From the NCBI GenBank assembly GCA_947176535.1, contig CAMWQU010000002.1:1-64000 (forward strand): a stretch of 64,000 bases of DNA, written 5' to 3'. Shown here in pieces: positions 1 to 64,000 of this stretch. Each line of letters starts with the position of its first letter. The first letter of the stretch is position 1. Below the pieces are notes generated by a model, which saw only the letters and a list, made by a program, of their open reading frames with translations, searched no databases and was not told the origin of the DNA. Origin of the DNA: an uncultured Prevotellaceae bacterium (GTDB lineage: Bacteria; Bacteroidota; Bacteroidia; Bacteroidales; Bacteroidaceae). Both the position numbers and the translations under genes were made by a program.

Positions 1-1
1 A

Positions 2-1072
2 TATGATGTTCAAACAAAGGAAGTCCAGAAGCTAACTGACAACAATAAACTCTATGAGGCAAAATACGCTAATGCAAATAACAAAAGCGGTTATACTTTC
101 AGATTCAACCTCGATGGCGATGATTTGGTGTATGATACAGAGACATTTAATAACAGCATTAAAGGTGGTTATACACTTCAGAATGCAATGCTCTATATAG
201 AGAATAACGACGTCACGAACGCGGTAAAAGAACAGACGAATGTAGCTGTTAAGAACGGAAATGCTTACGTCTGCAAGAATGTGAAACTGGAGGAAGGTGC
301 AGGCATTAAGGAGTTTTATATCTCGGAGAATGTCAAAGCAACGAATTTGAGCTATGGGCGTGATTTCAAACAGAAAGTTGTTGCCGTATGTTTACCCTTT
401 GAACTGAGCGCAGACTACATAGAGAGCAAAAATATTGAGGTATTCCAGTTCAATAAGGTAGATGCTAACGGAGTAATGTGGTTCACAGAGAAAGGAAGTA
501 TCGCAGCCAATAAACCCTGCCTTATCCGTTTCTCCGGAGAACAGGGAGATGGGGCTATTTTTAACAAGTTAAGCGAACAGCTACTTGAAAAGACTCCTGC
601 AGAATTGGTTGAAAACATCGGTGAGTATAAGTTCTGCGGAACCTATGCGTCAGCTTATCCCGCAGATCTCATAGGTAACACTCAGGGCGTTCTCTACGGT
701 GTGCAGAACGGCGGATTGGTAAAGACAGATGCCAATAGTACCTCACGCCTGCATCAGTTCAGAAGCTACGTTTGGCAGCCGAATGCCGTGTCTGCGAATG
801 CCGCTCCGAGCTACAAAATAGGTCTGATGGACGAGGATGGCAACGAGCTCTCTACGGCCATTGAGACGGTAACTGGTGAGATCGTCAGTGGCTTCAAGGC
901 TAAGGGTGGCGACAGTGCTGTCGAGATTACTACGGACAAGGCTTGTCAGGTGAAAGTGTACACATTGAGCGGTGCTCTTGTAAAGTCCACCCATGTGGAG
1001 GCCGGCAGTACCTCACTGCCCGTCAAGGCCGGCATTTATGTGGTGAACGGAACGAAAGTAATCGTGAAATAA
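2..1072 (+). CDS. C-terminal part of a large surface/secreted protein (5' end outside window)
   Basis: The frame is open from the second base of the window, so the TTG start at 125 in the ORF track is only the first start-like codon in view and the true start lies upstream. About 356 residues are visible. A segment containing VVAVCLPFELSADYI is followed by a C-terminal module of roughly 75 residues that ends AGIYVVNGTKVIVK, which resembles the sorting or anchoring tails of Bacteroidota exported proteins. The same layout and closely similar motifs (ATVCLPFEVSAEI, AGVYVVNGKKVFVK) occur in the protein at 19710..22085, so the two are paralogues. A short ORF ending FWDEW follows in both cases. The function is unknown; export is inferred from the tail only, because the signal peptide is not in view. 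Confidence 0.8.
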   Translation, partial: YDVQTKEVQKLTDNNKLYEAKYANANNKSGYTFRFNLDGDDLVYDTETFNNSIKGGYTLQNAMLYIENNDVTNAVKEQTNVAVKNGNAYVCKNVKLEEGAGIKEFYISENVKATNLSYGRDFKQKVVAVCLPFELSADYIESKNIEVFQFNKVDANGVMWFTEKGSIAANKPCLIRFSGEQGDGAIFNKLSEQLLEKTPAELVENIGEYKFCGTYASAYPADLIGNTQGVLYGVQNGGLVKTDANSTSRLHQFRSYVWQPNAVSANAAPSYKIGLMDEDGNELSTAIETVTGEIVSGFKAKGGDSAVEITTDKACQVKVYTLSGALVKSTHVEAGSTSLPVKAGIYVVNGTKVIVK

Positions 1073-1134
1073 CCGAAGCGGCAGACTTTATTCAGACGAA
1101 TTATTGAATATACACTCTAAAATAGTACTATATT

Positions 1135-1311
1135 ATGAAAAAGATGCAATATATCAGTCCTGCGTGCAAGGTGATAAACGTCAATGTACAGAGCCTCTTC
1201 CTCAATTTCTCTCAAACGGACGGTAATGGTATCGGACAGAAGCCCGGCGATGCAGACGGAGAGGTAGACTTCGACGTCAAGGGCGAAGGAGGTTTCTGGG
1301 ATGAGTGGTAA
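1135..1311 (+). CDS. Small ORF (58 aa) ending FWDEW, downstream of surface protein
   Basis: This ORF is too short for the ORF track. It starts MKKMQYISPACKVINV, has a Gly/Asp/Glu-rich middle and ends GGFWDEW. It begins 62 bp after the stop of the surface-protein gene and is followed directly by a strong terminator, so the two genes are probably co-transcribed. A paralogue of 59 aa sits in exactly the same position behind the paralogous surface protein (19511..19690) and shares the pattern K-x-Y-x-x-P-x-x-x-V-I-x-V near the N terminus and the FWDEW end. The conserved ends and position argue that it is translated. No hydrophobic signal sequence is evident. I do not recognise a described family; short peptides with this kind of N terminus are frequent in Bacteroidales. 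Confidence 0.65.
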   Translation: MKKMQYISPACKVINVNVQSLFLNFSQTDGNGIGQKPGDADGEVDFDVKGEGGFWDEW

Positions 1312-1340
1312 TCCCACTTCTTCAAGAGAAAGAACATAAG

Positions 1341-1388
1341 TGTAACGGAGCTGTATCACGCGATACAGCTCCGTTACATTTATGTTTT
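1341..1388 (+). terminator. Intrinsic terminator after the FWDEW ORF
   Basis: A perfect 17-bp inverted repeat (1341-1357 and 1362-1378, loop ACGC) is followed by a T-rich stretch. It lies 29 bp after the stop of the small ORF and separates it from the convergent toxin-antitoxin operon. Confidence 0.85.
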
Positions 1389-1411
1389 ATACGGTACCTG
1401 ACAAACACAAA

Positions 1412-1678
1412 TTACCCTACGGTAATAATCGGTTGGCCAAAGAATGAGGATAACATGGTAAGAGTCGCAATCGTAAAATTGTGTTGTCCGCTAAGCCATT
1501 TTGTTATCTCACTCGGCCGACGGCCAAGAGCATCCGCAAATTGTTTTTTGGTCAGGCCCCGTTCTTTCATCAGGGCATCAATGCGATCTGAAATCTCAAA
1601 CGATAAATTAACCTCTGCCTGAATGTCTGTCGGAACCGAGGCTACTATTTTCCGGTATATATCTTTTGCCTCTTTCAT
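1412..1678 (-). CDS. XRE/HigA-like antitoxin with helix-turn-helix
   Basis: This 88-residue protein has an N-terminal helix and an XRE-type helix-turn-helix at about residues 36-80 (LTKKQFADALGRRPSEITKW, then a recognition helix). It would neutralise the toxin encoded just upstream and repress the operon, as HigA-type antitoxins do. The start codon overlaps the toxin stop by 4 bp (ATGA), so the pair is translationally coupled, with the toxin gene first as in higBA systems. A palindrome overlapping the operon promoter (2190..2215) is a ready operator. The residues before the HTH resemble the toxin-binding segment of such antitoxins, which is inference. Confidence 0.8.
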   Translation of the reverse strand: MKEAKDIYRKIVASVPTDIQAEVNLSFEISDRIDALMKERGLTKKQFADALGRRPSEITKWLSGQHNFTIATLTMLSSFFGQPIITVG

Positions 1679-2145
1679 AATTCAAACGTATTTTCAGTTT
1701 CTATTGTTCTTTCTGTTATAATGACTGAACCATTACGTTGCCCCTCTTTGAGAAGTGTCTCGAACTTTTGCAGGTCGAGTACATATCCCCGTAGCGAATT
1801 ATCCTCATTATAAGTCCGCGATTTTTTTACTCCACCATTTCCAAGAATAAGTATGCCGTTAGAAAGCCGTAAACAATATAGACGTAATCTTGATGAAAGC
1901 ACTGGTAGAGCCACAACGGAGTCTTTCATCTTTCCTTCCGGACGAAACAGGCGTTCCAAAGCTCCCCTGTCTGCAATTTTATCTACAATCTGTACGATAT
2001 GCAGAAGGTCACGGTTCAGTTGAGCATCCTCTATGAACTTTGCATAGAAACGTTCATATTCCGAGTTATCCTCGGAGGTAAACTGAATTGAATAGAGTGT
2101 ACATTGGTTGCCCTCATTTAATAGTATAAGTTCTACTTCACTCAT
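1675..2145 (-). CDS. Putative HigB/RelE-like toxin of a type II toxin-antitoxin pair
   Basis: The protein has 156 residues. The central part (FRPEGKMKDSVVALPV, then LRLYCLRLSNGILILGNGG) resembles the phage Gp49/HigB-like fold of mRNA interferases, with basic residues that could act on RNA. The extended N and C termini are longer than in canonical HigB. It is the first gene of a two-gene operon with an XRE antitoxin overlapping by 4 bp, and that context is the main support. A -7 box and a palindromic operator lie 30-70 bp upstream. The family assignment is by resemblance and context; toxicity has not been shown. Confidence 0.65.
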   Translation of the reverse strand: MSEVELILLNEGNQCTLYSIQFTSEDNSEYERFYAKFIEDAQLNRDLLHIVQIVDKIADRGALERLFRPEGKMKDSVVALPVLSSRLRLYCLRLSNGILILGNGGVKKSRTYNEDNSLRGYVLDLQKFETLLKEGQRNGSVIITERTIETENTFEL

Positions 2146-2176
2146 TATTACATTACTTGTATTTACAATCGTAGTG

Positions 2177-2215
2177 CAAAGATATAAATATTATTTCACT
2201 TGGAGGTGAAATAAT
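2177..2215 (-). promoter_or_regulatory. Promoter and palindromic operator of the toxin-antitoxin operon
   Basis: On the minus strand a TATCTTTG -7 box (2184-2177) is preceded by an inverted repeat with perfect 10-bp arms, ATTATTTCAC and GTGAAATAAT, separated by 6 bp (2190-2215). The palindrome would sit between the -33 and -7 elements, the expected place for an antitoxin operator. Confidence 0.65.
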
Positions 2216-2263
2216 AGGCAAAAGTTATTATAATTGAAAGGCTATACAATAACAAACAACTAT

Positions 2264-2347
2264 CGAAAACGCACTATTTGACGAAAAATGACTTCTCAAA
2301 ACGCACTATTTGGGCAAAAACAATACTACCAAAACGCACTAATATCG
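2264..2347. repeat. Three direct repeats AAAACGCACTA at 32-33 bp spacing
   Basis: AAAACGCACTA occurs at 2266, 2298 and 2331; the first two copies extend to AAAACGCACTATTTG. The spacing is 32 and 33 bp, about three helical turns. They lie 120-200 bp upstream of the toxin start, between the TA promoter and the REP-like element. They could be protein-binding sites on one DNA face; the function is unknown. No gene is visible in 2216-2598. Confidence 0.6.
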
Positions 2348-2441
2348 ACTAAACATTCGGAAATGGCTATACCATGACGCTATTTTAGGGCCGGTTTATG
2401 GGCCAGACAGGACATTCGGGAAACGGGGGATTCTCAGGGTT

Positions 2442-2575
2442 ATATATAAATAAGGAACGCGCATACGCAGGCCCGGGCGCGCACGTATAGCAGGACGAGC
2501 CTCCGTCCATAGCGGGACGGGGGCGAGACAATACTATTGTCGGGCCTCTGTCCTGCTATGGACGGAGGCCCGACG
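2442..2575 (+). repeat. Dispersed palindromic REP-like element, copy A
   Basis: A leading part, TATATATAAATAAGGAACGC and the following GC-rich GCCCGGGCGC block, is followed by inverted arms 2499-2518 (GCCTCCGTCCATAGCGGGAC) and 2550-2569 (GTCCTGCTATGGACGGAGGC), with a small hairpin between them. A closely similar copy lies in opposite orientation at 22247-22353. The copy here is downstream of htrA and could also end its transcript. Confidence 0.8.
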
Positions 2576-2598
2576 TTAGGGGGTATAGGCGGAGGGTA

Positions 2599-4092
2599 TT
2601 ACTCGTTGAGGTCGATGACAAAGGAATCTTTGCGGCCGCTGGGCTTTAAGGCCTTTATCCACAAGGCACGGTCGGACGACTTGTTGGCCTCTTTCACTAC
2701 CTCTTCCCAATCCGATACGGTCTGCATCTTGCGATCGTTCACCTGCAGGATGACGGTACCCTTGGTGACACCGGCCTCCATCATTTTGCCCCGGCGGATG
2801 TTATTGACCGTGAGACCATAAGTGAGACCGAAGTTCTGCTGCTGTTCGGGGGTGAGAGGCTTCAGGTTCACACCCAACTGGTCGAGGTCTACCTCACTCA
2901 TTACCTTTGTGGTACCCTGAGCGTTGCGCAAAGTCACGCGGATGGTATTCTCTTTCTTGTTGCGGATGTAGGTCAGTTCCACCTTGTCGCCGGGTTTGTG
3001 CTGGGCAATCTGCTCCTGCAACTCCGACATCTTGCCGACCTCCTTGTTGTCGATGCGCACGAGGATGTCTCCTTTCTCCAGTCCGGCCTCCTGAGCGGCA
3101 CTGCCCGTCTCGACCTGTCCGACATAGACTCCCCTGACGGTGCCCAAGTCCGGCGTCTCGTCCTTGCTCTTCATCATATCCATGTATTTGTCCATGTCCG
3201 TACCCCTCACACCCAGGACGGCGCGTTGCACGGTGCCGTAGACCTTGAGGTCGGCCACGACTTTGTTCATGATGGTGGTGGGGATGGCGAAGCCGTAGCC
3301 GGCGTAGCTGCCCGTCTGACTATATATCATGGAGTTGATGCCCACGAGCTCACCCTGCGCATTGACAAGCGCACCTCCGGAGTTTCCGGCATTGATGGCG
3401 GCATCGGTCTGGATGAAACTCTCCACGCCGTTGGCTCCGAGCGTGCGGGCCTTGGCCGACACGATACCGGCCGTAACCGTAGAGGTGAGGTTGAAGGGGT
3501 TGCCCACGGCCAGTGTCCACTGTCCCAGCTTCAGGTCGTCGCTGTTACCAATCTTTATGGCCGGGAGGTCTTTGGCGTCGATTTTCACCAGAGCGAGGTC
3601 GGTTGTCTCGTCGGTGCCGATGATGCGGCCCTTGAAGTCCCGCCCGTCGTTGAGTCGGACGTTGATTTCGTCGGCCTCTCCCACGACGTGGTTGTTGGTG
3701 ACGATGTAGCCGTCCGGGGAAATGATGACTCCGCTGCCGGCACCGTGACGGTCGGGCTGCTTATACTCACGCTGCTGCGGCTGCTGACGACGCGAACCGA
3801 AGCCGAAGAAGTCTCCGAACAGGTCTTCGAACGGGTCCTGCATCTGCACCTGCTGCCGTTTGCCCTCGATGGTGACACTGATGTAGACGACACTGTTTAC
3901 CGCCGACTCGGCCGCTGCCGTCAAATCGACATAGCCGCCGTTGGCGGTGGGGGGAGGGGTGACTACAGCCACAGGCGATACCTGCGCATCGGAAACCGGG
4001 GCATTCTGTCTGTTGGCCACAGCCACGGTCACTACACTGCTGCCCAGCACGAGGAGGGCGGCGCCAATCCAAGTTCTCATTGTTCTTTTCAT
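2599..4092 (-). CDS. Periplasmic serine protease HtrA/DegQ (Do family)
   Basis: This is an envelope protein quality-control protease of 497 aa. The signal peptide or anchor is at residues 1-27, and the trypsin-like domain carries the triad His135 (TNNHVV), Asp165 (TTDLALVKID) and Ser238 (GNSGGAL). Two PDZ domains follow, at about 295-390 and 410-495. The track start at 4167 adds 25 residues without signal character; I chose ATG 4092 because MKRTMRTWIGAALLVLGSSV makes a normal signal sequence. A TACTTTTG -7 box (4187-4180) gives a leader of about 80 nt. It is transcribed alone, towards the REP-like element. Confidence 0.95.
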   Translation of the reverse strand: MKRTMRTWIGAALLVLGSSVVTVAVANRQNAPVSDAQVSPVAVVTPPPTANGGYVDLTAAAESAVNSVVYISVTIEGKRQQVQMQDPFEDLFGDFFGFGSRRQQPQQREYKQPDRHGAGSGVIISPDGYIVTNNHVVGEADEINVRLNDGRDFKGRIIGTDETTDLALVKIDAKDLPAIKIGNSDDLKLGQWTLAVGNPFNLTSTVTAGIVSAKARTLGANGVESFIQTDAAINAGNSGGALVNAQGELVGINSMIYSQTGSYAGYGFAIPTTIMNKVVADLKVYGTVQRAVLGVRGTDMDKYMDMMKSKDETPDLGTVRGVYVGQVETGSAAQEAGLEKGDILVRIDNKEVGKMSELQEQIAQHKPGDKVELTYIRNKKENTIRVTLRNAQGTTKVMSEVDLDQLGVNLKPLTPEQQQNFGLTYGLTVNNIRRGKMMEAGVTKGTVILQVNDRKMQTVSDWEEVVKEANKSSDRALWIKALKPSGRKDSFVIDLNE

Positions 4093-4179
4093 AGTCGTAT
4101 AAATTTTAATGTTCACATTTTGTTTGTCGCGCCGTCCGGGATGTGTCAGTCCGTCGCGGCGTTTCAAGTCTTATTGACA

Positions 4180-4187
4180 CAAAAGTA
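4180..4187 (-). promoter_or_regulatory. -7 box of htrA
   Basis: TACTTTTG on the minus strand matches the Bacteroidota -7 consensus TAnnTTTG, about 90 bp before the chosen htrA start. Confidence 0.5.
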
Positions 4188-4318
4188 GTGCAAAAGTTCC
4201 GCTCTTCGGACACTTTGGCAGTCGATTTTAAGGCATTTTAAGGGAGAAGGATATGGTTTTCACATTCGTTAAAACATAAATTTTCAGTTACCGCCTTTTA
4301 ATTCTCGATTTTATGTCG

Positions 4319-4326
4319 TACCTTTG
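4319..4326 (+). promoter_or_regulatory. -7 box of rnpB
   Basis: TACCTTTG lies a few bases before the predicted 5' end of RNase P RNA, as expected for its promoter. Confidence 0.6.
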
Positions 4327-4330
4327 TCCG

Positions 4331-4698
4331 GAAAGAGTGTGAGTCTGCCGGCCTGTCGCTGGCCGCTGTCAAAAAGCGGAAAGAGGAAAGTCCGGGCAAC
4401 AGAGAGCAATCCGCTTCCTAACGGGAAGAAGTCTGCGAGGACTTGTCGATGCAGAAGAAAAGAACCGCCGAAAGGTAAGGGTGAGAAGGTGGGGTAAGAG
4501 CCCACCGGGCGCATGGCGACATGCGTGCCGTGCATCCCGGATGTTGAAAGTTCATGTAAACCGGTGCCGGAGGGCTGCTCGTCCGAGCCGGAGGGTAGAA
4601 CGATAGAGGCTGTCGGAGACGGCAGTCGTAGATAAATGACAGGCACCGCTACGCGCGGTACAGAACCCGGCTTACAGGCAGGCTCACACCCTCTTTCT
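4331..4698 (+). ncRNA. rnpB: RNase P RNA (bacterial class A)
   Basis: This is the catalytic RNA of RNase P, which removes 5' leaders from tRNA precursors. Conserved segments are present: GAGGAAAGTCCGGGCAACA near the 5' end, AGGGTGAGAAGGTGGGGTAA in the middle, and ACAGAACCCGGCTTACAG near the 3' end. The termini pair with each other (GTGTGAGTCTGCC with GGCAGGCTCACAC), closing the P1 stem, and a T-rich run follows. The ends are accurate to a few bases. Confidence 0.95.
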
Positions 4699-4728
4699 TT
4701 TTAGTAAAGCATTATAATCAGCATCCGA

Positions 4729-6042
4729 GTGACGATAAATTTCAAAAGAATAAAACAGTTCCTGCATCGCGACATCTGGCTTGTCGGGGGCGAGCAACAG
4801 AATCTTACACGCCGAATAGGTATCGGCATTGCACGCCGAATCGTAATCACCGTAGACGGATTCAGCACCAACAACCTAACCGGCAATGCCGCAGCACTCA
4901 CTTACAGTTGCATACTGGCTGCCGTGCCCGTGCTGGCCATCATCTTTGCCATAGCGCGTGGATTCAATTTCGGGAGCGTCATCGAAGACCAGTTGCGTTC
5001 CAACCTTTCCGTCACGCCCGACATCGCCGATACCATCTTCGAGTTCATCGACTCCTATCTGACCCATACGCACAGCGGCATATTCCTGGGATTCGGACTT
5101 ATCATGTTGCTGTACACGGTGGTCATGCTCACCTCCAACATAGAGACGGCTTTCAACACCATTTGGCATGTGCGCTCCTCCCGGAACATCTACCGGCGCA
5201 TCATCGACTACATCACCGTCTTCCTCATGCTGCCGCTGATTATCGTAGTGACTAGTGGTTTCAGCATCTTCATCATCACCCTGAGCAGTCAGCTCAGTGA
5301 CAACGTTATCATGACGTCCACCATGGAATTTGTCATTCAGACCACTCCCATGCTGCTTTGGTGCATCGCTTTTATCGCACTGTACAAGCTGATGCCTAAT
5401 ACGCACGTGAAGTGGCGTTCGACCCTCATTCCCGGTATCATGGTCGGAGCTTTGTTCCAACTGCTGCAATATCTCTATATTCATTACCAGATTGTGCTGT
5501 CCAGCTACAACGCCATCTACGGTTCGTTTGCCGCACTGCCTATGTTCATGATTTGGCTCAATATTTCGTGGATTATCTGCCTCGTCGGCGCGCAGCTCTG
5601 CTACGCGAACCAACGTTCCGACGAATATGCCTTTACCAAGGATTCGCAGAATCTGTCGCGGTGCGACCACGACGCGTTGTGCATACTGTTGCTGGCCCGC
5701 ATCGCACATCGTTTCGCCGAGGGGATGCCTCCTTACAGCACCCACCGTCTGGCTAAAGAAACCGGCATACCGCACGCGCTCGTGCAGGGACTGCTGGATG
5801 AACTGACGAGTGCGAAACTGATAAGTGAGACTGCCAGCGACACGCTCGCTCAGCAGCACTATCTGCCGCAGCAGGATATTCACCGGATTACCATCAATAA
5901 AGTTATCAATCATCTGGATAATCAGGGAAACGGACGAATTCCGTTCACGTGGGCGCAAAGTAATGCCGAATGGAACAAGATAAGGTTGCTGCGCGCCGCC
6001 ATCATGGCCAAAGACGGTGAAACGTCTATCGCCGACATCTGA
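4729..6042 (+). CDS. YihY/BrkB-family inner membrane protein
   Basis: The protein has 437 aa with a GTG start and MTINFKRIKQFLHRDIW at the N terminus. About six hydrophobic segments lie between residues 60 and 290, including the family-typical NLTGNAAALTYSCILAAVP and the later YGSFAALPMFMIWLNISWII. The soluble C-terminal part of about 140 residues looks like a winged-helix region (TGIPHALVQGLLDELTSAKL). The molecular function of this family is not established; it was once mislabelled RNase BN. It follows rnpB and is separated by 32 bp from the next lipoprotein gene. Confidence 0.85.
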   Translation: MTINFKRIKQFLHRDIWLVGGEQQNLTRRIGIGIARRIVITVDGFSTNNLTGNAAALTYSCILAAVPVLAIIFAIARGFNFGSVIEDQLRSNLSVTPDIADTIFEFIDSYLTHTHSGIFLGFGLIMLLYTVVMLTSNIETAFNTIWHVRSSRNIYRRIIDYITVFLMLPLIIVVTSGFSIFIITLSSQLSDNVIMTSTMEFVIQTTPMLLWCIAFIALYKLMPNTHVKWRSTLIPGIMVGALFQLLQYLYIHYQIVLSSYNAIYGSFAALPMFMIWLNISWIICLVGAQLCYANQRSDEYAFTKDSQNLSRCDHDALCILLLARIAHRFAEGMPPYSTHRLAKETGIPHALVQGLLDELTSAKLISETASDTLAQQHYLPQQDIHRITINKVINHLDNQGNGRIPFTWAQSNAEWNKIRLLRAAIMAKDGETSIADI

Positions 6043-6074
6043 AAACGCTCTCTAAACATTAAAGTCCGACCATT

Positions 6075-6941
6075 ATGAAAACACTTGTACGACTCACTTT
6101 GTCAGCCAGTCTCTTGCTGCTGGCGGCCTGCCACGATACGGCAAACGAAACACCGCTGCCCGAACAGGGAAGCGGAAGTATCTGTTTCAGTGTACTGAAC
6201 TACGAACAACTAAGTTACGACGGCACGCGAAGCGAAGCACCGCAAGTCAGCAATCTGGATTGTCTGGACATGGCCGTGTACAGCGTCGGAACGAATACGC
6301 TCATCACGAACGAACGGAAAGAAAACGGAGACGAGGGTTACGGTTCGTTCTCCGTCACGTTGCCCTATGGGACGTACAATATCGTATTTCTGGGTTACAG
6401 CGATAAGCGCAGAGCTGAACTCGATTCTCCTACGAATATCGTTTTTACGGATAACTTTGTCCCCAACTGCTTCTGCCGGACGCTGACACTGACGGTGGAT
6501 GCAGAGAACCTCGGCACACGGAATATCTCGTTGCAACGAGTCATGGCCGACTTTACTTTGGTAAGTAAGCCGGGAAACATTCCGGAGAATTTGGCCACCA
6601 TCCGCATCACTGCCACAGGCGGAGGTCACCACCTCAATGCGCTGACGGGCTTTGCCCCGCAGGCAGAAGAGCGGGTTTTCAGTTTCAATGTAGCAGGAAT
6701 AGACCGGAAGAAAGATTTAATCCTCACCTATCATACGTTCCTGCCCCAAGAAGAGACTACAATGAACTTTATCGTAGCGGCATTGGACACGGAAGGGAAA
6801 GAGATTCGGACACGGACGTTCAGCAATGTTCCCATGAAAATCAACCAACGTACACGCTACACGGGGGACTTCTTTGTTCCCGATGTGTTCAACATCACGT
6901 TGGAGGATAAAGAATGGAGTATCGAAGAGCATAACTATTAA
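6075..6941 (+). CDS. FimB/Mfa2-like surface lipoprotein
   Basis: The protein has 288 aa. The signal peptide ends in a lipobox (LLLLAAC, Cys19), so the mature protein is a lipoprotein. The layout matches the FimB/Mfa2 fimbrial anchor family: a first beta domain (YGSFSVTLPYGTYNIVFLGY), then LQRVMADFTL, then a second domain ending NVPMKINQRTRYTGDFF. In Porphyromonas, relatives anchor or cap fimbriae. No fimbrillin gene is adjacent, so the exact role is unknown. It is followed after 12 bp by another lipoprotein gene and is probably co-transcribed with it. Confidence 0.75.
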   Translation: MKTLVRLTLSASLLLLAACHDTANETPLPEQGSGSICFSVLNYEQLSYDGTRSEAPQVSNLDCLDMAVYSVGTNTLITNERKENGDEGYGSFSVTLPYGTYNIVFLGYSDKRRAELDSPTNIVFTDNFVPNCFCRTLTLTVDAENLGTRNISLQRVMADFTLVSKPGNIPENLATIRITATGGGHHLNALTGFAPQAEERVFSFNVAGIDRKKDLILTYHTFLPQEETTMNFIVAALDTEGKEIRTRTFSNVPMKINQRTRYTGDFFVPDVFNITLEDKEWSIEEHNY

Positions 6942-6953
6942 ATCACGCGCCGT

Positions 6954-7544
6954 ATGAAAAGGCTGTCGCCGGGACGAACCGGCGGTTTGAGGCTGGCGGG
7001 TATGATTCTGTTACACGCGTTGCTGAGCGTGGCCTGTGAGAAAGTGGACATCGAGGCTGAGAAAGATAAGACAAAGGAATCGCCGGTCGCTCCCTCCGTA
7101 CTCCCCACAGCATCGGGGAAAGGCACACAGGATGCCCCGTTTCTCGTGGAGCAGGTAATCAACGGGGAGGAGGATATGGAATCCCAACTCAAATGGTATA
7201 TCGGCTATGTGGTGGGAAGTACCTATCGCACCATGCAGCATCCTCTCTTCAAGGCAGAAACCAGTTATACCAGTAATATTCTGCTGTCGTCCGACCCACA
7301 ATGCGAAAGGCCCGAACGGTGTATTCCCGTGGAACTGCGAACCGTTGCGTTACAAAAAGCGTTCAGCCTGCATCACAACAGTAACCGCTTTCGCCAGTGC
7401 ATCGTATTGCAGGGACATTCTAGTCTGTATTTTCTTACAAACGGATTGCGTGACATTCAGACCGGCTATTGGTTGCCGGACTTCGATTTGAGCACAATAA
7501 AGACCGCCCCTTCCGAGTGGGAGGAGCGGTCTGAAACATACTGA
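6954..7544 (+). CDS. DUF6359-like lipoprotein
   Basis: The protein has 196 aa. The N-terminal signal sequence ends in a lipobox (LLSVAC). The mature part has the pattern of DUF6359 domains: GTQDAPFLVEQVI, then WYIGYVVGS, then SNILLSSDP, then CIPVELRTVALQ, then VLQGHSSLYF. That fold resembles OB-fold-like domains of Bacteroidales surface proteins. It is probably in one operon with the FimB/Mfa2-like gene. Its last codons overlap a hairpin that reads as a terminator for the convergent gene on the minus strand. Function unknown. Confidence 0.7.
   Translation: MKRLSPGRTGGLRLAGMILLHALLSVACEKVDIEAEKDKTKESPVAPSVLPTASGKGTQDAPFLVEQVINGEEDMESQLKWYIGYVVGSTYRTMQHPLFKAETSYTSNILLSSDPQCERPERCIPVELRTVALQKAFSLHHNSNRFRQCIVLQGHSSLYFLTNGLRDIQTGYWLPDFDLSTIKTAPSEWEERSETY
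7493..7532 (-). terminator. Terminator of the split secreted-protein gene, inside the end of the DUF6359 gene
   Basis: Stem arms 7501-7514 and 7519-7532 (14 bp, one C-A mismatch on the plus strand, which reads as G-U on the minus strand) are followed on the minus strand by TTTATTG. It lies about 60 bp after the stop at 7595 and overlaps the last codons of the plus-strand gene. Confidence 0.5.
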
Positions 7545-7594
7545 CAGAAAGTTACGTCAGTGTTTGGTCTGAATATACTTTCTTTCTGCAGGCA

Positions 7595-8782
7595 TTATCT
7601 CACCAAAACTTTACGGCCATTGACAATGTACAGCCCTTTCACAACCTTACTTACACGCTGTCCGGCCAGATTATACCATACGTTAGACGCACTGTCTGAG
7701 GGAAGTTTGGTTTCCTCGATGCACCCGATACCGGTAGGTTCGGACTTACCTAAGTAGTAGAGGCGGAAGTTATCGAAGATGCACCAGTCATCGGCAATAT
7801 GCACTTCTTTGCGCAGACCGACCGTCAAACTCTCACCCACCGCAACAAATACGTCCCGCTCATTCCAGTAAGCACCGAGGTCTTCGGCATAGGCGGAGAA
7901 AGCGTACATTGAATTGGGAATATAGAATTCCGGCACATCGTTGTAGGAGACTGCTACTTCGTCCTTGCCCAACTCGCCTACACCAATGGGATCGGTTTCC
8001 AGTACGCCGTCTTCATCCTCACGCTGCAAGATGTTCTTGATGGCAACTTTGTAGTCCTTGCTTTCCGTCTGCCCGAACAGCACCACATTCCGACCGTAAG
8101 CAGGATCGGCCGTATATTTCGGAACGAAATCCTTATTCATGCCGGGGCGATAGAATGCCTGTACACGAATGCGGTAATAGCCTTCCGCCAGACCATTTAT
8201 GGTTTGCGAAATCCGGAAGTTGTCGTTGTTATAGAACTCAAAGGTATTGTAACCGGGAGCCGACTTTCCGCCCTGCATGGTCACATCCCAGCCGTTGGCG
8301 TTGTTCTCGTTCAGAATGGGATCGACAAAGCCTGCATTGTAGATAGCGGGAGTAATATCTCCGGGTTCGGCCTCGCTTGAAGTCTCTAGAACAGGGAACT
8401 CTACGTAGAATGCCCAACCGTTATGAAGACGGTCGATGAAGTCCTGCACTTGCTCATTGCTTTCAAACTTCACGTCTTCAAGAGCGGCATCCACTTCTCC
8501 GAGCAATGTATTGTAACCGGGTTCTTCGCTCTCCACGTCATTGGCTACAATCAAATCCTGATAACGATGGTAAACGATATCCAGTTCTTCCACAAGGGCA
8601 ATAGCCTGCTTGGTGTAACTGATAGCATCGCCCAACAGTACGATTGCATTGGCAATGGCTTCCTCATCGGTGTCGGAGACGGCCTCAGCCGCATTAAGGG
8701 CTTCTGTCATCTTCTCATCGGCTTTATGTACGATTGCGGCATCGCCGGACAATTCCAGTGCCAGCTCCTGGAGTTGCTGCAT
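7595..8782 (-). CDS. C-terminal part of frameshifted multidomain secreted protein
   Basis: This 395-codon frame continues the protein of 8787..11114. It begins with a helical linker (DEEAIANAIVLLGDAISYTK) like the linkers in the upstream part. A third beta-sandwich module follows (GWDVTMQGG, then GYYRIRVQAFYRPG, then WCIFDNFRLYYLGK), and it ends with a sorting-type tail (WYNLAGQRVSKVVKGLYIVN). It lacks its own signal peptide, and the Met at 8782 is not a likely start. In-frame codons continue upstream of that Met, past the upstream gene's stop. The two frames therefore look like one gene broken by a +1 (or -2) shift near 8783-8800, either a true mutation or a sequencing error. Confidence 0.75.
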   Translation of the reverse strand: MQQLQELALELSGDAAIVHKADEKMTEALNAAEAVSDTDEEAIANAIVLLGDAISYTKQAIALVEELDIVYHRYQDLIVANDVESEEPGYNTLLGEVDAALEDVKFESNEQVQDFIDRLHNGWAFYVEFPVLETSSEAEPGDITPAIYNAGFVDPILNENNANGWDVTMQGGKSAPGYNTFEFYNNDNFRISQTINGLAEGYYRIRVQAFYRPGMNKDFVPKYTADPAYGRNVVLFGQTESKDYKVAIKNILQREDEDGVLETDPIGVGELGKDEVAVSYNDVPEFYIPNSMYAFSAYAEDLGAYWNERDVFVAVGESLTVGLRKEVHIADDWCIFDNFRLYYLGKSEPTGIGCIEETKLPSDSASNVWYNLAGQRVSKVVKGLYIVNGRKVLVR

Positions 8783-8786
8783 GGTC

Positions 8787-11114
8787 TCATAACATGGCAG
8801 AAACGCTCTTACCGCCGAAACTCAGCGAGAAGTTGTCGGCTATCACCCAGTTGGCATTGGTGCCGCGGGTACGCAGTCCTATTGTCAGGTCGCCACCGAG
8901 GTGGTAGATGCGGGCCGTTTTGTCACGCATGATATATTGATTCATGACATATTCCTTCACATTGCATTCAGTGTATGCTTCAACGTCATGACTGCCGGAG
9001 AGAAACAGTTGAACACCCGTAACCAAGTCAGAACCGTGCTGAGCCACCACATCGGCACCCAGAATGTAAAGGCCGGCAGGCATATCCGTAAGTGTCTGCC
9101 ACAACGTAGCGTCTGCTACACTGCTACTGCTGGGAACCCAGGCATTCACGTAATTGGAGAATGTGTAACCGTTGTTGTAATCGGGTTCCGGCTTATAATT
9201 GGGAATCGTGGCACCGTCGTAACCGAATCCTTCGTTTGTCCATCCTTCGAGGCTCTTTGTCTCAAAATCAGGATTGACGACATAGAGCGACGTAATCTCA
9301 ATGGGATTCTCGGGCGTGGCTTGCTGCATGGCCTCTGCAATGGCTGCATTTATCTTTGCCTGATACGCCTCGGCATCTATCAAAGTCCGGATTTGTTCCG
9401 TGCTCACGTCGCGGAAATCATAATGATCGGTCAGCTCTGCATAGAAGTCTCCCAGTAGAGTGGAGAGGTTTTGTAAAGCCGGATTTGCCGCATACTTCTC
9501 TCCATCGGCCGCAACTTTCTCTATGAAAGCCTGCAACGACTGATAAGCAACAACCTCCTCCTTAATCTTTTCTACAAGGGCGTCTAACTTCATTCGTACT
9601 TCTTGCAGTTGCTCGTCGGTGGCAGCACTGGCCATGAGGGCCGTTGCCTCATTGAGGGCATCCGAAAGTTCGGCAGCAGTTGCCACACTGTAATAATACG
9701 TATACTCGTCAGTATAGGCTTCCGCCTTCTCCATAGTTGCCTTTAGAGCTATCAAATAAGGATTGTCGTTCGTCGGGCCATAATAGAAAAGTCTGAAGTT
9801 ATCGGCATACACCCAGTTGCAGTTTGTGCTCTCCATGCGCAGTCCGATGGTGAGGTCACCTCCGGCATGAGCAATCTCTACTACAGGATGCTGAATAATC
9901 TGATTGTTCATGTTGTTTGCCACTTGCTCGGCAAACCAGTCCGGATTAAAGGTACACTCCGTAGTGGCATCCGCCACACCTTTCATGTAGAGGAATACGC
10001 CACGGGGCAGGTCGGCACCGTGTTGGGCCACAACACTAGCCGTCAGACTATATTTTCCTGCGGGCAGACCTTTCACTACTTGATAGATATTATCGTCAGG
10101 ATGTCCACCGGAAGAGGCACTTCTCCAGGCGGCAATCACTTTTGAGAAGGTTTCACCGCCATTGTCAGCCGTAGCCGCACTATTGGGATATGTGTCGCTG
10201 TTGTACACCAGCACATTGTTCTCGCAAACCCAACCGTTCAGGCTGCCTTCGCTGAAGTCCGCATTCACCACTTTCAAGTCAGTGATGTCTGCCGGATTTT
10301 CTTCACTGGCCTCTGCAAAGAGCTTATTTATGATGGCCTCGCGCAACGCTTCCGTCACAGCATCAATTTCCTCGGCCGACGCAGTTGCTTCATTGTAAAC
10401 CTTCTCTGCCGCAGCGATAGCCACTCCGGCTTCTTCTGCATCATCAAGGGCACTGCGCAACCTCAACAGGGCGAGATATTGGTTATAGTCCGCTTCCGAA
10501 ACGAACGCCCAATGCGTTTCCATACCCTCCCGGGCGGTATCCAACATAGATACGGCTTGGTTCGTCTCGGGATTGTTGGCATCCTGGGCATCGGGATTCC
10601 AACCGAACAAATAATTGTGTTCGCCGGCTTCCGTCACCAATGGCCCATGCTCACCCCAGGCGGTATCGGCCACGGGAGTCTTCATGCGATAAGTACCGTC
10701 ACCGTTAGGTATGATATCCCAGTATATGGTAACGGGAGCATTTCCGTACATGTTTCCCGAATTGTAGTCGGTGTACACCTGAACATAATCTCTGCGGAAC
10801 AGATATTTGTCATAAGCGGCTTGAGGGCTGTAAAGGGTATAACCGGTTGCAGTGTGTGAAATGACATACGGCAGTGCAGCCACAACAGTACTATCCAATG
10901 CGGCATGCGATCCGTACCGGGCACCTTTGGTAAGCAACTGTTTCCGGCCTACGTGATAGAGGTAGAAGAGCGTCGTATCGCCCTCCACCGCCGTACTCAC
11001 CTTAAACCCACTGACGGTACGCAACACGGGCTCCGGCCGACTTCCGGCACAAACGGAACCAACAAACGCACACGCCATACCCATTAGCGCAAGTATTTGC
11101 TTCTTCATTATCAT
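8787..11114 (-). CDS. N-terminal part of frameshifted multidomain secreted protein
   Basis: This is a 775-aa frame. The signal peptide is MKKQILALMGMACAFVGSVC; the start may be the ATG at 11114 or the one at 11108. A beta-rich N-terminal domain of about 220 residues precedes helical linkers alternating with two galactose-binding-like modules (VVNADFSEGSLNGW to ADNFRLFYYG, and VVNPDFETKSLEGW to ADNFSLSFGG). Each module carries a conserved AAGKYSLTA-like strand and a TIGLR strand. Carbohydrate or surface binding is plausible; no catalytic domain is recognised. The frame stops right after the second module with SVSAML, where the next linker is expected; the continuation is in the +1 frame (7595..8782). 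Confidence 0.8.
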   Translation of the reverse strand: MIMKKQILALMGMACAFVGSVCAGSRPEPVLRTVSGFKVSTAVEGDTTLFYLYHVGRKQLLTKGARYGSHAALDSTVVAALPYVISHTATGYTLYSPQAAYDKYLFRRDYVQVYTDYNSGNMYGNAPVTIYWDIIPNGDGTYRMKTPVADTAWGEHGPLVTEAGEHNYLFGWNPDAQDANNPETNQAVSMLDTAREGMETHWAFVSEADYNQYLALLRLRSALDDAEEAGVAIAAAEKVYNEATASAEEIDAVTEALREAIINKLFAEASEENPADITDLKVVNADFSEGSLNGWVCENNVLVYNSDTYPNSAATADNGGETFSKVIAAWRSASSGGHPDDNIYQVVKGLPAGKYSLTASVVAQHGADLPRGVFLYMKGVADATTECTFNPDWFAEQVANNMNNQIIQHPVVEIAHAGGDLTIGLRMESTNCNWVYADNFRLFYYGPTNDNPYLIALKATMEKAEAYTDEYTYYYSVATAAELSDALNEATALMASAATDEQLQEVRMKLDALVEKIKEEVVAYQSLQAFIEKVAADGEKYAANPALQNLSTLLGDFYAELTDHYDFRDVSTEQIRTLIDAEAYQAKINAAIAEAMQQATPENPIEITSLYVVNPDFETKSLEGWTNEGFGYDGATIPNYKPEPDYNNGYTFSNYVNAWVPSSSSVADATLWQTLTDMPAGLYILGADVVAQHGSDLVTGVQLFLSGSHDVEAYTECNVKEYVMNQYIMRDKTARIYHLGGDLTIGLRTRGTNANWVIADNFSLSFGGKSVSAML

Positions 11115-11165
11115 AGATTTTATGCTGTTAAAGTTTGGTTCCGAGCGCTCTTTTATTGCGAAAGG

Positions 11166-11585
11166 CTATAGTTGCCACCACTTCTTCCGAGGAGTAGCCC
11201 GACTTTCTTCGATGCCTCTCAGCAAGACCTCCTCATAGGATTTCCTTTCCCGGATAATCTGGTATATCATTCCCCAGTCGGGCAGTCCACCTATATTTCG
11301 GTCATCTATGAAGATATCTGCTTTCAGTTTTCGGCTATATTCCTCGTCAGTTTGGTCGTTCTCTTCCGGAAAGTTCCGGTTTACGGCATAAAACTCCACA
11401 CCTTTATGACGACACCACGTTACGGCGTCCTCCAACGTTTCCCCCTGACGCACGGTCCAGAGGATAAGCCGATGACCTTCTTCTATCAGCATCCTTAATG
11501 TCTGCGTGGCAAAAGGAATCTCTCTTCCGATGCCGGGATATTCGTCCCGGACGATAGTTCCGTCGAAATCTACAGCAATAACCAT
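11166..11585 (-). CDS. Small HAD-superfamily hydrolase (BT0820-like)
   Basis: The protein has 139 aa. The HAD motif I DFDGTIV is at residues 6-12, so it has the catalytic Asp pair, a later LILWTVR segment corresponds to motif II, and ADIFIDDRNIGG corresponds to motif IV. It is a cap-less or small-cap HAD phosphatase of the kind common in Bacteroides. The substrate is unknown. It follows RNase Y after 14 bp and is probably the last gene of that operon. Confidence 0.8.
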   Translation of the reverse strand: MVIAVDFDGTIVRDEYPGIGREIPFATQTLRMLIEEGHRLILWTVRQGETLEDAVTWCRHKGVEFYAVNRNFPEENDQTDEEYSRKLKADIFIDDRNIGGLPDWGMIYQIIRERKSYEEVLLRGIEESRATPRKKWWQL

Positions 11586-11599
11586 AACTCAAACGTTGA

Positions 11600-13156
11600 T
11601 TATTTGGCATAGCTGACCGAACGAACCTCACGGATGACGGTAATCTTCACCTGTCCCGGATAAGTCATTTCGTTCTGAATCTTCGTTGCAATCTCGCCCG
11701 AAAGTTTCTCGGTCTCCTGGTCTGTAATCTTGTCGGCACCGACGATGACACGCAACTCGCGTCCGGCCTGAATGGCATAAGTCTTCATGACGCCGGGATA
11801 AGACATAGCGATGTTTTCGAGGTCCTTGAGTCGCTTGATGTAAGCCTCCGCTATCTCGCGACGGGCACCGGGACGGGCTCCTGAGATAGCATCGCACACC
11901 TGCACGATAGGAGCGATGAGCGTTTCCATCTCCATCTCCTCGTGGTGTGCACCGATGGCGTTACAGATATCCGGCTTCTCCTTGTACATTTCGGCCAATT
12001 TGGCACCATAGAGTGCATGCGGCGTTTCGGGGTCCTCATCGGGCACCTTACCGATGTCATGAAGCAATCCGGCACGTTTGGCTTTCTTCACGTTCAAACC
12101 CAGTTCTGCGGCCATAACGGCACAGAGGTTGGCCGTCTCGCGTGAGTGCTGCAACAGATTCTGACCGTAGCTGGAACGATACTTCATCTTTCCGACCAGT
12201 CGTATCAGTTCGGGATGCAGACCATGAATTCCCAAGTCTATCGTCGTGCGCTTTCCCGTTTCCATGATTTCCTCGTCAATCTGTTTCTTCACTTTGCTCA
12301 CCACTTCTTCGATACGTGCGGGATGAATACGTCCGTCAGATACAAGCTGATGCAGAGCCAGACGGGCAATCTCACGGCGCACCGGGTCAAATCCGCTGAT
12401 AACGATAGCTTCCGGTGTATCGTCCACAACGATTTCCGTTCCCGTTGCGGCCTCTAATGCACGGATGTTTCGACCTTCACGACCGATGACACGTCCTTTC
12501 ACGTCGTCATTATCAATGTGGAACACGGTCACGCTGTTTTCCACGGCCGTTTCCGTAGCCACACGCTGTATCGTCTGTATGACGATGCGCTTTGCCTCCT
12601 TGTTGGCCGTCATGCGGGCGTCGTCCACAATGTCGTTGATGTAGGCTTGAGCCTGTGCTTTTGCTTCGTCTTTGAGCCCCTCCACCAACCGGTCGCGGGC
12701 TTCTTCCACGCTCAGTCCGGAGATTTCCTCCAGTCGTGTACGCTCCTGGTCGATCAGGCTCTCCGCGCGCTGCTGCATTTCCTCTTCTTTGCGTTCGAGT
12801 GCCGTTTGCAGGTTATCCAACCGCGCACGTGTGTTCTCCAGTTCCTGCTTTTTGCGGTTCAGTTCATCCTGTCGCTGATTGAGGCTCTGCTCGCGCTGCT
12901 TCACGCGGTTCTCGCCCTGTTGAATCTGTTGGTTACGCTGCTGTACTTCTTTCTCCAGTTCAGCTTTCTTGTTGAGAAACTTCTCCTTCACCTCAAGGAG
13001 TTTTTTCTGTTTGATAACTTCCGCCTCCTGCTCAGCCTGTTTGCTTGCCTGTTCTTCGAGACTCTTCATTTTAGCAGGCAACAATACGCGGAAGAAATAG
13101 ACGGCCCACACGCCGACAACGGCTGCGGCAACGATTACGGCTATTATTATTTCCAT
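11600..13156 (-). CDS. rny: Ribonuclease Y
   Basis: This is a membrane-anchored endoribonuclease that starts mRNA decay; 518 aa, the normal length. The N-terminal transmembrane helix is at residues 3-25, followed by a long coiled coil to about residue 190. A KH RNA-binding domain follows ([17 protein letters not shown]), and then an HD hydrolase domain with [11 protein letters not shown] and IGAHHEE. ZapA is encoded upstream after a 165-bp gap. The HAD gene is downstream. Confidence 0.97.
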
Positions 13157-13321
13157 AATTTTCTTTCGTTTTTTTAGTTCATACTCTATAATTCATTCTC
13201 TAACTCTAATACATAAAAAGATACGCTCCGTCATGGCAGAAACTTTCATTCCCTCCATGCCCGAGTGCGGTGTGTCCATGTGTGTCATCCCGTTTGTTGT
13301 CCCCCGCGACAGCATCATGAA

Positions 13322-13612
13322 TCAGGCCATCGCCCGTTCCATCTCCGCCAGAAGTTCCGAAAGAGCCTTCTCCATGGGGGCGGGATCAGTGGCGGTTTCG
13401 GCGCGTTTGAGCCGGACGGCCACGTCCAGAGCCATCATCAGGAGATACATTTCGTTTCCCTGGTTGGGATATTTTGCTGCATAGTAGCTGAACCGTTTAT
13501 TGATGAGCTTTTCCGCCTCCCGGTAGAGATACTCATCGCTCCGCTCCACCACCATCGGAAGGATGCGGTTGCCGAATTTCAGCTTTATTGATAGGGGATC
13601 GCTCAATGCCAT
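13322..13612 (-). CDS. zapA: Cell division protein ZapA
   Basis: The protein has 96 aa. The N-terminal beta part (IKLKFGNRILPMVVERSDE), the following YLYREAEKLINKRF helix and a C-terminal coiled coil match ZapA, which bundles FtsZ filaments at the division site. It is encoded after a small coiled-coil protein (45-bp gap) and before rny. The 165-bp gap to rny is unusually long for this compact cluster and could hold a small RNA. Confidence 0.85.
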   Translation of the reverse strand: MALSDPLSIKLKFGNRILPMVVERSDEYLYREAEKLINKRFSYYAAKYPNQGNEMYLLMMALDVAVRLKRAETATDPAPMEKALSELLAEMERAMA

Positions 13613-13657
13613 TTCGCGTTTTCTTTATTTACGTTTTCTATTCGTCTTCTCCGCGAT

Positions 13658-13951
13658 TCAACTTTTCAGCAGAGCGATACACTTGTCCACTTCTCGCACC
13701 AAGCGGCTCAGTCGCAGGCGGGCGTTGCGTGTGTCGTCATCGCTCAGTTCCAGCATACGGGCCACTTTCAGATTGGCATACAGCGTGGCGGTCTCCTCGT
13801 TTTGCCGCACTAATTGTTTTATCCGCTCGTCGCGCTCGTCGATCTGGCCTTCCAAGTCGCGAATCTGCTGCTGCAGTTCATCCCTCTGCAGAATTATCTG
13901 CCTGATACGAGTCTCAAGCAGTTTCAGCAATTCGCGTTCTTTATCTGTCAT
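13658..13951 (-). CDS. Small coiled-coil protein upstream of zapA
   Basis: The protein has 97 aa, almost entirely alpha-helical by sequence, with a heptad-rich middle (QQQIRDLEGQIDERDERIKQ) and a basic C terminus (RLRLSRLVREVDKCIALL). I recognise no named domain. Its position directly before zapA suggests a division-related partner, as is seen for small coiled-coil proteins paired with ZapA in this phylum; that is inference. A TATTTTTG -7 box lies about 26 bp upstream of its ATG (13984-13977). Confidence 0.7.
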   Translation of the reverse strand: MTDKERELLKLLETRIRQIILQRDELQQQIRDLEGQIDERDERIKQLVRQNEETATLYANLKVARMLELSDDDTRNARLRLSRLVREVDKCIALLKS

Positions 13952-14025
13952 GCGGATAAGTATTGCAATCTGCTCGCAAAAATAGCAAATTCCCGCTTCT
14001 TATCAAAATTTTTCCGTCAAAATCA

Positions 14026-14655
14026 CTATTTCTCGTCATCTATTTTGCCACGGGGTTCCTTCTTCGCCAGCATCAGAACCGTATGGGCAAACTCCACCAT
14101 CCACTGTTCGCTGAAGCCCAGCGTAGCCTGACCTTTACGGACGGCCGCCACACTGCGACGCATGGCATCGTCTTTCCAGTCGTTCCTGACAAGCAGGTCG
14201 TGAACGGTCTTTTCCGTCATACGGCGCAGCGCGCTGTGGAAGAACGACGGCAGACGGAGTTTCCACTGCATCAGTTGTCCCATGCTCATCATCAGGTTTT
14301 GGCTGAAGTCCTGGAACACAAGGAAGTACCCCTGCACCTCGTTGATGGTGCGGCAGCGGCGTTTCAGGCTCTCATCCACTTCGCGGAAGAAAGCATCGCT
14401 CGTGCCATACATTTCGGTAAGCATGGTGCGGGCGCGCTTCTTTTCGCCCACGCCCAGTTTGTTATTCACCGTAGGCACCTTCAGCGTCTGTTTGAACAGG
14501 CGCAGGTCGGGAAAGACGGCCAGATTGGAAATACCCAGTCCGGCAGCCATCGATGCCTGGAAATATACACGGATAAGGGTCATGAAATCCTCCATTCCGC
14601 CTATCCGCAACGATTCGGCCTCCTTACGACCGAAGATTTTGTTTAACAACGACAT
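14026..14655 (-). CDS. Conserved Bacteroidales cytoplasmic protein of unknown function
   Basis: The protein has 209 aa, with no signal peptide or membrane segment. It is mostly helical, with an N-terminal MSLLNKIFGRKEAESLRIGGM, a central LKRRCRTINEVQGYFLVFQD and a basic C terminus. I do not recognise a family with a known role. A TATCTTTG box on the minus strand at 14785-14778 could be its promoter, giving a leader of over 100 nt. It stands divergent to the Wzi-like gene. Confidence 0.75.
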   Translation of the reverse strand: MSLLNKIFGRKEAESLRIGGMEDFMTLIRVYFQASMAAGLGISNLAVFPDLRLFKQTLKVPTVNNKLGVGEKKRARTMLTEMYGTSDAFFREVDESLKRRCRTINEVQGYFLVFQDFSQNLMMSMGQLMQWKLRLPSFFHSALRRMTEKTVHDLLVRNDWKDDAMRRSVAAVRKGQATLGFSEQWMVEFAHTVLMLAKKEPRGKIDDEK

Positions 14656-14777
14656 ATCATTCTCTGTTTTTAGTAGTATAAAAATGCCCTGCGCAAGCGC
14701 AAGACGTATCTTTTTTCACTCCGTTTCCGCCCCGTCAGTCCCCGCAGAAGGTTCCCGTGGGTACAATTTCAGGCACG

Positions 14778-14785
14778 CAAAGATA
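14778..14785 (-). promoter_or_regulatory. -7 box for the gene at 14026..14655
   Basis: TATCTTTG on the minus strand, in the divergent intergenic region before the hypothetical gene. Confidence 0.45.
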
Positions 14786-14890
14786 ATCATAATACTCCAC
14801 ATCCGCAACACTTCGCAGTTAATTTCTTGCGGGAGGCACGTCCCCGGACAGTTTTATCATCTATCGTTTCCTCATACGGAGGCGAACGAT

Positions 14891-14898
14891 TATCTTTG
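14891..14898 (+). promoter_or_regulatory. -7 box directly before the Wzi-like gene
   Basis: TATCTTTG ends 7 nt before the ATG at 14906, so the transcript would be leaderless or nearly so. Confidence 0.55.
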
Positions 14899-14905
14899 CA
14901 GCCCA

Positions 14906-16408
14906 ATGAGATACAAACTTCTGATTCTCCTGCTTGTGCAGGTCGCAGGTCTCTCGGCACAGGTCTCACGCCTCGGCCATGACATATCCTATTCCGTTTC
15001 CCTGCAGGCTACGGCCGGCAAAGGAGACGTGGCACCTTTCTGGTTCACCAACAACCGCTACGGACTGGGCACACTCGAACCCAACAGCGGTCTCCTGCGT
15101 GCCGCCATACAGCGGCAGGCCGAGGCCGACAGCCTGCGCCACTGGCGCGTGGGCTACGGACTGGACGTCGCTGCGGCTGTGAACTTCGACAGCCGTTTCG
15201 TTCTCCAGCAACTCTACGCCGACTTCCAGTTCAAGGCCATACGCCTGTCTTTAGGACAGAAAGAGCGTCCTTTGGAACTTCACGATAACAGATTGTCAAG
15301 TGGTGCCATGACGAACAGCATCAATGCCCGTCCGCTCCCGCAGGTTCGACTGGAACTGCCCGACTTCTGGACGATTCCGCGAACCGGAGGATGGCTGGCT
15401 CTGAAGGGACACATCGCCTACGGAGCCTACACGGACAACAAGTGGCAGCGGGAGTTCACGGGTGGCAATTCACTGCATACGGCCAACTCGCTCTTCCACT
15501 CCAAAGCCGGATTCCTGCGCATCGGAAACGAAAAGAAGTTCCCGCTTTCCCTGACGGGCGGCATCGAAATGGACGCACAATTCGGTGGAGAGGCCTGGCA
15601 CCTGCAGGACAGGGAGAACCATACGGGGCCTTTTGAATCGCATCAGAAGCTCCAGCACGGCCTGAAAGCCTTTTGGCACGCGCTCATACCCGGCGGGAAC
15701 GACGTGAACGACGGCGACTTCTCCAACGTCGAGGGCAACCACCTCGGCAGTTGGCATCTCAAAGTGGATTTCGCGCGGGGCGGATGGCGCGTCGGGGCCT
15801 ATGCCGAACACTTCTTCGAAGACCATAGTCAGATGTTCTGGCAGTACCCTTGGAAAGACATGCTCTACGGCCTCGAACTGCGACTGCCCCGGAACCCGTT
15901 TCTGAAAGCCGTTGTCTACGAACATCTGCGCACCACCGATCAGAGCGGCCCCATCTACCACGATGCCACCGACCTCATACCTACCCAAGTCAGCGCGGTA
16001 GATAATTATTACAACCATCACATCTACAGCGCATGGCAGCACGCGGGATTCTCCATGGGGAATGCGCTCCTGATTTCGCCCCTGTATAACCGCAACGGCA
16101 GCATCACTTTCTACGACAACCGCGTGCGGGCGCACCACATCGGATTGGAGGGACAGCCCTCCGGGGAGTTTGCCTACCGCATACTTTATACCCACGAGCG
16201 GAGTTGGGGCACCTACCCCGTACCGCGAATCGACCCCGTCAGGGGGAACTTCCTCTTGCTGGAGGTTTCCTACGCTCCCCGTCAGGTCAAAGGACTTACT
16301 TTCACGGCCTCATACGGACAAAACGCCGGCCGACTGACGCCCGACAGCAAGGGGGGCATGCTCACGGTCTCTTACGCGGGATGGATTAACCGGACGACAA
16401 AAAGATGA
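14906..16408 (+). CDS. Wzi-like capsule assembly outer membrane protein
   Basis: The protein has 500 aa. The track ORF from 14282 is too long; the gene starts at ATG 14906 with the signal peptide MRYKLLILLLVQVAGLSAQ and has a -7 box just upstream. Alternating beta strands with aromatic girdles, KGDVAPFWFTNNRYGLG near the N terminus, and the pattern SLGQKERPLELHDNRLSSGA match the Caps_assemb_Wzi family. Family members are 18-strand barrels linked to capsule attachment. The gene overlaps the next one by 4 bp (ATGA). No capsule cluster is adjacent except a lone glycosyltransferase, so the role in capsule is inferred from the family. Confidence 0.85.
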   Translation: MRYKLLILLLVQVAGLSAQVSRLGHDISYSVSLQATAGKGDVAPFWFTNNRYGLGTLEPNSGLLRAAIQRQAEADSLRHWRVGYGLDVAAAVNFDSRFVLQQLYADFQFKAIRLSLGQKERPLELHDNRLSSGAMTNSINARPLPQVRLELPDFWTIPRTGGWLALKGHIAYGAYTDNKWQREFTGGNSLHTANSLFHSKAGFLRIGNEKKFPLSLTGGIEMDAQFGGEAWHLQDRENHTGPFESHQKLQHGLKAFWHALIPGGNDVNDGDFSNVEGNHLGSWHLKVDFARGGWRVGAYAEHFFEDHSQMFWQYPWKDMLYGLELRLPRNPFLKAVVYEHLRTTDQSGPIYHDATDLIPTQVSAVDNYYNHHIYSAWQHAGFSMGNALLISPLYNRNGSITFYDNRVRAHHIGLEGQPSGEFAYRILYTHERSWGTYPVPRIDPVRGNFLLLEVSYAPRQVKGLTFTASYGQNAGRLTPDSKGGMLTVSYAGWINRTTKR

Positions 16409-16833
16409 AAAAGAAGATACTTTACCTGACGGCGTGTCTCACGCTCTGTGCCATCTGCATGACATCATGCGACGAATGGAAATGGGACCGGAACGGCGAC
16501 CTGGACGGCATGTGGCAACTGACGGAGTGGCGCGACCTGAACGGCAACCGCCCGGTGGCCGGCAAGGAAAGCGGTATCTACTTCTGCTTTCAGCTCGACC
16601 TGATGAAACTTTGGCGGTCGGAGCGTGCCACGTTCTACCTCTCGCAGTTCACCCGCAGTGCCGACAGCCTCACGCTCGGCCTCACCATCGAGTACCCGGC
16701 GGACACCGTCGTATCTCCGGACACGCTGCGGTTCGCCGTTCCACGAAACAGACGTTTCCACATCGACCTGTTGAACGCCGGCCACTTGCAACTGAGCACC
16801 GACGATGCCGTGTTGCGCTTCCGCAAATACTGA
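16405..16833 (+). CDS. Small lipocalin-like lipoprotein
   Basis: The protein has 142 aa. The signal peptide ends in a lipobox (ICMTSC, Cys22). The mature part begins with LDGMWQLTEWRDLNG, typical of small lipocalin-like or DUF4488-type Bacteroidales lipoproteins, and is beta-rich. It overlaps the Wzi-like gene by 4 bp, so the two are coupled and may act together in the envelope. Ligand unknown. Confidence 0.75.
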   Translation: MKKKILYLTACLTLCAICMTSCDEWKWDRNGDLDGMWQLTEWRDLNGNRPVAGKESGIYFCFQLDLMKLWRSERATFYLSQFTRSADSLTLGLTIEYPADTVVSPDTLRFAVPRNRRFHIDLLNAGHLQLSTDDAVLRFRKY

Positions 16834-16904
16834 TTTCCTTTTCTTAAATTAAATCTCCCGTAATCCTCCGCTTGCTGCATACAGGCGGAGCAAATGACCG
16901 TCGG

Positions 16905-17672
16905 CTAAATCCAGGCTTTCCGCAGCCCTTTGATGGCGTAGAAGAAATAATAATACAGCGAACGGAAAAAACCGATGTGCTCCACATCCCTATACACCCT
17001 CCACTGCCACGACAGAATGTGCAGTTTGTTTGAGGAAATGGAATTGCGGTGCACCCGATAGAGTGCCAGCACCGTCTGCGTACTGCGGGCCACGTAGCCG
17101 TTCTTCAACACCGACAGCCAAAACGCATAGTCCTCGTGACGGATTTCCTTGAAATAGTTTTTTCCCACCTTGCGAACATCGTAAATCCCCGTAAGGTTCC
17201 CGATGACGTTGCCGTACAGCAACTGCTGATAGCTGACTTTGCGCGGCGTAGACACCACACGGGCCGAGCGACGTCCCGCCTCGTCTATCTTCTCATAGTC
17301 GGAAAACACTACAGCCGTGCGGTTGTCGCGGAAGAAGTAGGGCAACTGTTGGGCCAATTTTTCACGCAGCCACATGTCGTCACTGTCCAGAAAAGCAATA
17401 AAGTCACCTTTTGCTCTTTCTATGCCGTAGTTGCGCGGAGCGACAGGCATCCCCGTCGGCTTATCGTTGATAAGCAACTGTATGCGTCTGTCACGATTGG
17501 CATACGCGCGCACCACATCACACGAGCGGTCGGTACTGCCGTCGTCCACGACAAGCAGTTCCCAGTGCGGATAGGTCTGCTCCATCACCGACTCTATGGC
17601 CTTGCCCACAAACTTCTCGGAGTTGTGCATGGGCATAATGACAGATACCAGATGCTGACTGCGACGTACCAT
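16905..17672 (-). CDS. Glycosyltransferase family 2
   Basis: The protein has 255 aa. The GT-A fold N terminus is SVIMPMHNSEKFVGKAIESV, with LLVVDDGSTDRS, the DxD motif in FIAFLDSDDMW, and a downstream HEDYAFWLSVLK that matches the ED acceptor motif of inverting GT2 enzymes. It probably adds a sugar to an envelope glycan. Its position convergent to the Wzi-like pair suggests, but does not prove, a shared surface-polysaccharide role. Confidence 0.9.
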   Translation of the reverse strand: MVRRSQHLVSVIMPMHNSEKFVGKAIESVMEQTYPHWELLVVDDGSTDRSCDVVRAYANRDRRIQLLINDKPTGMPVAPRNYGIERAKGDFIAFLDSDDMWLREKLAQQLPYFFRDNRTAVVFSDYEKIDEAGRRSARVVSTPRKVSYQQLLYGNVIGNLTGIYDVRKVGKNYFKEIRHEDYAFWLSVLKNGYVARSTQTVLALYRVHRNSISSNKLHILSWQWRVYRDVEHIGFFRSLYYYFFYAIKGLRKAWI

Positions 17673-17913
17673 ATTGCTGACTTTCCGTTTTTACTTCTTT
17701 TAACGTTTTTATATTCTTTTAACGGATGCGCTATCCTTTTTATTATAGCATTCCGGCATCTTTGAGGCAAAAAACGTCATGTGTCCTGCTTTGTCAGAGA
17801 CGTGCCGTTCTCCCCCTTTCATTTCTTACCGCCTACAAATATACGAAAATTCCACGGCATCAGGGACATTTCCTGCTCCTTTTTCGCACAACCCGCCCAC
17901 GGACATCTCCCCA

Positions 17914-17999
17914 AATGCCAAATTGCCGAACAAATTCGCGCCAAATTACCGAACAAATTCGTGCCAAATTACCGAAAAATATCGCGCCAAATTACCGAA
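17914..17999 (+). repeat. 23-bp tandem repeats upstream of the DUF4143 ATPase
   Basis: Three full 23-bp units at 17931, 17954 and 17977, plus a diverged partial unit at 17914, share the core GCGCCAAATTACCGAA (one copy GTGCC). They end 16 bp before the -7 box of the ATPase gene, so they fall in its promoter region and could be iterated operator sites. The rest of 17673-17913 shows nothing I recognise. Confidence 0.85.
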
Positions 18000-18015
18000 A
18001 AACGAATTATTTGCT

Positions 18016-18023
18016 TATCTTTG
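18016..18023 (+). promoter_or_regulatory. -7 box of the DUF4143 ATPase gene
   Basis: TATCTTTG lies 21 nt before the ATG at 18045 and just downstream of the 23-bp tandem repeats. Confidence 0.6.
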
Positions 18024-18044
18024 CAGAGTCAAACACGCTAAATC

Positions 18045-19328
18045 ATGGATAGTTACAGACATAGAATACTGGACAGCCTGTTGGAGAAGAAACTGCAAGC
18101 CAAGGGGGCTGTACTCATAGAGGGGCCCAAATGGTGCGGAAAAACCACTACGGCAGAAGAATTTGCCGCCAGTAAGATAATGTTGGCAAGAACAGATGTA
18201 AAGAACAACTTCAAGAATCTGTTGGAAATAGACACAGAAGCCGCATTGGCAGGTCATACGCCGATGCTTATCGACGAGTGGCAGACCGTTCCCAAACTAT
18301 GGGATGCCGTAAGATACGCCGTCGATCATCGCCGGAAGATGGGACAGTTTATCCTGACCGGTTCCGCCGTTCCCGACAAGGAAGCCGAGAGGGAAAGGGA
18401 GCATTCCGGAACGGGACGTTTTGCGTGGCTCACCATGCGTCCGATGTCGTTATTTGAGTCGGGAGAGTCCAATGGCAAAGTAAGTCTCGGCAATTTGTTT
18501 GAGGCTCCGGAAAAGATACTGGAGCGAAACGAACTGAAACTGAAAGACATTGCCTTTCTGATTTGTCGCGGAGGCTGGCCGATGGCTGTAGACCTGCCCG
18601 AGGAGGCTGCACTGGAGCAGGCATTTGATTATTACGATGCAGTCACCAAAGAGGACATCACCAAAGTTGATGGCGTTAAACGTGCATCGGCAAGAGTACA
18701 ACGGCTGATGAGGGCCTATGCACGCCATCAGGGGACACAGGCTTCAATAGCTACGCTGAGAGAGGATTTGAAGAGTAACGATACGGACACGCTCAACGAC
18801 GATACGATAAGCACCTATCTCGAAGCCTTACGGAAAATCTTTGTGGTGGAAGACATGCCGGCCTGGAATCCCAATCTTCGTTCAAAGACTGCAATCCGCA
18901 TGGCCGACACACGTTACTTTGTCGATCCGTCCATTGCTACAGCCGCATTAGGTTTGGGCCCGGCTGATTTGATGAACGACCTGAACACGATGGGATTCCT
19001 GTTCGAAGCAATGTGCATAAGGGATTTGCGCGTATTTGCGGAGGCATTAAACGGCAAAGTCTATCACTATCGGGATAAGAGCGGATTGGAATGCGACGCG
19101 GTAGTTCATCTTCGCAACGGGCAATACGGATTGATAGAAATAAAACTCGGAGGCGAATCGCTGATAAATGACGGCACGGAAACGCTCAATTCCTTGGCAA
19201 GCCAGATAGACACCACCCGCATGAAGGCTCCGGCATTCAAGATGATACTGACTGCAACAGGAGAGTATGCCTACCGCCGGCCCGAGGATGGAATCTATGT
19301 CGTTCCGATAGGATGCCTGAAACCATAA
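18045..19328 (+). CDS. AAA ATPase with DUF4143 domain
   Basis: The protein has 427 aa. Walker A is EGPKWCGKTT (residues 26-35), Walker B PMLIDEWQ, and a sensor-like FILTGSAVP follows, as in the AAA_14 group. The C-terminal DUF4143 domain has the endonuclease-like pattern CIRDLRVFAEALNGKVYHY with DKSGLECDAVVH and GLIEIKLGG, which keeps the D-ExK core. Family members are numerous in Bacteroidales, and no physiological role is established. It is transcribed alone, with iterated repeats in front and a strong terminator behind, which suggests autoregulation. Confidence 0.9.
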   Translation: MDSYRHRILDSLLEKKLQAKGAVLIEGPKWCGKTTTAEEFAASKIMLARTDVKNNFKNLLEIDTEAALAGHTPMLIDEWQTVPKLWDAVRYAVDHRRKMGQFILTGSAVPDKEAEREREHSGTGRFAWLTMRPMSLFESGESNGKVSLGNLFEAPEKILERNELKLKDIAFLICRGGWPMAVDLPEEAALEQAFDYYDAVTKEDITKVDGVKRASARVQRLMRAYARHQGTQASIATLREDLKSNDTDTLNDDTISTYLEALRKIFVVEDMPAWNPNLRSKTAIRMADTRYFVDPSIATAALGLGPADLMNDLNTMGFLFEAMCIRDLRVFAEALNGKVYHYRDKSGLECDAVVHLRNGQYGLIEIKLGGESLINDGTETLNSLASQIDTTRMKAPAFKMILTATGEYAYRRPEDGIYVVPIGCLKP

Positions 19329-19370
19329 GGTTCCGCTGTTCCTATCTTATAAACCATCATCCATGTTTGT

Positions 19371-19415
19371 ATTTGCAACGGCGGTTGAATCAACCGCCGT
19401 TGCAAATATTTTTCC
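19371..19415 (+). terminator. Terminator of the DUF4143 ATPase gene
   Basis: A perfect 17-bp stem (19371-19387 with 19391-19407, loop AAT) is followed by ATTTTTCC. Confidence 0.85.
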
Positions 19416-19430
19416 AAGGATTATACTACA

Positions 19431-19477
19431 AAAGAGTTCCGGCACCCATGTCTTATAAACACGGATGCCGGCACTCT
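19431..19477 (-). terminator. Terminator of the second surface protein/FWDEW cassette
   Basis: On the minus strand a GAGTGCCGGCATCCGTGT arm pairs with a downstream arm (G-U pairs allowed) and is followed by CTTTTG. It lies 34 bp after the stop of the 59-aa ORF and mirrors the terminator at 1341. Confidence 0.7.
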
Positions 19478-19510
19478 ATTCTTTTACTTTCTTATAAGGG
19501 TCTTATAGGA

Positions 19511-19690
19511 TTACCACTCGTCCCAAAAGTCCGTTTCGCCTTTCGTCTCGAAACCATCGCCCCACTCGCTGTTGTTGCCGGGGTTCTGACCTTCAAATCC
19601 GGGTTTGCTTTGTGACATCTGCATCAGTGCCGACTCAAATTTCACATCTATGACTGCCACTGCCGGCTTTGTATATGCTTTCTTATTCAT
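19511..19690 (-). CDS. Small ORF (59 aa) ending FWDEW, paralogue of 1135..1311
   Basis: This ORF is too short for the track. It begins MNKKAYTKPAVAVIDVKFES, is Gly/Asn/Glu-rich, and ends ETDFWDEW. It starts 19 bp after the stop of the large surface-protein gene and precedes a terminator, as the copy at 1135..1311 does. The N-terminal K-x-Y-x-x-P pattern, the V-I-x-V stretch and the acidic aromatic end are shared while the middle diverges, which argues for a translated, selected peptide. No signal peptide is evident and the function is unknown. Confidence 0.7.
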   Translation of the reverse strand: MNKKAYTKPAVAVIDVKFESALMQMSQSKPGFEGQNPGNNSEWGDGFETKGETDFWDEW

Positions 19691-19709
19691 GATATATCGT
19701 TTTTCTTAC

Positions 19710-22085
19710 TTATTTAACAAAAACTTTCTTTCCGTTCACAACATACACGCCTGCGGCTACGGGTACAGTCACGGTGCCGGCCTCTACGTTTGTAGCTTTC
19801 ACGAGACTGCCGCCGATGGTGTAGATGTTTACGTTCTGTGCCTTATTGGTTGTGATGACGAGAGCACCATTGATGCCTTTCACGCTAAATGCGTCAGCTT
19901 CTGTTGTGCTTATAGCTGTCTCGTCGCCGTCTACGATATTGCCGTCCTCGTCAAGCTCACCGATGCTAAACGTAACTGCCGGCACATTGCTTGTGCTACT
20001 GGTTCTTACATACGTCCGGAAGGGCAGACACTTATTGCTTTCCGATACCGTCATAGGACGGAACTTACCGTCTCCGAAACCATAAAGATTGCCGCCCTCG
20101 GCCAGTTGAGTGGCGTTGGTTGATACGAATACACCGAGGAACTCTGCACCAGTACCGGGATTTGAGGGAGCTACGGCAAAACGATCGATGCTACCTGTTG
20201 CTGCAATGTCGATGTCGGTCAGATTGGCGAATACATTTCCGCCACCGAAACCAGTATCAAACTTCAGTACGTAAGGCTCGTTAGCTCTCATAGCTTCATT
20301 ATCGCCCTGATAGCGGAACCAGTAAGTGTTGGTAGCTGTTTCTACATTGCTGAACTGCATCTTCTTTGCCACACCTTTAGCTTTAAGGATTTCTGCAGAC
20401 ACCTCAAAAGGCAGGCAAACTGTTGCATACATAGATGATTTGAAGCTACGGTCGTAAGTAAGGTTTTCAGCCTTGAACTCCGTCGGGATATAAATATAAC
20501 CGTCATTGCCCTCAGCAACGTTGTCTGTAAACTTTGCGTTCTTGCAGATGCCATTTGCAACGACGTTCGTTGCTTTAGTCAATCTGTCTGTAGTGTTCAG
20601 GTCAGTGTCCACAACATAAGCGAATGTGTTCACCTTATTCTTTGCAGGATTGTAAGACAAGTCTGTTGCAGTAGCGTTTGTGTAGAAAGTTGTTGTCTTC
20701 TTTGTTCTTGCATCTGTCCACTCTGCCTTGTACACGGTGTTGTCGGCTGTCTTCTTGTCAAGTGTACCGAATGTTCCGTCGGCCTTGATTGCAACTCCAA
20801 AGTACGGACGGGCTCTATAAGCCAATGCACCATTCATGGGAGACGCATCGTGTGCGCCGCTGGCATCGTAAATATCGTAATTCGTTCCGTCTGTTGTCTC
20901 AAAGGCAATCTTCAACGTACCGGCATTGGTTGTGGCAATTTTACCGTTCACTACACCGAGATTGTTGATAACACCTTTGCTTACGCCCGTCAGGTTCCCG
21001 TTTGCACCGTCAGGATATTTGATGACAAAACCATTACCGTTTATCGTATAGTCACTATCCCAGTCGCCTAAAGTAAAATCAGCATCTGTTACAGCAATAT
21101 TGTCCGTAATAGAAAGGTTCTTATACTCGTTTACTTCAGCTACAGAAGCGTTGATATCATCAATCTCACCTTCTATTCTTGTAACCTCTCCTTGAGCCGA
21201 TGTAAGAGCACCTTGGGCTGTTTGAACTTTCCCCTGGGCTGTCTTAAAAGCTGCTACTGCAGTATTATGTGTGGCCTTTGCAGTAGCAACCGCGGCTTCT
21301 GCATCATCAACTAGCTCTTGTGCATCATTTAAGTCTAATGTAGCATTGTCAAAGGCAGTTCGTCTCTCTTCTACTATTTCCTCCTGATCATCAACTTTCT
21401 GCTGTGCATCTGCAACAACAGCGGGATTGACAGCAATCACCGTTTCATCAACTCCTTTGAAGTTAGTAAGAACAGTTTTTAATCGACTTTGCAATATTGC
21501 AGGGCGAGTAATCTCGGCAGGAAAATCTAGAGAAGTAGAACTCTCCCCAAAACCAGGCACCTCATAATATAACTCAACTGCAATAAGGCCAATATTTTCT
21601 GTTTCAGCCATAATTATGCTCTCCGACCATTTTGTAGAAATCTCACTTTTTATGATTTTTTGAAAGCCGTCCTTTTCCTTTACACTGATAACAAGAGCTA
21701 AACCATCTCCATCAAATTTGTAATAAAGAGGGTTTTCTTCACCACCTGTGTTTATAAAAGCTAAAGCCTTTGTTTTCTCCTCAAGACCACATTTTTTTGT
21801 AGTTTCCGTACCTTCTGTTTTAGCTTTCTCAAGAGCCGCCTCTAACTCTGCTAATTTGTCTGTTGCTTTTTTAAGGTTGCTTTTTGCTGTATCATAATTT
21901 CTCTTTACAGAATTATAATTCGCTGTTACAGATTTAAGGGTACTATTTGCAGCATTAAGAGCGGAATATGTAGAAACAGTATCACTCTTTGCTGCAGCCA
22001 GTTCATTATTTGCCGCTGTAATCGAATCTTTAGCAGCCTCCACGGCTTTATTAGCAGCGGCCAATTTCTTATTTTTCTCCGCCAA
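19710..22085 (-). CDS. Large coiled-coil/beta surface protein, 5' end probably damaged
   Basis: This is a 791-codon frame with a TTG start in the track. Residues 1-110 are an Ala/Lys/Asn-rich coiled coil (AANKAVEAAKDSITAANNEL), then comes a beta segment, a second coiled coil (about 225-320), a beta-rich region, the ATVCLPFEVSAEI module and a C-terminal sorting-like tail ending VYVVNGKKVFVK. No signal peptide is visible. The same frame stays open upstream to about 22194 with protein-like codons (GTFEDLKKVGEIFATARNA) but no ATG, and a REP-like element lies just beyond. The gene therefore looks 5'-truncated or rearranged. It is a paralogue of the protein at 2..1072. Confidence 0.7.
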   Translation of the reverse strand: MAEKNKKLAAANKAVEAAKDSITAANNELAAAKSDTVSTYSALNAANSTLKSVTANYNSVKRNYDTAKSNLKKATDKLAELEAALEKAKTEGTETTKKCGLEEKTKALAFINTGGEENPLYYKFDGDGLALVISVKEKDGFQKIIKSEISTKWSESIIMAETENIGLIAVELYYEVPGFGESSTSLDFPAEITRPAILQSRLKTVLTNFKGVDETVIAVNPAVVADAQQKVDDQEEIVEERRTAFDNATLDLNDAQELVDDAEAAVATAKATHNTAVAAFKTAQGKVQTAQGALTSAQGEVTRIEGEIDDINASVAEVNEYKNLSITDNIAVTDADFTLGDWDSDYTINGNGFVIKYPDGANGNLTGVSKGVINNLGVVNGKIATTNAGTLKIAFETTDGTNYDIYDASGAHDASPMNGALAYRARPYFGVAIKADGTFGTLDKKTADNTVYKAEWTDARTKKTTTFYTNATATDLSYNPAKNKVNTFAYVVDTDLNTTDRLTKATNVVANGICKNAKFTDNVAEGNDGYIYIPTEFKAENLTYDRSFKSSMYATVCLPFEVSAEILKAKGVAKKMQFSNVETATNTYWFRYQGDNEAMRANEPYVLKFDTGFGGGNVFANLTDIDIAATGSIDRFAVAPSNPGTGAEFLGVFVSTNATQLAEGGNLYGFGDGKFRPMTVSESNKCLPFRTYVRTSSTSNVPAVTFSIGELDEDGNIVDGDETAISTTEADAFSVKGINGALVITTNKAQNVNIYTIGGSLVKATNVEAGTVTVPVAAGVYVVNGKKVFVK

Positions 22086-22246
22086 CTGACTACTTGCATT
22101 ACGAGCAGTGGCAAAGATCTCACCTACCTTTTTTAAGTCCTCAAAAGTTCCTATCTTTTGTGGGGTTTGCGCGACCGCATTTAACCCTCCTCAAAATAGG
22201 ACACATTTTCCGCCCTCCGTCTCCCCCGTTCAGTCCCGCCGAGGTT

Positions 22247-22353
22247 GGGCCTCTGTCCATAGCGGGACAGAGCCTCGTCCCGCTATGGACGGAGGCCCGT
22301 CCTCCTATGCGTGTGCGCCCGGGCGTGCGCATGCGCGTTCCTTATATATATGG
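22247..22353 (-). repeat. Dispersed palindromic REP-like element, copy B
   Basis: On the minus strand it reads TATATATAAGGAACGCGCAT, then a GCCCGGGCGC block, then inverted arms GCCTCCGTCCATAGCGGGAC (22296-22277) and GTCCCGCTATGGACAGAGGC (22268-22249). It is about 90% identical by eye to copy A over roughly 75 bp and lacks the small hairpin between the arms. It lies between the truncated surface-protein gene and the Abi gene. Otherwise 22086-22464 holds nothing I recognise. Confidence 0.8.
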
Positions 22354-22464
22354 GGGGGGTACATATTCCTGCGGATTGTGTGGCGGAATCTTTGCATATG
22401 AAGTATATTATGAAAAAAGTGATGTTTAAGCTCTTGCCAATTTGGACAATTCAAGAATTATTGC

Positions 22465-22472
22465 TAACTTTG
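22465..22472 (+). promoter_or_regulatory. -7 box of the Abi_2 gene
   Basis: TAACTTTG, about 65 bp before the chosen Abi start. Confidence 0.5.
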
Positions 22473-22482
22473 CGCCCAATAT

Positions 22483-22524
22483 GACCTCCCACGCTTCCCG
22501 TTGATCAGCGCACCCGGGGAGGTC
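22483..22524 (+). other. 5' leader hairpin of the Abi_2 gene
   Basis: The inverted arms GACCTCCC (22483-22490) and GGGAGGTC (22517-22524) lie in the predicted leader, 12 bp before the ATG. The hairpin could affect translation or stability of the mRNA. Confidence 0.45.
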
Positions 22525-22536
22525 TTCGAGTTTTAT

Positions 22537-23487
22537 ATGGACTATACCAAACGCCCTCTAACCCTGCAGGAGCAGGTGAAAAAATTAGAAAGTCGTGGGT
22601 TGCGAATTGACGATGAGCAACTTGCGATACGTTACTTGTCCAATATAAGCTACTACCGTCTGAGGACTTACACATATCCATTCCAAAATAATACAGATGC
22701 CTTCGCAGACCATAGATTCAAGGCTGACAATATAAATTTCGCGGATATAATTGATTTATATTGCTTTGACCGAAGACTTCGCTCTTTGATGTTCAATGCA
22801 ATTGAAAAGATTGAAATAGCTGTAAGAGCGAAGATTGTTCAGGTATATTCTGAGGCTACAGATAATAGTCATTGGTTCTGTGACCGAAGTATATATAAAC
22901 ACAAAGAGGTCTTGGATCGCAATGGACAACAGAGTACGCTCTATACTCTTCTAATGAAAGATATTGAGGGAGAAATCGGACGAAGCAACGAAGATTTTAT
23001 CAAGCATTATCATAATAAATATGATAATCCGCCTCTTCCTCCCGCGTGGATGACGCTTGAGGTTCTATCACTCGGGACATTAAGCAAACTTTATCAATTA
23101 CTCAAGAAATCCTCTCTAAAGAAATCTATTGCCAAGCAATTCGGTCTTAATGACGACCGGGTATTTGCCAACTGGCTCCACGCAATAGCCGTATGGAGAA
23201 ATTGTTGTGCCCATCATAGCCGTGTCTGGAACAGAAGATGCATCATCAATCTTCAAATGCCCAAGAATACTGATTATCCATTTCTTGACGGACAGACAAT
23301 AAAGACGCTTCATCCTAATAAGATATTTGCTATCCTTTGTTGCATCAAATATATAAGTAACATTATTAGTCCCGATAGCGATTTGAAGCGGAATATTCTG
23401 TCCATCATTGGAGACGGCGGCAATTTGTTAAACTTGCAGGAAATGGGATTTCCAAAGAACTGGAAATTCTTAGACGTTTGGAAATGA
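22537..23487 (+). CDS. Abi_2 (AbiD/AbiF) family abortive-infection-like protein
   Basis: The protein has 316 aa from ATG 22537 (MDYTKRPLTLQEQVKKLESRGL); the track start at 22501 is a TTG inside the leader. The family pattern is clear: LTLQEQVKKLESRGL, then YLSNISYYRLRTYTYPF, then LYCFDRRLRSLMFNAIEKIEIAVRAKI, and a C-terminal HAIAVWRNCCAHHSRVWNR that resembles the R-x4-6-H motif of HEPN RNases. Lactococcal relatives cause abortive phage infection. It sits next to the tmRNA gene, a common integration site, and has a lower GC feel than its neighbours. Defence function is inferred from the family. Confidence 0.85.
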   Translation: MDYTKRPLTLQEQVKKLESRGLRIDDEQLAIRYLSNISYYRLRTYTYPFQNNTDAFADHRFKADNINFADIIDLYCFDRRLRSLMFNAIEKIEIAVRAKIVQVYSEATDNSHWFCDRSIYKHKEVLDRNGQQSTLYTLLMKDIEGEIGRSNEDFIKHYHNKYDNPPLPPAWMTLEVLSLGTLSKLYQLLKKSSLKKSIAKQFGLNDDRVFANWLHAIAVWRNCCAHHSRVWNRRCIINLQMPKNTDYPFLDGQTIKTLHPNKIFAILCCIKYISNIISPDSDLKRNILSIIGDGGNLLNLQEMGFPKNWKFLDVWK

Positions 23488-23550
23488 GGTAATACGGTTT
23501 GGTACTTATATCAGTATCGTGAGGTCATGTAAGAAGTTTTGAGCGTTTGC

Positions 23551-23582
23551 TTTGGCAGGTTCGCAAAAAAAATGTACTTTTG
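23551..23582 (+). promoter_or_regulatory. Promoter of ssrA (-33 TTTG, -7 TACTTTTG)
   Basis: TTTG (23551-23554) and TACTTTTG (23575-23582) are 20 bp apart, the usual Bacteroidota spacing, with the RNA 5' end 14 bp further on. Confidence 0.7.
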
Positions 23583-23596
23583 CAGTATCTTATCCC

Positions 23597-23999
23597 GGGG
23601 TCGACATGGATTTGACAGCAGGATGGGGTGCTCGGTAAGCACGCAGAGAGTTGGCAGCCGCTCTCTTTAATCAATGACCGCCGAACAATTAACTGGCGAA
23701 AGAAACTACGCTCTCGCTGCCTAATCGAAGCACAGTAGATTAACGGCTTAATTGCGGCACAAGGTGCTGCGACGAGATGTCACTCGGAGGCTAACGCCCC
23801 GAAGCGCTCCGGCAAAGTGGCACAGCAAAATCGGGGATAGTTCGCGGCGGCCTCGCACTGCGGGCGAAAATTTAGAGGATAAGGCGACGGTTGGTGGCTT
23901 GGGTCTTGCCGGCGCACGAAAATCAAGACCAAGATAAGCGTGTAGAAAGCTCAGGACTTCCCTGTTTGGACGAGGGTTCAATCCCCTCCGGCTCCACTA
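23597..23999 (+). ncRNA. ssrA: tmRNA (one-piece)
   Basis: This is transfer-messenger RNA for trans-translation of stalled ribosomes. The 5' end GGGGTCGACATGGATTTGAC pairs with 3' CCGGCTCC to form the tRNA-like acceptor stem, and the T arm GAGGGTTCAATCCCCTC is intact. The tag ORF gives AEQLTGERNYALAA followed by TAA; the tail GERNYALAA is close to the Bacteroides/Prevotella tag end. The final CCA is not encoded (CTA follows the discriminator A), so the 3' end is set within a few bases. The last 19 bp are duplicated downstream. Confidence 0.95.
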
Positions 24000-24110
24000 A
24001 AGCGGGCAAGGAGCATTGTGCGGTTAGTTCGGGGATTTCACCCTCGCGAGGGTTCTTTCTCCGACAGGCTACGAAAGCGGCAAGCCGATGACAATCCCCT
24101 CCGGCTCCAC
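23979..24110. repeat. Direct 19-bp duplication of the tmRNA 3' end (att-like scar)
   Basis: CAATCCCCTCCGGCTCCAC occurs at 23979-23997, inside ssrA, and again at 24092-24110. The 94 bp between contain only a short CCCTCGCGAGGG hairpin. tmRNA 3' ends are well-known integrase targets, so the second copy may be the far attachment site of a lost island. Confidence 0.75.
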
Positions 24111-24136
24111 GAACAACACTAAAAAAACAAAAGGTT

Positions 24137-25318
24137 ATGAATGAGCTGTCCTTGAAGTACGGGTGCAACCCGAATCAGAAGCCCTCACGCATCTACATGG
24201 AAGAGGGCGAATTACCTATCACGGTGCTAAACGGACGACCCGGCTACATCAATCTGCTGGATGCACTGAATAGTTGGCAACTGGTGAGCGAACTGAAAGC
24301 GGCCACCGGGCTGCCCGCCGCCGCTTCGTTCAAGCACGTTAGTCCGGCCGGTGCCGCAGTGGGATTGCCCCTGAGCGACACGCTCAAGAAGATATACTTC
24401 GTGGACGATGCTCCGCTGCCGCTCACCCCGATAGCCACGGCCTATGCCAGAGCACGGGGAGCCGACCGCATGTCGAGCTACGGCGACTTCATAGCCCTGA
24501 GCGACACCTGCGACGAAGCTACCGCGCGCCTCATCAACCGGGAGGTTTCGGACGGCATCATCGCGCCCGACTACACACCGGAGGCACTGGAGGTGCTGAA
24601 GAACAAGCGCAAAGGTACGTACTGCGTCATTCAGATGGACCCGTCGTACCGCCCTGCTCCGCTGGAGCGCAAACAGGTGTTCGGCATCACGTTCGAACAG
24701 GGCCGCAACGAGATAGATTTGGCCTCCCCCGCCCTCTTCGAGAACATTCCCACTCAGAACAAAGAGTTCACTCCCGAGGCCCGGCGCGACCTGATGATAG
24801 CACTTATCACACTGAAATACACGCAGTCGAACTCGGTTTGCTACGTCAAGGACGGACAGGCTATCGGTATCGGAGCCGGACAGCAGAGCCGCATCCACTG
24901 CACCCGACTGGCGGGACAGAAAGCGGACACCTGGTGGCTGCGTCAGCACCCGAAGGTGATGGCACTGCCTTTCGTTCCGGGCATCCGGCGCGCCGACCGC
25001 GACAATACCATCGACATTTATCTGGGCCCCGAATACGACGACGTGCTGCGCGAGGGAGAATGGCAGCGGTTCTTCACGGAACGCCCCACCCCGCTCACCG
25101 ACGAGGAGAAGCGGCAGTGGCTGGCGCAGAACACCGACGTGGCGTTGGGTTCGGATGCGTTCTTCCCCTTCGGCGACAACATCGAGCGTGCCCACAAGAG
25201 CGGCGTGCGCTACGTGGCACAGGCCGGCGGCAGTGTGCGCGACGACCATGTCATCGAGACCTGCGACCGCTACGGCATTGCCATGGCTTTCACCGGTGTA
25301 CGTTTGTTCCACCATTGA
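24137..25318 (+). CDS. Stand-alone AICAR transformylase
   Basis: Phosphoribosylaminoimidazolecarboxamide formyltransferase, 393 aa, which carries out the penultimate step of IMP synthesis using 10-formyl-THF. The sequence covers only the transformylase part of PurH: SFKHVSPAGAAVG (with the catalytic-type KH), then SYGDFIALSD, then YTQSNSVCYVKDGQAIGIGAGQQSR, and a DAFFPFGDNIERAHKSGV end. The N-terminal IMP cyclohydrolase domain is absent, so IMP cyclisation must be done elsewhere. The gene lies 26 bp after the duplicated tmRNA end. Confidence 0.92.
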   Translation: MNELSLKYGCNPNQKPSRIYMEEGELPITVLNGRPGYINLLDALNSWQLVSELKAATGLPAAASFKHVSPAGAAVGLPLSDTLKKIYFVDDAPLPLTPIATAYARARGADRMSSYGDFIALSDTCDEATARLINREVSDGIIAPDYTPEALEVLKNKRKGTYCVIQMDPSYRPAPLERKQVFGITFEQGRNEIDLASPALFENIPTQNKEFTPEARRDLMIALITLKYTQSNSVCYVKDGQAIGIGAGQQSRIHCTRLAGQKADTWWLRQHPKVMALPFVPGIRRADRDNTIDIYLGPEYDDVLREGEWQRFFTERPTPLTDEEKRQWLAQNTDVALGSDAFFPFGDNIERAHKSGVRYVAQAGGSVRDDHVIETCDRYGIAMAFTGVRLFHH

Positions 25319-25330
25319 TTCCTTCCGCCC

Positions 25331-25537
25331 ATGAGCCAGTTCACAAGCGATGATATAGAAAGCGTCATCCTAAACGGTATCACGTTTCGCGGCGGGCCTA
25401 AAAAAGAGAGCGCACCTTCCACAGGGAAAGTGCGCTCTAAAGCCAAAAAGAAACAATACGTGACCGGAGCACACGGCAGCGGTTCGGCCAAAAAGAAAGC
25501 GGACATCCGCAAGGCCAGAGCCAACCGGCACAAATAG
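25331..25537 (+). CDS. Small basic protein of unknown function
   Basis: The ORF encodes 68 aa, with an acidic-neutral N terminus (MSQFTSDDIESVILNGITFRG) and a strongly basic, Ala/Ser/Lys-rich C-terminal half ending RKARANRHK, as in nucleic-acid-binding tails. It starts 12 bp after the AICAR transformylase and could be translated from the same message. The opposite strand of this ORF carries the likely terminator of the obg operon, so coding and terminator functions overlap. I do not recognise a family. Confidence 0.5.
   Translation: MSQFTSDDIESVILNGITFRGGPKKESAPSTGKVRSKAKKKQYVTGAHGSGSAKKKADIRKARANRHK
25399..25438 (-). terminator. Terminator of the hpt-adk-obg operon, inside the small basic ORF
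   Basis: Arms 25407-25420 and 25425-25438 pair over 14 bp on the minus strand (one G-U) and are followed there by TTTTTTA. It lies about 100 bp after the obg stop. Confidence 0.65.
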
Positions 25538-25540
25538 GTT

Positions 25541-26704
25541 TCAGTCTTCTATCTCTTCATATTCAAAGTCGTCGAGGTCTTCCACTTCGTCCTCGTCTAC
25601 GAACGTGATATCCTCGTCCTCGCCCATAGCCTCTAGTTCCTGCTGCAACGAGGAAACATCCTTGTCGCGGTGCACAATCCGTTCCGCCTGAGTGATGGCT
25701 GCAAGTTTGTTGCTCTCGCTGTTCAGGGCTGTCCACAGGAGGTCTTTCAATTCTGTAAGTCCCCGGTTTGTCACGGCTGAAATGAAGACGTGAGGAACAT
25801 CCTCGGGCAGGTCGTGAGAGAGCATCTCCGTGAGCTCGTCATCCAGCAGGTCGTTTTTCGTAATGGCCAGCACGCGCTGTTTGTCCATCATGTCGGGATT
25901 GAAGGCACAGACCTCATTCATAAGTACTTCATATTCGTGGCGGATGTCGTCCGTGTCACCCGGAACCATAAAGAGAAGCAGCGAGTTACGCTCGATATGG
26001 CGCAGGAATCGCAGTCCCAGACCGCGTCCTTCCGAGGCACCCTCGATGATGCCGGGAATGTCGGCCATGACGAACGAACGGTTGTCGCGGTAGCTCACGA
26101 TTCCCAAAGAGGGTTCCATCGTGGTGAAAGGGTAATTCGCGATTTTTGGCCGAGCCGAGGAGAGCGCACTAAGCAACGTGCTCTTGCCGGCATTGGGAAA
26201 TCCCACCAGACCTACGTCGGCCAACAGTTTCAACTCCAGTATGACGGTGCGTTCCTGCATGGGTTCGCCGGGCTGCGCATAACGCGGTGCCTGATTGGTG
26301 CTGGTGCGGAAGTTCCAGTTTCCCAGACCGCCGCGACCGCCCTTCAGCAACCGCACCAACTGTCCGTCCTCGCTGACGTCGCACAGAAATTCACCCGTTT
26401 CGGCATCATACACGACTGTTCCGCAGGGTACATCTATGTAACGGTCTTCGCCGTCGTGGCCCGTGCTGCGGCTCTTGCCGCCGTTTCCACCGTGACCGGC
26501 AAACACATGGCGGTCGTAGCGCAGATGCAGCAGTGTCCAGTAGTTGTGGTTGCCACGCAGATAGACGTGGCCACCGCGTCCGCCGTCGCCGCCATCGGGG
26601 CCGCCGTTGGCAATGTACTTGGCACGGTGCATGTGAGCGGAACCGCGACCACCCTTGCCCGAACGGCAACAAATCTTTACGTAATCGACAAAATTACTTT
26701 CCAT
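25541..26704 (-). CDS. obgE: GTPase Obg/CgtA
   Basis: This is an essential ribosome-assembly GTPase, 387 aa from ATG 26704 ([19 protein letters not shown]); the track start at 26725 adds seven unlikely residues and would overlap adk. The Gly-rich Obg fold is at residues 1-158. The G domain has GFPNAGKST (G1), DIPGIIEGA (G3) and TKNDL (G4). The C terminus is very acidic ([15 protein letters not shown]), as is usual for Obg. It is 1 bp after adk in an hpt-adk-obg operon. Confidence 0.97.
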
Positions 26705-26705
26705 A

Positions 26706-27287
26706 TTATTGGTTCTTCTCGTCAATCAGACGGAAGATGCTTTCTATCATAGCTTCCTTATTGGGCGTATCGGCCCACTTCACTACGTTGAGGATGCCTT
26801 CCTTCTCCAGCCAGCCCAGCACCGGCTCCGTCTGACTATGGTAAACGGCAAAACGGTTGCGGATGGTCTCTTCGTTGTCGTCGGCACGGCCTTCGAACTG
26901 AGCGCGACGCAACAGACGCTCCATCAGCACGTCCTCGCTGACCACAAGTTCGATGGCCATACCCATGTCATGCCCGCGCTCGGCCAGCATCTGTTTCAGT
27001 GCCTCGGCCTGGGCAATCGTGCGGGGGAAACCGTCAAAAATGACTCCGCGACCTTGAGGCAGGGCATCGTAAGTTGTAGCCAAAATCTGAATCATCAGTT
27101 CGTCGGGGATAAGTTGTCCCTTGTCGATGAGTTCCTTGGCCATCTTGCCAATCTCGCTTCCTTTCTTGATTTCACCGCGCAACGTATCGCCCGTGGAAAT
27201 GTGATTCATGCCATAACGCTCTACAACGGCATCGCTGTACGTGCCTTTACCGCTCCCCGGCGCACCGAAGAAAATAATGTTTTTCAT
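26706..27287 (-). CDS. adk: Adenylate kinase
   Basis: It converts ATP and AMP to two ADP. The protein has 193 aa with P-loop GAPGSGKGT at residues 8-16, the NMP-binding STGDTLR, and FDGFPRT. The LID is short and lacks a zinc knuckle, the short form common in Bacteroidota. It lies between hpt (18-bp gap) and obg (1-bp gap), so purine salvage and nucleotide balance share the transcript with a ribosome-assembly GTPase. Confidence 0.97.
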
Positions 27288-27305
27288 AGAATTTATCTGT
27301 TTCTG

Positions 27306-27845
27306 TTAATTTACAAGTGTATAAATCTCTTTCGTATTCCGGCCATAGCCGTCATAATCAAGACCATATCCTACAATAAAGTCGTTGGGAATCTGCAGGC
27401 AGCAGTAACGGATGTCGAGGTCTACCTGCAACTTGCCGGGCTTCAGGAGCAAGGTGCAGATGTCGATGCTGCCGGGATTGTGCCGCTTCAGCGTGTCTAT
27501 CATGTGGGCCATCGTAAGTCCCGTGTCCACAATGTCTTCCAGTATGATAACGGGCCGTCCCGTGATGTCCATGTTCAGACCGATAACTTCCCGAATCTCA
27601 CCCGTCGTGGAGACACCCTGATAAGAGGCCAGGCGAACAAAAGAGACTTCGCACGGCAACGTGACTTCCCGCAACAGGTCGGCGGCAAAGATAAACGAGC
27701 CATTCAGCACGGCAAGGAATACGGGTTCCTGCCCGGCATAGTCGCGGTTGATCTCCGCCGCTACACGCTTCACCTCCGCCTGTATCTGTTCCTCGGAATA
27801 AGAAACGGCAAACTTCAAATCCTTTACTTGGATAACCTTACTCAT
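27306..27845 (-). CDS. hpt: Hypoxanthine phosphoribosyltransferase
   Basis: Purine salvage enzyme that makes IMP or GMP from hypoxanthine or guanine and PRPP; 179 aa. The PRPP-binding loop is VIILEDIVDTGLT, with the hood region FIVGYGLDYDGYGRN and an N-terminal VLNGSFIFAADLL. It is the first gene of the operon; a -7 box (27871-27864) lies about 20 bp upstream of the ATG. Confidence 0.95.
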   Translation of the reverse strand: MSKVIQVKDLKFAVSYSEEQIQAEVKRVAAEINRDYAGQEPVFLAVLNGSFIFAADLLREVTLPCEVSFVRLASYQGVSTTGEIREVIGLNMDITGRPVIILEDIVDTGLTMAHMIDTLKRHNPGSIDICTLLLKPGKLQVDLDIRYCCLQIPNDFIVGYGLDYDGYGRNTKEIYTLVN

Positions 27846-27863
27846 AGTGATGCTAATTTGTTA

Positions 27864-27871
27864 CAAAGATA
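27864..27871 (-). promoter_or_regulatory. -7 box of the hpt-adk-obg operon
   Basis: TATCTTTG on the minus strand, 18 nt before the hpt ATG. Confidence 0.55.
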
Positions 27872-27987
27872 GCTCAAATAAATTGAATATTGAAGATTAG
27901 AAATTAAAAAATGTCCACAAAGCAGCATTAAAACCTTAATGAAAAATGTTTTTCATCCCGCCGATGCAGGAAATCAGGATTTTTATG

Positions 27988-27995
27988 TACATTTG
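27988..27995 (+). promoter_or_regulatory. -7 box directly before the NAD(P)HX dehydratase gene
   Basis: TACATTTG ends 4 nt before the ATG at 28000, predicting a leaderless mRNA. Confidence 0.55.
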
Positions 27996-27999
27996 TAAC

Positions 28000-28839
28000 A
28001 TGGAAGCGAGTATAAAAACGATTTGCACAGACGATTTGCGCCACATCCTGCGTCCGCGGCCTTGCGACGGGCACAAAGGGACGTTCGGACATGCGCTACT
28101 CGTTGCGGGCAGCCGGGGTATGGCGGGAGCCGCCATACTGTCGGCGGAAGCCTGTCTGCGCAGCGGCATCGGAAAACTCAGCATCCTGACGGACGAGAGC
28201 AACCGCATCATTCTGCAGACCACCGTACCCGAAGCCATTCTGAAGACGGACGACCTACGGAACGGGAGCTACGATGCCGTCGGCCTCGGCCCCGGATTAG
28301 GAGCCGACAAGGCATGTGTCTCCGAATGTCTGAATACGTTTCGCAGGCCCGTGGTACTGGATGCCGATGCCCTGAACGTGCTGGCGGAAGACACCGGGCT
28401 GCAAGCCCTGATTCCGGAAGAAAGCATCCTCACACCTCATCCCAAGGAGGCGGAAAGGCTCATCGGGAGCAGTAAACCGGAGGATGTTTCCGCATTTGCT
28501 CGGCAGCATCACGTACACGTCGTACTGAAAGGCCATCCCTCCCGCATCTGCACTCCGGAGGGCGACATCTATGTCATGCACGTAGGCAATGCCGGCATGG
28601 CCACGGCAGGTAGCGGCGACGTACTGACGGGCCTTATCACCGGACTGCTTGCCCAAGGATATTCCCCGTTGGAGTCGGCACTGTTGGGGGTATGGCTGCA
28701 CGGGACGGCCGGAGACTTTTCCGCAGATGAAATGGGGCAAAACTGCATGTTGGCACGCGACATTCTGCGCTTCCTGCCCATGGCTTTCCGCAAACTGACG
28801 GGGCAGACAAAAAAATATAAATCTATTGATAACGGATAA
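28000..28839 (+). CDS. nnrD: ADP-dependent NAD(P)H-hydrate dehydratase
   Basis: Metabolite-repair enzyme that dehydrates damaged NADHX and NADPHX using ADP; 279 aa from ATG 28000 (MEASIKTICTDDL). The track start at 27946 would place the promoter inside the gene. The ribokinase-like fold has GHALLVAGSRGMAGAAIL, VLDADALN, LTPHPKEAERLIG and the anion-hole GMATAGSGDVLTG with the catalytic Asp. The epimerase domain fused to it in E. coli is absent here. Confidence 0.93.
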   Translation: MEASIKTICTDDLRHILRPRPCDGHKGTFGHALLVAGSRGMAGAAILSAEACLRSGIGKLSILTDESNRIILQTTVPEAILKTDDLRNGSYDAVGLGPGLGADKACVSECLNTFRRPVVLDADALNVLAEDTGLQALIPEESILTPHPKEAERLIGSSKPEDVSAFARQHHVHVVLKGHPSRICTPEGDIYVMHVGNAGMATAGSGDVLTGLITGLLAQGYSPLESALLGVWLHGTAGDFSADEMGQNCMLARDILRFLPMAFRKLTGQTKKYKSIDNG

Positions 28840-28850
28840 CAGACAATGAC

Positions 28851-29924
28851 ATGAAAAGAATTGCATCACTACTTTTAGCTTTCCACACCTCGCTCTTCGC
28901 GCTTCACACCTCCGCCCAGACCGACGTGACCGACTTCGTTCCCGGCTCGACACTGGAGGGCGTCAATTACTTCTTGCCCCAGACGGCCCTGCGCATTACC
29001 GTCGTGGCCGAGAAGACCGAGGTCGTGCCCGGGGAGCTCAACAAATACGCTTTCCGCTACCTGCGCATGAAAGACGTTCCCACCGCCCCCTCCACCACAT
29101 GGAAAATCAAGGAAATGTATCTCGAGAGCTACGGAGTTCCCGACAAGGCGAAAGCCTATAACGTAAAAGTGAAAAGCAAGACTTCAGCTCCATTAGTAAG
29201 CCTGACACGGGACGGCATTCTGCTGGCCATCAATGCCGAGGCGGAAGAAACCGCTCTGCCCGCCCTGCCGAAAGGAACGGAAGTTCCAACTCCGCTGAAT
29301 CCCAAGCAATACATGAATCAGGAAATGCTGGCAGCCGGCAGTGCGGTGAAGTTAGCCGAACTCTGCGCACAGGAAATCTACGACATCCGGGACAGCCGCA
29401 ACGCACTGGTTCGCGGAGAGGCGGACAACACGCCCAAGGACGGCGAACAACTGAAACTCATGCTCAATCAGTTGGACACACAGGCCCAAGCCCTGGAACA
29501 GCTTTTCTGCGGCTATTCGCTGACCCACACCGAGGTCTTCAGCCTGAACTATATTCCCACTCGGGAAACCGAGAAAGAGGTACTTTTCCGCTTCTCCCAG
29601 TTCGACGGCGTGGTGGACAAAGACGACCTTTCGGGACAGCCCGTCTACATCAGCATACAGAACACGGGCAGCCTGCCTCCCAAACAGAGTGACCCGGAGA
29701 CGGACAAGAAGAAAGCCAAGATGGAACGGGGCGTTTACTACAATGTGCCGGCCCGCGAGGCTATCCGCATTTTCGACATCAACCGTTCCTACCTCACTGC
29801 CGAATGCAGCATGGGACAGTTCGGCTACACCGAAATTCTAAGCAATCTGCTCTTCGACAAGAAACTGAACACGCGCGTCAGCTTCTACCAAGAGAACGGC
29901 GGCGTAAAGAAGTTGGAACAGTAA
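28851..29924 (+). CDS. DUF4831-family exported protein
   Basis: The protein has 357 aa. The signal peptide MKRIASLLLAFHTSLFALHTSA is followed by GSTLEGVNYFLPQTALRITV and KYAFRYLRMKDVPTAPSTTW, which match the DUF4831 family of Bacteroidales envelope proteins. The remainder is mixed alpha/beta, with a conserved EIYDIRDSRNALVRGEADN. It follows the dehydratase after 11 bp and is probably co-transcribed. Its end converges on the Na/Pi fusion gene with only 14 bp between. Function unknown. Confidence 0.85.
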   Translation: MKRIASLLLAFHTSLFALHTSAQTDVTDFVPGSTLEGVNYFLPQTALRITVVAEKTEVVPGELNKYAFRYLRMKDVPTAPSTTWKIKEMYLESYGVPDKAKAYNVKVKSKTSAPLVSLTRDGILLAINAEAEETALPALPKGTEVPTPLNPKQYMNQEMLAAGSAVKLAELCAQEIYDIRDSRNALVRGEADNTPKDGEQLKLMLNQLDTQAQALEQLFCGYSLTHTEVFSLNYIPTRETEKEVLFRFSQFDGVVDKDDLSGQPVYISIQNTGSLPPKQSDPETDKKKAKMERGVYYNVPAREAIRIFDINRSYLTAECSMGQFGYTEILSNLLFDKKLNTRVSFYQENGGVKKLEQ

Positions 29925-29938
29925 AGGTCTCCGAACCT

Positions 29939-31906
29939 CTACTCAAAACAGTAACCAAATCCCTGACGGGCAACTATGCGGGCAGCGTAGTTGCCTATTT
30001 TTTTGCGCACCCGGGCTATATTGACATCCACCGTGCGGTCTGTCACCACCACGTCGGAGGGCCACACGGAGGTAATGAGTTCCTGACGGGAGAACACCCG
30101 GCCTCGCTGGCTCAGCAGGAGCCAAAGCAGGTCAAACTCGGTGCGGGTGAGCTGCGACTTCTCGCCGTCCACCATCACGGACTTCTGCGCCGCATTCATC
30201 AGCAGTCCCTCAAAACTGAGCGTATCTCCCGAAGGCACCTGCAAGCGCGCCTCAACAACATTCACCACAAAGTCGCCCAGACGCTCGCACTCATGGATAA
30301 GGTCGATAAACATCGTGTTCATCACATAGTCGAAGTTCTCGTCGTCGATAGCCTGTATATTCTCGCTACGCAGACGGTCACGCTGCTGGTTAATCTCCTT
30401 TTCGATACGCAAGGTCTCATTGATGTTGTAGTTCTCGCGCCGGCCGTTCATGATAAGGCACATCTGCATCAGCGATTCGCCCGTAAGTTTCATCAGCTCG
30501 CGAGCCCCCGTCTCCTGCTCCTTGGTGAAGCTCTTGCGGTCCGAATGGCGGCGTTGCAGGATGCGGGCAATCTTGTAACACGAGTCGCCGATGCTCTCCA
30601 GTTCGCCCACCTCGCGCAGCATCTGCCGAATCTTAACCTTCGTGTCGTCCGACAGATGTCCGTCGCTCACCTTCTCCAGATAGTGGGCAATCTCGTTCTC
30701 CATATTGTCGGAAATCTCCTCGTACTTCTCAATGCGGGCCACGATTTTCTCCCGCTCCTCCTTGTTCTCCTCCTCAAAGAGCATTCTCACCATGCCGAAC
30801 ATCCGCTGCATGCGGTCGGCAAAGAGTGCCACCTCTTTCTGCGCCTGAAAGACCAGAATTTCGGGGGTACGCACCGGGCCCGAATCTATGTATTTCAGTC
30901 GCGTAGGCTGTTTCTCATCCACCGAACTACCGTCTTTGATGACCCTGCATACCAGACGTTCAATCTGTGAAACGAAGCCTATCAGGATGGCCGTATTGAT
31001 GAGGTTGAACGACGTGTGGAAAGTCGCCAGCACGAGGCTCAGCCTTTCGGGATTCGTACCGTCGTAGCCGGCCATGCCGCAGACGAAGTCGATGAACGGA
31101 CGGAAGATAATCAACACCCATATCACCCCAAACGTATTGAAGAACATGTGTGCGAAGGCCGCACGCCGGGCCTGCGTGGATGCCGTGAGGGCCGCCAGAT
31201 TGGAAGTGACGGTCGTTCCGATGTTCTCTCCCATCACCAGAGCAATACCCTGATAAATCGGCAGCACACCGCTGGAACAGAGAATCATCGTAATCGCCAT
31301 GATGGCAGCCGACGACTGCACGCACATGGTCAGCACACCGCCGATGAGCAGGAAGAGCAGCGTGGTGCCGTAACTGTTGGGATCGAAACTGGAAAAGAAG
31401 CGCAGCACCATCTCATTTTCACCCAGTTGCATGTCTATGCCCGTCTGGCGCAACGTGCCCAGTCCGAGGAACATAAAAGCGATACCGAAAAGGAAATCAC
31501 CCAACGTCTCATGCTTCTTTTTATATATAAGAAACATAGCCAGCACAAAAGCCGGCCACACAAGGTCGGTGATATTGAACGAGAAACCGGCCGACATAAT
31601 CCAGGCCGTCAGCGTCGTCCCGATGTTGGCCCCCATGATGACACTGATGGCCTGCGCCAGCGTGAGCAATCCGGCATTGACGAAAGACACCGTCATCACC
31701 GTCGTGGCCGTGGAAGACTGCACGGCTGCCGTCACCGCCACTCCCGTGAGCATCCCCGTAAACCGGTTTGTGGTCATGCGACCCAGAATGTGTCGCAACT
31801 GCGGCCCTGCCATCTTCTGCAGTGCCTCGCTCATACGTTTCATTCCGAATATCAGCAGGGCCAGCGAGCCCAACAGACGGAATGCGATAAAGAATGTGTT
31901 TTCCAT
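29939..31906 (-). CDS. Na/Pi cotransporter-PhoU-winged helix fusion protein
   Basis: This is one uninterrupted frame of 655 aa from ATG 31906 (MENTFFIAFRLLGSLALL). Residues 1-310 form a NptA/NaPi-II-type sodium-phosphate cotransporter with the two inverted-repeat signatures AAVQSSTATT/GANIGTT and CVQSSAAIM/GENIGTT. Residues about 330-560 are PhoU-like helices (EVALFADRMQRMF, ELESIGDSCYKIA). Residues about 563-655 are a complete OmpR/PhoB-type winged helix: LTRTEFDLLWLLL, then GRVFSRQELITSVW, then DRTVDVNIARVRKKIG and the GFGYCF wing. The transporter plus PhoU part is common; the DNA-binding tail is not usual. It might sense phosphate and bind DNA at the membrane. A TACCTTTG -7 box sits just before the ATG. 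Confidence 0.9.
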   Translation of the reverse strand: MENTFFIAFRLLGSLALLIFGMKRMSEALQKMAGPQLRHILGRMTTNRFTGMLTGVAVTAAVQSSTATTVMTVSFVNAGLLTLAQAISVIMGANIGTTLTAWIMSAGFSFNITDLVWPAFVLAMFLIYKKKHETLGDFLFGIAFMFLGLGTLRQTGIDMQLGENEMVLRFFSSFDPNSYGTTLLFLLIGGVLTMCVQSSAAIMAITMILCSSGVLPIYQGIALVMGENIGTTVTSNLAALTASTQARRAAFAHMFFNTFGVIWVLIIFRPFIDFVCGMAGYDGTNPERLSLVLATFHTSFNLINTAILIGFVSQIERLVCRVIKDGSSVDEKQPTRLKYIDSGPVRTPEILVFQAQKEVALFADRMQRMFGMVRMLFEEENKEEREKIVARIEKYEEISDNMENEIAHYLEKVSDGHLSDDTKVKIRQMLREVGELESIGDSCYKIARILQRRHSDRKSFTKEQETGARELMKLTGESLMQMCLIMNGRRENYNINETLRIEKEINQQRDRLRSENIQAIDDENFDYVMNTMFIDLIHECERLGDFVVNVVEARLQVPSGDTLSFEGLLMNAAQKSVMVDGEKSQLTRTEFDLLWLLLSQRGRVFSRQELITSVWPSDVVVTDRTVDVNIARVRKKIGNYAARIVARQGFGYCFE

Positions 31907-31914
31907 AACACCCA

Positions 31915-31922
31915 CAAAGGTA
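31915..31922 (-). promoter_or_regulatory. -7 box of the Na/Pi fusion gene
   Basis: TACCTTTG on the minus strand ends 8 nt before the ATG at 31906. The leader would be very short or absent, and the track start at 31945 lies upstream of the promoter. Confidence 0.55.
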
Positions 31923-31999
31923 CAAAATTCTTTGTATCTGCTCAATTTTTATGACGATTTTCCATGTTACGATTTCATTACAACCCGCTCTTACGCAGC

Positions 32000-32041
32000 A
32001 GCCGGCGTGTGACCCGTGAAGGTCACACGCCGGCTTTTTTT
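32000..32041 (+). terminator. Strong hairpin with T-run on the plus strand, no gene ending here
   Basis: A perfect 15-bp stem (32000-32014 with 32021-32035) is followed by seven T on the plus strand. Neighbouring genes are both on the minus strand, so as a plus-strand terminator it is orphaned; as a minus-strand stem it could still stop aldolase transcripts despite lacking T's. Confidence 0.7.
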
Positions 32042-32083
32042 ATTTCTCCCTCCGTCCTCCGTTTGCGGACGGGGTGTGTCTGT

Positions 32084-33082
32084 TTAGAGCTTGTTGTCGC
32101 TTCCGAGCACGTTCACAATCTTGTGAACATACATCTTCTTCATGTTCTCGCGGGCGGGCTTCAGATACTGACGGGGATCGAAGTGGCCGGGATTCTCGGC
32201 CAGGTGCTGACGGATGGCAGCGGTCATGGCCAGACGAGAGTCGGAGTCGATGTTAATCTTGCAAACGGCGCTCTTGGAAGCCTCGCGGAGCTGCTCTTCG
32301 GGAATACCGACAGCATCGGGCAACTTACCGCCAAACTTGTTGATGGTGTCCACTTCGTCCTGAGGAACAGAGCTGGAACCGTGGAGCACGATGGGGAAGC
32401 CGGGGATGCGCTTCTCGATTTCGTGCAGGATGTCAAATGCGAGGGGAGGAGGCACGAGCTTGCCGGTCTTCGGGTCGCGTGTGCACTGCTCGGGAGTGAA
32501 CTTGTATGCACCGTGGCTGGTACCGATGGAGATGGCGAGGCTGTCGCAACCGCTGCGCTTCGAGAAGTCCTCCACCTCTTCGGGCTTGGTGTAGTGGCTC
32601 ACCTCAGAGGCTACCTCATCCTCCACACCGGCCAGAACGCCGAGTTCGGCCTCAACAGTAACGTCGTGCTGATGAGCATATTCAACCACCTTCTTGGTGA
32701 TGGCGATGTTCTCCTCATAGGGAAGAGACGAGCCGTCGAACATCACGCTGGAGAAACCGTTGTCGATGCACTCCTTGCAGATTTCGAAGCTGTCTCCGTG
32801 GTCGAGATGGAGAGCGATCTGGGGATTGGGGCAACCCAGTTCCTTGGCATACTCCACGGCGCCCTGTGCCATGTAGCGCAGGATGGTGCCGTTGGCATAG
32901 GCGCGTGCGCCCTTGCTGACCTGCATGATGACGGGAGAGTTGGTCTCCACGGCTGCCTGCACGATAGCCTGCATCTGCTCCATCGTGTTGAAGTTGAAAG
33001 CGGGGATTGCGTAACCGCCCTTCACTGCCTTGGCAAACATTTCACGGGTGTTCACCAGACCCAGTTCTTTGTAACTTGTCAT
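32084..33082 (-). CDS. fba: Class II fructose-1,6-bisphosphate aldolase
   Basis: Glycolytic zinc aldolase; 332 aa. Metal and substrate motifs are present: ALHLDHGDSFEI (zinc His and catalytic Asp), FSSVMFDGSSLPYEEN, TVEAELGVLAG (zinc Glu), AISIGTSHGAYKF (zinc His), and IVLHGSSSVPQ (zinc His). It is downstream of the exported EEP-family gene on the same strand, with a 96-bp gap containing a GC-rich hairpin, so it probably has its own regulation. Confidence 0.96.
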   Translation of the reverse strand: MTSYKELGLVNTREMFAKAVKGGYAIPAFNFNTMEQMQAIVQAAVETNSPVIMQVSKGARAYANGTILRYMAQGAVEYAKELGCPNPQIALHLDHGDSFEICKECIDNGFSSVMFDGSSLPYEENIAITKKVVEYAHQHDVTVEAELGVLAGVEDEVASEVSHYTKPEEVEDFSKRSGCDSLAISIGTSHGAYKFTPEQCTRDPKTGKLVPPPLAFDILHEIEKRIPGFPIVLHGSSSVPQDEVDTINKFGGKLPDAVGIPEEQLREASKSAVCKINIDSDSRLAMTAAIRQHLAENPGHFDPRQYLKPARENMKKMYVHKIVNVLGSDNKL

Positions 33083-33101
33083 TGTTTTAGAGTTTTTTGG
33101 T

Positions 33102-33152
33102 GACCCCTCTCCCGGGAAGCTCCCCTGCGGGAGGCCGGCGGCGACAGAGGTC
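33102..33152 (-). other. GC-rich nested hairpin between EEP gene and aldolase gene
   Basis: Outer arms GACCCCTCT and AGAGGTC (33102-33110, 33146-33152) enclose a second stem CTCCCGGG/GCGGGAG. It lies in the aldolase leader region, about 20 bp before the ATG. It could end the upstream EEP transcript or form an aldolase leader structure. Confidence 0.4.
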
Positions 33153-33178
33153 GAATTAGTTATTAAGTTTGGTTCCGT

Positions 33179-34222
33179 TTATTTCATTTCCTTGATGAGG
33201 TACGTCACCGTGGGCAGGTGGTCGCTGTAGCCGTTGAGCCACACTCCGGCAGCATGGGTGCGCAGGGGCGCGCCCTTGTACTTACCCTCCTGCTGCATGA
33301 GATAGTCGCGGCGGAAGATGTGCCAGTTGTAGAGTGTCAGATGACGGTAGTCCTTACGCCCCTTCGGGTCGAGCAGGTTGCGGGAAAGGACAATCTGGTC
33401 GAAGAGGTTCCAGCCGCCCTGGTACGACAGTGTGCCCTGACCCTGCGAACGCAGCACGTCCCACCACGGATTGAAGAAATCGCCCTCTCCGACGTCCTTC
33501 ATCTTGCGTCGTGCGCCGAGCATCTTGGCCATGGAGGTATTGTCGGGGTCGTCGTTCATGTCGCCCATGACGATGATACGCTGTTCGGGGTCGGCCTGCC
33601 GGATGCTGTCCGTGAGCTGCCGCACCTGTTTTCCGGCAATGTCGCGGAAGTAGCCCGTGGCAAAGCGGCTGGGCCAGTGGCACACGATGACGGTGAGCGG
33701 GTCGCCGGCCAGACGTCCCTGCACGGTCAGGAAACCGCGCGTCTTGCGCACCGTGTCGCCGTTTTCGTAGATGTACTGCGGCAGGAAAGCCTTCTCGGGC
33801 GTGAAGAACTTGGGATTGTAGAGCAGGGCGCAGTCCACGCCTCGCTTGTCCGGCCCTTCGATGTGTACGTACTTGAAACCGCGCTCCTTCATGGCGGGCT
33901 GTCCCACGAGGTCGTCGAGCGCGCGGGCATTCTCCACCTCGCTGATGCCCACGACGGCGGCCCCCACGCCCGGCAGTTTGTCGGTGCCGAGGTCGGTCAG
34001 CGCGCGCGAAAGGTTCTTCAGCTTGTTCTCATACTTCACTGCATTCCAGTGGTTACCTCCGTTCGGCAGGTACTCGTAGTCGTTTTTACCCTCGTCATGA
34101 ATCGTGTCGAAGAGGTTCTCCACGTTGTAGAAAGCCACGGCGTAGAGGCCGTACTTCTTCTGTGCGCTGCCCGTGAGCGTGGCCAGCGACAGCAGGAACA
34201 TTAGGAAGAGTTTCTTACACAT
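33179..34222 (-). CDS. Exported endonuclease/exonuclease/phosphatase-family protein
   Basis: The protein has 347 aa. The signal peptide MCKKLFLMFLLSLATLTGSAQ is followed by an EEP fold: VAFYNVENLFDT (metal Asn/Glu region), GISEVENARALDDL (catalytic Glu), VIVCHWPSR, GDMNDDPDN (metal Asp and Asn) and GYSDHLPTVTYL (catalytic SDH). The family includes DNases and other phosphodiesterases. It is divergent from a TonB-dependent receptor/OB-fold lipoprotein set, which points to extracellular polynucleotide breakdown. A TATCTTTG -7 box lies 34 bp upstream of the ATG. Confidence 0.9.
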   Translation of the reverse strand: MCKKLFLMFLLSLATLTGSAQKKYGLYAVAFYNVENLFDTIHDEGKNDYEYLPNGGNHWNAVKYENKLKNLSRALTDLGTDKLPGVGAAVVGISEVENARALDDLVGQPAMKERGFKYVHIEGPDKRGVDCALLYNPKFFTPEKAFLPQYIYENGDTVRKTRGFLTVQGRLAGDPLTVIVCHWPSRFATGYFRDIAGKQVRQLTDSIRQADPEQRIIVMGDMNDDPDNTSMAKMLGARRKMKDVGEGDFFNPWWDVLRSQGQGTLSYQGGWNLFDQIVLSRNLLDPKGRKDYRHLTLYNWHIFRRDYLMQQEGKYKGAPLRTHAAGVWLNGYSDHLPTVTYLIKEMK

Positions 34223-34256
34223 CGTATATATATAAATAGGTATAGGTTTCGGAGGA

Positions 34257-34264
34257 CAAAGATA
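34257..34264 (-). promoter_or_regulatory. -7 box of the EEP nuclease gene
   Basis: TATCTTTG on the minus strand, 34 nt before the ATG at 34222. Confidence 0.55.
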
Positions 34265-34340
34265 CGAAAAAAATCAATACCGCAAGGAAATTCACGTAAA
34301 AAAGAAAAGGGATTTCTGCGGCCCTCGGCGGGTCGGTTTT

Positions 34341-34424
34341 GTTCACCGCCGATAAATGTGCGTTCACCGCCGACGGACGGCCGTTCATCGACGGTGAATG
34401 TTCGTCCGCCGTCGATGAACGGAG
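34341..34424. repeat. Four imperfect 21-bp units in the divergent promoter region
   Basis: Units start at 34341, 34362, 34383 and 34404 (for example GTTCACCGCCGAYRRAYG in the first two). The last two form an inverted pair, CGTTCATCGACGG and CCGTCGATGAACG. They lie midway between the EEP and receptor promoters and could be operator sites or a structured element. The remainder of 34223-34575 shows only promoters. Confidence 0.6.
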
Positions 34425-34518
34425 CAAACATGAAGACGCTGCGGAAAACAGTACTGCCGTTTTTACAGTTTTTTCACAAATAATAACAAAAATACACACG
34501 CAGAGCCGTTTTTTTTCT

Positions 34519-34526
34519 TACTTTTG
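34519..34526 (+). promoter_or_regulatory. -7 box of the TonB-dependent receptor operon
   Basis: TACTTTTG, 49 nt before the receptor ATG. Confidence 0.5.
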
Positions 34527-34575
34527 CTGCAAGTAAACAAAACTAATAAACAATCCAGTAACACCTAAACAATCT

Positions 34576-37209
34576 ATGACAAAGAAGTTAGCACTCGCGG
34601 CATTCCTGTTCGGAGTCATGCCGCTTGGCTTCGCCCAGACTCCGGCAACGGAGAAGACAAGCGAAGAGGACGACGCCCTGAAGCAGGACAACGCGGCCTT
34701 TGTCTTCACCGAATCTCAGTTGGGCGAGGACGACGACGTCACGCAAAACGTCATTATGGTGAACTCCAACAACAACGTGTACACCAGCAATGCGGGCTAC
34801 CTCTTCAGCCCGGCACGCTACAAGTTCCGCGCCTACAACTCGCGCTACAACGACATCTATTTCAACGGTGTACAGGTGAACAATCCCGAAAACGGACAGT
34901 TCAACTACAGCACGATAGGCGGCATCAACGACGCCACACGCAGCATCGACGCCAGCAGCGTGTTTGAGGCCAACACGTTCTCGATGGCCAACATCGCCGG
35001 AAGCTCCAACTACAACTTCCGCGCCGGCAACTATGCCGCCGGGCAGAAGGTGACCCTCTCCGGAGCCAACCGCAACTACACGGCACGCGCCATGTACACT
35101 TTCGGAACGGGCATCACCAAGCGCGGATGGGCCTTCTTCGGCACCATGGGCTACCGATGGTCAAACATGAACACGGCAGCCGTGGAGGGTACGTTCTACA
35201 ACTCACTCTCCTACTTCATGGCCGTGCAGAAGAAGTGGGGCGACCACCATGCGCTGAATCTCGCCACGTGGGGCAACCCCACCGAGCGCGCACAGCAGGG
35301 CGCATCCACCGACGAGGCCTACTGGCTGGCCAACGACTACCTGTACAATCCCTACTGGGGCTATCAGGACGGCAAGAAGCGCAGCAGCCGCGTCGTGAAC
35401 AACTACGAGCCGACGGCCATGCTCACGTGGGACTACAAAATCAACAACCGCATGAAGCTCACCACCAGTCTGTTGGGAAAGTACGTCATGTACAGCAGCA
35501 CCAAGCTCAATTACAGCGGCACCAATCCGCACCCCGACTACTGGAAGAACTTCCCCTCCTACAACTTCAACGTATGGGGCGACACGGCACCCACGGAGGC
35601 TGAGTTCGACGCATGGCAGGATTCCTATGACTACTGGACGACATCGAAGCGCAACCGCCAGATTGACTTCGACCAACTCTACTGCGCCAACCAACAACTG
35701 AACGCCGCGGGACACGACGCCATCTACTACATCGAGACGAAGCACAACAATCATCTTAACTTCTCCCTCGGCTCCACCTTCGACTACACCATCGACAAGA
35801 GCACGAAGCTGCAGACCGGTCTGCAAGTAGGCACCAACAAGGGTATGCACTACCAGACCATGCACGACCTGCTGGGCGGACAGTATTTCCACAACATCAA
35901 CACTTACGCGCAGGGCACCTATGCCGACGGAGCCAACGAAACCTACTACGACCTGAACAACAAGTACGGACAGGTGAAGGAGGGCGACCGCTTCCGCTAC
36001 GACTATAACCTCATGCAGCAGAATGCCAAGCTGTGGGCCACGTGGACCAAGGACAAGGGCATCAGCCACAACTTCGTTTCGGCCAAAATCGGCGGTTCGC
36101 AGATGTGGCGCGACGGACGCATGAACAACGGTATCTTCGCCAACTACACCGACGGCGAGGGCAAGACCGTGAACCTCAGCTACGGCAAGAGCGAGAAAGC
36201 GCGCTTCCTCGACGGCGGATTCAAGATGGGCACCAACCTGAATCTGGGCCGCGGAAACGCTATCTCCTTCGGCGCAGGCTACGAGACACGCGCTCCGTTT
36301 GCCAACACGGCATTCGTGAGCCCCGAGATGAACAACAACTTCGTCCGCAACCTGACCAACGAGCGCATCTTCTCCTCCGAACTGGGCTACGCGCTCAACT
36401 GCAAGTGGTTGCAGATGAACATCACCGGTTACTTCACGCACACATTCGACGGCACCGAGTGGCAGCAGTTCTACAACGACAACGAGAACTCCTTCACCTA
36501 CAACAGCCTCTACGGCGTGGAGAAATACTACTACGGCGCCGAACTGGGCATGAAGTTCAAGGTTACCAGCAACTTCTCCATCAACCTGCTGGGAAGCATC
36601 GCCGAATCCAAATATGCCAAGAACACCAACGCCACCTATATGCTCTCCAACGAGGGCAAGGAGAAGAACACCATCTGCTTCAACAAGGGTATGCGCGAGA
36701 GCGGCACCCCGCTGGCCGCCGTCAGTCTGGGTCTGAGATACAGCGTCAAGGGGTGGTACTTCAACCTCAACGGCAACTACTACGACCGCATCTACCTCTC
36801 CTACTCGCCCAATATGCGCTACAACAATGCCATGCTCGACCTGCTCAACTCGTCGGCCAACGCAGACGGTAGCCTCGGTTACATCACCACGGAGGCGGAC
36901 GGCAGCCAGCTGGCACACCCCACCGAGGCCGCTACCACTCAGGCGAAAGGCAAGGGGGGCTTCATGCTCGACGGCTCCATCGGTCACAGTTTCCGCGTGG
37001 CCGGACACCCGCTGAACGTAAACCTCATGGTGACCAACATCACCAACAACCGCAAGTTGTGCACCGGCGGTTACGAACAGAGCCGAAGCACCAACTACAC
37101 CACGGCTGAGGGCGGAGAGGTGAACCGCACCTACAACTTCCAGAAGAACCCCAAAAAGTTCTATGCGCAGGGCATCAACTTCATGCTCAACCTGAACTAC
37201 CGATTCTAA
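34576..37209 (+). CDS. TonB-dependent outer membrane receptor
   Basis: The protein has 877 aa. The signal peptide MTKKLALAAFLFGVMPLGFAQ is followed by a plug-like region (FRAYNSRYNDIYFNGVQVNNPENG) and then a long beta barrel with repeated aromatic strands, ending in GINFMLNLNYRF, a typical outer-membrane C terminus. The N-terminal carboxypeptidase-like domain of SusC proteins is absent. It heads an operon with a DUF5689 lipoprotein and an OB-fold-like lipoprotein, and it is divergent from an exported nuclease. Import of nucleic-acid fragments is therefore the favoured guess, though metal or cofactor uptake is possible. Confidence 0.88.
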   Translation: MTKKLALAAFLFGVMPLGFAQTPATEKTSEEDDALKQDNAAFVFTESQLGEDDDVTQNVIMVNSNNNVYTSNAGYLFSPARYKFRAYNSRYNDIYFNGVQVNNPENGQFNYSTIGGINDATRSIDASSVFEANTFSMANIAGSSNYNFRAGNYAAGQKVTLSGANRNYTARAMYTFGTGITKRGWAFFGTMGYRWSNMNTAAVEGTFYNSLSYFMAVQKKWGDHHALNLATWGNPTERAQQGASTDEAYWLANDYLYNPYWGYQDGKKRSSRVVNNYEPTAMLTWDYKINNRMKLTTSLLGKYVMYSSTKLNYSGTNPHPDYWKNFPSYNFNVWGDTAPTEAEFDAWQDSYDYWTTSKRNRQIDFDQLYCANQQLNAAGHDAIYYIETKHNNHLNFSLGSTFDYTIDKSTKLQTGLQVGTNKGMHYQTMHDLLGGQYFHNINTYAQGTYADGANETYYDLNNKYGQVKEGDRFRYDYNLMQQNAKLWATWTKDKGISHNFVSAKIGGSQMWRDGRMNNGIFANYTDGEGKTVNLSYGKSEKARFLDGGFKMGTNLNLGRGNAISFGAGYETRAPFANTAFVSPEMNNNFVRNLTNERIFSSELGYALNCKWLQMNITGYFTHTFDGTEWQQFYNDNENSFTYNSLYGVEKYYYGAELGMKFKVTSNFSINLLGSIAESKYAKNTNATYMLSNEGKEKNTICFNKGMRESGTPLAAVSLGLRYSVKGWYFNLNGNYYDRIYLSYSPNMRYNNAMLDLLNSSANADGSLGYITTEADGSQLAHPTEAATTQAKGKGGFMLDGSIGHSFRVAGHPLNVNLMVTNITNNRKLCTGGYEQSRSTNYTTAEGGEVNRTYNFQKNPKKFYAQGINFMLNLNYRF

Positions 37210-37249
37210 AAGAAAACGCCATTTCATCATTCCTAACAATACAGAAAGT

Positions 37250-38116
37250 ATGAAAAAGAAAAACATATTCGCAGTGTTGATGCTGGGCATGGCCATGCTC
37301 TCTTTCAACGCCTGTCAGGACGGTGACTGGGATGCGCCCGACTTTGCCAACGGCGCGCCCTACGGCAACAATGCCCTCACCGACGAGAACGTCATCACCA
37401 TCGCACAGCTCAAGGCCCTGTACCCAGCTTACGATGCGCCCTACTCCAACATTCAGATTACGGCCGACAGCAAACTCCGCGTGAGGGTTTCCGGAAACGA
37501 CGTTCAGGGCAATCTGTACAACTCTATTGCCGTGCAGGAGGATGCCACCGGCGACGCCGCCATCATCTGCATTGCCGGTAACGACCTTTTCGCCTTCATG
37601 CCGGTCGGGCAGGAACTGCTCATCGACCTCAAGGGTCTCTACTTCGGATGCTACGGCGGACAGCCGCAGATTGGCACGCCGTACACCAACGCTGCGGGGA
37701 ACACGTTCCCCAGTCGCATGGATCACAATCTGTGGAAACAGCACGTGAAGATTCTCGGCACGGCCGATGCCTCGAAAGTGGCCGTCATCGACTTCCCCGC
37801 CTCCCCCTCAAAGGGCGATGCCGGAAAACTCATGACCATCAAAAACGTCACCATCACAGGGGCTGACGGCACCAAGACATGGGCCTCGAAAGCCGAAGCC
37901 GGAACCTACACTAGCGTGAAGCAGTATTTCAACGGCATGAGCAAGGACATCATGGTCTACACCAGTACGTATGCCGACTTCGCCAACACGCCCATTCCGA
38001 CAAAGAAAATGGACATCACCGGCGTTTGGAAACTGTATCAGACTTCGGCAGACCGCTCGCCGCAGTGGGAGCTCATCATCCGCGATATCAACGACATTAA
38101 GGTAATCGACGACTAA
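37250..38116 (+). CDS. DUF5689 lipoprotein
   Basis: The protein has 288 aa, with a lipobox at LSFNAC (Cys22). The mature protein opens with TDENVITIAQLKALY and continues with a beta-rich DUF5689 pattern (ADSKLRVRVSGNDVQGNLYN, SIAVQEDATGDAAIICIAG), which is OB-fold-like. It follows the receptor after 40 bp and precedes a second OB-fold-like lipoprotein by 26 bp. It would sit on the outer membrane next to the receptor and may bind the ligand; the ligand is inferred from the nuclease context. Confidence 0.85.
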   Translation: MKKKNIFAVLMLGMAMLSFNACQDGDWDAPDFANGAPYGNNALTDENVITIAQLKALYPAYDAPYSNIQITADSKLRVRVSGNDVQGNLYNSIAVQEDATGDAAIICIAGNDLFAFMPVGQELLIDLKGLYFGCYGGQPQIGTPYTNAAGNTFPSRMDHNLWKQHVKILGTADASKVAVIDFPASPSKGDAGKLMTIKNVTITGADGTKTWASKAEAGTYTSVKQYFNGMSKDIMVYTSTYADFANTPIPTKKMDITGVWKLYQTSADRSPQWELIIRDINDIKVIDD

Positions 38117-38142
38117 TACAATAAAAACAAAAACATACAACT

Positions 38143-39468
38143 ATGAAGAAGTTTTGGAAATCACTTATGTTTGCAGCCCTCGGCGTATTCGCCCTATCGA
38201 GCTGCGAAGATGTTCCCGCACCCTATCCCAATCCGGGTACCATAGGCGGAACAACCGGCGAAGAACAGCCTGCCGTTGAACCCGCCGGTCAGGGCACATT
38301 GGCAGACCCTTGGAATGTGGCTGCCGCCAATCAGGCTTGCGCCTCACTGCAACAGAGTAACAGCAGTGCGACGTACCTTACGGATGAGATTTATGTAAAG
38401 GGCATCATCTCTGCCATCACGGAAATCGACAACGGCAGCTACGGTAATGCCACTTACTACATCTCCGACAACGGCACAACGGCCAATCAACTGGAAGTGT
38501 ATCGCGGATATTACCTGAACGGCAACAAATTCACGGCAGCCGACCAAATCAAGGTTGGCGACGAGGTTGTCGTAGTGGGCAAATTGCAAAACTGGCTCGG
38601 TACCTACGAGTTTACGCAGGGCAGCAAGTTGGTCAGCATCAACGGAAAATCCGAACCCGGAACACCCGACATACCTGCCGGTGAGCCCAAGGGCGACGGC
38701 ACGGAAGCCAATCCGTTCAATCCCGCAGGCGTAAATGCCTTTATCAAGGCCGGAGACTTTGAGGGCAAGGAAGTTTATATCACCGGTATCATCTGCGACA
38801 ATCCTAACATTGACACAAGTTACGGTAACGCCACGTTCCATATCTCGGAGGACGGCACCAGTGGCAGCGAACAGTTCTACATTTTCCACACAATGGGCTT
38901 CAACGGAGAGAAGATTCCGGCCACTACCTCGCTGAGAAAAGGCAACACGGTAGTCATCCGCAGCACCGTTGTTATTTATAACGGCAGTGTTTATGAGACC
39001 GACGCAAACAAGGGTGTACTGATTTCCGTAAATGGCGAGCAGGCATATGACGAGACGGAAGTTCCCGGCGACGAAGAGGGAGTAATTAAGGCATCTGACT
39101 TTGGACTCGCCGATGCCACAGGCTGGACAAGTATAACCGTTAATGGCGTGACATTCACTCCCGATGGCGGTGGCAACAGCAATACCCCGAAATACTACAA
39201 ATCTGGTACTGCAGTGCGCATGTATCCCAAGAACTCACTGACGATTTCTGCGGAGAAGACTATCTCCAAGATTACCCTTGTCTGCAACGACGGTAGCGTT
39301 GCTAACGGCAATGTCGGTGCAGAACCCGGAAGCGTAAACGTTGCCGACCCCGTCGTTACCATCAGCAATATCAATGCCAAGACAGTGAAGATAACAAACA
39401 ACGATACCACTACAGGCAAGGCTTCTCAGCTCCGTATCGTTTCGTTCGCTATCGTTTACGCCGAATAA
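38143..39468 (+). CDS. Lipoprotein with two OB-fold-like domains
   Basis: The protein has 441 aa. The lipobox is ALSSC (Cys21). Two tandem modules of about 100 residues each (EIYVKGIISAITEIDNGSYG with VGDEVVVVGKLQNW; EVYITGIICDNPNIDTSYGN with KGNTVVIRSTVVIY) have the strand pattern of the OB-fold nucleic-acid-binding-like domains seen in Bacteroidota nuclease loci. The C-terminal part (about 310-441) is a separate beta sandwich. It is the last gene of the receptor operon and is followed by a strong terminator. Binding of nucleic acid at the surface is inferred. Confidence 0.8.
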   Translation: MKKFWKSLMFAALGVFALSSCEDVPAPYPNPGTIGGTTGEEQPAVEPAGQGTLADPWNVAAANQACASLQQSNSSATYLTDEIYVKGIISAITEIDNGSYGNATYYISDNGTTANQLEVYRGYYLNGNKFTAADQIKVGDEVVVVGKLQNWLGTYEFTQGSKLVSINGKSEPGTPDIPAGEPKGDGTEANPFNPAGVNAFIKAGDFEGKEVYITGIICDNPNIDTSYGNATFHISEDGTSGSEQFYIFHTMGFNGEKIPATTSLRKGNTVVIRSTVVIYNGSVYETDANKGVLISVNGEQAYDETEVPGDEEGVIKASDFGLADATGWTSITVNGVTFTPDGGGNSNTPKYYKSGTAVRMYPKNSLTISAEKTISKITLVCNDGSVANGNVGAEPGSVNVADPVVTISNINAKTVKITNNDTTTGKASQLRIVSFAIVYAE

Positions 39469-39487
39469 ATCCAAGTCATACCCTATA

Positions 39488-39528
39488 ATCTCCCAAACGG
39501 TGCATCGGTCACCGTTTGGGAGATTTTT
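39488..39528 (+). terminator. Terminator of the receptor-lipoprotein operon
   Basis: A 14-bp perfect stem (39488-39501 with 39511-39524) is followed by TTTTT. Confidence 0.85.
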
Positions 39529-39557
39529 ATGAGTTTTTATGATTTCTCGGCTTAGAA

Positions 39558-39589
39558 TTTGGTCAGAATAATTATTTATCGTATCTTTG
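39558..39589 (+). promoter_or_regulatory. Promoter of the L31 gene (-33 TTTG, -7 TATCTTTG)
   Basis: TTTG (39558-39561) and TATCTTTG (39582-39589) are 20 bp apart. The leader would be about 80 nt, long enough for leader regulation. Confidence 0.7.
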
Positions 39590-39674
39590 CACTCCGAATA
39601 GTGGGCTTCATGCCGTGTTACCAACGCTATTCAATGACAAACAACGAAATAAGAACAAATAAAAAGATACAAAA

Positions 39675-39926
39675 ATGAAAAAGGAACTTCATCCCGAAAA
39701 CTATCGTCCCGTCGTGTTCAAAGACATGAGTAACGGCGATATGTTCCTCAGCCGCTCTACTTGCAAAACTACAGAAACCGTAGAATTTGAGGGCGAAACC
39801 TATCCCGTAGTGAAACTGGAAATCTCTAACACGTCACACCCTTTCTATACGGGTAAGTCGAAGTTGGTGGACACCGCAGGACGTGTAGACAAGTTCATGA
39901 GCCGCTACGCCAAGACGCGCAAGTAA
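39675..39926 (+). CDS. rpmE2: 50S ribosomal protein L31 type B
   Basis: The protein has 83 aa: [21 protein letters not shown], then a [21 protein letters not shown] tail. The CxxC zinc motif of type A L31 is absent, which marks the zinc-independent type B form. It is monocistronic, with its own promoter and terminator, and is interposed between the receptor operon and the DRGH nuclease gene. Confidence 0.97.
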
Positions 39927-39964
39927 GAGCGCACGGTTTAGGAAACCAAAAACAGCACAAACAA

Positions 39965-40013
39965 AAAGTGTGCAGACAAAAGGAGAGGAGTCCCTTGTCT
40001 GCACACTTTCTTT
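39965..40013 (+). terminator. Terminator of rpmE2
   Basis: A 15-bp perfect stem (39965-39979 with 39995-40009) is followed by CTTT. It overlaps the region just before the next nuclease gene. Confidence 0.75.
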
Positions 40014-40037
40014 GCAACCCACTAAAAACGACCTTTC

Positions 40038-40961
40038 ATGAAAAACCTCTCACGGCTACTGTTCCTGTTCCTCACGCTCACTGCCGCCATTGCTGCCTGC
40101 AACGATGACGACGACGAACCCGTATTCAAGGATTCCACAAACATCAACACCAATGCCTCACTGCCGAGCATCAACGGAGTGGCCGATGACAAAACTACGA
40201 ATATCAGGGCGGTGGCTGCTCGTCTGGAAATGCCTCGCCTACGGAACACCGGAAACAATCTCTTTCTTGTGCACAGCATACCGGGCCGCGACATTAACTA
40301 TTGCGTGGAATGGGATTGCTCGCTGAAAACACAGCGGTGGTCGGCTTACAGATGGGACAAAAGCAACTCTGACGGGTATGTCGGGCGCTCGGATGAGTTT
40401 CAGGAAGACCCGCTGATTCCCCTCCCCTACCGCACTACATTAGAGGATCACAAACGTAACGGCCATGACAGGGGACATATCGTAGCCAGTGGCGACAGAC
40501 AGCGTTCTATACAGGAAAACGAACAGACGTTTTACCTGAGTAATATGCACCCACAACTAAACAAATTCAATGCACAGGGCATTTGGCTCAACTTGGAGAA
40601 CCGGATCCGTAACATATACAATAAGGATTCGTTCCGCGATACACTCTACGTGGTGAAGGGCGGCACAATAGATAACGGAAACTACACTTGGGTGAAAGGG
40701 GAAGGTAACGCATTGGTATGCCCGAAATACTTCTTCATGGCTCTGCTCTGCAAGAAAAACAGCGACAGGACAAACGGCGGATATGCGGCTATCGGTTTCT
40801 GGATGGAGCACAAAGCGAATACGGACACGAACTTCAAGAAATATGCCGTCAGCATCGACCGCCTGGAAGAGCTAACGGGCATCGATTTCTTCTGCAACCT
40901 GCCTGATGCCATAGAGGAAGCCGTGGAGAGAGGTTATTCAGACTCGGTATGGAAACTCTGA
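40038..40961 (+). CDS. DNA/RNA non-specific endonuclease, lipoprotein
   Basis: The protein has 307 aa. The lipobox is IAAC (Cys21), followed by an acidic linker (NDDDDEP). The NUC1/EndoG-type beta-beta-alpha metal nuclease has the DRGH motif at residues 144-147 (GHDRGHIVASGDRQ), a downstream NMHPQLNKFNAQGIWLNLENRIRN with the metal Asn, and the YVVKGGTI strand. It would be tethered at the cell surface and cut single- or double-stranded nucleic acids. It starts just behind the L31 terminator. Confidence 0.92.
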   Translation: MKNLSRLLFLFLTLTAAIAACNDDDDEPVFKDSTNINTNASLPSINGVADDKTTNIRAVAARLEMPRLRNTGNNLFLVHSIPGRDINYCVEWDCSLKTQRWSAYRWDKSNSDGYVGRSDEFQEDPLIPLPYRTTLEDHKRNGHDRGHIVASGDRQRSIQENEQTFYLSNMHPQLNKFNAQGIWLNLENRIRNIYNKDSFRDTLYVVKGGTIDNGNYTWVKGEGNALVCPKYFFMALLCKKNSDRTNGGYAAIGFWMEHKANTDTNFKKYAVSIDRLEELTGIDFFCNLPDAIEEAVERGYSDSVWKL

Positions 40962-41023
40962 AACCTGCTTCCCGGAAAGTTTACAGTTATATACAGAACA
41001 ATTATCTGTTGCGGACTATCAGA

Positions 41024-41668
41024 CTATGACTGTTCGCTTACAAAACGGCTGCCGTTCCACCGATAGCGAAGAACACGAATAAAGCGGCTGACTAATTCTT
41101 TCGCATCACGTTCCAGTTCAGCGGGCGAAAGGGTGAGTGTGAACACCGCCTCGCCGGGCATTGTTGTAACCTCTACGAAACGAAGGTCATCGATATTGCG
41201 CTGAGCAAGCCCCACTTCACGGGAAAGGGAATCGGGTACTTCTGAAAAGAAAGCCGGAGTGGCAGGCTTAGGGAACTCTATTCCGGCAAGCGGCTGCCAG
41301 TCGGCGGAATAGAAGCGCACACTGCTATCGGGAACAGGGGTGAGAACCGTTTGGATAAGGCATACCACCGGGGAATTGTCCTTTGCCTGCAGGAGTTTTA
41401 TTTCCGCCATGCTTGACTTTGAAAGTGTGAGACGCAGATAGTCGTCGGTAAGCGTATCTAACTTAACATAGTCATTGAGGCGGTTGCGAACCTTTGCCTC
41501 CATGGTATTGCTCAGGAAATCCACCATATCGTGCCGGTTATGCTCCGTAAGCAAGGGCAAAATGGAATCGGGCATGGATTGAAAAACTTCGCTCATCGTC
41601 TGGGAACGAAGGGTGAAAAATGAGAACTGAAAGAACAAAAGCAAGACGGCAATACGCTTCATAAACAT
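41024..41668 (-). CDS. DUF3256-family exported protein
   Basis: The protein has 214 aa. The signal peptide is FMKRIAVLLLFFQFSFFTLRSQ. The mature part starts TMSEVFQSMPDSILPLLTEHNRHDMVDF, diagnostic for DUF3256 proteins of Bacteroidales. The rest is a beta-rich domain (VFTLTLSPAELERDAKELVSR). It is the last gene of the minus-strand operon that begins with the transporter at 47374, 30 bp after the EamA gene. Function unknown. Confidence 0.85.
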   Translation of the reverse strand: MFMKRIAVLLLFFQFSFFTLRSQTMSEVFQSMPDSILPLLTEHNRHDMVDFLSNTMEAKVRNRLNDYVKLDTLTDDYLRLTLSKSSMAEIKLLQAKDNSPVVCLIQTVLTPVPDSSVRFYSADWQPLAGIEFPKPATPAFFSEVPDSLSREVGLAQRNIDDLRFVEVTTMPGEAVFTLTLSPAELERDAKELVSRFIRVLRYRWNGSRFVSEQS

Positions 41669-41698
41669 ACACGTTACGTTAATAATCTATATCCTCCC

Positions 41699-42592
41699 CT
41701 ATTGCGCTCCCAAATAAAGGAATATCATACCCAAAAGGACAAGCATAAGGTCGATGACCTTGCTGCGCAGGTTCTTCTCACGAAAGACAAGCGCACCCAC
41801 GGAGAAACTCACCAACACACTGCCTCGCCGTACCATGCTGACGACACTTATCAACGCACCCGGCAGGCTGAGGGCATAAAAGTAGGCTAGGTCGGCCGCA
41901 CTAAGGAATACGCTGATACCGGCTATCCAGAAAAGGGATTTAGAAGAGGCAAAAGAAAGAGGAGACGAGGTGAGATAGAGCATGGTGCCCATGATGGCGC
42001 ACTGATAGAAGGTGAAATAACTTTGTACCGTCAGTCGGTTGAGCCCTACCCCGCCTGCTTCAGGAGCGGCCATTAGGAATTTGTCGTAGAGGCCGCTTAT
42101 GGCACCGAATAGAGCGGCCAGAACCGTAAGCAGAATCCAACGGTTATGACGGAAGTCTATACCCTCTTTCTTGCCGGAACGACTGAGCATATAGAAACTG
42201 AGAATAGCTAACAAGACACCCACCCACTGATAGAGATTGAGTCGTTCGCCAAACAGCAGCAAGGCTCCCAACAGCACCATCACCGGACGTGTGGCATTGA
42301 TGGGGCCGACCAGTGTCAAAGGCAGATTCTTCATGCCATAGTAGCCGCAGAGCCACGAGGACAATACGATTACGCTCTTCAACAGAATATACTTCTGCAC
42401 CTCCCAGCCACCAAAGGGGACATCGGGATGCAACGCCACGGGAAGAAAAAGCAGGCTGCTAAAGAGCGTATTCATAAACAATACGGAGACTACCGCATTG
42501 CCCTGCAGGGCTTTCTTCTTGAAAACGTCGTAGAAGCCCAAGAGAGCCGCACTAAGAAAAGCAAACAGAAGCCAAACCATTCCTCTATCCAT
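41699..42592 (-). CDS. EamA/DMT-family permease
   Basis: The protein has 297 aa with about ten hydrophobic segments arranged as two five-helix halves (VWLLFAFLSAALLGFYDVFKK; LLTVLAALFGAISGLYDKF), typical of drug/metabolite transporter family EamA members. The substrate is unknown. Its start (MDRGMVW or the second Met) overlaps the truA stop by 8 bp. Confidence 0.85.
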   Translation of the reverse strand: MDRGMVWLLFAFLSAALLGFYDVFKKKALQGNAVVSVLFMNTLFSSLLFLPVALHPDVPFGGWEVQKYILLKSVIVLSSWLCGYYGMKNLPLTLVGPINATRPVMVLLGALLLFGERLNLYQWVGVLLAILSFYMLSRSGKKEGIDFRHNRWILLTVLAALFGAISGLYDKFLMAAPEAGGVGLNRLTVQSYFTFYQCAIMGTMLYLTSSPLSFASSKSLFWIAGISVFLSAADLAYFYALSLPGALISVVSMVRRGSVLVSFSVGALVFREKNLRSKVIDLMLVLLGMIFLYLGAQ

Positions 42593-43364
42593 TCAAGGGT
42601 TCACATTTATCTGCTTTCACCTGCTCCGTATCATCCCCATACCTCACATCTACAAGAAAGAGAGCATGAGCGGGCACACTCTCGCCGGCTGAGCAACGGT
42701 CTTTCTTCTCGATTACCCGGCAGAACTCATCAAGCGTCATGCGCCCTCTGCCGACCTCTACAAGCGTGCCGACAATGGCACGAACCATATTCCGTAAGAA
42801 GCGGTTGGCGGTAATGGTGAACCGCCATTGGCCGGGCTCCACTTCCTCCCACACGGCATTTGTGACGTGACAGAGATTTGTCTTCGTGTCGGTATTCACC
42901 TTGCTGAAACTGGTGAAATCTTCGTAGCAAAGTAATCTGCGGGCAGCGGCATTCATGCACGAGAAGTCGAGTGGAAAAGTAACCTGCCAGCTATAACGCC
43001 GCAGGAACGGGGATTTCTGGGTATGGATAAAATAATGATAGGTGCGCGATGTGGCAGAGAAGCGGGCGTGCATATCCTCCGCAACCGGCCATATACGCTG
43101 CACGGCAATGTCTGGAGGCAGCAGTTTGTTGAGTTTATAGACCATGTTATCGCCGTCCAGCTCCGTCGGAGCATCGAAATGAGCTATCATCATACCGGCA
43201 TGGACTCCGGCGTCCGTGCGGCCGGCTCCTACAACATCCGTAGGCTGACGAAGCAAAACAGACAACGCTTTCTGCAAGGTTTCCTGCACGCTCTGCCCAT
43301 TGGGTTGTATCTGCCACCCGTGATAGGCCGCCCCGTCAAAACTCAACCGGATAAAGTATCTCAT
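42585..43364 (-). CDS. truA: tRNA pseudouridine(38-40) synthase
   Basis: This enzyme modifies the anticodon arm; 259 aa. YFIRLSFDGAAYHGWQIQPN opens the protein, GAGRTDAGVHA carries the catalytic Asp, and RFLRNMVRAIVGTLVEVGRG is the conserved C-terminal motif. Its ATG directly abuts the stop of the endonuclease I gene, and its end overlaps the EamA gene. Confidence 0.96.
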   Translation of the reverse strand: MRYFIRLSFDGAAYHGWQIQPNGQSVQETLQKALSVLLRQPTDVVGAGRTDAGVHAGMMIAHFDAPTELDGDNMVYKLNKLLPPDIAVQRIWPVAEDMHARFSATSRTYHYFIHTQKSPFLRRYSWQVTFPLDFSCMNAAARRLLCYEDFTSFSKVNTDTKTNLCHVTNAVWEEVEPGQWRFTITANRFLRNMVRAIVGTLVEVGRGRMTLDEFCRVIEKKDRCSAGESVPAHALFLVDVRYGDDTEQVKADKCEPLNG

Positions 43365-45683
43365 CTATCGGATTAGCTTTTTGCCTTTGCTTATAACCAA
43401 GCGATTCTCCGGCGTTGCCCGACGCCCCGCCACGTTATATTCCTTTCGAGAAAGAATATTCACACACGTTTTGCCTTCCGCCGCATCAGGGTCTTGAATC
43501 GCACCGATACCATCCGGGGCCTGATAACTGCTCATCTGCACATCATCCATATTCGACCGTTTGGAATTGGAAGAGCCATTGTTTACGAAGCGTAGACGTA
43601 TGTCACCCGGCACATCAAGTTTATAACCATAGCGCTGCCAAGTCCCCATTTCGATGTTCTCGACTACTGCGGTCCATGTATTTCCGCCATCGGTGGAGTA
43701 ATAAACGGACAACTTCACGCCGCTATCGTTCCGGTATCGACCTGCATAGAACCAAAGCGAGTCACAACCTTCCGTTTTATCAGTCTGCTGCTCAATAGAG
43801 CCTTTTCCGCGTAAGCGCACACTGCGGCCGTCATTCCGGTTGTCATCGGCAACGGGATAGGCATCGCTCATCTTCCACGTCGCAGCCGTGCAGGCTATCG
43901 TACTCTCGGCATATCCGTTCTTGCTCCCCGTCTCGAAGTCCTCAAAGAACGCCTTTGCGGCATCCACCGAGGCCGTCAGGGTGACAATCTTTTCCTCCAC
44001 GCCTTTTGTACTCAATACCATTTCGCTTTCATAGTCGCCTTCCTCTTTCACGGCTCCCATGCGCACAAGAAATTTCTGTTCTTTACCTTTCAGCGTCAGT
44101 GTCTGCGTCCATTCCTCGCCATCTTCACTGACCTCAAAAGGAGCATCCAACGAAACATTAGTAATGTCTTCGGGAACTGAAAGTGCCGTAACAGTAACTT
44201 CCACTGCCCGACTGACCTTGCCGGGTTCTGCGGTGAACGCTATCGAAGAGGGAGAAACAGAGAAAACGGGAGTTATCTCCGGCATCCTCACGCTCACCTC
44301 GTTAGACGAGACCTTCAGTTCATCGTCCTCTATAATCGAAACCGTATAATAATAAGTCGTATTAGCCTGCAGACCCGTCACCTGATAACTGTTCGCCGTC
44401 GTGGTGAAAGTTTTGAAAGGCTTGTGCTCGCCATCACTGCTCTTGGTATAAACATCAAGCGTGTACACGGCTCCCGGCTGATAGTTCATCCAGTTTGCCG
44501 TAAAACGGCGAGAAGAAGGCGTACAGAGAATGTCCGTGGCATCATAAGCCGGTATGCCATCCACAAAAGACACACTCAGCGTGTCCGTCTGCAGAAAACC
44601 ATCTCCGCAAATAGTAAGTATCGTTTTATACGCTCCGGCCGTCAGGGGCTTTATTCGCAAAGGAACGGCATATCCGTCCTCAAGTTGCACACTGTCTATC
44701 CGGGACGTCCCGAACTCAAAAACGGCATCGTCCACGGCAAGCGTAAGCCCGCCGGGAATATTGCGCCCACGCAGCACCAGCAGCGTGTCCAGGCCTCTGC
44801 TCAAGGCTTGCAATCCATAGTCGATGCGAACCCGCGAGGCCGGAACGAACAGTTCCCGCTCCGTAGAATGAGGATTGACGTAAAACTTATATTCCGTACT
44901 GTCGCCCCAGATGTATTCACACAATTGGGGATAATCGACAAAAGGGTTGCGGTTGCCCTGAATGCCGTAGATGACCTCATTACGCTCCTTTTCTATCTCG
45001 TCCACCGGATCGTTTTTGGCCCACTGAAGCATCAGATTATAGACCCAGGGCTGCATAGTGGGCCACAGCGAACCGTCTACCGTAAGCCAACCCTCTTTTG
45101 TCATCCAAAGATCAGCCATGTGCTGATAGCAGGTAGCCATGTAGAAGTATGTACGGGCAAAGTCACCTTTCCACTCGTCAGCCGGCTCCCAAACGGTAAT
45201 AAGGGAATCGGCACGATAGGCTGTAGATTTTCCGACCTTGGTCACACCGTTATCATACACCACATCACCATCCACAAAACCAATCGGATTGTTACTTTTT
45301 CTCCCATTAGCGGAGGCATCGGACGGGTACAGATTAAATAGGTCACAATAAGCATTGTTCACGATATGTCCCCACCAACTGTTGGCCCAGATGTGCTCAA
45401 TATTCATGTTCGGGACGGCCGTTTTGTTTTCGTTAAACAGCCGTCGCTCGTTACTGTAACGGTCACGGACGGAACCGTCCTCCAATCTGTCGGCCGCATA
45501 AAAGCCGGCCCACGTATAACCTTCACCCTTTCCGCCGTAGTTCAAGACCGAGGCAGGGTGAATCAGGTCGTGCAGGGCAGTCTTCAGTTCGGCCTTCCGC
45601 AGGCCCTCCACACTACGATAATACCCCGTCTGAGCATAAGCCAGACAGGGTATGAACAAAAGGTATAGGATTATGCGGCGCAT
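43365..45683 (-). CDS. Multidomain exported endonuclease I
   Basis: The protein has 772 aa. The signal peptide is [17 protein letters not shown]. The endonuclease I domain (about 20-260) has [11 protein letters not shown] (94-104) and [20 protein letters not shown], matching the metal and active-site region of periplasmic EndA-type DNases. A fibronectin III domain follows (about 390-480), then further beta sandwiches and a C-terminal sorting-like tail with [20 protein letters not shown]. This suggests export to the cell surface or medium for DNA degradation. It overlaps the transporter stop by 13 bp and truA follows directly. Confidence 0.9.
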
Positions 45684-47374
45684 AGCAACAGAATAATGAG
45701 TTGGGCTGTCAGGATGCGCAGGAACATACTAAGCGGATAAACCGTGCTATATCCTACCGCCGGGGCGTCGTTATTCGCCGTCTGCGTAGCGTAAGCCAGT
45801 GCCGGAGGGTCTGTCGTAGAACCGGCTATCAGCCCCATCAGCGTGAAGTAGTTCAACTTATAGCGCAACCGTGCGATGCAACCGACAATCAAGATAGGAA
45901 TAACGGTAATGAGGAATCCACACCATACGTAAGTCAGTCCGTCACCGGAAACTACGGTATCCCAGAATGAAGCACCGGCCTTTATGCCCACACTGGCAAG
46001 GAACAGCACAAGACCGATTTCGCGCAACATGAGGTTGGCACTTGTTGTGGTGTAAGTAACCATGTGTGCCCGATAGCCGAAACGGCCCACCAGTATGGCC
46101 ACAATCAGCGGCCCGCCTGCCAGACCCAGCTTGACGGGAGTGGGGATTCCGGGGATGGCAATGGGCATCATTCCGAAGATTATACCCACAAAGATACCTA
46201 CAAAGATGGCGGACAGATTGGGATGCTCAAGGCTTTTCACCGAGTTACCCATCATCGAGGCAACCCGATCCACAGCATCCTCCGGCCCCACAACTACAAT
46301 CTTATCACCCACCTGCATGTGCAGGTTACGATCTGCGTAAAGGTTCATGCCGTTACGACGGATGCGCGTCACGTTCACACCATATACAGAGCTGAAGTGC
46401 AGCGAACCGAATGTCTTACCGTTCATGCTGGGCTGCGTCACAAGTATGTGTTTGCTTACCAAAGGTACATCCTGTTCCTCCCATTCCACCTCACAAGGTT
46501 CGCCGATAAAGGCCGTGATGGCCTCCGCAGCATCCTGAGCGCACACGATGAACATCCGGTCACCCACATGCAACACAGTATCGCGGTTAGGTATTGAAAC
46601 GTGGCCTTCGTGCAGGATGCGTGAGACCACGAAGTCGCGGCCGAGGAATTGACTTACCTGCAACAGCGTGCGGTCGCTCAACGCCGGGTTCTTCACCTCC
46701 AACGTCATCTTATGAGGCTTGGCATGCGGATTCTCGGCCCGCTCCTGCTCTATCTGCTCCTGCTCTTTTTTCAGCTTGACGCTACAAATCATGCGGATAG
46801 CAATGGTTGCGAGGATAATGCCCACCACACCGAGGGGATAAGCGCAGGCGTAACCGTTGGCAATGGGGGGAGCATCGGTGCCGAAGACGGTAGAACAGGC
46901 TTCGTTGGCGGCACCCAGACCGGGCGTATTGGTGATGGCTCCGCAAAGAACACCAACCATCATTGCCAGATTCCGGGCATTCTGACCGACAATGGGCCCG
47001 CCTTCCCAGAAAATCAGAAAGAACAGACCGATGGTGCATGCCACATTGAGCAGCACGATGCTGGCTGCCAGCAGATTCATCTTGATGCCGGCATCACGCA
47101 GGCTCTCAAAGAAACCGGGCCCCACCTGCAGACCGATACAATAGACAAACAGGATAAGACCAAAATCCTGAACGTAGGTGAGGATATTGGTTGTTCCGGT
47201 CAGTTCTAAATGTCCTGCCAGAATACCGGCAAAGAGAACAAAGGTGACACCCAACGAGATTCCTCCGATTTTGATTCGCCCCAAAGCGATACCTATCGAA
47301 ATCACTAACGCATACAGCAATACGATATGCGCGATGGAATCGTTGTCTGTAAAGAGATTTATTAACCAATCCAT
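45671..47374 (-). CDS. Putative transporter of the AspT/YidE type
   Basis: The protein has 567 aa. There are five to six membrane helices at each end (residues 5-195 and 385-565), flanking two TrkA-C-like regulatory domains (about 210-290, [15 protein letters not shown]; about 300-375, [13 protein letters not shown]). Repeated motifs [15 protein letters not shown] and [15 protein letters not shown] match the aspartate-alanine exchanger family. The substrate here is unknown. A TATCTTTG -7 box (47412-47405) lies 30 bp upstream; the operon runs transporter, endonuclease I, truA, EamA, DUF3256. Confidence 0.88.
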
Positions 47375-47404
47375 TTGCTTTATGATTTTTTTAATTTACG
47401 GGCA

Positions 47405-47412
47405 CAAAGATA
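47405..47412 (-). promoter_or_regulatory. -7 box of the transporter-endonuclease I operon
   Basis: TATCTTTG on the minus strand, 30 nt before the ATG at 47374. Confidence 0.55.
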
Positions 47413-47529
47413 CAAATAAGCGGGTAAAGTGCCAAACACGTTCGATATTTTTCGATTGAATGGCCCGTATTGACAGGAAAACGTAAAGGAATCCCCGGGA
47501 ATATCCGGGCCGCTTCGACCGGAGAACTT

Positions 47530-47605
47530 GTTTATTCGGTCGCGACCGGTTAATTATTCAAAGGTGAGCGAATAATTAACCGGTCGCCTCTGAATAATAT
47601 AGTCC
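47530..47605. repeat. Dispersed hairpin element, copy 1
   Basis: The perfect 18-bp arms GCGACCGGTTAATTATTC (47542-47559) and its complement (47570-47587) enclose the loop AAAGGTGAGC, with GTTTATTCGGTC before and TGAATAATATAGTCC after. A near-identical copy with compensatory arm changes is at 61415-61489. It lies between two minus-strand genes. Confidence 0.85.
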
Positions 47606-47658
47606 TGCGGTTGTCCGGGAACATCGCAACGGTTATAGAAAGTCCAGGAATGTAGGGA

Positions 47659-48933
47659 TTAGCAGAAGAAATCGGGCAGTGGCTCGGTCGGGTTGTACGT
47701 GGTGCGGATGCGCCACTCCTGCGGGTAAAGATTATTAAGACGGGTGACTACACTTTTGGCCAGACCGAGGGGAAGACCGCGATAGGTGACAGCAACAAGT
47801 CCACGAGGAGCAGGAATGTGCAGAGCCTCGCGGCGCAGATAACTGATGGCCTGAGGGTAGGATAAGTCTAATCGAGCTTCCGCCATCGAAACGTCGTTCT
47901 GCGATTCGTCCCCTCGGAGATGCGGTTGGGGAAGAAGCGGAGAATCACAATCCGCCGTGTGGGCTATCACGTTCAGCGTTTTTAGAGACCTCAGGGAAAC
48001 CGTCTCAGCCTCGCCGAGCTTACGCAGAGCCGCCATGTAGAGGCCTTCACCACGGTCACGTCCGGGAAAGAAATGGCGTTCTTCCAACAACTGGAACCCA
48101 TATTCGGACATAAGCCAACGAACTTGGTCTTCATCCTCGTAACGGTTGAAAGTGCAAGTGCTGTAAATGAGCAGGCCGCCGGGCTTCAGCGTCGGAACGA
48201 TGTTGGTGAGAATATCTCGTTGCCGTTCGACACATTGGCGAACGTTTTCCAAGCTCCATTCACGGATGGCCGTAGCATCCTTACGGAACATGCCTTCACC
48301 GGAACAGGGCACATCTGTAAGGATGAGATGGAAGGCATCGTGCAGGTGCGAAAAGTCCGAAGGATAGTTCTGCGTGACATAGCAGTTGGGATAGCCCCAC
48401 TTCAAGATATTTTCGGCCAGCACACTGGCGCGCTTGCGGATGGGTTCATTGGAAACGAGCAAACTGCGTTCGGGCAGATGAGCGGCCAACAAAGTGCTCT
48501 TGCCGCCGGGTGCGGCACAAAGGTCGAGAGCAGCAATAGGCTGCTTGCCATCATCGCCTAAATACTTCCGCAACATCTCGGCCAAGTACATCGACGAGGC
48601 ATCCTGAACATAATAAACTCCGGCATGAAAGAGGGGGTCGAAAGTGAAAGCCTTACGCTCTGAAAGATAATAAGCGTCGGGACACCAAGGTACAGGGTCG
48701 CCCAACGGTTCGCGATTCAACGTCAGTTGGGCTGCCTTGCGCGGATTGAAACGCACGGCGATTGTGGGCGGCTGCAGAAGTCCGTCCAACAAAGCATCTG
48801 CATCCGCCTCATTCAAATGCGAACGCATCAAGGTTATGAAATCCTGAGGTAACATCACCCGCTCTGCCGAATCCCGGGAAGCAAAGGACGCATCCGGAGT
48901 TTGCTGTTCTTTCGCCATTCTGTGCTTAATCAA
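47659..48933 (-). CDS. RsmF-like rRNA (cytosine-C5) methyltransferase
   Basis: The protein has 424 aa, or 419 from MAKEQQ. It has a NOL1/NOP2/Sun fold with [13 protein letters not shown] (SAM motif I), [16 protein letters not shown] (catalytic Cys of motif IV) and [17 protein letters not shown] (motif VI nucleophilic Cys). A C-terminal extension ([25 protein letters not shown]) is as in the RsmF/YebU group. It probably methylates a 16S rRNA cytosine. Its 5' end overlaps thyA by 4 bp. Confidence 0.88.
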
Positions 48934-49727
48934 ACCGACACTTCGCCTTTAATAGCCGGCCAAGGGTCATAATCCTCTATGCAGAAGTCTTCATACTGAA
49001 AGTCGAAGATGCTTTTCACCTCGGGATTTATCACCATGCGGGGTAAGGGACGCGGCTGTCGCATCAACTGAAAGCGCACCTGTTCCAGATGGTTCGTATA
49101 GATGTGAGTGTCACCCGTAGTATGGATGAAATCGCCGGGGCGCAGTCCACATACCTGAGCCATCATCATACACAACAAGGCATAGGAGGCTATATTGAAA
49201 GGAACGCCAAGGAAACAGTCCGCACTACGCTGGTAGAGCTGCAACGATAGACGCCCGTCGGCGACATAGAACTGAAAGAACGCATGACAAGGAGGCAGGC
49301 TCATATTATCAATATCTGCCACATTCCAGGCAGATACAATAATGCGGCGGGAGTTGGGGTTATTCTTGATGGCATCTACAGCCTGCTGTATCTGATCGAT
49401 AAAGCCCCCGTTATAGTCCGGCCACGAACGCCACTGATAACCATATATGTGCCCCAAATCACCCGTTTCGGGGTCGGCCCATTCGTTCCAAATGCGTACA
49501 CCATGTTCCTGCAGATAGTGTACATTCGTGTCACCTTTCAGAAACCACAACAGTTCATAGATGATGCTCTTGAGATGCACTTTCTTGGTGGTCAGCAGAG
49601 GAAAGCCTTTTTCCAAATCAAAGCGCATCTGATGGCCAAATACGCTGATTGTTCCCGTACCCGTGCGGTCACCCTTTTCCACTCCTTCGTCAAGAATACG
49701 CTGCAAAAGATCGAGATACTGCTTCAT
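48930..49727 (-). CDS. thyA: Thymidylate synthase
   Basis: It converts dUMP to dTMP with methylene-THF; 265 aa. [17 protein letters not shown] near the N terminus, the catalytic Cys147 in LPPCHAFF, and [19 protein letters not shown]. It overlaps folA by 4 bp upstream and the methyltransferase gene by 4 bp downstream. DHFR recycles the dihydrofolate it makes, so the coupling is metabolic as well as translational. Confidence 0.98.
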
Positions 49728-50203
49728 GGCCGGATATAATCTACAAAACGAAAACGATAAGCGTGACGCTCATCCACATCATGTTGTTCCTCCCAGACTT
49801 CTTTCCATCCGGTATAGTCCGGAAAGAATGCATCAGCCTCTTTGGGGAGGTCATCCACTTCTGTAAGGCAAAGCCTGTCGGCTACAGACACAGACTGAGC
49901 ATAAACGTTGGCCCCACCGATAATAAAAACGTCCTCACTCGCAGGACAAGTGGCAAGAGCCACCTCCAACGAAGAAAAGACTTCCGCATTATCTATTGTG
50001 ATATTACTTTGGGACAGAACAATATTCCTCCGGTTAGGCAACGCACCTTTAGGCAACGACTCGAATGTACGCCGCCCCATAATAATGGTATGCCCCGTTG
50101 TCAAGGTCTTGAAACGGCGGAGATCATCAGGCAACCAATAAAGTAATTTGTTCTGAAAACCAATGGCACGGTTGCGTGCTACGGCGGCTATAACGTTAAT
50201 CAT
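49724..50203 (-). CDS. folA: Dihydrofolate reductase
   Basis: It reduces dihydrofolate to tetrahydrofolate; 159 aa. [31 protein letters not shown] carries the active-site Trp-Leu-Pro-x-Asp; [14 protein letters not shown] binds NADPH, and [12 protein letters not shown] follows. Its start overlaps the lrp-like gene by 8 bp and its end overlaps thyA by 4 bp. Confidence 0.97.
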
Positions 50204-50660
50204 CTTTGCAAGAAATGGGCATCTGACGGTTTATGGGTTCGTGGAAAGACACCATCGTCTCACTACGTTGAATACCTATGCGTTGCAGCTTATCATGAAT
50301 AATACTCAGCAGGTGGGCATTATCATGGGCATAGAGTTTTATAAACAGATCATAGTTACCCGTCGTATAATGGCATTCCACCACTTCCGGAATATTACGC
50401 AGTTCAGAAACCACACGAACCGAATCGGAAGGGTCTTTCAGTAATATTCCCACAAAAGCGCACGTACCGTTTCCTACTTTCTTCGGGTCAAAGAGATACT
50501 GAGAGCCTTTGATTACCCCCATTTGCTGAAGTTTCTGTATGCGCTGATGTATCGCAGCACCCGAAACGTTACACTTTCGTGCAACCTCCAAGAAGGGAAT
50601 GCGAGCATCGTTTGCTATCATTCGAAGGATTTTTTCATCCAGTTCATCTAAATCAATCAT
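50196..50660 (-). CDS. Lrp/AsnC-family transcriptional regulator
   Basis: The protein has 154 aa from ATG 50660 (MIDLDELDEKILRMIANDAR); the track start at 50690 lies within the promoter. The N-terminal winged HTH is RKCNVSGAAIHQRIQKLQQMGVI. The C-terminal RAM domain, AFVGILLKDPSDSVRVV with the ECHYTTGNYDLFIKL strand, can bind amino acids. It heads the folA-thyA-RsmF operon; a TATCTTTG box at 50695-50688 is the likely promoter. Confidence 0.92.
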   Translation of the reverse strand: MIDLDELDEKILRMIANDARIPFLEVARKCNVSGAAIHQRIQKLQQMGVIKGSQYLFDPKKVGNGTCAFVGILLKDPSDSVRVVSELRNIPEVVECHYTTGNYDLFIKLYAHDNAHLLSIIHDKLQRIGIQRSETMVSFHEPINRQMPISCKDD

Positions 50661-50687
50661 GATTTTCTTTTTTGCAATATTATGATG

Positions 50688-50695
50688 CAAAGATA
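50688..50695 (-). promoter_or_regulatory. -7 box of the lrp-folA-thyA operon
   Basis: TATCTTTG on the minus strand, 27 nt before the ATG at 50660. Confidence 0.6.
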
Positions 50696-50862
50696 CTAAT
50701 TTATAGCGAAAACTAAGCCAAAGACAACAAATAATTTAGTATTGACTCCTACAACCCATATAGAGTGTAACGTCTAAATGGCAATACGATAATAAAGCAA
50801 TTATATAGAGTCGAAGATGTAAGCATAACTATATTTCTGATTGACAAAATCCTCCAAGCAAG

Positions 50863-50927
50863 AGCACATAAAATAAAAGAAAGAGTCTTGTATCATAAAC
50901 AAGACTCTTTCTTTTATTTTATGTGCT
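50863..50927. terminator. 29-bp perfect hairpin downstream of the ExbD genes
   Basis: Arms 50863-50891 and 50899-50927 are exact complements with a 7-nt loop ATCATAA. The inner part (AAGAGTCTTG) is GC-richer and the outer part is A/T-rich, so each strand has a U-rich 3' arm. It lies 18 bp after the ExbD stop and works as a terminator for that operon. The remainder of 50696-50862 shows nothing I recognise. Confidence 0.8.
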
Positions 50928-50944
50928 TTTATAAAGCAAGTTTC

Positions 50945-51397
50945 TTAATTCCGTCGGGTTGAAGAATAATTAACCTTCAAGGCCCACGACTTTCTCAGAA
51001 CCTCTTTTATATCCGTAATGTAACCCATCTGAGTACGCTGGTCTGCCTTGATAGACACCACCTGAGCAGTCTGATCTGACATAGATTGGCGCTCCTGATA
51101 GATAAAGTCCATCACCTCACTGGGCTCTGCATAACGATCGTTCAACTGAATGCGGGTAGAACTACCAAACTGAGCACGAAGCTGATCCGTTGGAGGACCA
51201 ACATAGATAAACGATACAGCACTCTTTTTCTCCAATTTCTCAAGTTCTGTACCTGCAGGCACTACAAACTTCACCTTCAGTGTAACCTCACGCATGGTGG
51301 TTACAATCATGAAGAAGAACAGAATGGTGAAAATCAAGTCTGGAAGAGATGAAGTGTTCATCTCCGGCATTTCGCGACTACCTTTTTTCTTTCCCAT
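50945..51397 (-). CDS. ExbD/TolR-family proton-channel protein (second copy)
   Basis: The protein has 150 aa. The single N-terminal membrane helix LPDLIFTILFFFMIVTTM carries the conserved Asp in a SLPDLIF context, as in ExbD. The periplasmic domain follows (VVSIKADQRTQMGYITDIKEVL). It partners with ExbB to drive TonB-dependent transport. It lies 2 bp after the first ExbD gene. Confidence 0.93.
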   Translation of the reverse strand: MGKKKGSREMPEMNTSSLPDLIFTILFFFMIVTTMREVTLKVKFVVPAGTELEKLEKKSAVSFIYVGPPTDQLRAQFGSSTRIQLNDRYAEPSEVMDFIYQERQSMSDQTAQVVSIKADQRTQMGYITDIKEVLRKSWALKVNYSSTRRN

Positions 51398-51399
51398 GT

Positions 51400-51999
51400 T
51401 TAGTTTCCTCCATATACTTTAGGTTCAGCCTCGGAAATCTTCTGAGGATAATAAGTGCGGACAGCAACTTTCTGCTCGTCGCTCAATGCTGCATAAACAC
51501 GTCCGAACTTCTGCTTGGCCAATTCGTCACGCAATTCATTATAGGCAGCCACCAACTCATTTTGCACCTGGAAATAGGTATTATAGGGGGTGGCACGGTC
51601 GGTCTGTACAGAAATAACGTGCTTGTCTGTCAGTGCGCATACACCTAACAAATCAATATTGATAGGATGCTTCTCCGGCAAAACGCTCAGATTATTCTCA
51701 TTCTGAATAAACTGCTTTGCACGAGCACGTAAATCGCGGATATCAACGTAACTGGAAGCTGTTCCGTCCTTCACCCAAAGGTAGCCCTCTGAGTTGATAC
51801 GGACTTCCATCACATTACGCTCCTTAATCTTCAGTTCCTGTTTTATCTCCTCGTCTTCGGGCGGCTGGGGCAGGCGACGTGCCAATCCCATATCCGTATC
51901 CATAGAGGTTGTTATCAAGAAGAAGATCAGCAGAATGAAAGAGATGTCCGCAGTAGAACTGGCGTTCAGACCAGGTACTTTCCTTTTCTTCTTTGCCAT
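51400..51999 (-). CDS. ExbD/TolR-family proton-channel protein (first copy)
   Basis: The protein has 199 aa. The N terminus MAKKKRKVPGLNASSTADIS and the helix SFILLIFFLITTSM include the channel Asp. A longer periplasmic part of the DKHVISVQTDRATPYNTYF type follows. Two adjacent unequal ExbD genes are the usual Bacteroidales arrangement. Confidence 0.93.
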   Translation of the reverse strand: MAKKKRKVPGLNASSTADISFILLIFFLITTSMDTDMGLARRLPQPPEDEEIKQELKIKERNVMEVRINSEGYLWVKDGTASSYVDIRDLRARAKQFIQNENNLSVLPEKHPINIDLLGVCALTDKHVISVQTDRATPYNTYFQVQNELVAAYNELRDELAKQKFGRVYAALSDEQKVAVRTYYPQKISEAEPKVYGGN

Positions 52000-52021
52000 A
52001 TCTCGCTTGAGTTAAACGTTT

Positions 52022-52519
52022 TTACTTCTTCTTACTTGCAGTTTTGGTCATAACACCTGTGCTAGCAACAACCACTGCAATAACAGAAACGATAGCCAAG
52101 CAATAGATTGCAACCATAAAGGCATCAACCAATGTTACCATCGTACCTGAAGTGGTTACACCACTGGAAGTAGTGAAAGCCTCTTCACCCATGTTGAACA
52201 CAAAACCGGCAACAAAAGCCAACACTGTAACAACAGCCGTTCCAATAACAATCTTGGAGCCTGCAATACCCGTGGCTTCTTTCTCGTCACTTCCGGCTGC
52301 GCTACGAGCACTCTTCACGAGGCTCCAAACCATCAGACAGAACGTAACAAGGCCTAAAACATACATCAATCCCAATAGCAAGTTTGTAAGTGTCGGGGCT
52401 ACATTGCCGGACTCATCATAGTTGTCATAGCCAACGCCGAAGAACAAGGCAAACACCAACACGATAACACCACATACCGCATATAGTGAGTAGTTTGATA
52501 TTTTCTCTAATTTCCACAT
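52022..52519 (-). CDS. Four-helix membrane protein of the Exb operon
   Basis: The protein has 165 aa. Predicted helices are at about 12-31 (YAVCGVIVLVFALFFGVGY), 45-68, 89-110 and 127-155, with a short Lys-rich C terminus. No named domain is recognised. It is encoded between ExbB and the ExbD pair, 22 bp before the first ExbD, so it is probably a subunit or modulator of the energy-transduction complex. That is inference from position. Confidence 0.75.
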   Translation of the reverse strand: MWKLEKISNYSLYAVCGVIVLVFALFFGVGYDNYDESGNVAPTLTNLLLGLMYVLGLVTFCLMVWSLVKSARSAAGSDEKEATGIAGSKIVIGTAVVTVLAFVAGFVFNMGEEAFTTSSGVTTSGTMVTLVDAFMVAIYCLAIVSVIAVVVASTGVMTKTASKKK

Positions 52520-52569
52520 AAATACTCTCTTTATTGAGTTAAAGAATGAGTGAACAAATTGCTATCTAA

Positions 52570-53415
52570 TTACTTCTGGCACTTAGATGACTTAACGCAC
52601 ATTGTCAGCAGTTCCTGAGCAGACTCTTCCATGTTTGCAGTCAAACCTTCGATGCTGCCAAGGATAAAGTTGTAGAACAACTGCAGAATCAGGGCTACAA
52701 CGATACCGAAGATAGTTGTGATAAGGGCCACTTTCATACCACCGGCAACAACGGTCGGAGAAATATCACCGGCTTTCTCAATCGTATCGAAGGCCATAAC
52801 CATACCGATCACAGTACCAAGGAATCCGAGAGAAGGAGCAGATGCAATGAAGAAAGTAATCCAAGAGCAGTGCTGCTCGAGGTAAGAACCCTGAATTTCA
52901 GCTTCTGTGTTAATTGCACGCTCGATAGAAGCGATATCGTTCTGGTCTTTGCTGTTCAAACAAATCAAAGCCTTACGAGAAACCTGTGATACGGGGCCAC
53001 GTGTATTTTTGCACAACTGGATAGCCTCTTCAATCTTATCTTTAGCAACGAGTTCAGCCAGATCCGTCATAAAGCCACGAGTATTCACCTGAGCAAGAGT
53101 CAGATAGATAACGCGCTCGATGCAGAATGCCAAACCCAGAACCAATGCGAGGGCAACCAAAGACATAAAGCCGGCGTCACCTTCTATAAATTTTGTCTTC
53201 AACACTTTGTGAAGGCTTTCACTTTCTTCCTCTACGATAACATCGACTTCTTCTACAACTTCTACTGCAGCAGTATCAACAGCAGCCGTATCCACCGAAG
53301 CGCTGTCAATCTGTTCTACTACAGCTTCATCGGTCTCTTCCTGAGCCATTACGTTAGAAGTTGCGGCAAAAGAGCAAGCTGCAACGAATGCAACAATTGC
53401 AAATAACTTTTTCAT
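52570..53415 (-). CDS. ExbB/MotA/TolQ proton-channel family protein
   Basis: The protein has 281 aa. An N-terminal signal-like helix is followed by a highly acidic, low-complexity region of about 40 residues (VDTAAVDTAAVEVVEEVDV). Three membrane helices follow, with ASAPSLGFLGTVIGMVMAF and the final helix VALITTIFGIVVALILQLF typical of ExbB. With ExbD and TonB it powers outer-membrane receptors such as the one at 34576. It is the first gene of the operon. Confidence 0.93.
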   Translation of the reverse strand: MKKLFAIVAFVAACSFAATSNVMAQEETDEAVVEQIDSASVDTAAVDTAAVEVVEEVDVIVEEESESLHKVLKTKFIEGDAGFMSLVALALVLGLAFCIERVIYLTLAQVNTRGFMTDLAELVAKDKIEEAIQLCKNTRGPVSQVSRKALICLNSKDQNDIASIERAINTEAEIQGSYLEQHCSWITFFIASAPSLGFLGTVIGMVMAFDTIEKAGDISPTVVAGGMKVALITTIFGIVVALILQLFYNFILGSIEGLTANMEESAQELLTMCVKSSKCQK

Positions 53416-53519
53416 TGTTTTTTTGATTTTAAAGTTAATTATTTAGTAATTTATATTTCTTATCGCTTTTATCGGAAAGGAAACGAGATTCGATTAAGCT
53501 CATTCATCCTTTTTCTGTG

Positions 53520-53607
53520 CGGAGAGACGGGGATTCGAACCCCGGAACCGCTTTGGACGGTTACACGCTTTCCAGGCGTGCCTCTTCAGCCACTCGAGCA
53601 TCTCTCC
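53520..53607 (-). tRNA. tRNA-Ser(GGA)
   Basis: An 88-nt cloverleaf on the minus strand. The acceptor stem is GGAGAGA/TCTCTCC with discriminator G, the anticodon stem-loop is CACGC-CTGGAAA-GCGTG (anticodon GGA), the long variable arm is typical of tRNA-Ser, and the T arm is CGGGGTTCGAATCCCCG. CCA is not encoded. The flanks (53416-53519 and 53608-53741) are A/T-rich and show no gene. Confidence 0.97.
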
Positions 53608-53741
53608 ATAGACCGTTTATAGAGTATAAATATACCCTCGCAGTGTTAATCGGCGTGCAAGTTACAAAAAAAAAGTGAACTGAGAATGATTTCTGACATA
53701 AAAAAATACGTTTTTCCTTTATTTCGTATAAATTCAGCCCC

Positions 53742-54512
53742 TCAAGAGAGCCTAAAAATTCGTTTTGCCGTCTTTGTAGTGACTTCATCCACTCTTTCCG
53801 GAGCACATCCATAAACCTCCGCCAAACAACGTGCCGTATGGACAAGAAAAGAGCTCTCGTTACGCTTCCCGCGACAAGGAACCGGAGCCAAATAAGGAGC
53901 ATCCGTCTCTATAACGATGCGTTCGAGCGGAACCGTTTTCAGTACCTCCGGCAATATCGACTTTTTATAGGTAAGCACCCCTCCTATTCCTAATGCAAAA
54001 CCATCAAAGTTCAACAACTCCTGCGCTTCCTCCTCTGTTCCGCCAAAGCAATGAAATACGCCCGTCAGCCCCTCTGCACGGTGCCGCGTCATCACCTCCA
54101 CCAATTCACGATGCGCATTCCGAGAATGAATAACAACAGGTAAATGAAACTCACATGCCCACTGCAACTGGCACTCAAAAGCCTCAAGCTGTTGTTCCCG
54201 ATAAGTATCATCCCAATAGAAATCGAGTCCGATTTCTCCTACACCTATATAAGGATGTGCGCCCAAAAGATTCTGTTTCATTATTGAAAGAACTTCCGCG
54301 TAATCCTCTTTCACGTCTTCAGGATGCAATCCCAACATAGGATAACAATATCCGGGATATTGCCTGCAAAGTTCGAGCATGGGCTGCATAGAAGCAACAT
54401 TTATATTAGGCAACAAAATGGCCTCTACACCGATTTCCTTGGCGCGAGCTACGACCAAATCGCGGTCCTCATCGAACTCCGCCCCATAAATATGGCTATG
54501 AGTATCTATCAT
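53742..54512 (-). CDS. TatD-family metal-dependent hydrolase/DNase
   Basis: The protein has 256 aa from ATG 54512 (MIDTHSHIYGAEFDED); the track start at 54551 is inside the prenyl synthase gene. Metal ligands are DTHSH, GVGEIGLDFYW, VVIHSRNAHRE, VFHCFGG and ETDAPYLAP. Family members are 3'-5' DNases linked to repair. It overlaps the prenyl synthase stop by 1 bp (TGATG). Confidence 0.93.
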   Translation of the reverse strand: MIDTHSHIYGAEFDEDRDLVVARAKEIGVEAILLPNINVASMQPMLELCRQYPGYCYPMLGLHPEDVKEDYAEVLSIMKQNLLGAHPYIGVGEIGLDFYWDDTYREQQLEAFECQLQWACEFHLPVVIHSRNAHRELVEVMTRHRAEGLTGVFHCFGGTEEEAQELLNFDGFALGIGGVLTYKKSILPEVLKTVPLERIVIETDAPYLAPVPCRGKRNESSFLVHTARCLAEVYGCAPERVDEVTTKTAKRIFRLS

Positions 54513-55486
54513 CAGTTCGTACGGTTCAGCATTTCTTGCGCATACTGCCAAAGCTGCTGTTTACAACTCTGAGGCAAATTCACCTTGGCCAAACTTTGCT
54601 CCGCCAACATATAATAGGATTCTATCTTCTGCCGGGCCATCTGCGGGATGCCGATTTCGTCATACACCCTTGTCACGGCCTTGATTTTCTCAGCTTCATC
54701 GTATTCAGTGGCCTTAATCCAGCGTTCAAGTTCGGTTCGTTGCGTCTCATCTGCCTGCAACAAGGCATTGATAAGCATATACGTCTTTTTATTACAAAGG
54801 ATGTCACCTCCTATTCGTTTTCCAAAGACCTCAAAATCTCCATACACATCGAGATAATCATCCTGCAACTGGAAAGCCAATCCAATCTGTTCTCCAAAGC
54901 GATATAACAGTTGAGCATCCTGCTCCGGAGCACCTGCCAGCATCGCCCCCATCTTCAGGGCACAAGCCAACAAAACGGATGTCTTCAGACGAATCATCTC
55001 TATATATTCACCCTCCGTCACGTCATTCCGCGTCTCGAAGTCTATATCGTACTGTTGCCCCTCACCTATTTCCAAAGCGGTATTTGTAAAAAGTTCCAAT
55101 ACTGCGGGCAATTTATCAGGGTCGCATTGTGCTACTCGCTGATAGGCCAGCACCAACATTGAGTCACCGCTCAATACAGCCGTATTCTCATTCCACTTCT
55201 TATGCACCGTAGGATGTCCGCGCCGCACATCCGCCTTGTCCATCAAGTCATCATGGAGCAATGTATAATTATGATATGTCTCTATCCCGATAGCAGGCAT
55301 TATGACGCGTTCCACATCCTCACGATAAAAATTATATGCCATCAACATCAACACCGGACGTATGCGTTTGCCTCCCAATGAGAGCACGTACTTCACCGGC
55401 TCATACAAACCAACCGGTTCACGATCATAGGCGAGATTAGCCAACGCATCATTTACTTTCCCTAATAACTGCGTACTTGTATACAT
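54512..55486 (-). CDS. Polyprenyl diphosphate synthase
   Basis: The protein has 324 aa. The first Asp-rich motif is DDLMDKADVRRG (residues 79-90) and the second is QLQDDYLDVYGD, with GGKRIRPVL in front. It builds trans-prenyl diphosphates for quinones or carriers; the product chain length cannot be read with certainty. Upstream of TatD and in the same operon. Confidence 0.92.
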   Translation of the reverse strand: MYTSTQLLGKVNDALANLAYDREPVGLYEPVKYVLSLGGKRIRPVLMLMAYNFYREDVERVIMPAIGIETYHNYTLLHDDLMDKADVRRGHPTVHKKWNENTAVLSGDSMLVLAYQRVAQCDPDKLPAVLELFTNTALEIGEGQQYDIDFETRNDVTEGEYIEMIRLKTSVLLACALKMGAMLAGAPEQDAQLLYRFGEQIGLAFQLQDDYLDVYGDFEVFGKRIGGDILCNKKTYMLINALLQADETQRTELERWIKATEYDEAEKIKAVTRVYDEIGIPQMARQKIESYYMLAEQSLAKVNLPQSCKQQLWQYAQEMLNRTN

Positions 55487-55525
55487 TTATTTACGAATAA
55501 GAGAAGCTAACTTTATTACAAAACC

Positions 55526-55567
55526 TAAAAACATATAAGAAGGCCGTCGGCCAAAGCCGACAGCCTT
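55526..55567 (-). terminator. Terminator of tonB
   Basis: A 12-bp stem with one G-U (55540-55551 with 55556-55567) is followed on the minus strand by CTTATATGTTTTT. It lies 28 bp after the tonB stop. Confidence 0.7.
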
Positions 55568-55594
55568 GCATATTTGAGATCATCTTTGAACTCT

Positions 55595-56311
55595 TTAGCT
55601 CAGGCGGAACATAACGGGAAGCACATAGCGCATACGCACGGGCTTATTACCCTGACGGGCGGGCTTCCACTTCGGCATGGACTTCACAACACGCTCTGCT
55701 TCATCGGACAAATGTGAATCCGGTGAGCGAAGCACTTTCACATCCACGATAGAACCGTCTCTGTTGATGACGAACTGTACACTTACACGTCCCTGGATTC
55801 CCTGTTCCTGACAGATAGGAGGATACTTAATGTTCTTGCTCAACCAAGCATATACATCGCCGGGGAACTCCGCACTTTCTTCAGGTACATCCAAAATGCG
55901 GTCATCATCCACATCTTCCACAACCGGAGCAGGAGGGCCTGCAACCACGGCAGTCGGAGCACCTGTACCTACAACAGACGTAATACTCTGATTTACTTCT
56001 TCGGTGGTCTGGATTTCTTCTTCCGGAATATCGGTATTATCTTCTACCACATCAAGGATTTCAGGAGACATAGGGGCAGCCTGTGGAGGAGGAGCCTGCA
56101 TCGGCTGTTCCTGCTTCGTGATGGGAATCATGTCTTCTTCTATCGCCATATCATAAATAGGCTCATCACTCTCCTCGATTTTAATCTCGCGCTGTGTCCA
56201 CTCGAAAGCCACAAATATGGTCGCTAAGACCAATACATAGCCAATGAGCATACTCGTCCACGATTGTTCTGCGAGTTCGTCATTGACGTTTTTTTTCTCT
56301 ACGTTTTCCAT
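55595..56311 (-). CDS. tonB: TonB energy transducer
   Basis: The protein has 238 aa from ATG 56311 (MENVEKKNVNDELAEQSWTS); the track start at 56356 overlaps the -7 box. The membrane helix is at residues 18-38. A Pro-rich periplasmic linker (QAPPPQAAPMSP) and the C-terminal TonB domain (VQFVINRDGSIVDVKVLRSPD, with MPKWKPARQGNKPVRMRYVLPV) follow. Works with the ExbB/ExbD operon at 50945-53415. Confidence 0.94.
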   Translation of the reverse strand: MENVEKKNVNDELAEQSWTSMLIGYVLVLATIFVAFEWTQREIKIEESDEPIYDMAIEEDMIPITKQEQPMQAPPPQAAPMSPEILDVVEDNTDIPEEEIQTTEEVNQSITSVVGTGAPTAVVAGPPAPVVEDVDDDRILDVPEESAEFPGDVYAWLSKNIKYPPICQEQGIQGRVSVQFVINRDGSIVDVKVLRSPDSHLSDEAERVVKSMPKWKPARQGNKPVRMRYVLPVMFRLS

Positions 56312-56344
56312 ATAGATTTCTGTTAATTCTTCATACTTCGGGAA

Positions 56345-56352
56345 CAAATGTA
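56345..56352 (-). promoter_or_regulatory. -7 box of tonB
   Basis: TACATTTG on the minus strand, 33 nt before the ATG at 56311. Confidence 0.5.
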
Positions 56353-56479
56353 ACACATTTTTTTTATTTACGTCCGCTATTCAACGTTTTTTTTTCGCAT
56401 TTTCCATATTTTTATGGCTTACGCACAACTTTTGAAAGACTTTTAACGTTAAGTAGACAATTATATCTTGAAAAAGATG

Positions 56480-56487
56480 TACCTTTG
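56480..56487 (+). promoter_or_regulatory. -7 box of the porQ-cmk-ispH operon
   Basis: TACCTTTG, 21 nt before the porQ ATG. Confidence 0.55.
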
Positions 56488-56508
56488 GAGACTAAATAGC
56501 AAATAACC

Positions 56509-57489
56509 ATGATACGCCGCCTGAGCCTTTCCTATTTATTCCTCTTTACCCTGCTTCTATCTGCACGGGGACAGGAATCCGGCAGCGTGTTCAATTTCCT
56601 CAAACTTCCCACATCCGCCCATTGCATAGCACTCGGCGGACAGAACATTTCCCTCATCGAGGACGATGCCTCCCTAATCTTTCAGAATCCCTCTTTGTTA
56701 TCGAGCGTCAGCGACAACTCCATAAACCTGAATTTCATGACCTACATGAAAGGTTCCAAAACGGGCAGTGCCTCCTTTGTCCGGATTGCAGGCGAGAGAG
56801 GAACATGGGGAGCCGGCATACAATTCGCAGGCTATGGGGCAATGAAAGAGACACTGGCAACCGGCGAGATTATAGGTGATTTTCATTCCCGCGATATTGC
56901 TTTCAACGGGATGTACAGCTACAACCTCAGCGACCGCTGGGCCGGAGGAGCCACCGGCAAAATCATCTACTCGAAATATGCCGAATACACCTCATGCGCC
57001 TTAGCTGTAGATTTAGGTCTGAATTATTATAATGAGGAACAGGAGTTTTCCTTTTCCGCCGTGGCCGTTAATTTAGGCGGACAAGTCAAGGCTTTCGGGA
57101 ACACGCACGAGCGACTTCCCTTTGACCTGCAACTGGGACTATCCAAAAGCATGGCCCACGCTCCTATCCGCTTCAGCGTGACGATGGTAGACCTGACACG
57201 CTGGAACAACAAATATTATTACAGTACAGGCAAGGCACCCAAAGGCGGCCGAATCTTCATGAATCACTTTAATCTGGGCATCGACATCATCCCCACCAGC
57301 CAGTTCTACCTTGCCGCCGGATTCAATTTCCGCCGGGCTTACGAGATGAAAGCTGCCGGTTCCAGTCATGCCGCAGGTCTCTCTTTCGGTGCCGGCATAA
57401 ATATAAAGAAGATAAAATTCGGGTTGGCCTATGCCAAGTACCACGTTAGTGCGCCTACTTTGGCTTTCAGTGCCAGCTACAACCTATAA
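56509..57489 (+). CDS. porQ: PorQ-like type IX secretion outer membrane protein
   Basis: The protein has 326 aa. The signal peptide is [22 protein letters not shown] PorV/FadL-like barrel with [38 protein letters not shown] at the start is diagnostic of PorQ. It binds cargo or PorU-type sortase in T9SS bacteria. It is followed by cmk and ispH, the usual Bacteroidales order. No other por genes are in the window, so a working T9SS cannot be judged here, but the sorting-like tails at 1072, 7595, 19710 and 43365 fit one. Confidence 0.85.
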
Positions 57490-57512
57490 GTACCATCCAA
57501 ATTCTCAGCATC

Positions 57513-58202
57513 ATGAAAAAGATTACCATAGCCATTGACGGATATTCCTCTTGCGGAAAAAGCACCATGGCCAAAGACTTAGCCCGCGAAATCGGCTACG
57601 TATATGTGGACAGCGGTGCCATGTATCGCGCCGTAACGCTCTATGCATTAAGCAACAGCCTCATCCACGACGGAAAAATCGACGAAGCCCGGCTGCGCGA
57701 CGAGATGAAGAACATCCACATCACGTTTCGGTTCAATCCGGAGCACGGCCGACCGGATACCTACCTCAACAATGAGTATGTGGAAGACCGCATCCGCACG
57801 TTGGAGATAAGCGAACATGTGAGTCCCATCGCCGCCCTGGGATTTGTGCGCGAGGAAATGGTACGTCAGCAGCAACAGATGGGCCAAGAGGGCGGCATCA
57901 TCATGGACGGCCGCGACATCGGCACCACCGTCTTCCCAGAGGCCGAACTGAAAATATTTGTCACAGCAAGCAGCGAAATCCGCGCCCAGCGCCGCTACGC
58001 CGAACTGTCGGCCAAAGGCGAAGTCTGCGACATGGCCGACATTCTCCACAACGTGGAGGAACGCGATTACATCGACACCCATCGCGAAATCAGCCCTCTG
58101 CGTCAGGCTGCGGATGCTCTTGTTTTAGACAACAGCCACATGACCATTGCCGAGCAAAAGCAGTGGCTCTTACAGGCTTATAAGCACGCAGCGGAGGACT
58201 GA
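57513..58202 (+). CDS. cmk: (d)CMP kinase
   Basis: The protein has 229 aa. The P-loop is [10 protein letters not shown], followed by [39 protein letters not shown] and RAQRRYAEL. It phosphorylates CMP and dCMP for nucleotide supply. 23 bp after porQ and 2 bp before ispH. Confidence 0.96.
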
Positions 58203-58204
58203 CA

Positions 58205-59080
58205 TTGAAAATAGAACTCGACACGGGAAGCGGGTTTTGCTTTGGCGTCACGCGCGCCATCGGCAAGGCCGAGGAGATACTCACGAGCAGCAGCCGACCG
58301 CTGTACTGCTTAGGTGACATCGTACACAACTCCATGGAATGCAGCCGCCTGCAACGCATGGGACTGATTACCATCGGACACAAGGAATACGACAATCTCC
58401 ATGACGCCACCGTTTTGCTACGTGCCCACGGCGAACCGCCAAGCACCTATCAGAAGGCTGTAGCCAACCACATCGAGATTATAGATGCCACCTGTCCCGT
58501 CGTGCTCCATCTGCAGGAACGCATCAAACGCGAGTACGATTCCGACCCGCTCCATCGCAAACAGATTGTCATCTTCGGAAAGAACGGCCATGCCGAGGTG
58601 CTGGGACTGGTGGGGCAGACGCACGGCACAGCCATTGTTATAGAGCATCCCGAGGACGTCAGCAAACTGGACTTCAATCGCGACATCAGTCTTTACAGCC
58701 AGACCACAAAACCCTTGGACGATTTCCGCCGAATTGTGGAATACATCGAACAACACATCAGTCCGGACGCCACGTTCAAGTATTACGACACCATTTGTCG
58801 CCAGGTGGCCAACCGCATGCCGCACATCCGCGAGTTCGCCTCGCGTCACGACGTCATTCTCTTTGTATGCGGTAAGAAAAGTAGCAACGGGCGAGTGCTC
58901 TTCAACGAGTGCCAACACATTAACCCTCAAAGTTACATGATAGACTCTGCCGATGCGATTGACGTCCGCTGGCTGACCAACTGCAACTCCGTAGGAATAT
59001 GCGGAGCCACCAGCACCCCCACATGGCTAATGGAGGAGTGCAAAATACGTATCGAGCAGTTGCTTGGCTGCCACGAATGA
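58205..59080 (+). CDS. ispH: 4-hydroxy-3-methylbut-2-enyl diphosphate reductase
   Basis: Last enzyme of the MEP isoprenoid pathway; an iron-sulfur protein of 291 aa. It has a TTG start right after the cmk stop. The cluster cysteines are in GFCFGVTRA (Cys12), DATCPVV and NSVGICGATSTP; HAEVLGLVGQT and the following region match the family. Its last 54 bp overlap the convergent meaB gene. Confidence 0.95.
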   Translation: MKIELDTGSGFCFGVTRAIGKAEEILTSSSRPLYCLGDIVHNSMECSRLQRMGLITIGHKEYDNLHDATVLLRAHGEPPSTYQKAVANHIEIIDATCPVVLHLQERIKREYDSDPLHRKQIVIFGKNGHAEVLGLVGQTHGTAIVIEHPEDVSKLDFNRDISLYSQTTKPLDDFRRIVEYIEQHISPDATFKYYDTICRQVANRMPHIREFASRHDVILFVCGKKSSNGRVLFNECQHINPQSYMIDSADAIDVRWLTNCNSVGICGATSTPTWLMEECKIRIEQLLGCHE

Positions 59081-60124
59081 CGTTTTCTCCCCTCCCAACA
59101 CACTGGTTTCCGAGGCTTTCAGCAGGTCGGCCATCGTAGGATTCTGATAGAAACTGTTACGCAGATACTCGTTTATGGTTTCGTACATCCAGTACTTTGC
59201 CTGCTCGTTGCGGCGATGCTCAAAGTAGCCGTTCTCCTTGACGAAACCAATGTATTCGTATATCATATCCCACACTTCCTTGATACCCAATCCGTAGAAG
59301 CCGGAGTAGCAAAGCACCTTCGGCATCCATCCGCTCTCCGTGGCCGGGAACAGATGCAGGGCGTTGCGGAAGTGTGTGGCCGCCAACTGGCATTTCTCCA
59401 CGTTGTTTCCGTCGCATTTGTTAATGACAATACCGTCCGCCATCTCCATGATACCGCGTTTTATACCTTGCAGCTCATCGCCGGTGCCGGCCAACTGGAT
59501 GAGCAGGAAGAAATCCACCATCGAGTGGCAGGCGGTCTCGCTCTGCCCCACCCCGACGGTCTCTACGAAGATTTTATCATAACCTGCCGCCTCGCACAAG
59601 ACGATGGTCTCGCGCGTCTTCCGGGCCACACCGCCCAGACTGCCTGCCGAGGGACTGGGGCGGATGAAGGAATCGGGATGAACGGAGAGTTTCTCCATAC
59701 GCGTCTTGTCTCCCAATATGCTACCCTTGGTTCGCTCCGAACTGGGGTCTATGGCCAGCACGGCCAGTTTGCCACCGTAGGTATTCAGCACGTGAATGCC
59801 AAATTCGTCGATACTGGTACTTTTTCCGGCCCCCGGCACACCGCTGATGCCGATACGCACAGAGTTTCCGCTGTACGGCAGACATTTCTCGATGACTTCC
59901 TGAGCCACCGTCTGATGGTCGGGATTCGTGCTCTCCACCAATGTCACGGCCTGTCCGAGTATGGCGGAGTCGCCCCGCAGAATGCCTTCTACATAATCGC
60001 CAACCGTCAGTTTGCGTCGCGCGAAGCGGCCGCGTTTCAGATACGGATTGACTATCGTTACCGGGCCGACGCCTTTATTCACCGTCAGGCCTGCGTAATC
60101 TTCACTATTCTCGGGATGTTCCAT
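59027..60124 (-). CDS. meaB: Methylmalonyl-CoA mutase-associated GTPase MeaB
   Basis: G-protein chaperone that loads and protects the B12-dependent mutase; 365 aa. The P-loop is GISGVPGAGKSTSIDEFG, with AIDPSSERTKGSILGDKTRM, ETVGVGQSE and NKCDGNN. The mutase genes are not in the window. Its 3' end runs 54 bp into ispH on the other strand. Confidence 0.95.
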   Translation of the reverse strand: MEHPENSEDYAGLTVNKGVGPVTIVNPYLKRGRFARRKLTVGDYVEGILRGDSAILGQAVTLVESTNPDHQTVAQEVIEKCLPYSGNSVRIGISGVPGAGKSTSIDEFGIHVLNTYGGKLAVLAIDPSSERTKGSILGDKTRMEKLSVHPDSFIRPSPSAGSLGGVARKTRETIVLCEAAGYDKIFVETVGVGQSETACHSMVDFFLLIQLAGTGDELQGIKRGIMEMADGIVINKCDGNNVEKCQLAATHFRNALHLFPATESGWMPKVLCYSGFYGLGIKEVWDMIYEYIGFVKENGYFEHRRNEQAKYWMYETINEYLRNSFYQNPTMADLLKASETSVLGGEKTSFVAAKQLLDTYFALLH

Positions 60125-60168
60125 AACACATTCAGTTTATTAAGTATTGAGCCTCCGTCCGGAGTTCC

Positions 60169-61251
60169 TTATTCCACGTTGATATACAGTTCTGTCTTGG
60201 CGTGCCTCGGGTCGTTGCAGATGAGCAGCAGGCGCGGGCCGTTCTTTGCCTTTGCCAATTCCTTCGCATCCAGCGTTATCTTGAGTTTCGCCGTGGCGTG
60301 CGGTTTGATATTCCGCTCTCCCAAACTTACCGACATCGCCCTGTTGAACACCTGCACGCCGCTGACGGTAAGCGTTTCCTCGCCGATGTTCGTCACGTGG
60401 AGCACCTTGGTCACTTTTTTCTTGCCGCCCATCACGAAGGTTGTCTCGCCCTCAATCATCTTATCGCCATCCATCAGCACGATGCGCGGGGCGCGGTTCA
60501 TTTCCTCCGCCGTCAGGTTGCGGAAAGCCGGCAACAGAACGGCCGACACCACGATTTCGTTTTGGTCGCCGATTTTGTCCCCCATATAGCGGGACAGGTA
60601 GAGGGAGGTCTGGTTCAGTCCGTTCATGAAAAGGCGGTCGCTGTCTAACGTCAGACGAATCTTGCCCACACGACCGGGCTGCACCTCGGCGGGCAGATAC
60701 TCCACGGAAAGATAATTCGGCAGGTGCATCAACTGAGGCGTGTAGGGCGTATGCTCCAGATTCACGATTTGCAGTTCCGTCACAGGCTTGTCGCCTTTGT
60801 TCACATCATTGAACTCTATATAGTTCTTGCTCAGTCTGACGTTTCCGAGGTCTATGGGAAAATCGCCTTCGTAGTCGAGCGGGGTCTCCACCACCCGCCC
60901 TTGGAACGACAAGTAGATGGGGAGCGGCTGCGCATTGGTGTAGACGGCCAGTTCACGATAGAACGTGCCCAGCATTCCCGCATCATACGTGGCCGTTATC
61001 ATTCCGCTCTGTCCGGCCGGGACGGGGGCTTCCGGATAGGTCACGCTGATACATCCGCACGAGGGATGCACTTCCGTTATCTGCAGGGGCTCCGTTCCTC
61101 GGTTCGAGAACGTGAAAAGGACGGTCTTGGGATTCTGCCATACAATATCTCCGGTCTTCACCACAGGGGCATCCGGAACGAACCGGGGCTGCGCCAACAG
61201 GGAGGCAGCCATCACGAGTAACAAACTGACTGTAAAGATTCTCTTTTCCAC
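60169..61251 (-). CDS. DUF1573 exported protein
   Basis: The protein has 360 aa from GTG 61251 (VEKRIFTVSLLLVMAASLLAQ, signal peptide). The track start at 61266 is inside the -7 box. Two or more immunoglobulin-like beta domains are present, the first with the DUF1573 motif TNRGTEPL-like FSNRGTEPLQITEVHPSCGCISV. The C-terminal domain repeats the pattern (VTNIGEETLTVSGVQV). Envelope protein of unknown role, 44 bp upstream of meaB. Confidence 0.85.
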   Translation of the reverse strand: MEKRIFTVSLLLVMAASLLAQPRFVPDAPVVKTGDIVWQNPKTVLFTFSNRGTEPLQITEVHPSCGCISVTYPEAPVPAGQSGMITATYDAGMLGTFYRELAVYTNAQPLPIYLSFQGRVVETPLDYEGDFPIDLGNVRLSKNYIEFNDVNKGDKPVTELQIVNLEHTPYTPQLMHLPNYLSVEYLPAEVQPGRVGKIRLTLDSDRLFMNGLNQTSLYLSRYMGDKIGDQNEIVVSAVLLPAFRNLTAEEMNRAPRIVLMDGDKMIEGETTFVMGGKKKVTKVLHVTNIGEETLTVSGVQVFNRAMSVSLGERNIKPHATAKLKITLDAKELAKAKNGPRLLLICNDPRHAKTELYINVE

Positions 61252-61255
61252 GTTG

Positions 61256-61263
61256 CAAATATA
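61256..61263 (-). promoter_or_regulatory. -7 box directly before the DUF1573 gene
   Basis: TATATTTG on the minus strand ends 4 nt before GTG 61251, predicting a leaderless mRNA. Confidence 0.55.
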
Positions 61264-61414
61264 CAAATTTTCTTACGAATTACAAATTCTATCCACAGGT
61301 TGAAGCAAGTTTCCTTTATTTAATTCAAAACGGCAGACACAAATACGGGGGCTTGCCGCCTCGAAAACTCTTCACCGTCCGGGTATCGGCCGCCCCATGC
61401 TGCGGGGAGGTCGG

Positions 61415-61489
61415 GTTTATTCGGTCGTGAGCGGTTAATTATTCAAAGGCGACCGAATAATTAACCGCTCACCTTTGAATAATAAAGTC
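61415..61489. repeat. Dispersed hairpin element, copy 2
   Basis: The perfect 18-bp arms GTGAGCGGTTAATTATTC (61427-61444) and its complement (61455-61472) enclose the loop AAAGGCGACC. It is identical to copy 1 (47530-47605) outside a few arm and loop positions. It lies between two minus-strand genes, and 61264-61414 otherwise shows nothing I recognise. Confidence 0.85.
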
Positions 61490-61524
61490 CACGGCGGGAC
61501 GGCCGTGCATTGTCGTAACAGGGA

Positions 61525-61567
61525 AACAAAAAACAGGGGCTGATTCCGGTAAATGGAATCAGCCCCT
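61525..61567 (-). terminator. Terminator of the DUF4837 gene
   Basis: A perfect 13-bp stem (61535-61547 with 61555-61567) is followed on the minus strand by GTTTTTTGTTTC. Confidence 0.85.
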
Positions 61568-61608
61568 ATGGACTGTCGTCCCCGAAGAGTCAGCGGACGG
61601 TAAAAGGA

Positions 61609-62613
61609 TTATTTTTTAGTATGGGGCTTCAGGGTGCGCAGACCGGCCTCAACCGAGCGCAGAAGGTCGCGTTTGGAACTATTGGGCGAGAAGACAAAGC
61701 CTTCCGTCACCACCACCTGCCGGGCCGCAGTGTCTACACGAACCAGCGAAACGAACGGGCCGCCCATGAATCCGTTACGCATTTCCCACAATCCGCGCAC
61801 CTCATACTGTGCCTGACCGTCAATTTTCCTGAGCATCGGCCACAACACGGGAATACCCTGCTCGCCACGCGTCGTCGTCATGTACTGGTCGGGGCGGCTA
61901 CCGGGAACATTCGCTTTCATCACCGAATCGCGCTTCTGCACGAAAAGGGCCGTATCGGCCACGTTGCCGCCATCCCACGGATAGGTGTAGAAGACAAAAT
62001 TGATGTCTTTCTCCCCGCCCCGATTCGAAGAGGCCCAAAGGAAGTCCTTACCGGATTTCGTCGAAGCAATGTCCGACGGCACACGAACGTCGTAACCCAG
62101 CTTCTGCAGGGCCTTGCTCGTGTTCTTGCTGTACTTTTTCCGGAGAAAACCGGCATAACGGTCGAGCTGAAAATCGAGAAAAGTACGCTGGATGCGCTCC
62201 CGGTTGACACTCAGGAAGTCACGCATTTCCTCCTCGGAGGCGGCCGTCACCATCACCTGAATCTGCGGGCGGGCGTGCACATCATAGGCCACGCCCATCG
62301 ACGGTTCCTTCTGGGCGGGGTCTATTTTAAGGTGCAGTTGGCTGTGCATCAGCTTATACACTTTGTCATATCCCTTTTCGCCGATAATCATCGTCCGGAA
62401 AATGCGTTCCGAGGCTCCCAGGCCCGGTGCGTCGGCATCTACAACGGAGTTCAACGTGTCGAGGTTCTCACCCTGCAACATCCGAGGAGGAGCCACCACA
62501 AGAAGCTCTGCCGGCTGTCCCTTGGACTCCGCCAGGCGGGTGGGTTCGTTCTTTTCACAACTAAAGAGAACGAGGAGCATCCCTCCGAGCATCAAAGAAA
62601 AAATCTTTTTCAT
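61609..62613 (-). CDS. DUF4837 lipoprotein
   Basis: The protein has 334 aa. The lipobox is LVLFSC (Cys19). The mature part (ESKGQPAELLVVAPPRMLQGEN, then WASSNRGGEKDINFVFYTYPW, then MTTTRGEQGIPVLWPMLRKI) matches DUF4837 of Bacteroidales. Envelope lipoprotein of unknown function. It follows the alpha-2-macroglobulin-like gene by 22 bp in the same operon. Confidence 0.87.
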   Translation of the reverse strand: MKKIFSLMLGGMLLVLFSCEKNEPTRLAESKGQPAELLVVAPPRMLQGENLDTLNSVVDADAPGLGASERIFRTMIIGEKGYDKVYKLMHSQLHLKIDPAQKEPSMGVAYDVHARPQIQVMVTAASEEEMRDFLSVNRERIQRTFLDFQLDRYAGFLRKKYSKNTSKALQKLGYDVRVPSDIASTKSGKDFLWASSNRGGEKDINFVFYTYPWDGGNVADTALFVQKRDSVMKANVPGSRPDQYMTTTRGEQGIPVLWPMLRKIDGQAQYEVRGLWEMRNGFMGGPFVSLVRVDTAARQVVVTEGFVFSPNSSKRDLLRSVEAGLRTLKPHTKK

Positions 62614-62635
62614 ACCTTATTATATTAAAAGAATA

Positions 62636-64000
62636 TTATTGAGCGACTTGCACAACACTATCATCGCTGTGTCCCCGGAACTCGTCGGCATATTCGCAAC
62701 GGATGACGGCAATGCCCGAATGATAACGACCACCCCGCTCCACGTAGAGGGTTTCTTCGATGACGTACTCGCCACGCGGGATGTGATGGAAGCTAAATTC
62801 CGTGGTCGCATCGTGCACCTGACGGTAATAGCCCAATCCGGTTCCCCGTCCATACACCGTACCGCTCCATTCGTAGCCGGAACGCTGATTCACGGGTTCC
62901 GTAAAGGCCGGGCGCGGAGCCACGAGCGTAACGTATTCGTAATCGCGATCGGCCGAGATACGGTAGCGCACGGTATAGCGGCTGCCTGTCTTGACTTCCT
63001 TCGGGTATTCCTGGACGACACTCAATCCCGTCGAATGGGCCTTTACCTGACTGAACGGCTGCTCATACTCGGCAAACACGCCTCCCCAGCTTTCGCCGTC
63101 CGAGAATTTATGCAGGCGCAAGCGGACGGGGAGTTTACCCTCCTGAACAAGCAGCGAATCCCGGAGATAGCCCAACGTGTCATCGTCGGCCGTGAAGTTT
63201 ACAGGCGTACTGCGCTGGCGCGTCAGGGTCAGCAAGTCCTTGGCCGGCGAGGCCGGACGGGTGGCAGGAGAAGTCGTCAGCAGGGCAAAGACAGCGTTGG
63301 CGGAATTTACGGGCGTCGTCCACTCCTGCGTCCGCTTTTGCTGAAGCAGGTAGCGGCACATATTCCGCAACAGGCGGGTGCTGTCGGGCATCACGCGCTG
63401 CAGAGCCTCCATCATCTGCACGTGGATGTGCAGTTTGCGGTCGATGCTCACAAAGCTGCCTTTGGGAAATTCGATATAGGAACCTCGGTTGGGACTCGAC
63501 ACTAAACGTTTCCTGAACAGCTCCACACACTTCCGGGCCTTGCGCGGTTCGCCTTCTTTCTGCCAGACTAAAGCCAGCAAGGCTTGTCCTTCATAGCCCA
63601 TATCTTCCGGCTCGGTCTTCTTGGCCTGACGAAGCAGGAAGTCCACTTTCTTCTTTTCCTCTTTCGACAGCTCGGTGTCGCTATATAGGGCGACATAGAG
63701 GGTACGCAGGTTAGCGGCACTGAAGACAACACTGTCCACACGCTGCGAAAGCAGGTAGTGTATCGCTTTCTCGTTCACCTCCCGTGCCGGTTGCTCTCCG
63801 GTGAGCATGTGCAGACGGGTCAGCAGGTACGAGACTTCGGAGGTCAGGTAAACATTGGCCGGCATCTGAGGGTACCACGAGAAACCGCCTTCGACATTCT
63901 GCAATTCACGCATCTTGCGGTAATAGACCTCCGTACTGTCGGGCATATTCACGTTCAGGCTCTTACCCAAAACACCCGCATAATAGGCCGAAGCCAATGA
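62636..64000 (-). CDS. Alpha-2-macroglobulin-like protein, C-terminal part (5' end outside window)
   Basis: The frame is open to the last base, so the TTG at 63997 is not the true start. About 454 residues are visible. An alpha/alpha toroid of the complement/macroglobulin type (GGFSWYPQMPANVYLTSEVSYLLTRL, then YEGQALLALVW) is followed by a C-terminal beta domain (TVRYRISADRDYEYVTLVAPRPA, EFSFHHIPRGEYVIEETLYVERGG). The thioester CxEQ motif is not in the visible part. Bacterial relatives are envelope protease inhibitors of large size (usually over 1500 aa). Confidence 0.85.
   Translation of the reverse strand, partial: SLASAYYAGVLGKSLNVNMPDSTEVYYRKMRELQNVEGGFSWYPQMPANVYLTSEVSYLLTRLHMLTGEQPAREVNEKAIHYLLSQRVDSVVFSAANLRTLYVALYSDTELSKEEKKKVDFLLRQAKKTEPEDMGYEGQALLALVWQKEGEPRKARKCVELFRKRLVSSPNRGSYIEFPKGSFVSIDRKLHIHVQMMEALQRVMPDSTRLLRNMCRYLLQQKRTQEWTTPVNSANAVFALLTTSPATRPASPAKDLLTLTRQRSTPVNFTADDDTLGYLRDSLLVQEGKLPVRLRLHKFSDGESWGGVFAEYEQPFSQVKAHSTGLSVVQEYPKEVKTGSRYTVRYRISADRDYEYVTLVAPRPAFTEPVNQRSGYEWSGTVYGRGTGLGYYRQVHDATTEFSFHHIPRGEYVIEETLYVERGGRYHSGIAVIRCEYADEFRGHSDDSVVQVAQ

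Follow-up and report, generated by a model that had tools for sequence, protein, structure and literature searches.

Dispersed hairpins built of 22-bp bricks in an uncultured Bacteroidales genome: brick exchange and template switching between arms as a possible source of compensatory stem changes

Why should two near-identical hairpins differ in their arms and still be perfectly paired? The question is raised by two copies of a short palindromic element in the window, by which we mean the whole 64,000-nt stretch of DNA analyzed here, from an uncultured bacterium whose placement is claimed to the order Bacteroidales and to the genus grouping of the genome set used. An earlier note described the copies (47530-47605 and 61415-61489) as nearly identical, with 18 perfect pairs in each, with the words GCGACC and GTGAGC trading places between arm and loop, and with minus-strand genes around them. 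Its proposal was that the folded form is under selection or that sub-blocks are exchanged. The description is borne out: the cores match at 59 of 66 positions, 18-bp perfectly complementary arms are present in both copies, the two words change places as described, and the flanking minus-strand ORFs have Pfam matches (Table 1), although this gene setting is untypical of the family as a whole. By brick, the words read GGTCG.CGACC / AAAGG.TGAGC / GGTCG.CCTCT in copy 1 and GGTCG.TGAGC / AAAGG.CGACC / GCTCA.CCTTT in copy 2. Predicted RNA folding is strong in both copies and on both strands (z -5.5 to -8.6 against shuffles), as is DNA folding, computed for the plus strand only (z -7.6 for copy 1 and -5.3 for copy 2). 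The hairpins have no Rfam match; the only matches above threshold in the window are RNase P and tmRNA. A CRISPR array, with unique spacers between direct repeats, was ruled out, as the bricks are contiguous and the copies dispersed.

Table 1. The two hairpin copies in the window, their parts and the adjoining open reading frames.
Feature	Position	Strand	Description
Copy 1, core	47532..47597	none	three 22-bp bricks: 47532-47553, 47554-47575, 47576-47597
Copy 1, stem, 5' arm	47542..47559	+	18 bp, GCGACCGGTTAATTATTC
Copy 1, loop	47560..47569	+	10 nt, AAAGGTGAGC, word slots 3 and 4
Copy 1, stem, 3' arm	47570..47587	+	GAATAATTAACCGGTCGC
Copy 1, left outer flank brick	47510..47531	none	ends in end word ACTTGT (Q type, outward ACAAGT)
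Copy 1, right outer flank brick	47598..47619	none	begins with end word TATAGT (P type)
Copy 2, core	61417..61482	none	bricks 61417-61438, 61439-61460, 61461-61482
Copy 2, stem, 5' arm	61427..61444	+	GTGAGCGGTTAATTATTC
Copy 2, loop	61445..61454	+	10 nt, AAAGGCGACC
Copy 2, stem, 3' arm	61455..61472	+	GAATAATTAACCGCTCAC
Copy 2, left outer flank brick	61395..61416	none	Q-type end word ACCCGA, outward
Copy 2, right outer flank brick	61483..61504	none	P-type end word TAAAGT
ORF beside copy 1	45671-47374	minus	Pfam match Asp-Al_Ex permease
ORF beside copy 1	47659-48933	minus	Pfam match, RsmF-type methyltransferase
ORF beside copy 2	60169-61266	minus	Pfam match DUF1573
ORF beside copy 2	61609-62613	minus	Pfam match DUF4837

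The two copies belong to a large family. The pattern TTAATTATTC-N10-GAATAATTAA, with up to 2 mismatches, finds at least 47 dispersed near-palindromic copies in the host genome (G000), compared with 0 matches for the reversed pattern, so the family is far above chance. Two further copies are interrupted by contig ends (the end of C29 and the start of C31), and the true copy number may therefore be higher. The data for the copies are the stretches of sequence around them. With flanks, 46 core matches could be read, and the 43 with an exact skeleton were used for word statistics; the other three, from the loci L087 and L088, likewise have three bricks but in a different order. In a typical copy, three contiguous bricks make up a 66-bp core, TTATTC-s1-s2-GGTTAA / TTATTC-s3-s4-GAATAA / TTAACC-s5-s6-GAATAA, where s1 to s6 are slots for 5-letter words. 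The 36 skeleton positions are invariant (0 differences in 1548 positions over the 43 copies). The skeleton was itself part of the search, so that copies with many skeleton changes would escape detection, but of the 2 mismatches allowed over the 20 central positions any at all were seen in just two copies. The vocabulary of the slots is small: the words RRAGG (A), GGTCG (B) and GCTCA (C), the complements of these three, plus a few hybrids. The words are exact and occur in 32 distinct combinations among the 43 copies. Bricks carrying the same word twice, which would be symmetric, are rare (8 of 129).

Collecting all copies and testing covariation, as the earlier note had advised, reveals that facing words are indeed coupled in the 43 copies. 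Slots 2 and 5, a facing pair with 34 bp between its members, have a mutual information of 0.56 (p=0.0005), the highest of the slot pairs relative to shuffles. They are perfectly complementary in 31 copies versus 19.0 expected (p=0.0002), and in 22 of 32 when only distinct rows are counted (p=0.0006). Slots 1 and 6 are perfectly complementary in 16 copies versus 9.0 expected (p=0.001) and mispaired in more than half. The covariation score is 0.100 versus 0.068 in shuffled sets, none of 500 shuffles reaching the observed value, and it drops to 0.020 or less once the pairing register is slid. By mutual information, the neighboring slots 4-5 and 2-3 are not linked, so the coupling is not explained by simple descent or by blockwise copying of neighbors. 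Slots 1-2, which meet within one brick, are associated (p=0.0055), indicating that some words travel as a 10-mer, and slots 1-4, which would pair brick 1 with brick 2, show no coupling. Perfect complementarity of the loop slots 3-4 is seen in none of the 43 copies. The coupling is not absolute: slots 2-5 are mispaired in 12 copies, and selection on the fold is thus not strict. Unpaired arm changes, which at a neutral rate would speak against such selection, do occur but are rarer than shuffling predicts.

Of the two original readings, exchange of sub-blocks is strongly supported by the exactness of the words, the number of their combinations and the constancy of the skeleton. Selection on the fold fares less well: the coupling is real, but in view of the mispaired copies, and of direct-repeat copies in a related genome (G018), copying from arm to arm explains it at least as well. 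Template switching by the polymerase between short inverted repeats has known products, homogenization of the arms and inversion of the spacer (PMC8604942). Since arm homogenization and loops in both directions are this signature, template switching, together with brick exchange, is our best reading, and it would be the likeliest cause of the "compensatory" arm changes.

The analysis shows the copies and their bricks, the exact words, the coupling of facing words, the occurrence of the loop in both directions relative to the end words, and the absence of overlap with called genes. With a little better than even confidence, we regard the hairpins as a non-autonomous, intergenic, quasi-palindromic mosaic repeat of 22-bp bricks, shaped by brick exchange and by template switching between arms. 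We infer that some agent would have multiplied the core in the genome, the copies being tolerated wherever they broke neither genes nor promoters. Bricks would then be swapped between copies, either by short-tract recombination or by template switching at the identical TTATTC/GAATAA skeleton, and this would shuffle words faster than point mutation alters them. Within a copy, the polymerase would switch between the hairpin arms, making them alike and flipping the loop. A center that does not pair would be retained, possibly because without a loop the 66-bp palindrome might not be stable. The element need not serve the cell. The variable brick number in G018 (1 to 5) counts in favor of a mosaic repeat. 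Against this explanation, the invariant skeleton could also reflect strong selection for a protein-binding sequence, swapped flanks would mimic loop inversion, and no multiplying agent was found: no Y1 transposase turned up in the incomplete assemblies of G000 and G018, nor did any target-site duplication. The association of slots 1-2 and the borderline coupling of slots 2-5 in G018 also count against it.

The flanks bear on the second of these points. The six bases outside the core are drawn from a limited range of words, usually of different type at either end of a copy, P (for example, TAAAGT, TGTAGT) or Q (ACTCAA, ACAAGT, TCCCAT), the types being set by our own rule on flanks that are themselves variable. 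At facing end positions 1-4, pairing is less frequent than in shuffles. With polarity given by end-word type, 28 copies have the loop A-first and 10 have it the other way, a pattern that loop inversion and flank exchange would produce alike. The 22-bp register extends into the flanks (lag-22 identity z 4.6 in G000, 13 in G018 and 28 in G003, another genome of the genus, versus shuffles); in G000 control stretches 600 bp away it is not above shuffles. No direct repeat at a common offset between the flanks exceeds shuffles as a target-site duplication would, the ends of the element being uncertain. Among orthologous sites sought as empty sites, coding matches are at best ~74-81% identical and none crosses the element site, which leaves the insertion boundary unreadable.

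A second brick family adjoins the subject. At 2444-2572 and 22238-22352, the window has 22-bp bricks (for example, GGGCCTCCGTCCATAGCGGGAC) that follow one another in inverted as well as direct order, with a lag-22 identity of 0.42 (z 18). They border on a conserved segment of alternating purines and pyrimidines, and the host genome has 102 matching pieces. The words GTCCTCCTAWG of this second family reappear in outer flanks of TTATTC copies. The window also contains an isolated, intergenic 32-bp inverted repeat, 97% complementary with a 7-nt loop (50860-50930; AAGAGCACATAAAATAAAAGAAAGAGTCTTGT), a strong hairpin of 25 bp at 96% (1333-1386), and another of 19 bp at 100% followed by a T run and terminator-like (19370-19408).

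The genomic setting was read with a simple codon-based gene caller, whose calls are crude and whose gene starts are approximate. None of the 46 core matches overlaps a called gene. The neighboring genes are divergent at 14, convergent at 10 and co-directional at 21; at 1 match, one side is uncalled. At all 21 co-directional sites, the core is closer to the upstream stop than to the downstream start. This setting fits insertion tolerated away from promoters. The place of the core after the upstream stop at co-directional sites is also what one would expect if the element acted as an RNA hairpin (an mRNA 3' stabilizer, a terminator or a small RNA) whose stem is needed, so that facing words change together. 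The stems are strong, covariation exceeds that of shuffles, and at pair 12-55 the mispairs on the canonical strand are all U-G and never C-A. However, the 14 divergent sites have no nearby 3' end, at co-directional sites the canonical strand is not clearly more often the transcribed one (about 10 to 8 by our count), slots 2-5 are mispaired in 12 of 43 copies, and in G018 direct repeats lacking a long stem make up many of the copies. We consider such an RNA role unlikely; selection on the stem is unneeded, and is weakened by the mispaired copies, the divergent settings and the direct-repeat copies. An intrinsic terminator in particular was rejected on the divergent sites and on flank positions that lack a T run.

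How far does the element extend beyond its host? Named genomes searched with a pattern from the copies gave no match, and relatives were therefore drawn from genomes of the same genus; the one named match of a neighboring gene is to a yak-rumen MAG, Bacteroidaceae bacterium RGIG10229 (64% identity across the protein). Among the 60 relatives in which the exact core was sought, no other has it, and its skeleton is absent from the viral contigs searched. The brick TTATTC-N10-GAATAA with other words does recur among 139 genomes of the genus: exact copies number 44 in G018, 24 in G003 and 7 in G087, and one or two clear word-type bricks each are found in, for example, G065, G063, G071, G002, G117, G126 and G014. 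About a dozen species besides the host carry such bricks, and most of the 139 genomes are without the brick. Among 247 genomes across the order, other lineages have few matches each, mostly at the level of the reversed control, and three genomes from two sister genera have zero. As far as tested, the element appears confined to one genus of uncultured Bacteroidales. The loop words AAAGG and GGAGG could be read as Shine-Dalgarno-like, but this idea was given up, the words of other species being unrelated.

The relatives differ in how the bricks are assembled. In G018, elements have 1 to 5 bricks, three being commonest, and some are palindromic and many direct repeats. None of the 29 three-brick copies in this genome has perfect complementarity at slots 3-4, compared with 10.4 expected (p=0.0002), and within-brick symmetry is avoided; coupling of slots 2-5 is borderline (13 versus 8.7 expected, p=0.046). 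G014 has three-brick elements with GTTTAA/TTAAAC junctions. In G003 and G065, perfectly symmetric single bricks occur, and in G003 the symmetric brick adjoins 22-bp direct arrays. At two G003 loci (L105, 1000-1140; L127, 1400-1500), intergenic direct-repeat arrays of this period lie beside one palindromic brick, with a conserved flank opposite, in a BrickBuilt-like arrangement.

The nearest known kinds are the BIME/REPIN elements and the BrickBuilt MITE, and on this comparison the family may be filed as a brick-type interspersed mosaic repeat. We found no earlier description of TTATTC bricks in the open-access literature searched; one elsewhere is possible. BrickBuilt, of Porphyromonas gingivalis, comprises short spacerless bricks in intergenic regions, 23-nt direct repeats with other flanking segments and predicted long stem-loops, having a leader and a tail with terminal inverted repeats like those of ISPg1/ISPg9 (PMC4596501). 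The TTATTC family shares with it a Bacteroidales host, intergenic location, spacerless tandem bricks of variable number (1-5 in G018; the arrays of G003), other segments at the flanks and predicted stem-loops, and the G003 elements, in which a conserved flank and a 22-bp direct array lie on opposite sides, come closest in appearance. Unlike BrickBuilt, the TTATTC family has a 22-bp brick with inverted-repeat ends and a palindromic core, and no IS-like termini were found, the G000 flanks being of several types with no single terminal repeat. Unlike MITEs generally, it shows no target-site duplication, its ends being uncertain. The likeness to quasipalindromes corrected by template switching lies in arm homogenization and loop inversion (PMC8604942); that process is mutational and acts at a single site, whereas here the signature would extend over ~43 dispersed copies and be accompanied by word exchange between copies.

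Protein binding could provide another reason for so constant a skeleton. The brick would be a dimer site, with 11-bp half-sites over two helical turns, for a nucleoid or chromosome-organizing protein that recognizes the skeleton. The invariant 6-bp half-site ends (TTATTC/GAATAA), the continuation of the register into the flanks and the intergenic location of all core matches are as expected. However, the inner 5 bp are unrelated words (RRAGG, GGTCG, GCTCA), with yet others in other species, all of which one protein would need to tolerate, and most other carrier species have few known copies. A binding-site array seems to us rather improbable.

BIME/REPIN elements are short intergenic palindromic units in inverted order that form mosaics, dozens per genome and often downstream of genes (PMC3733652, PMC6006769), and in E. 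coli they are moved by a REP-associated tyrosine transposase (RAYT). The TTATTC family is likewise short, intergenic, palindromic, mosaic and present in many copies (47), its units being inverted relative to one another. Among described RAYTs, subclass 2.6 is specific to Bacteroidetes and goes with atypical REPs (PMC6006769), and good Y1 matches exist in G087 and G117. However, G087 has just 7 exact bricks, and the matching transposase whose presence the earlier note had suggested checking did not turn up in the richest genomes: the Y1_Tnp model has no match in G000 and G018 (assemblies 80-85% complete), while the E. coli control was detected. The family also differs in its fixed 22-bp bricks in head-to-tail register, with words shuffled on an invariant skeleton, and neither the 43-row core alignment nor the flank tables show, at the foot of the stem, an invariant GTAG or CGTC tag of the kind described in PMC3733652. 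Movement by a RAYT therefore has, in our estimate, a small probability.

A similarly small probability is given to a genus-specific system of recombination or copying, in which bricks would be directional sites, the 5-bp words would be shuffled continually among dozens of loci, the middle brick would be flipped, and each species would have its own vocabulary; if this were true, the genome would carry a fast-evolving combinatorial DNA code. That the bricks are directional crossover sites, with inverted ends and an asymmetric center, at which a dedicated recombinase shuffles words and flips the middle, has only a very slight chance: the inverted-repeat ends, the rarity of symmetric centers in G000 and at slots 3-4 of G018, shuffling that apparently outpaces substitution, and a middle found in both orientations would all follow, but no recombinase is linked, G003 and G065 have symmetric single bricks, the half-sites are short, and template switching accounts for the same facts without a new enzyme.

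The family has implications beyond this genome. Brick-type repeats like BrickBuilt may not be peculiar to Porphyromonas. With ~45 copies in one genome and species-specific vocabularies in one genus, strain genomes could be used to measure how fast arms are corrected, loops inverted and bricks exchanged. Finally, it offers a clear natural example of how "compensatory" changes in a stem may come from arm-to-arm copying and not from selection on structure, a trap for covariation-based RNA discovery.
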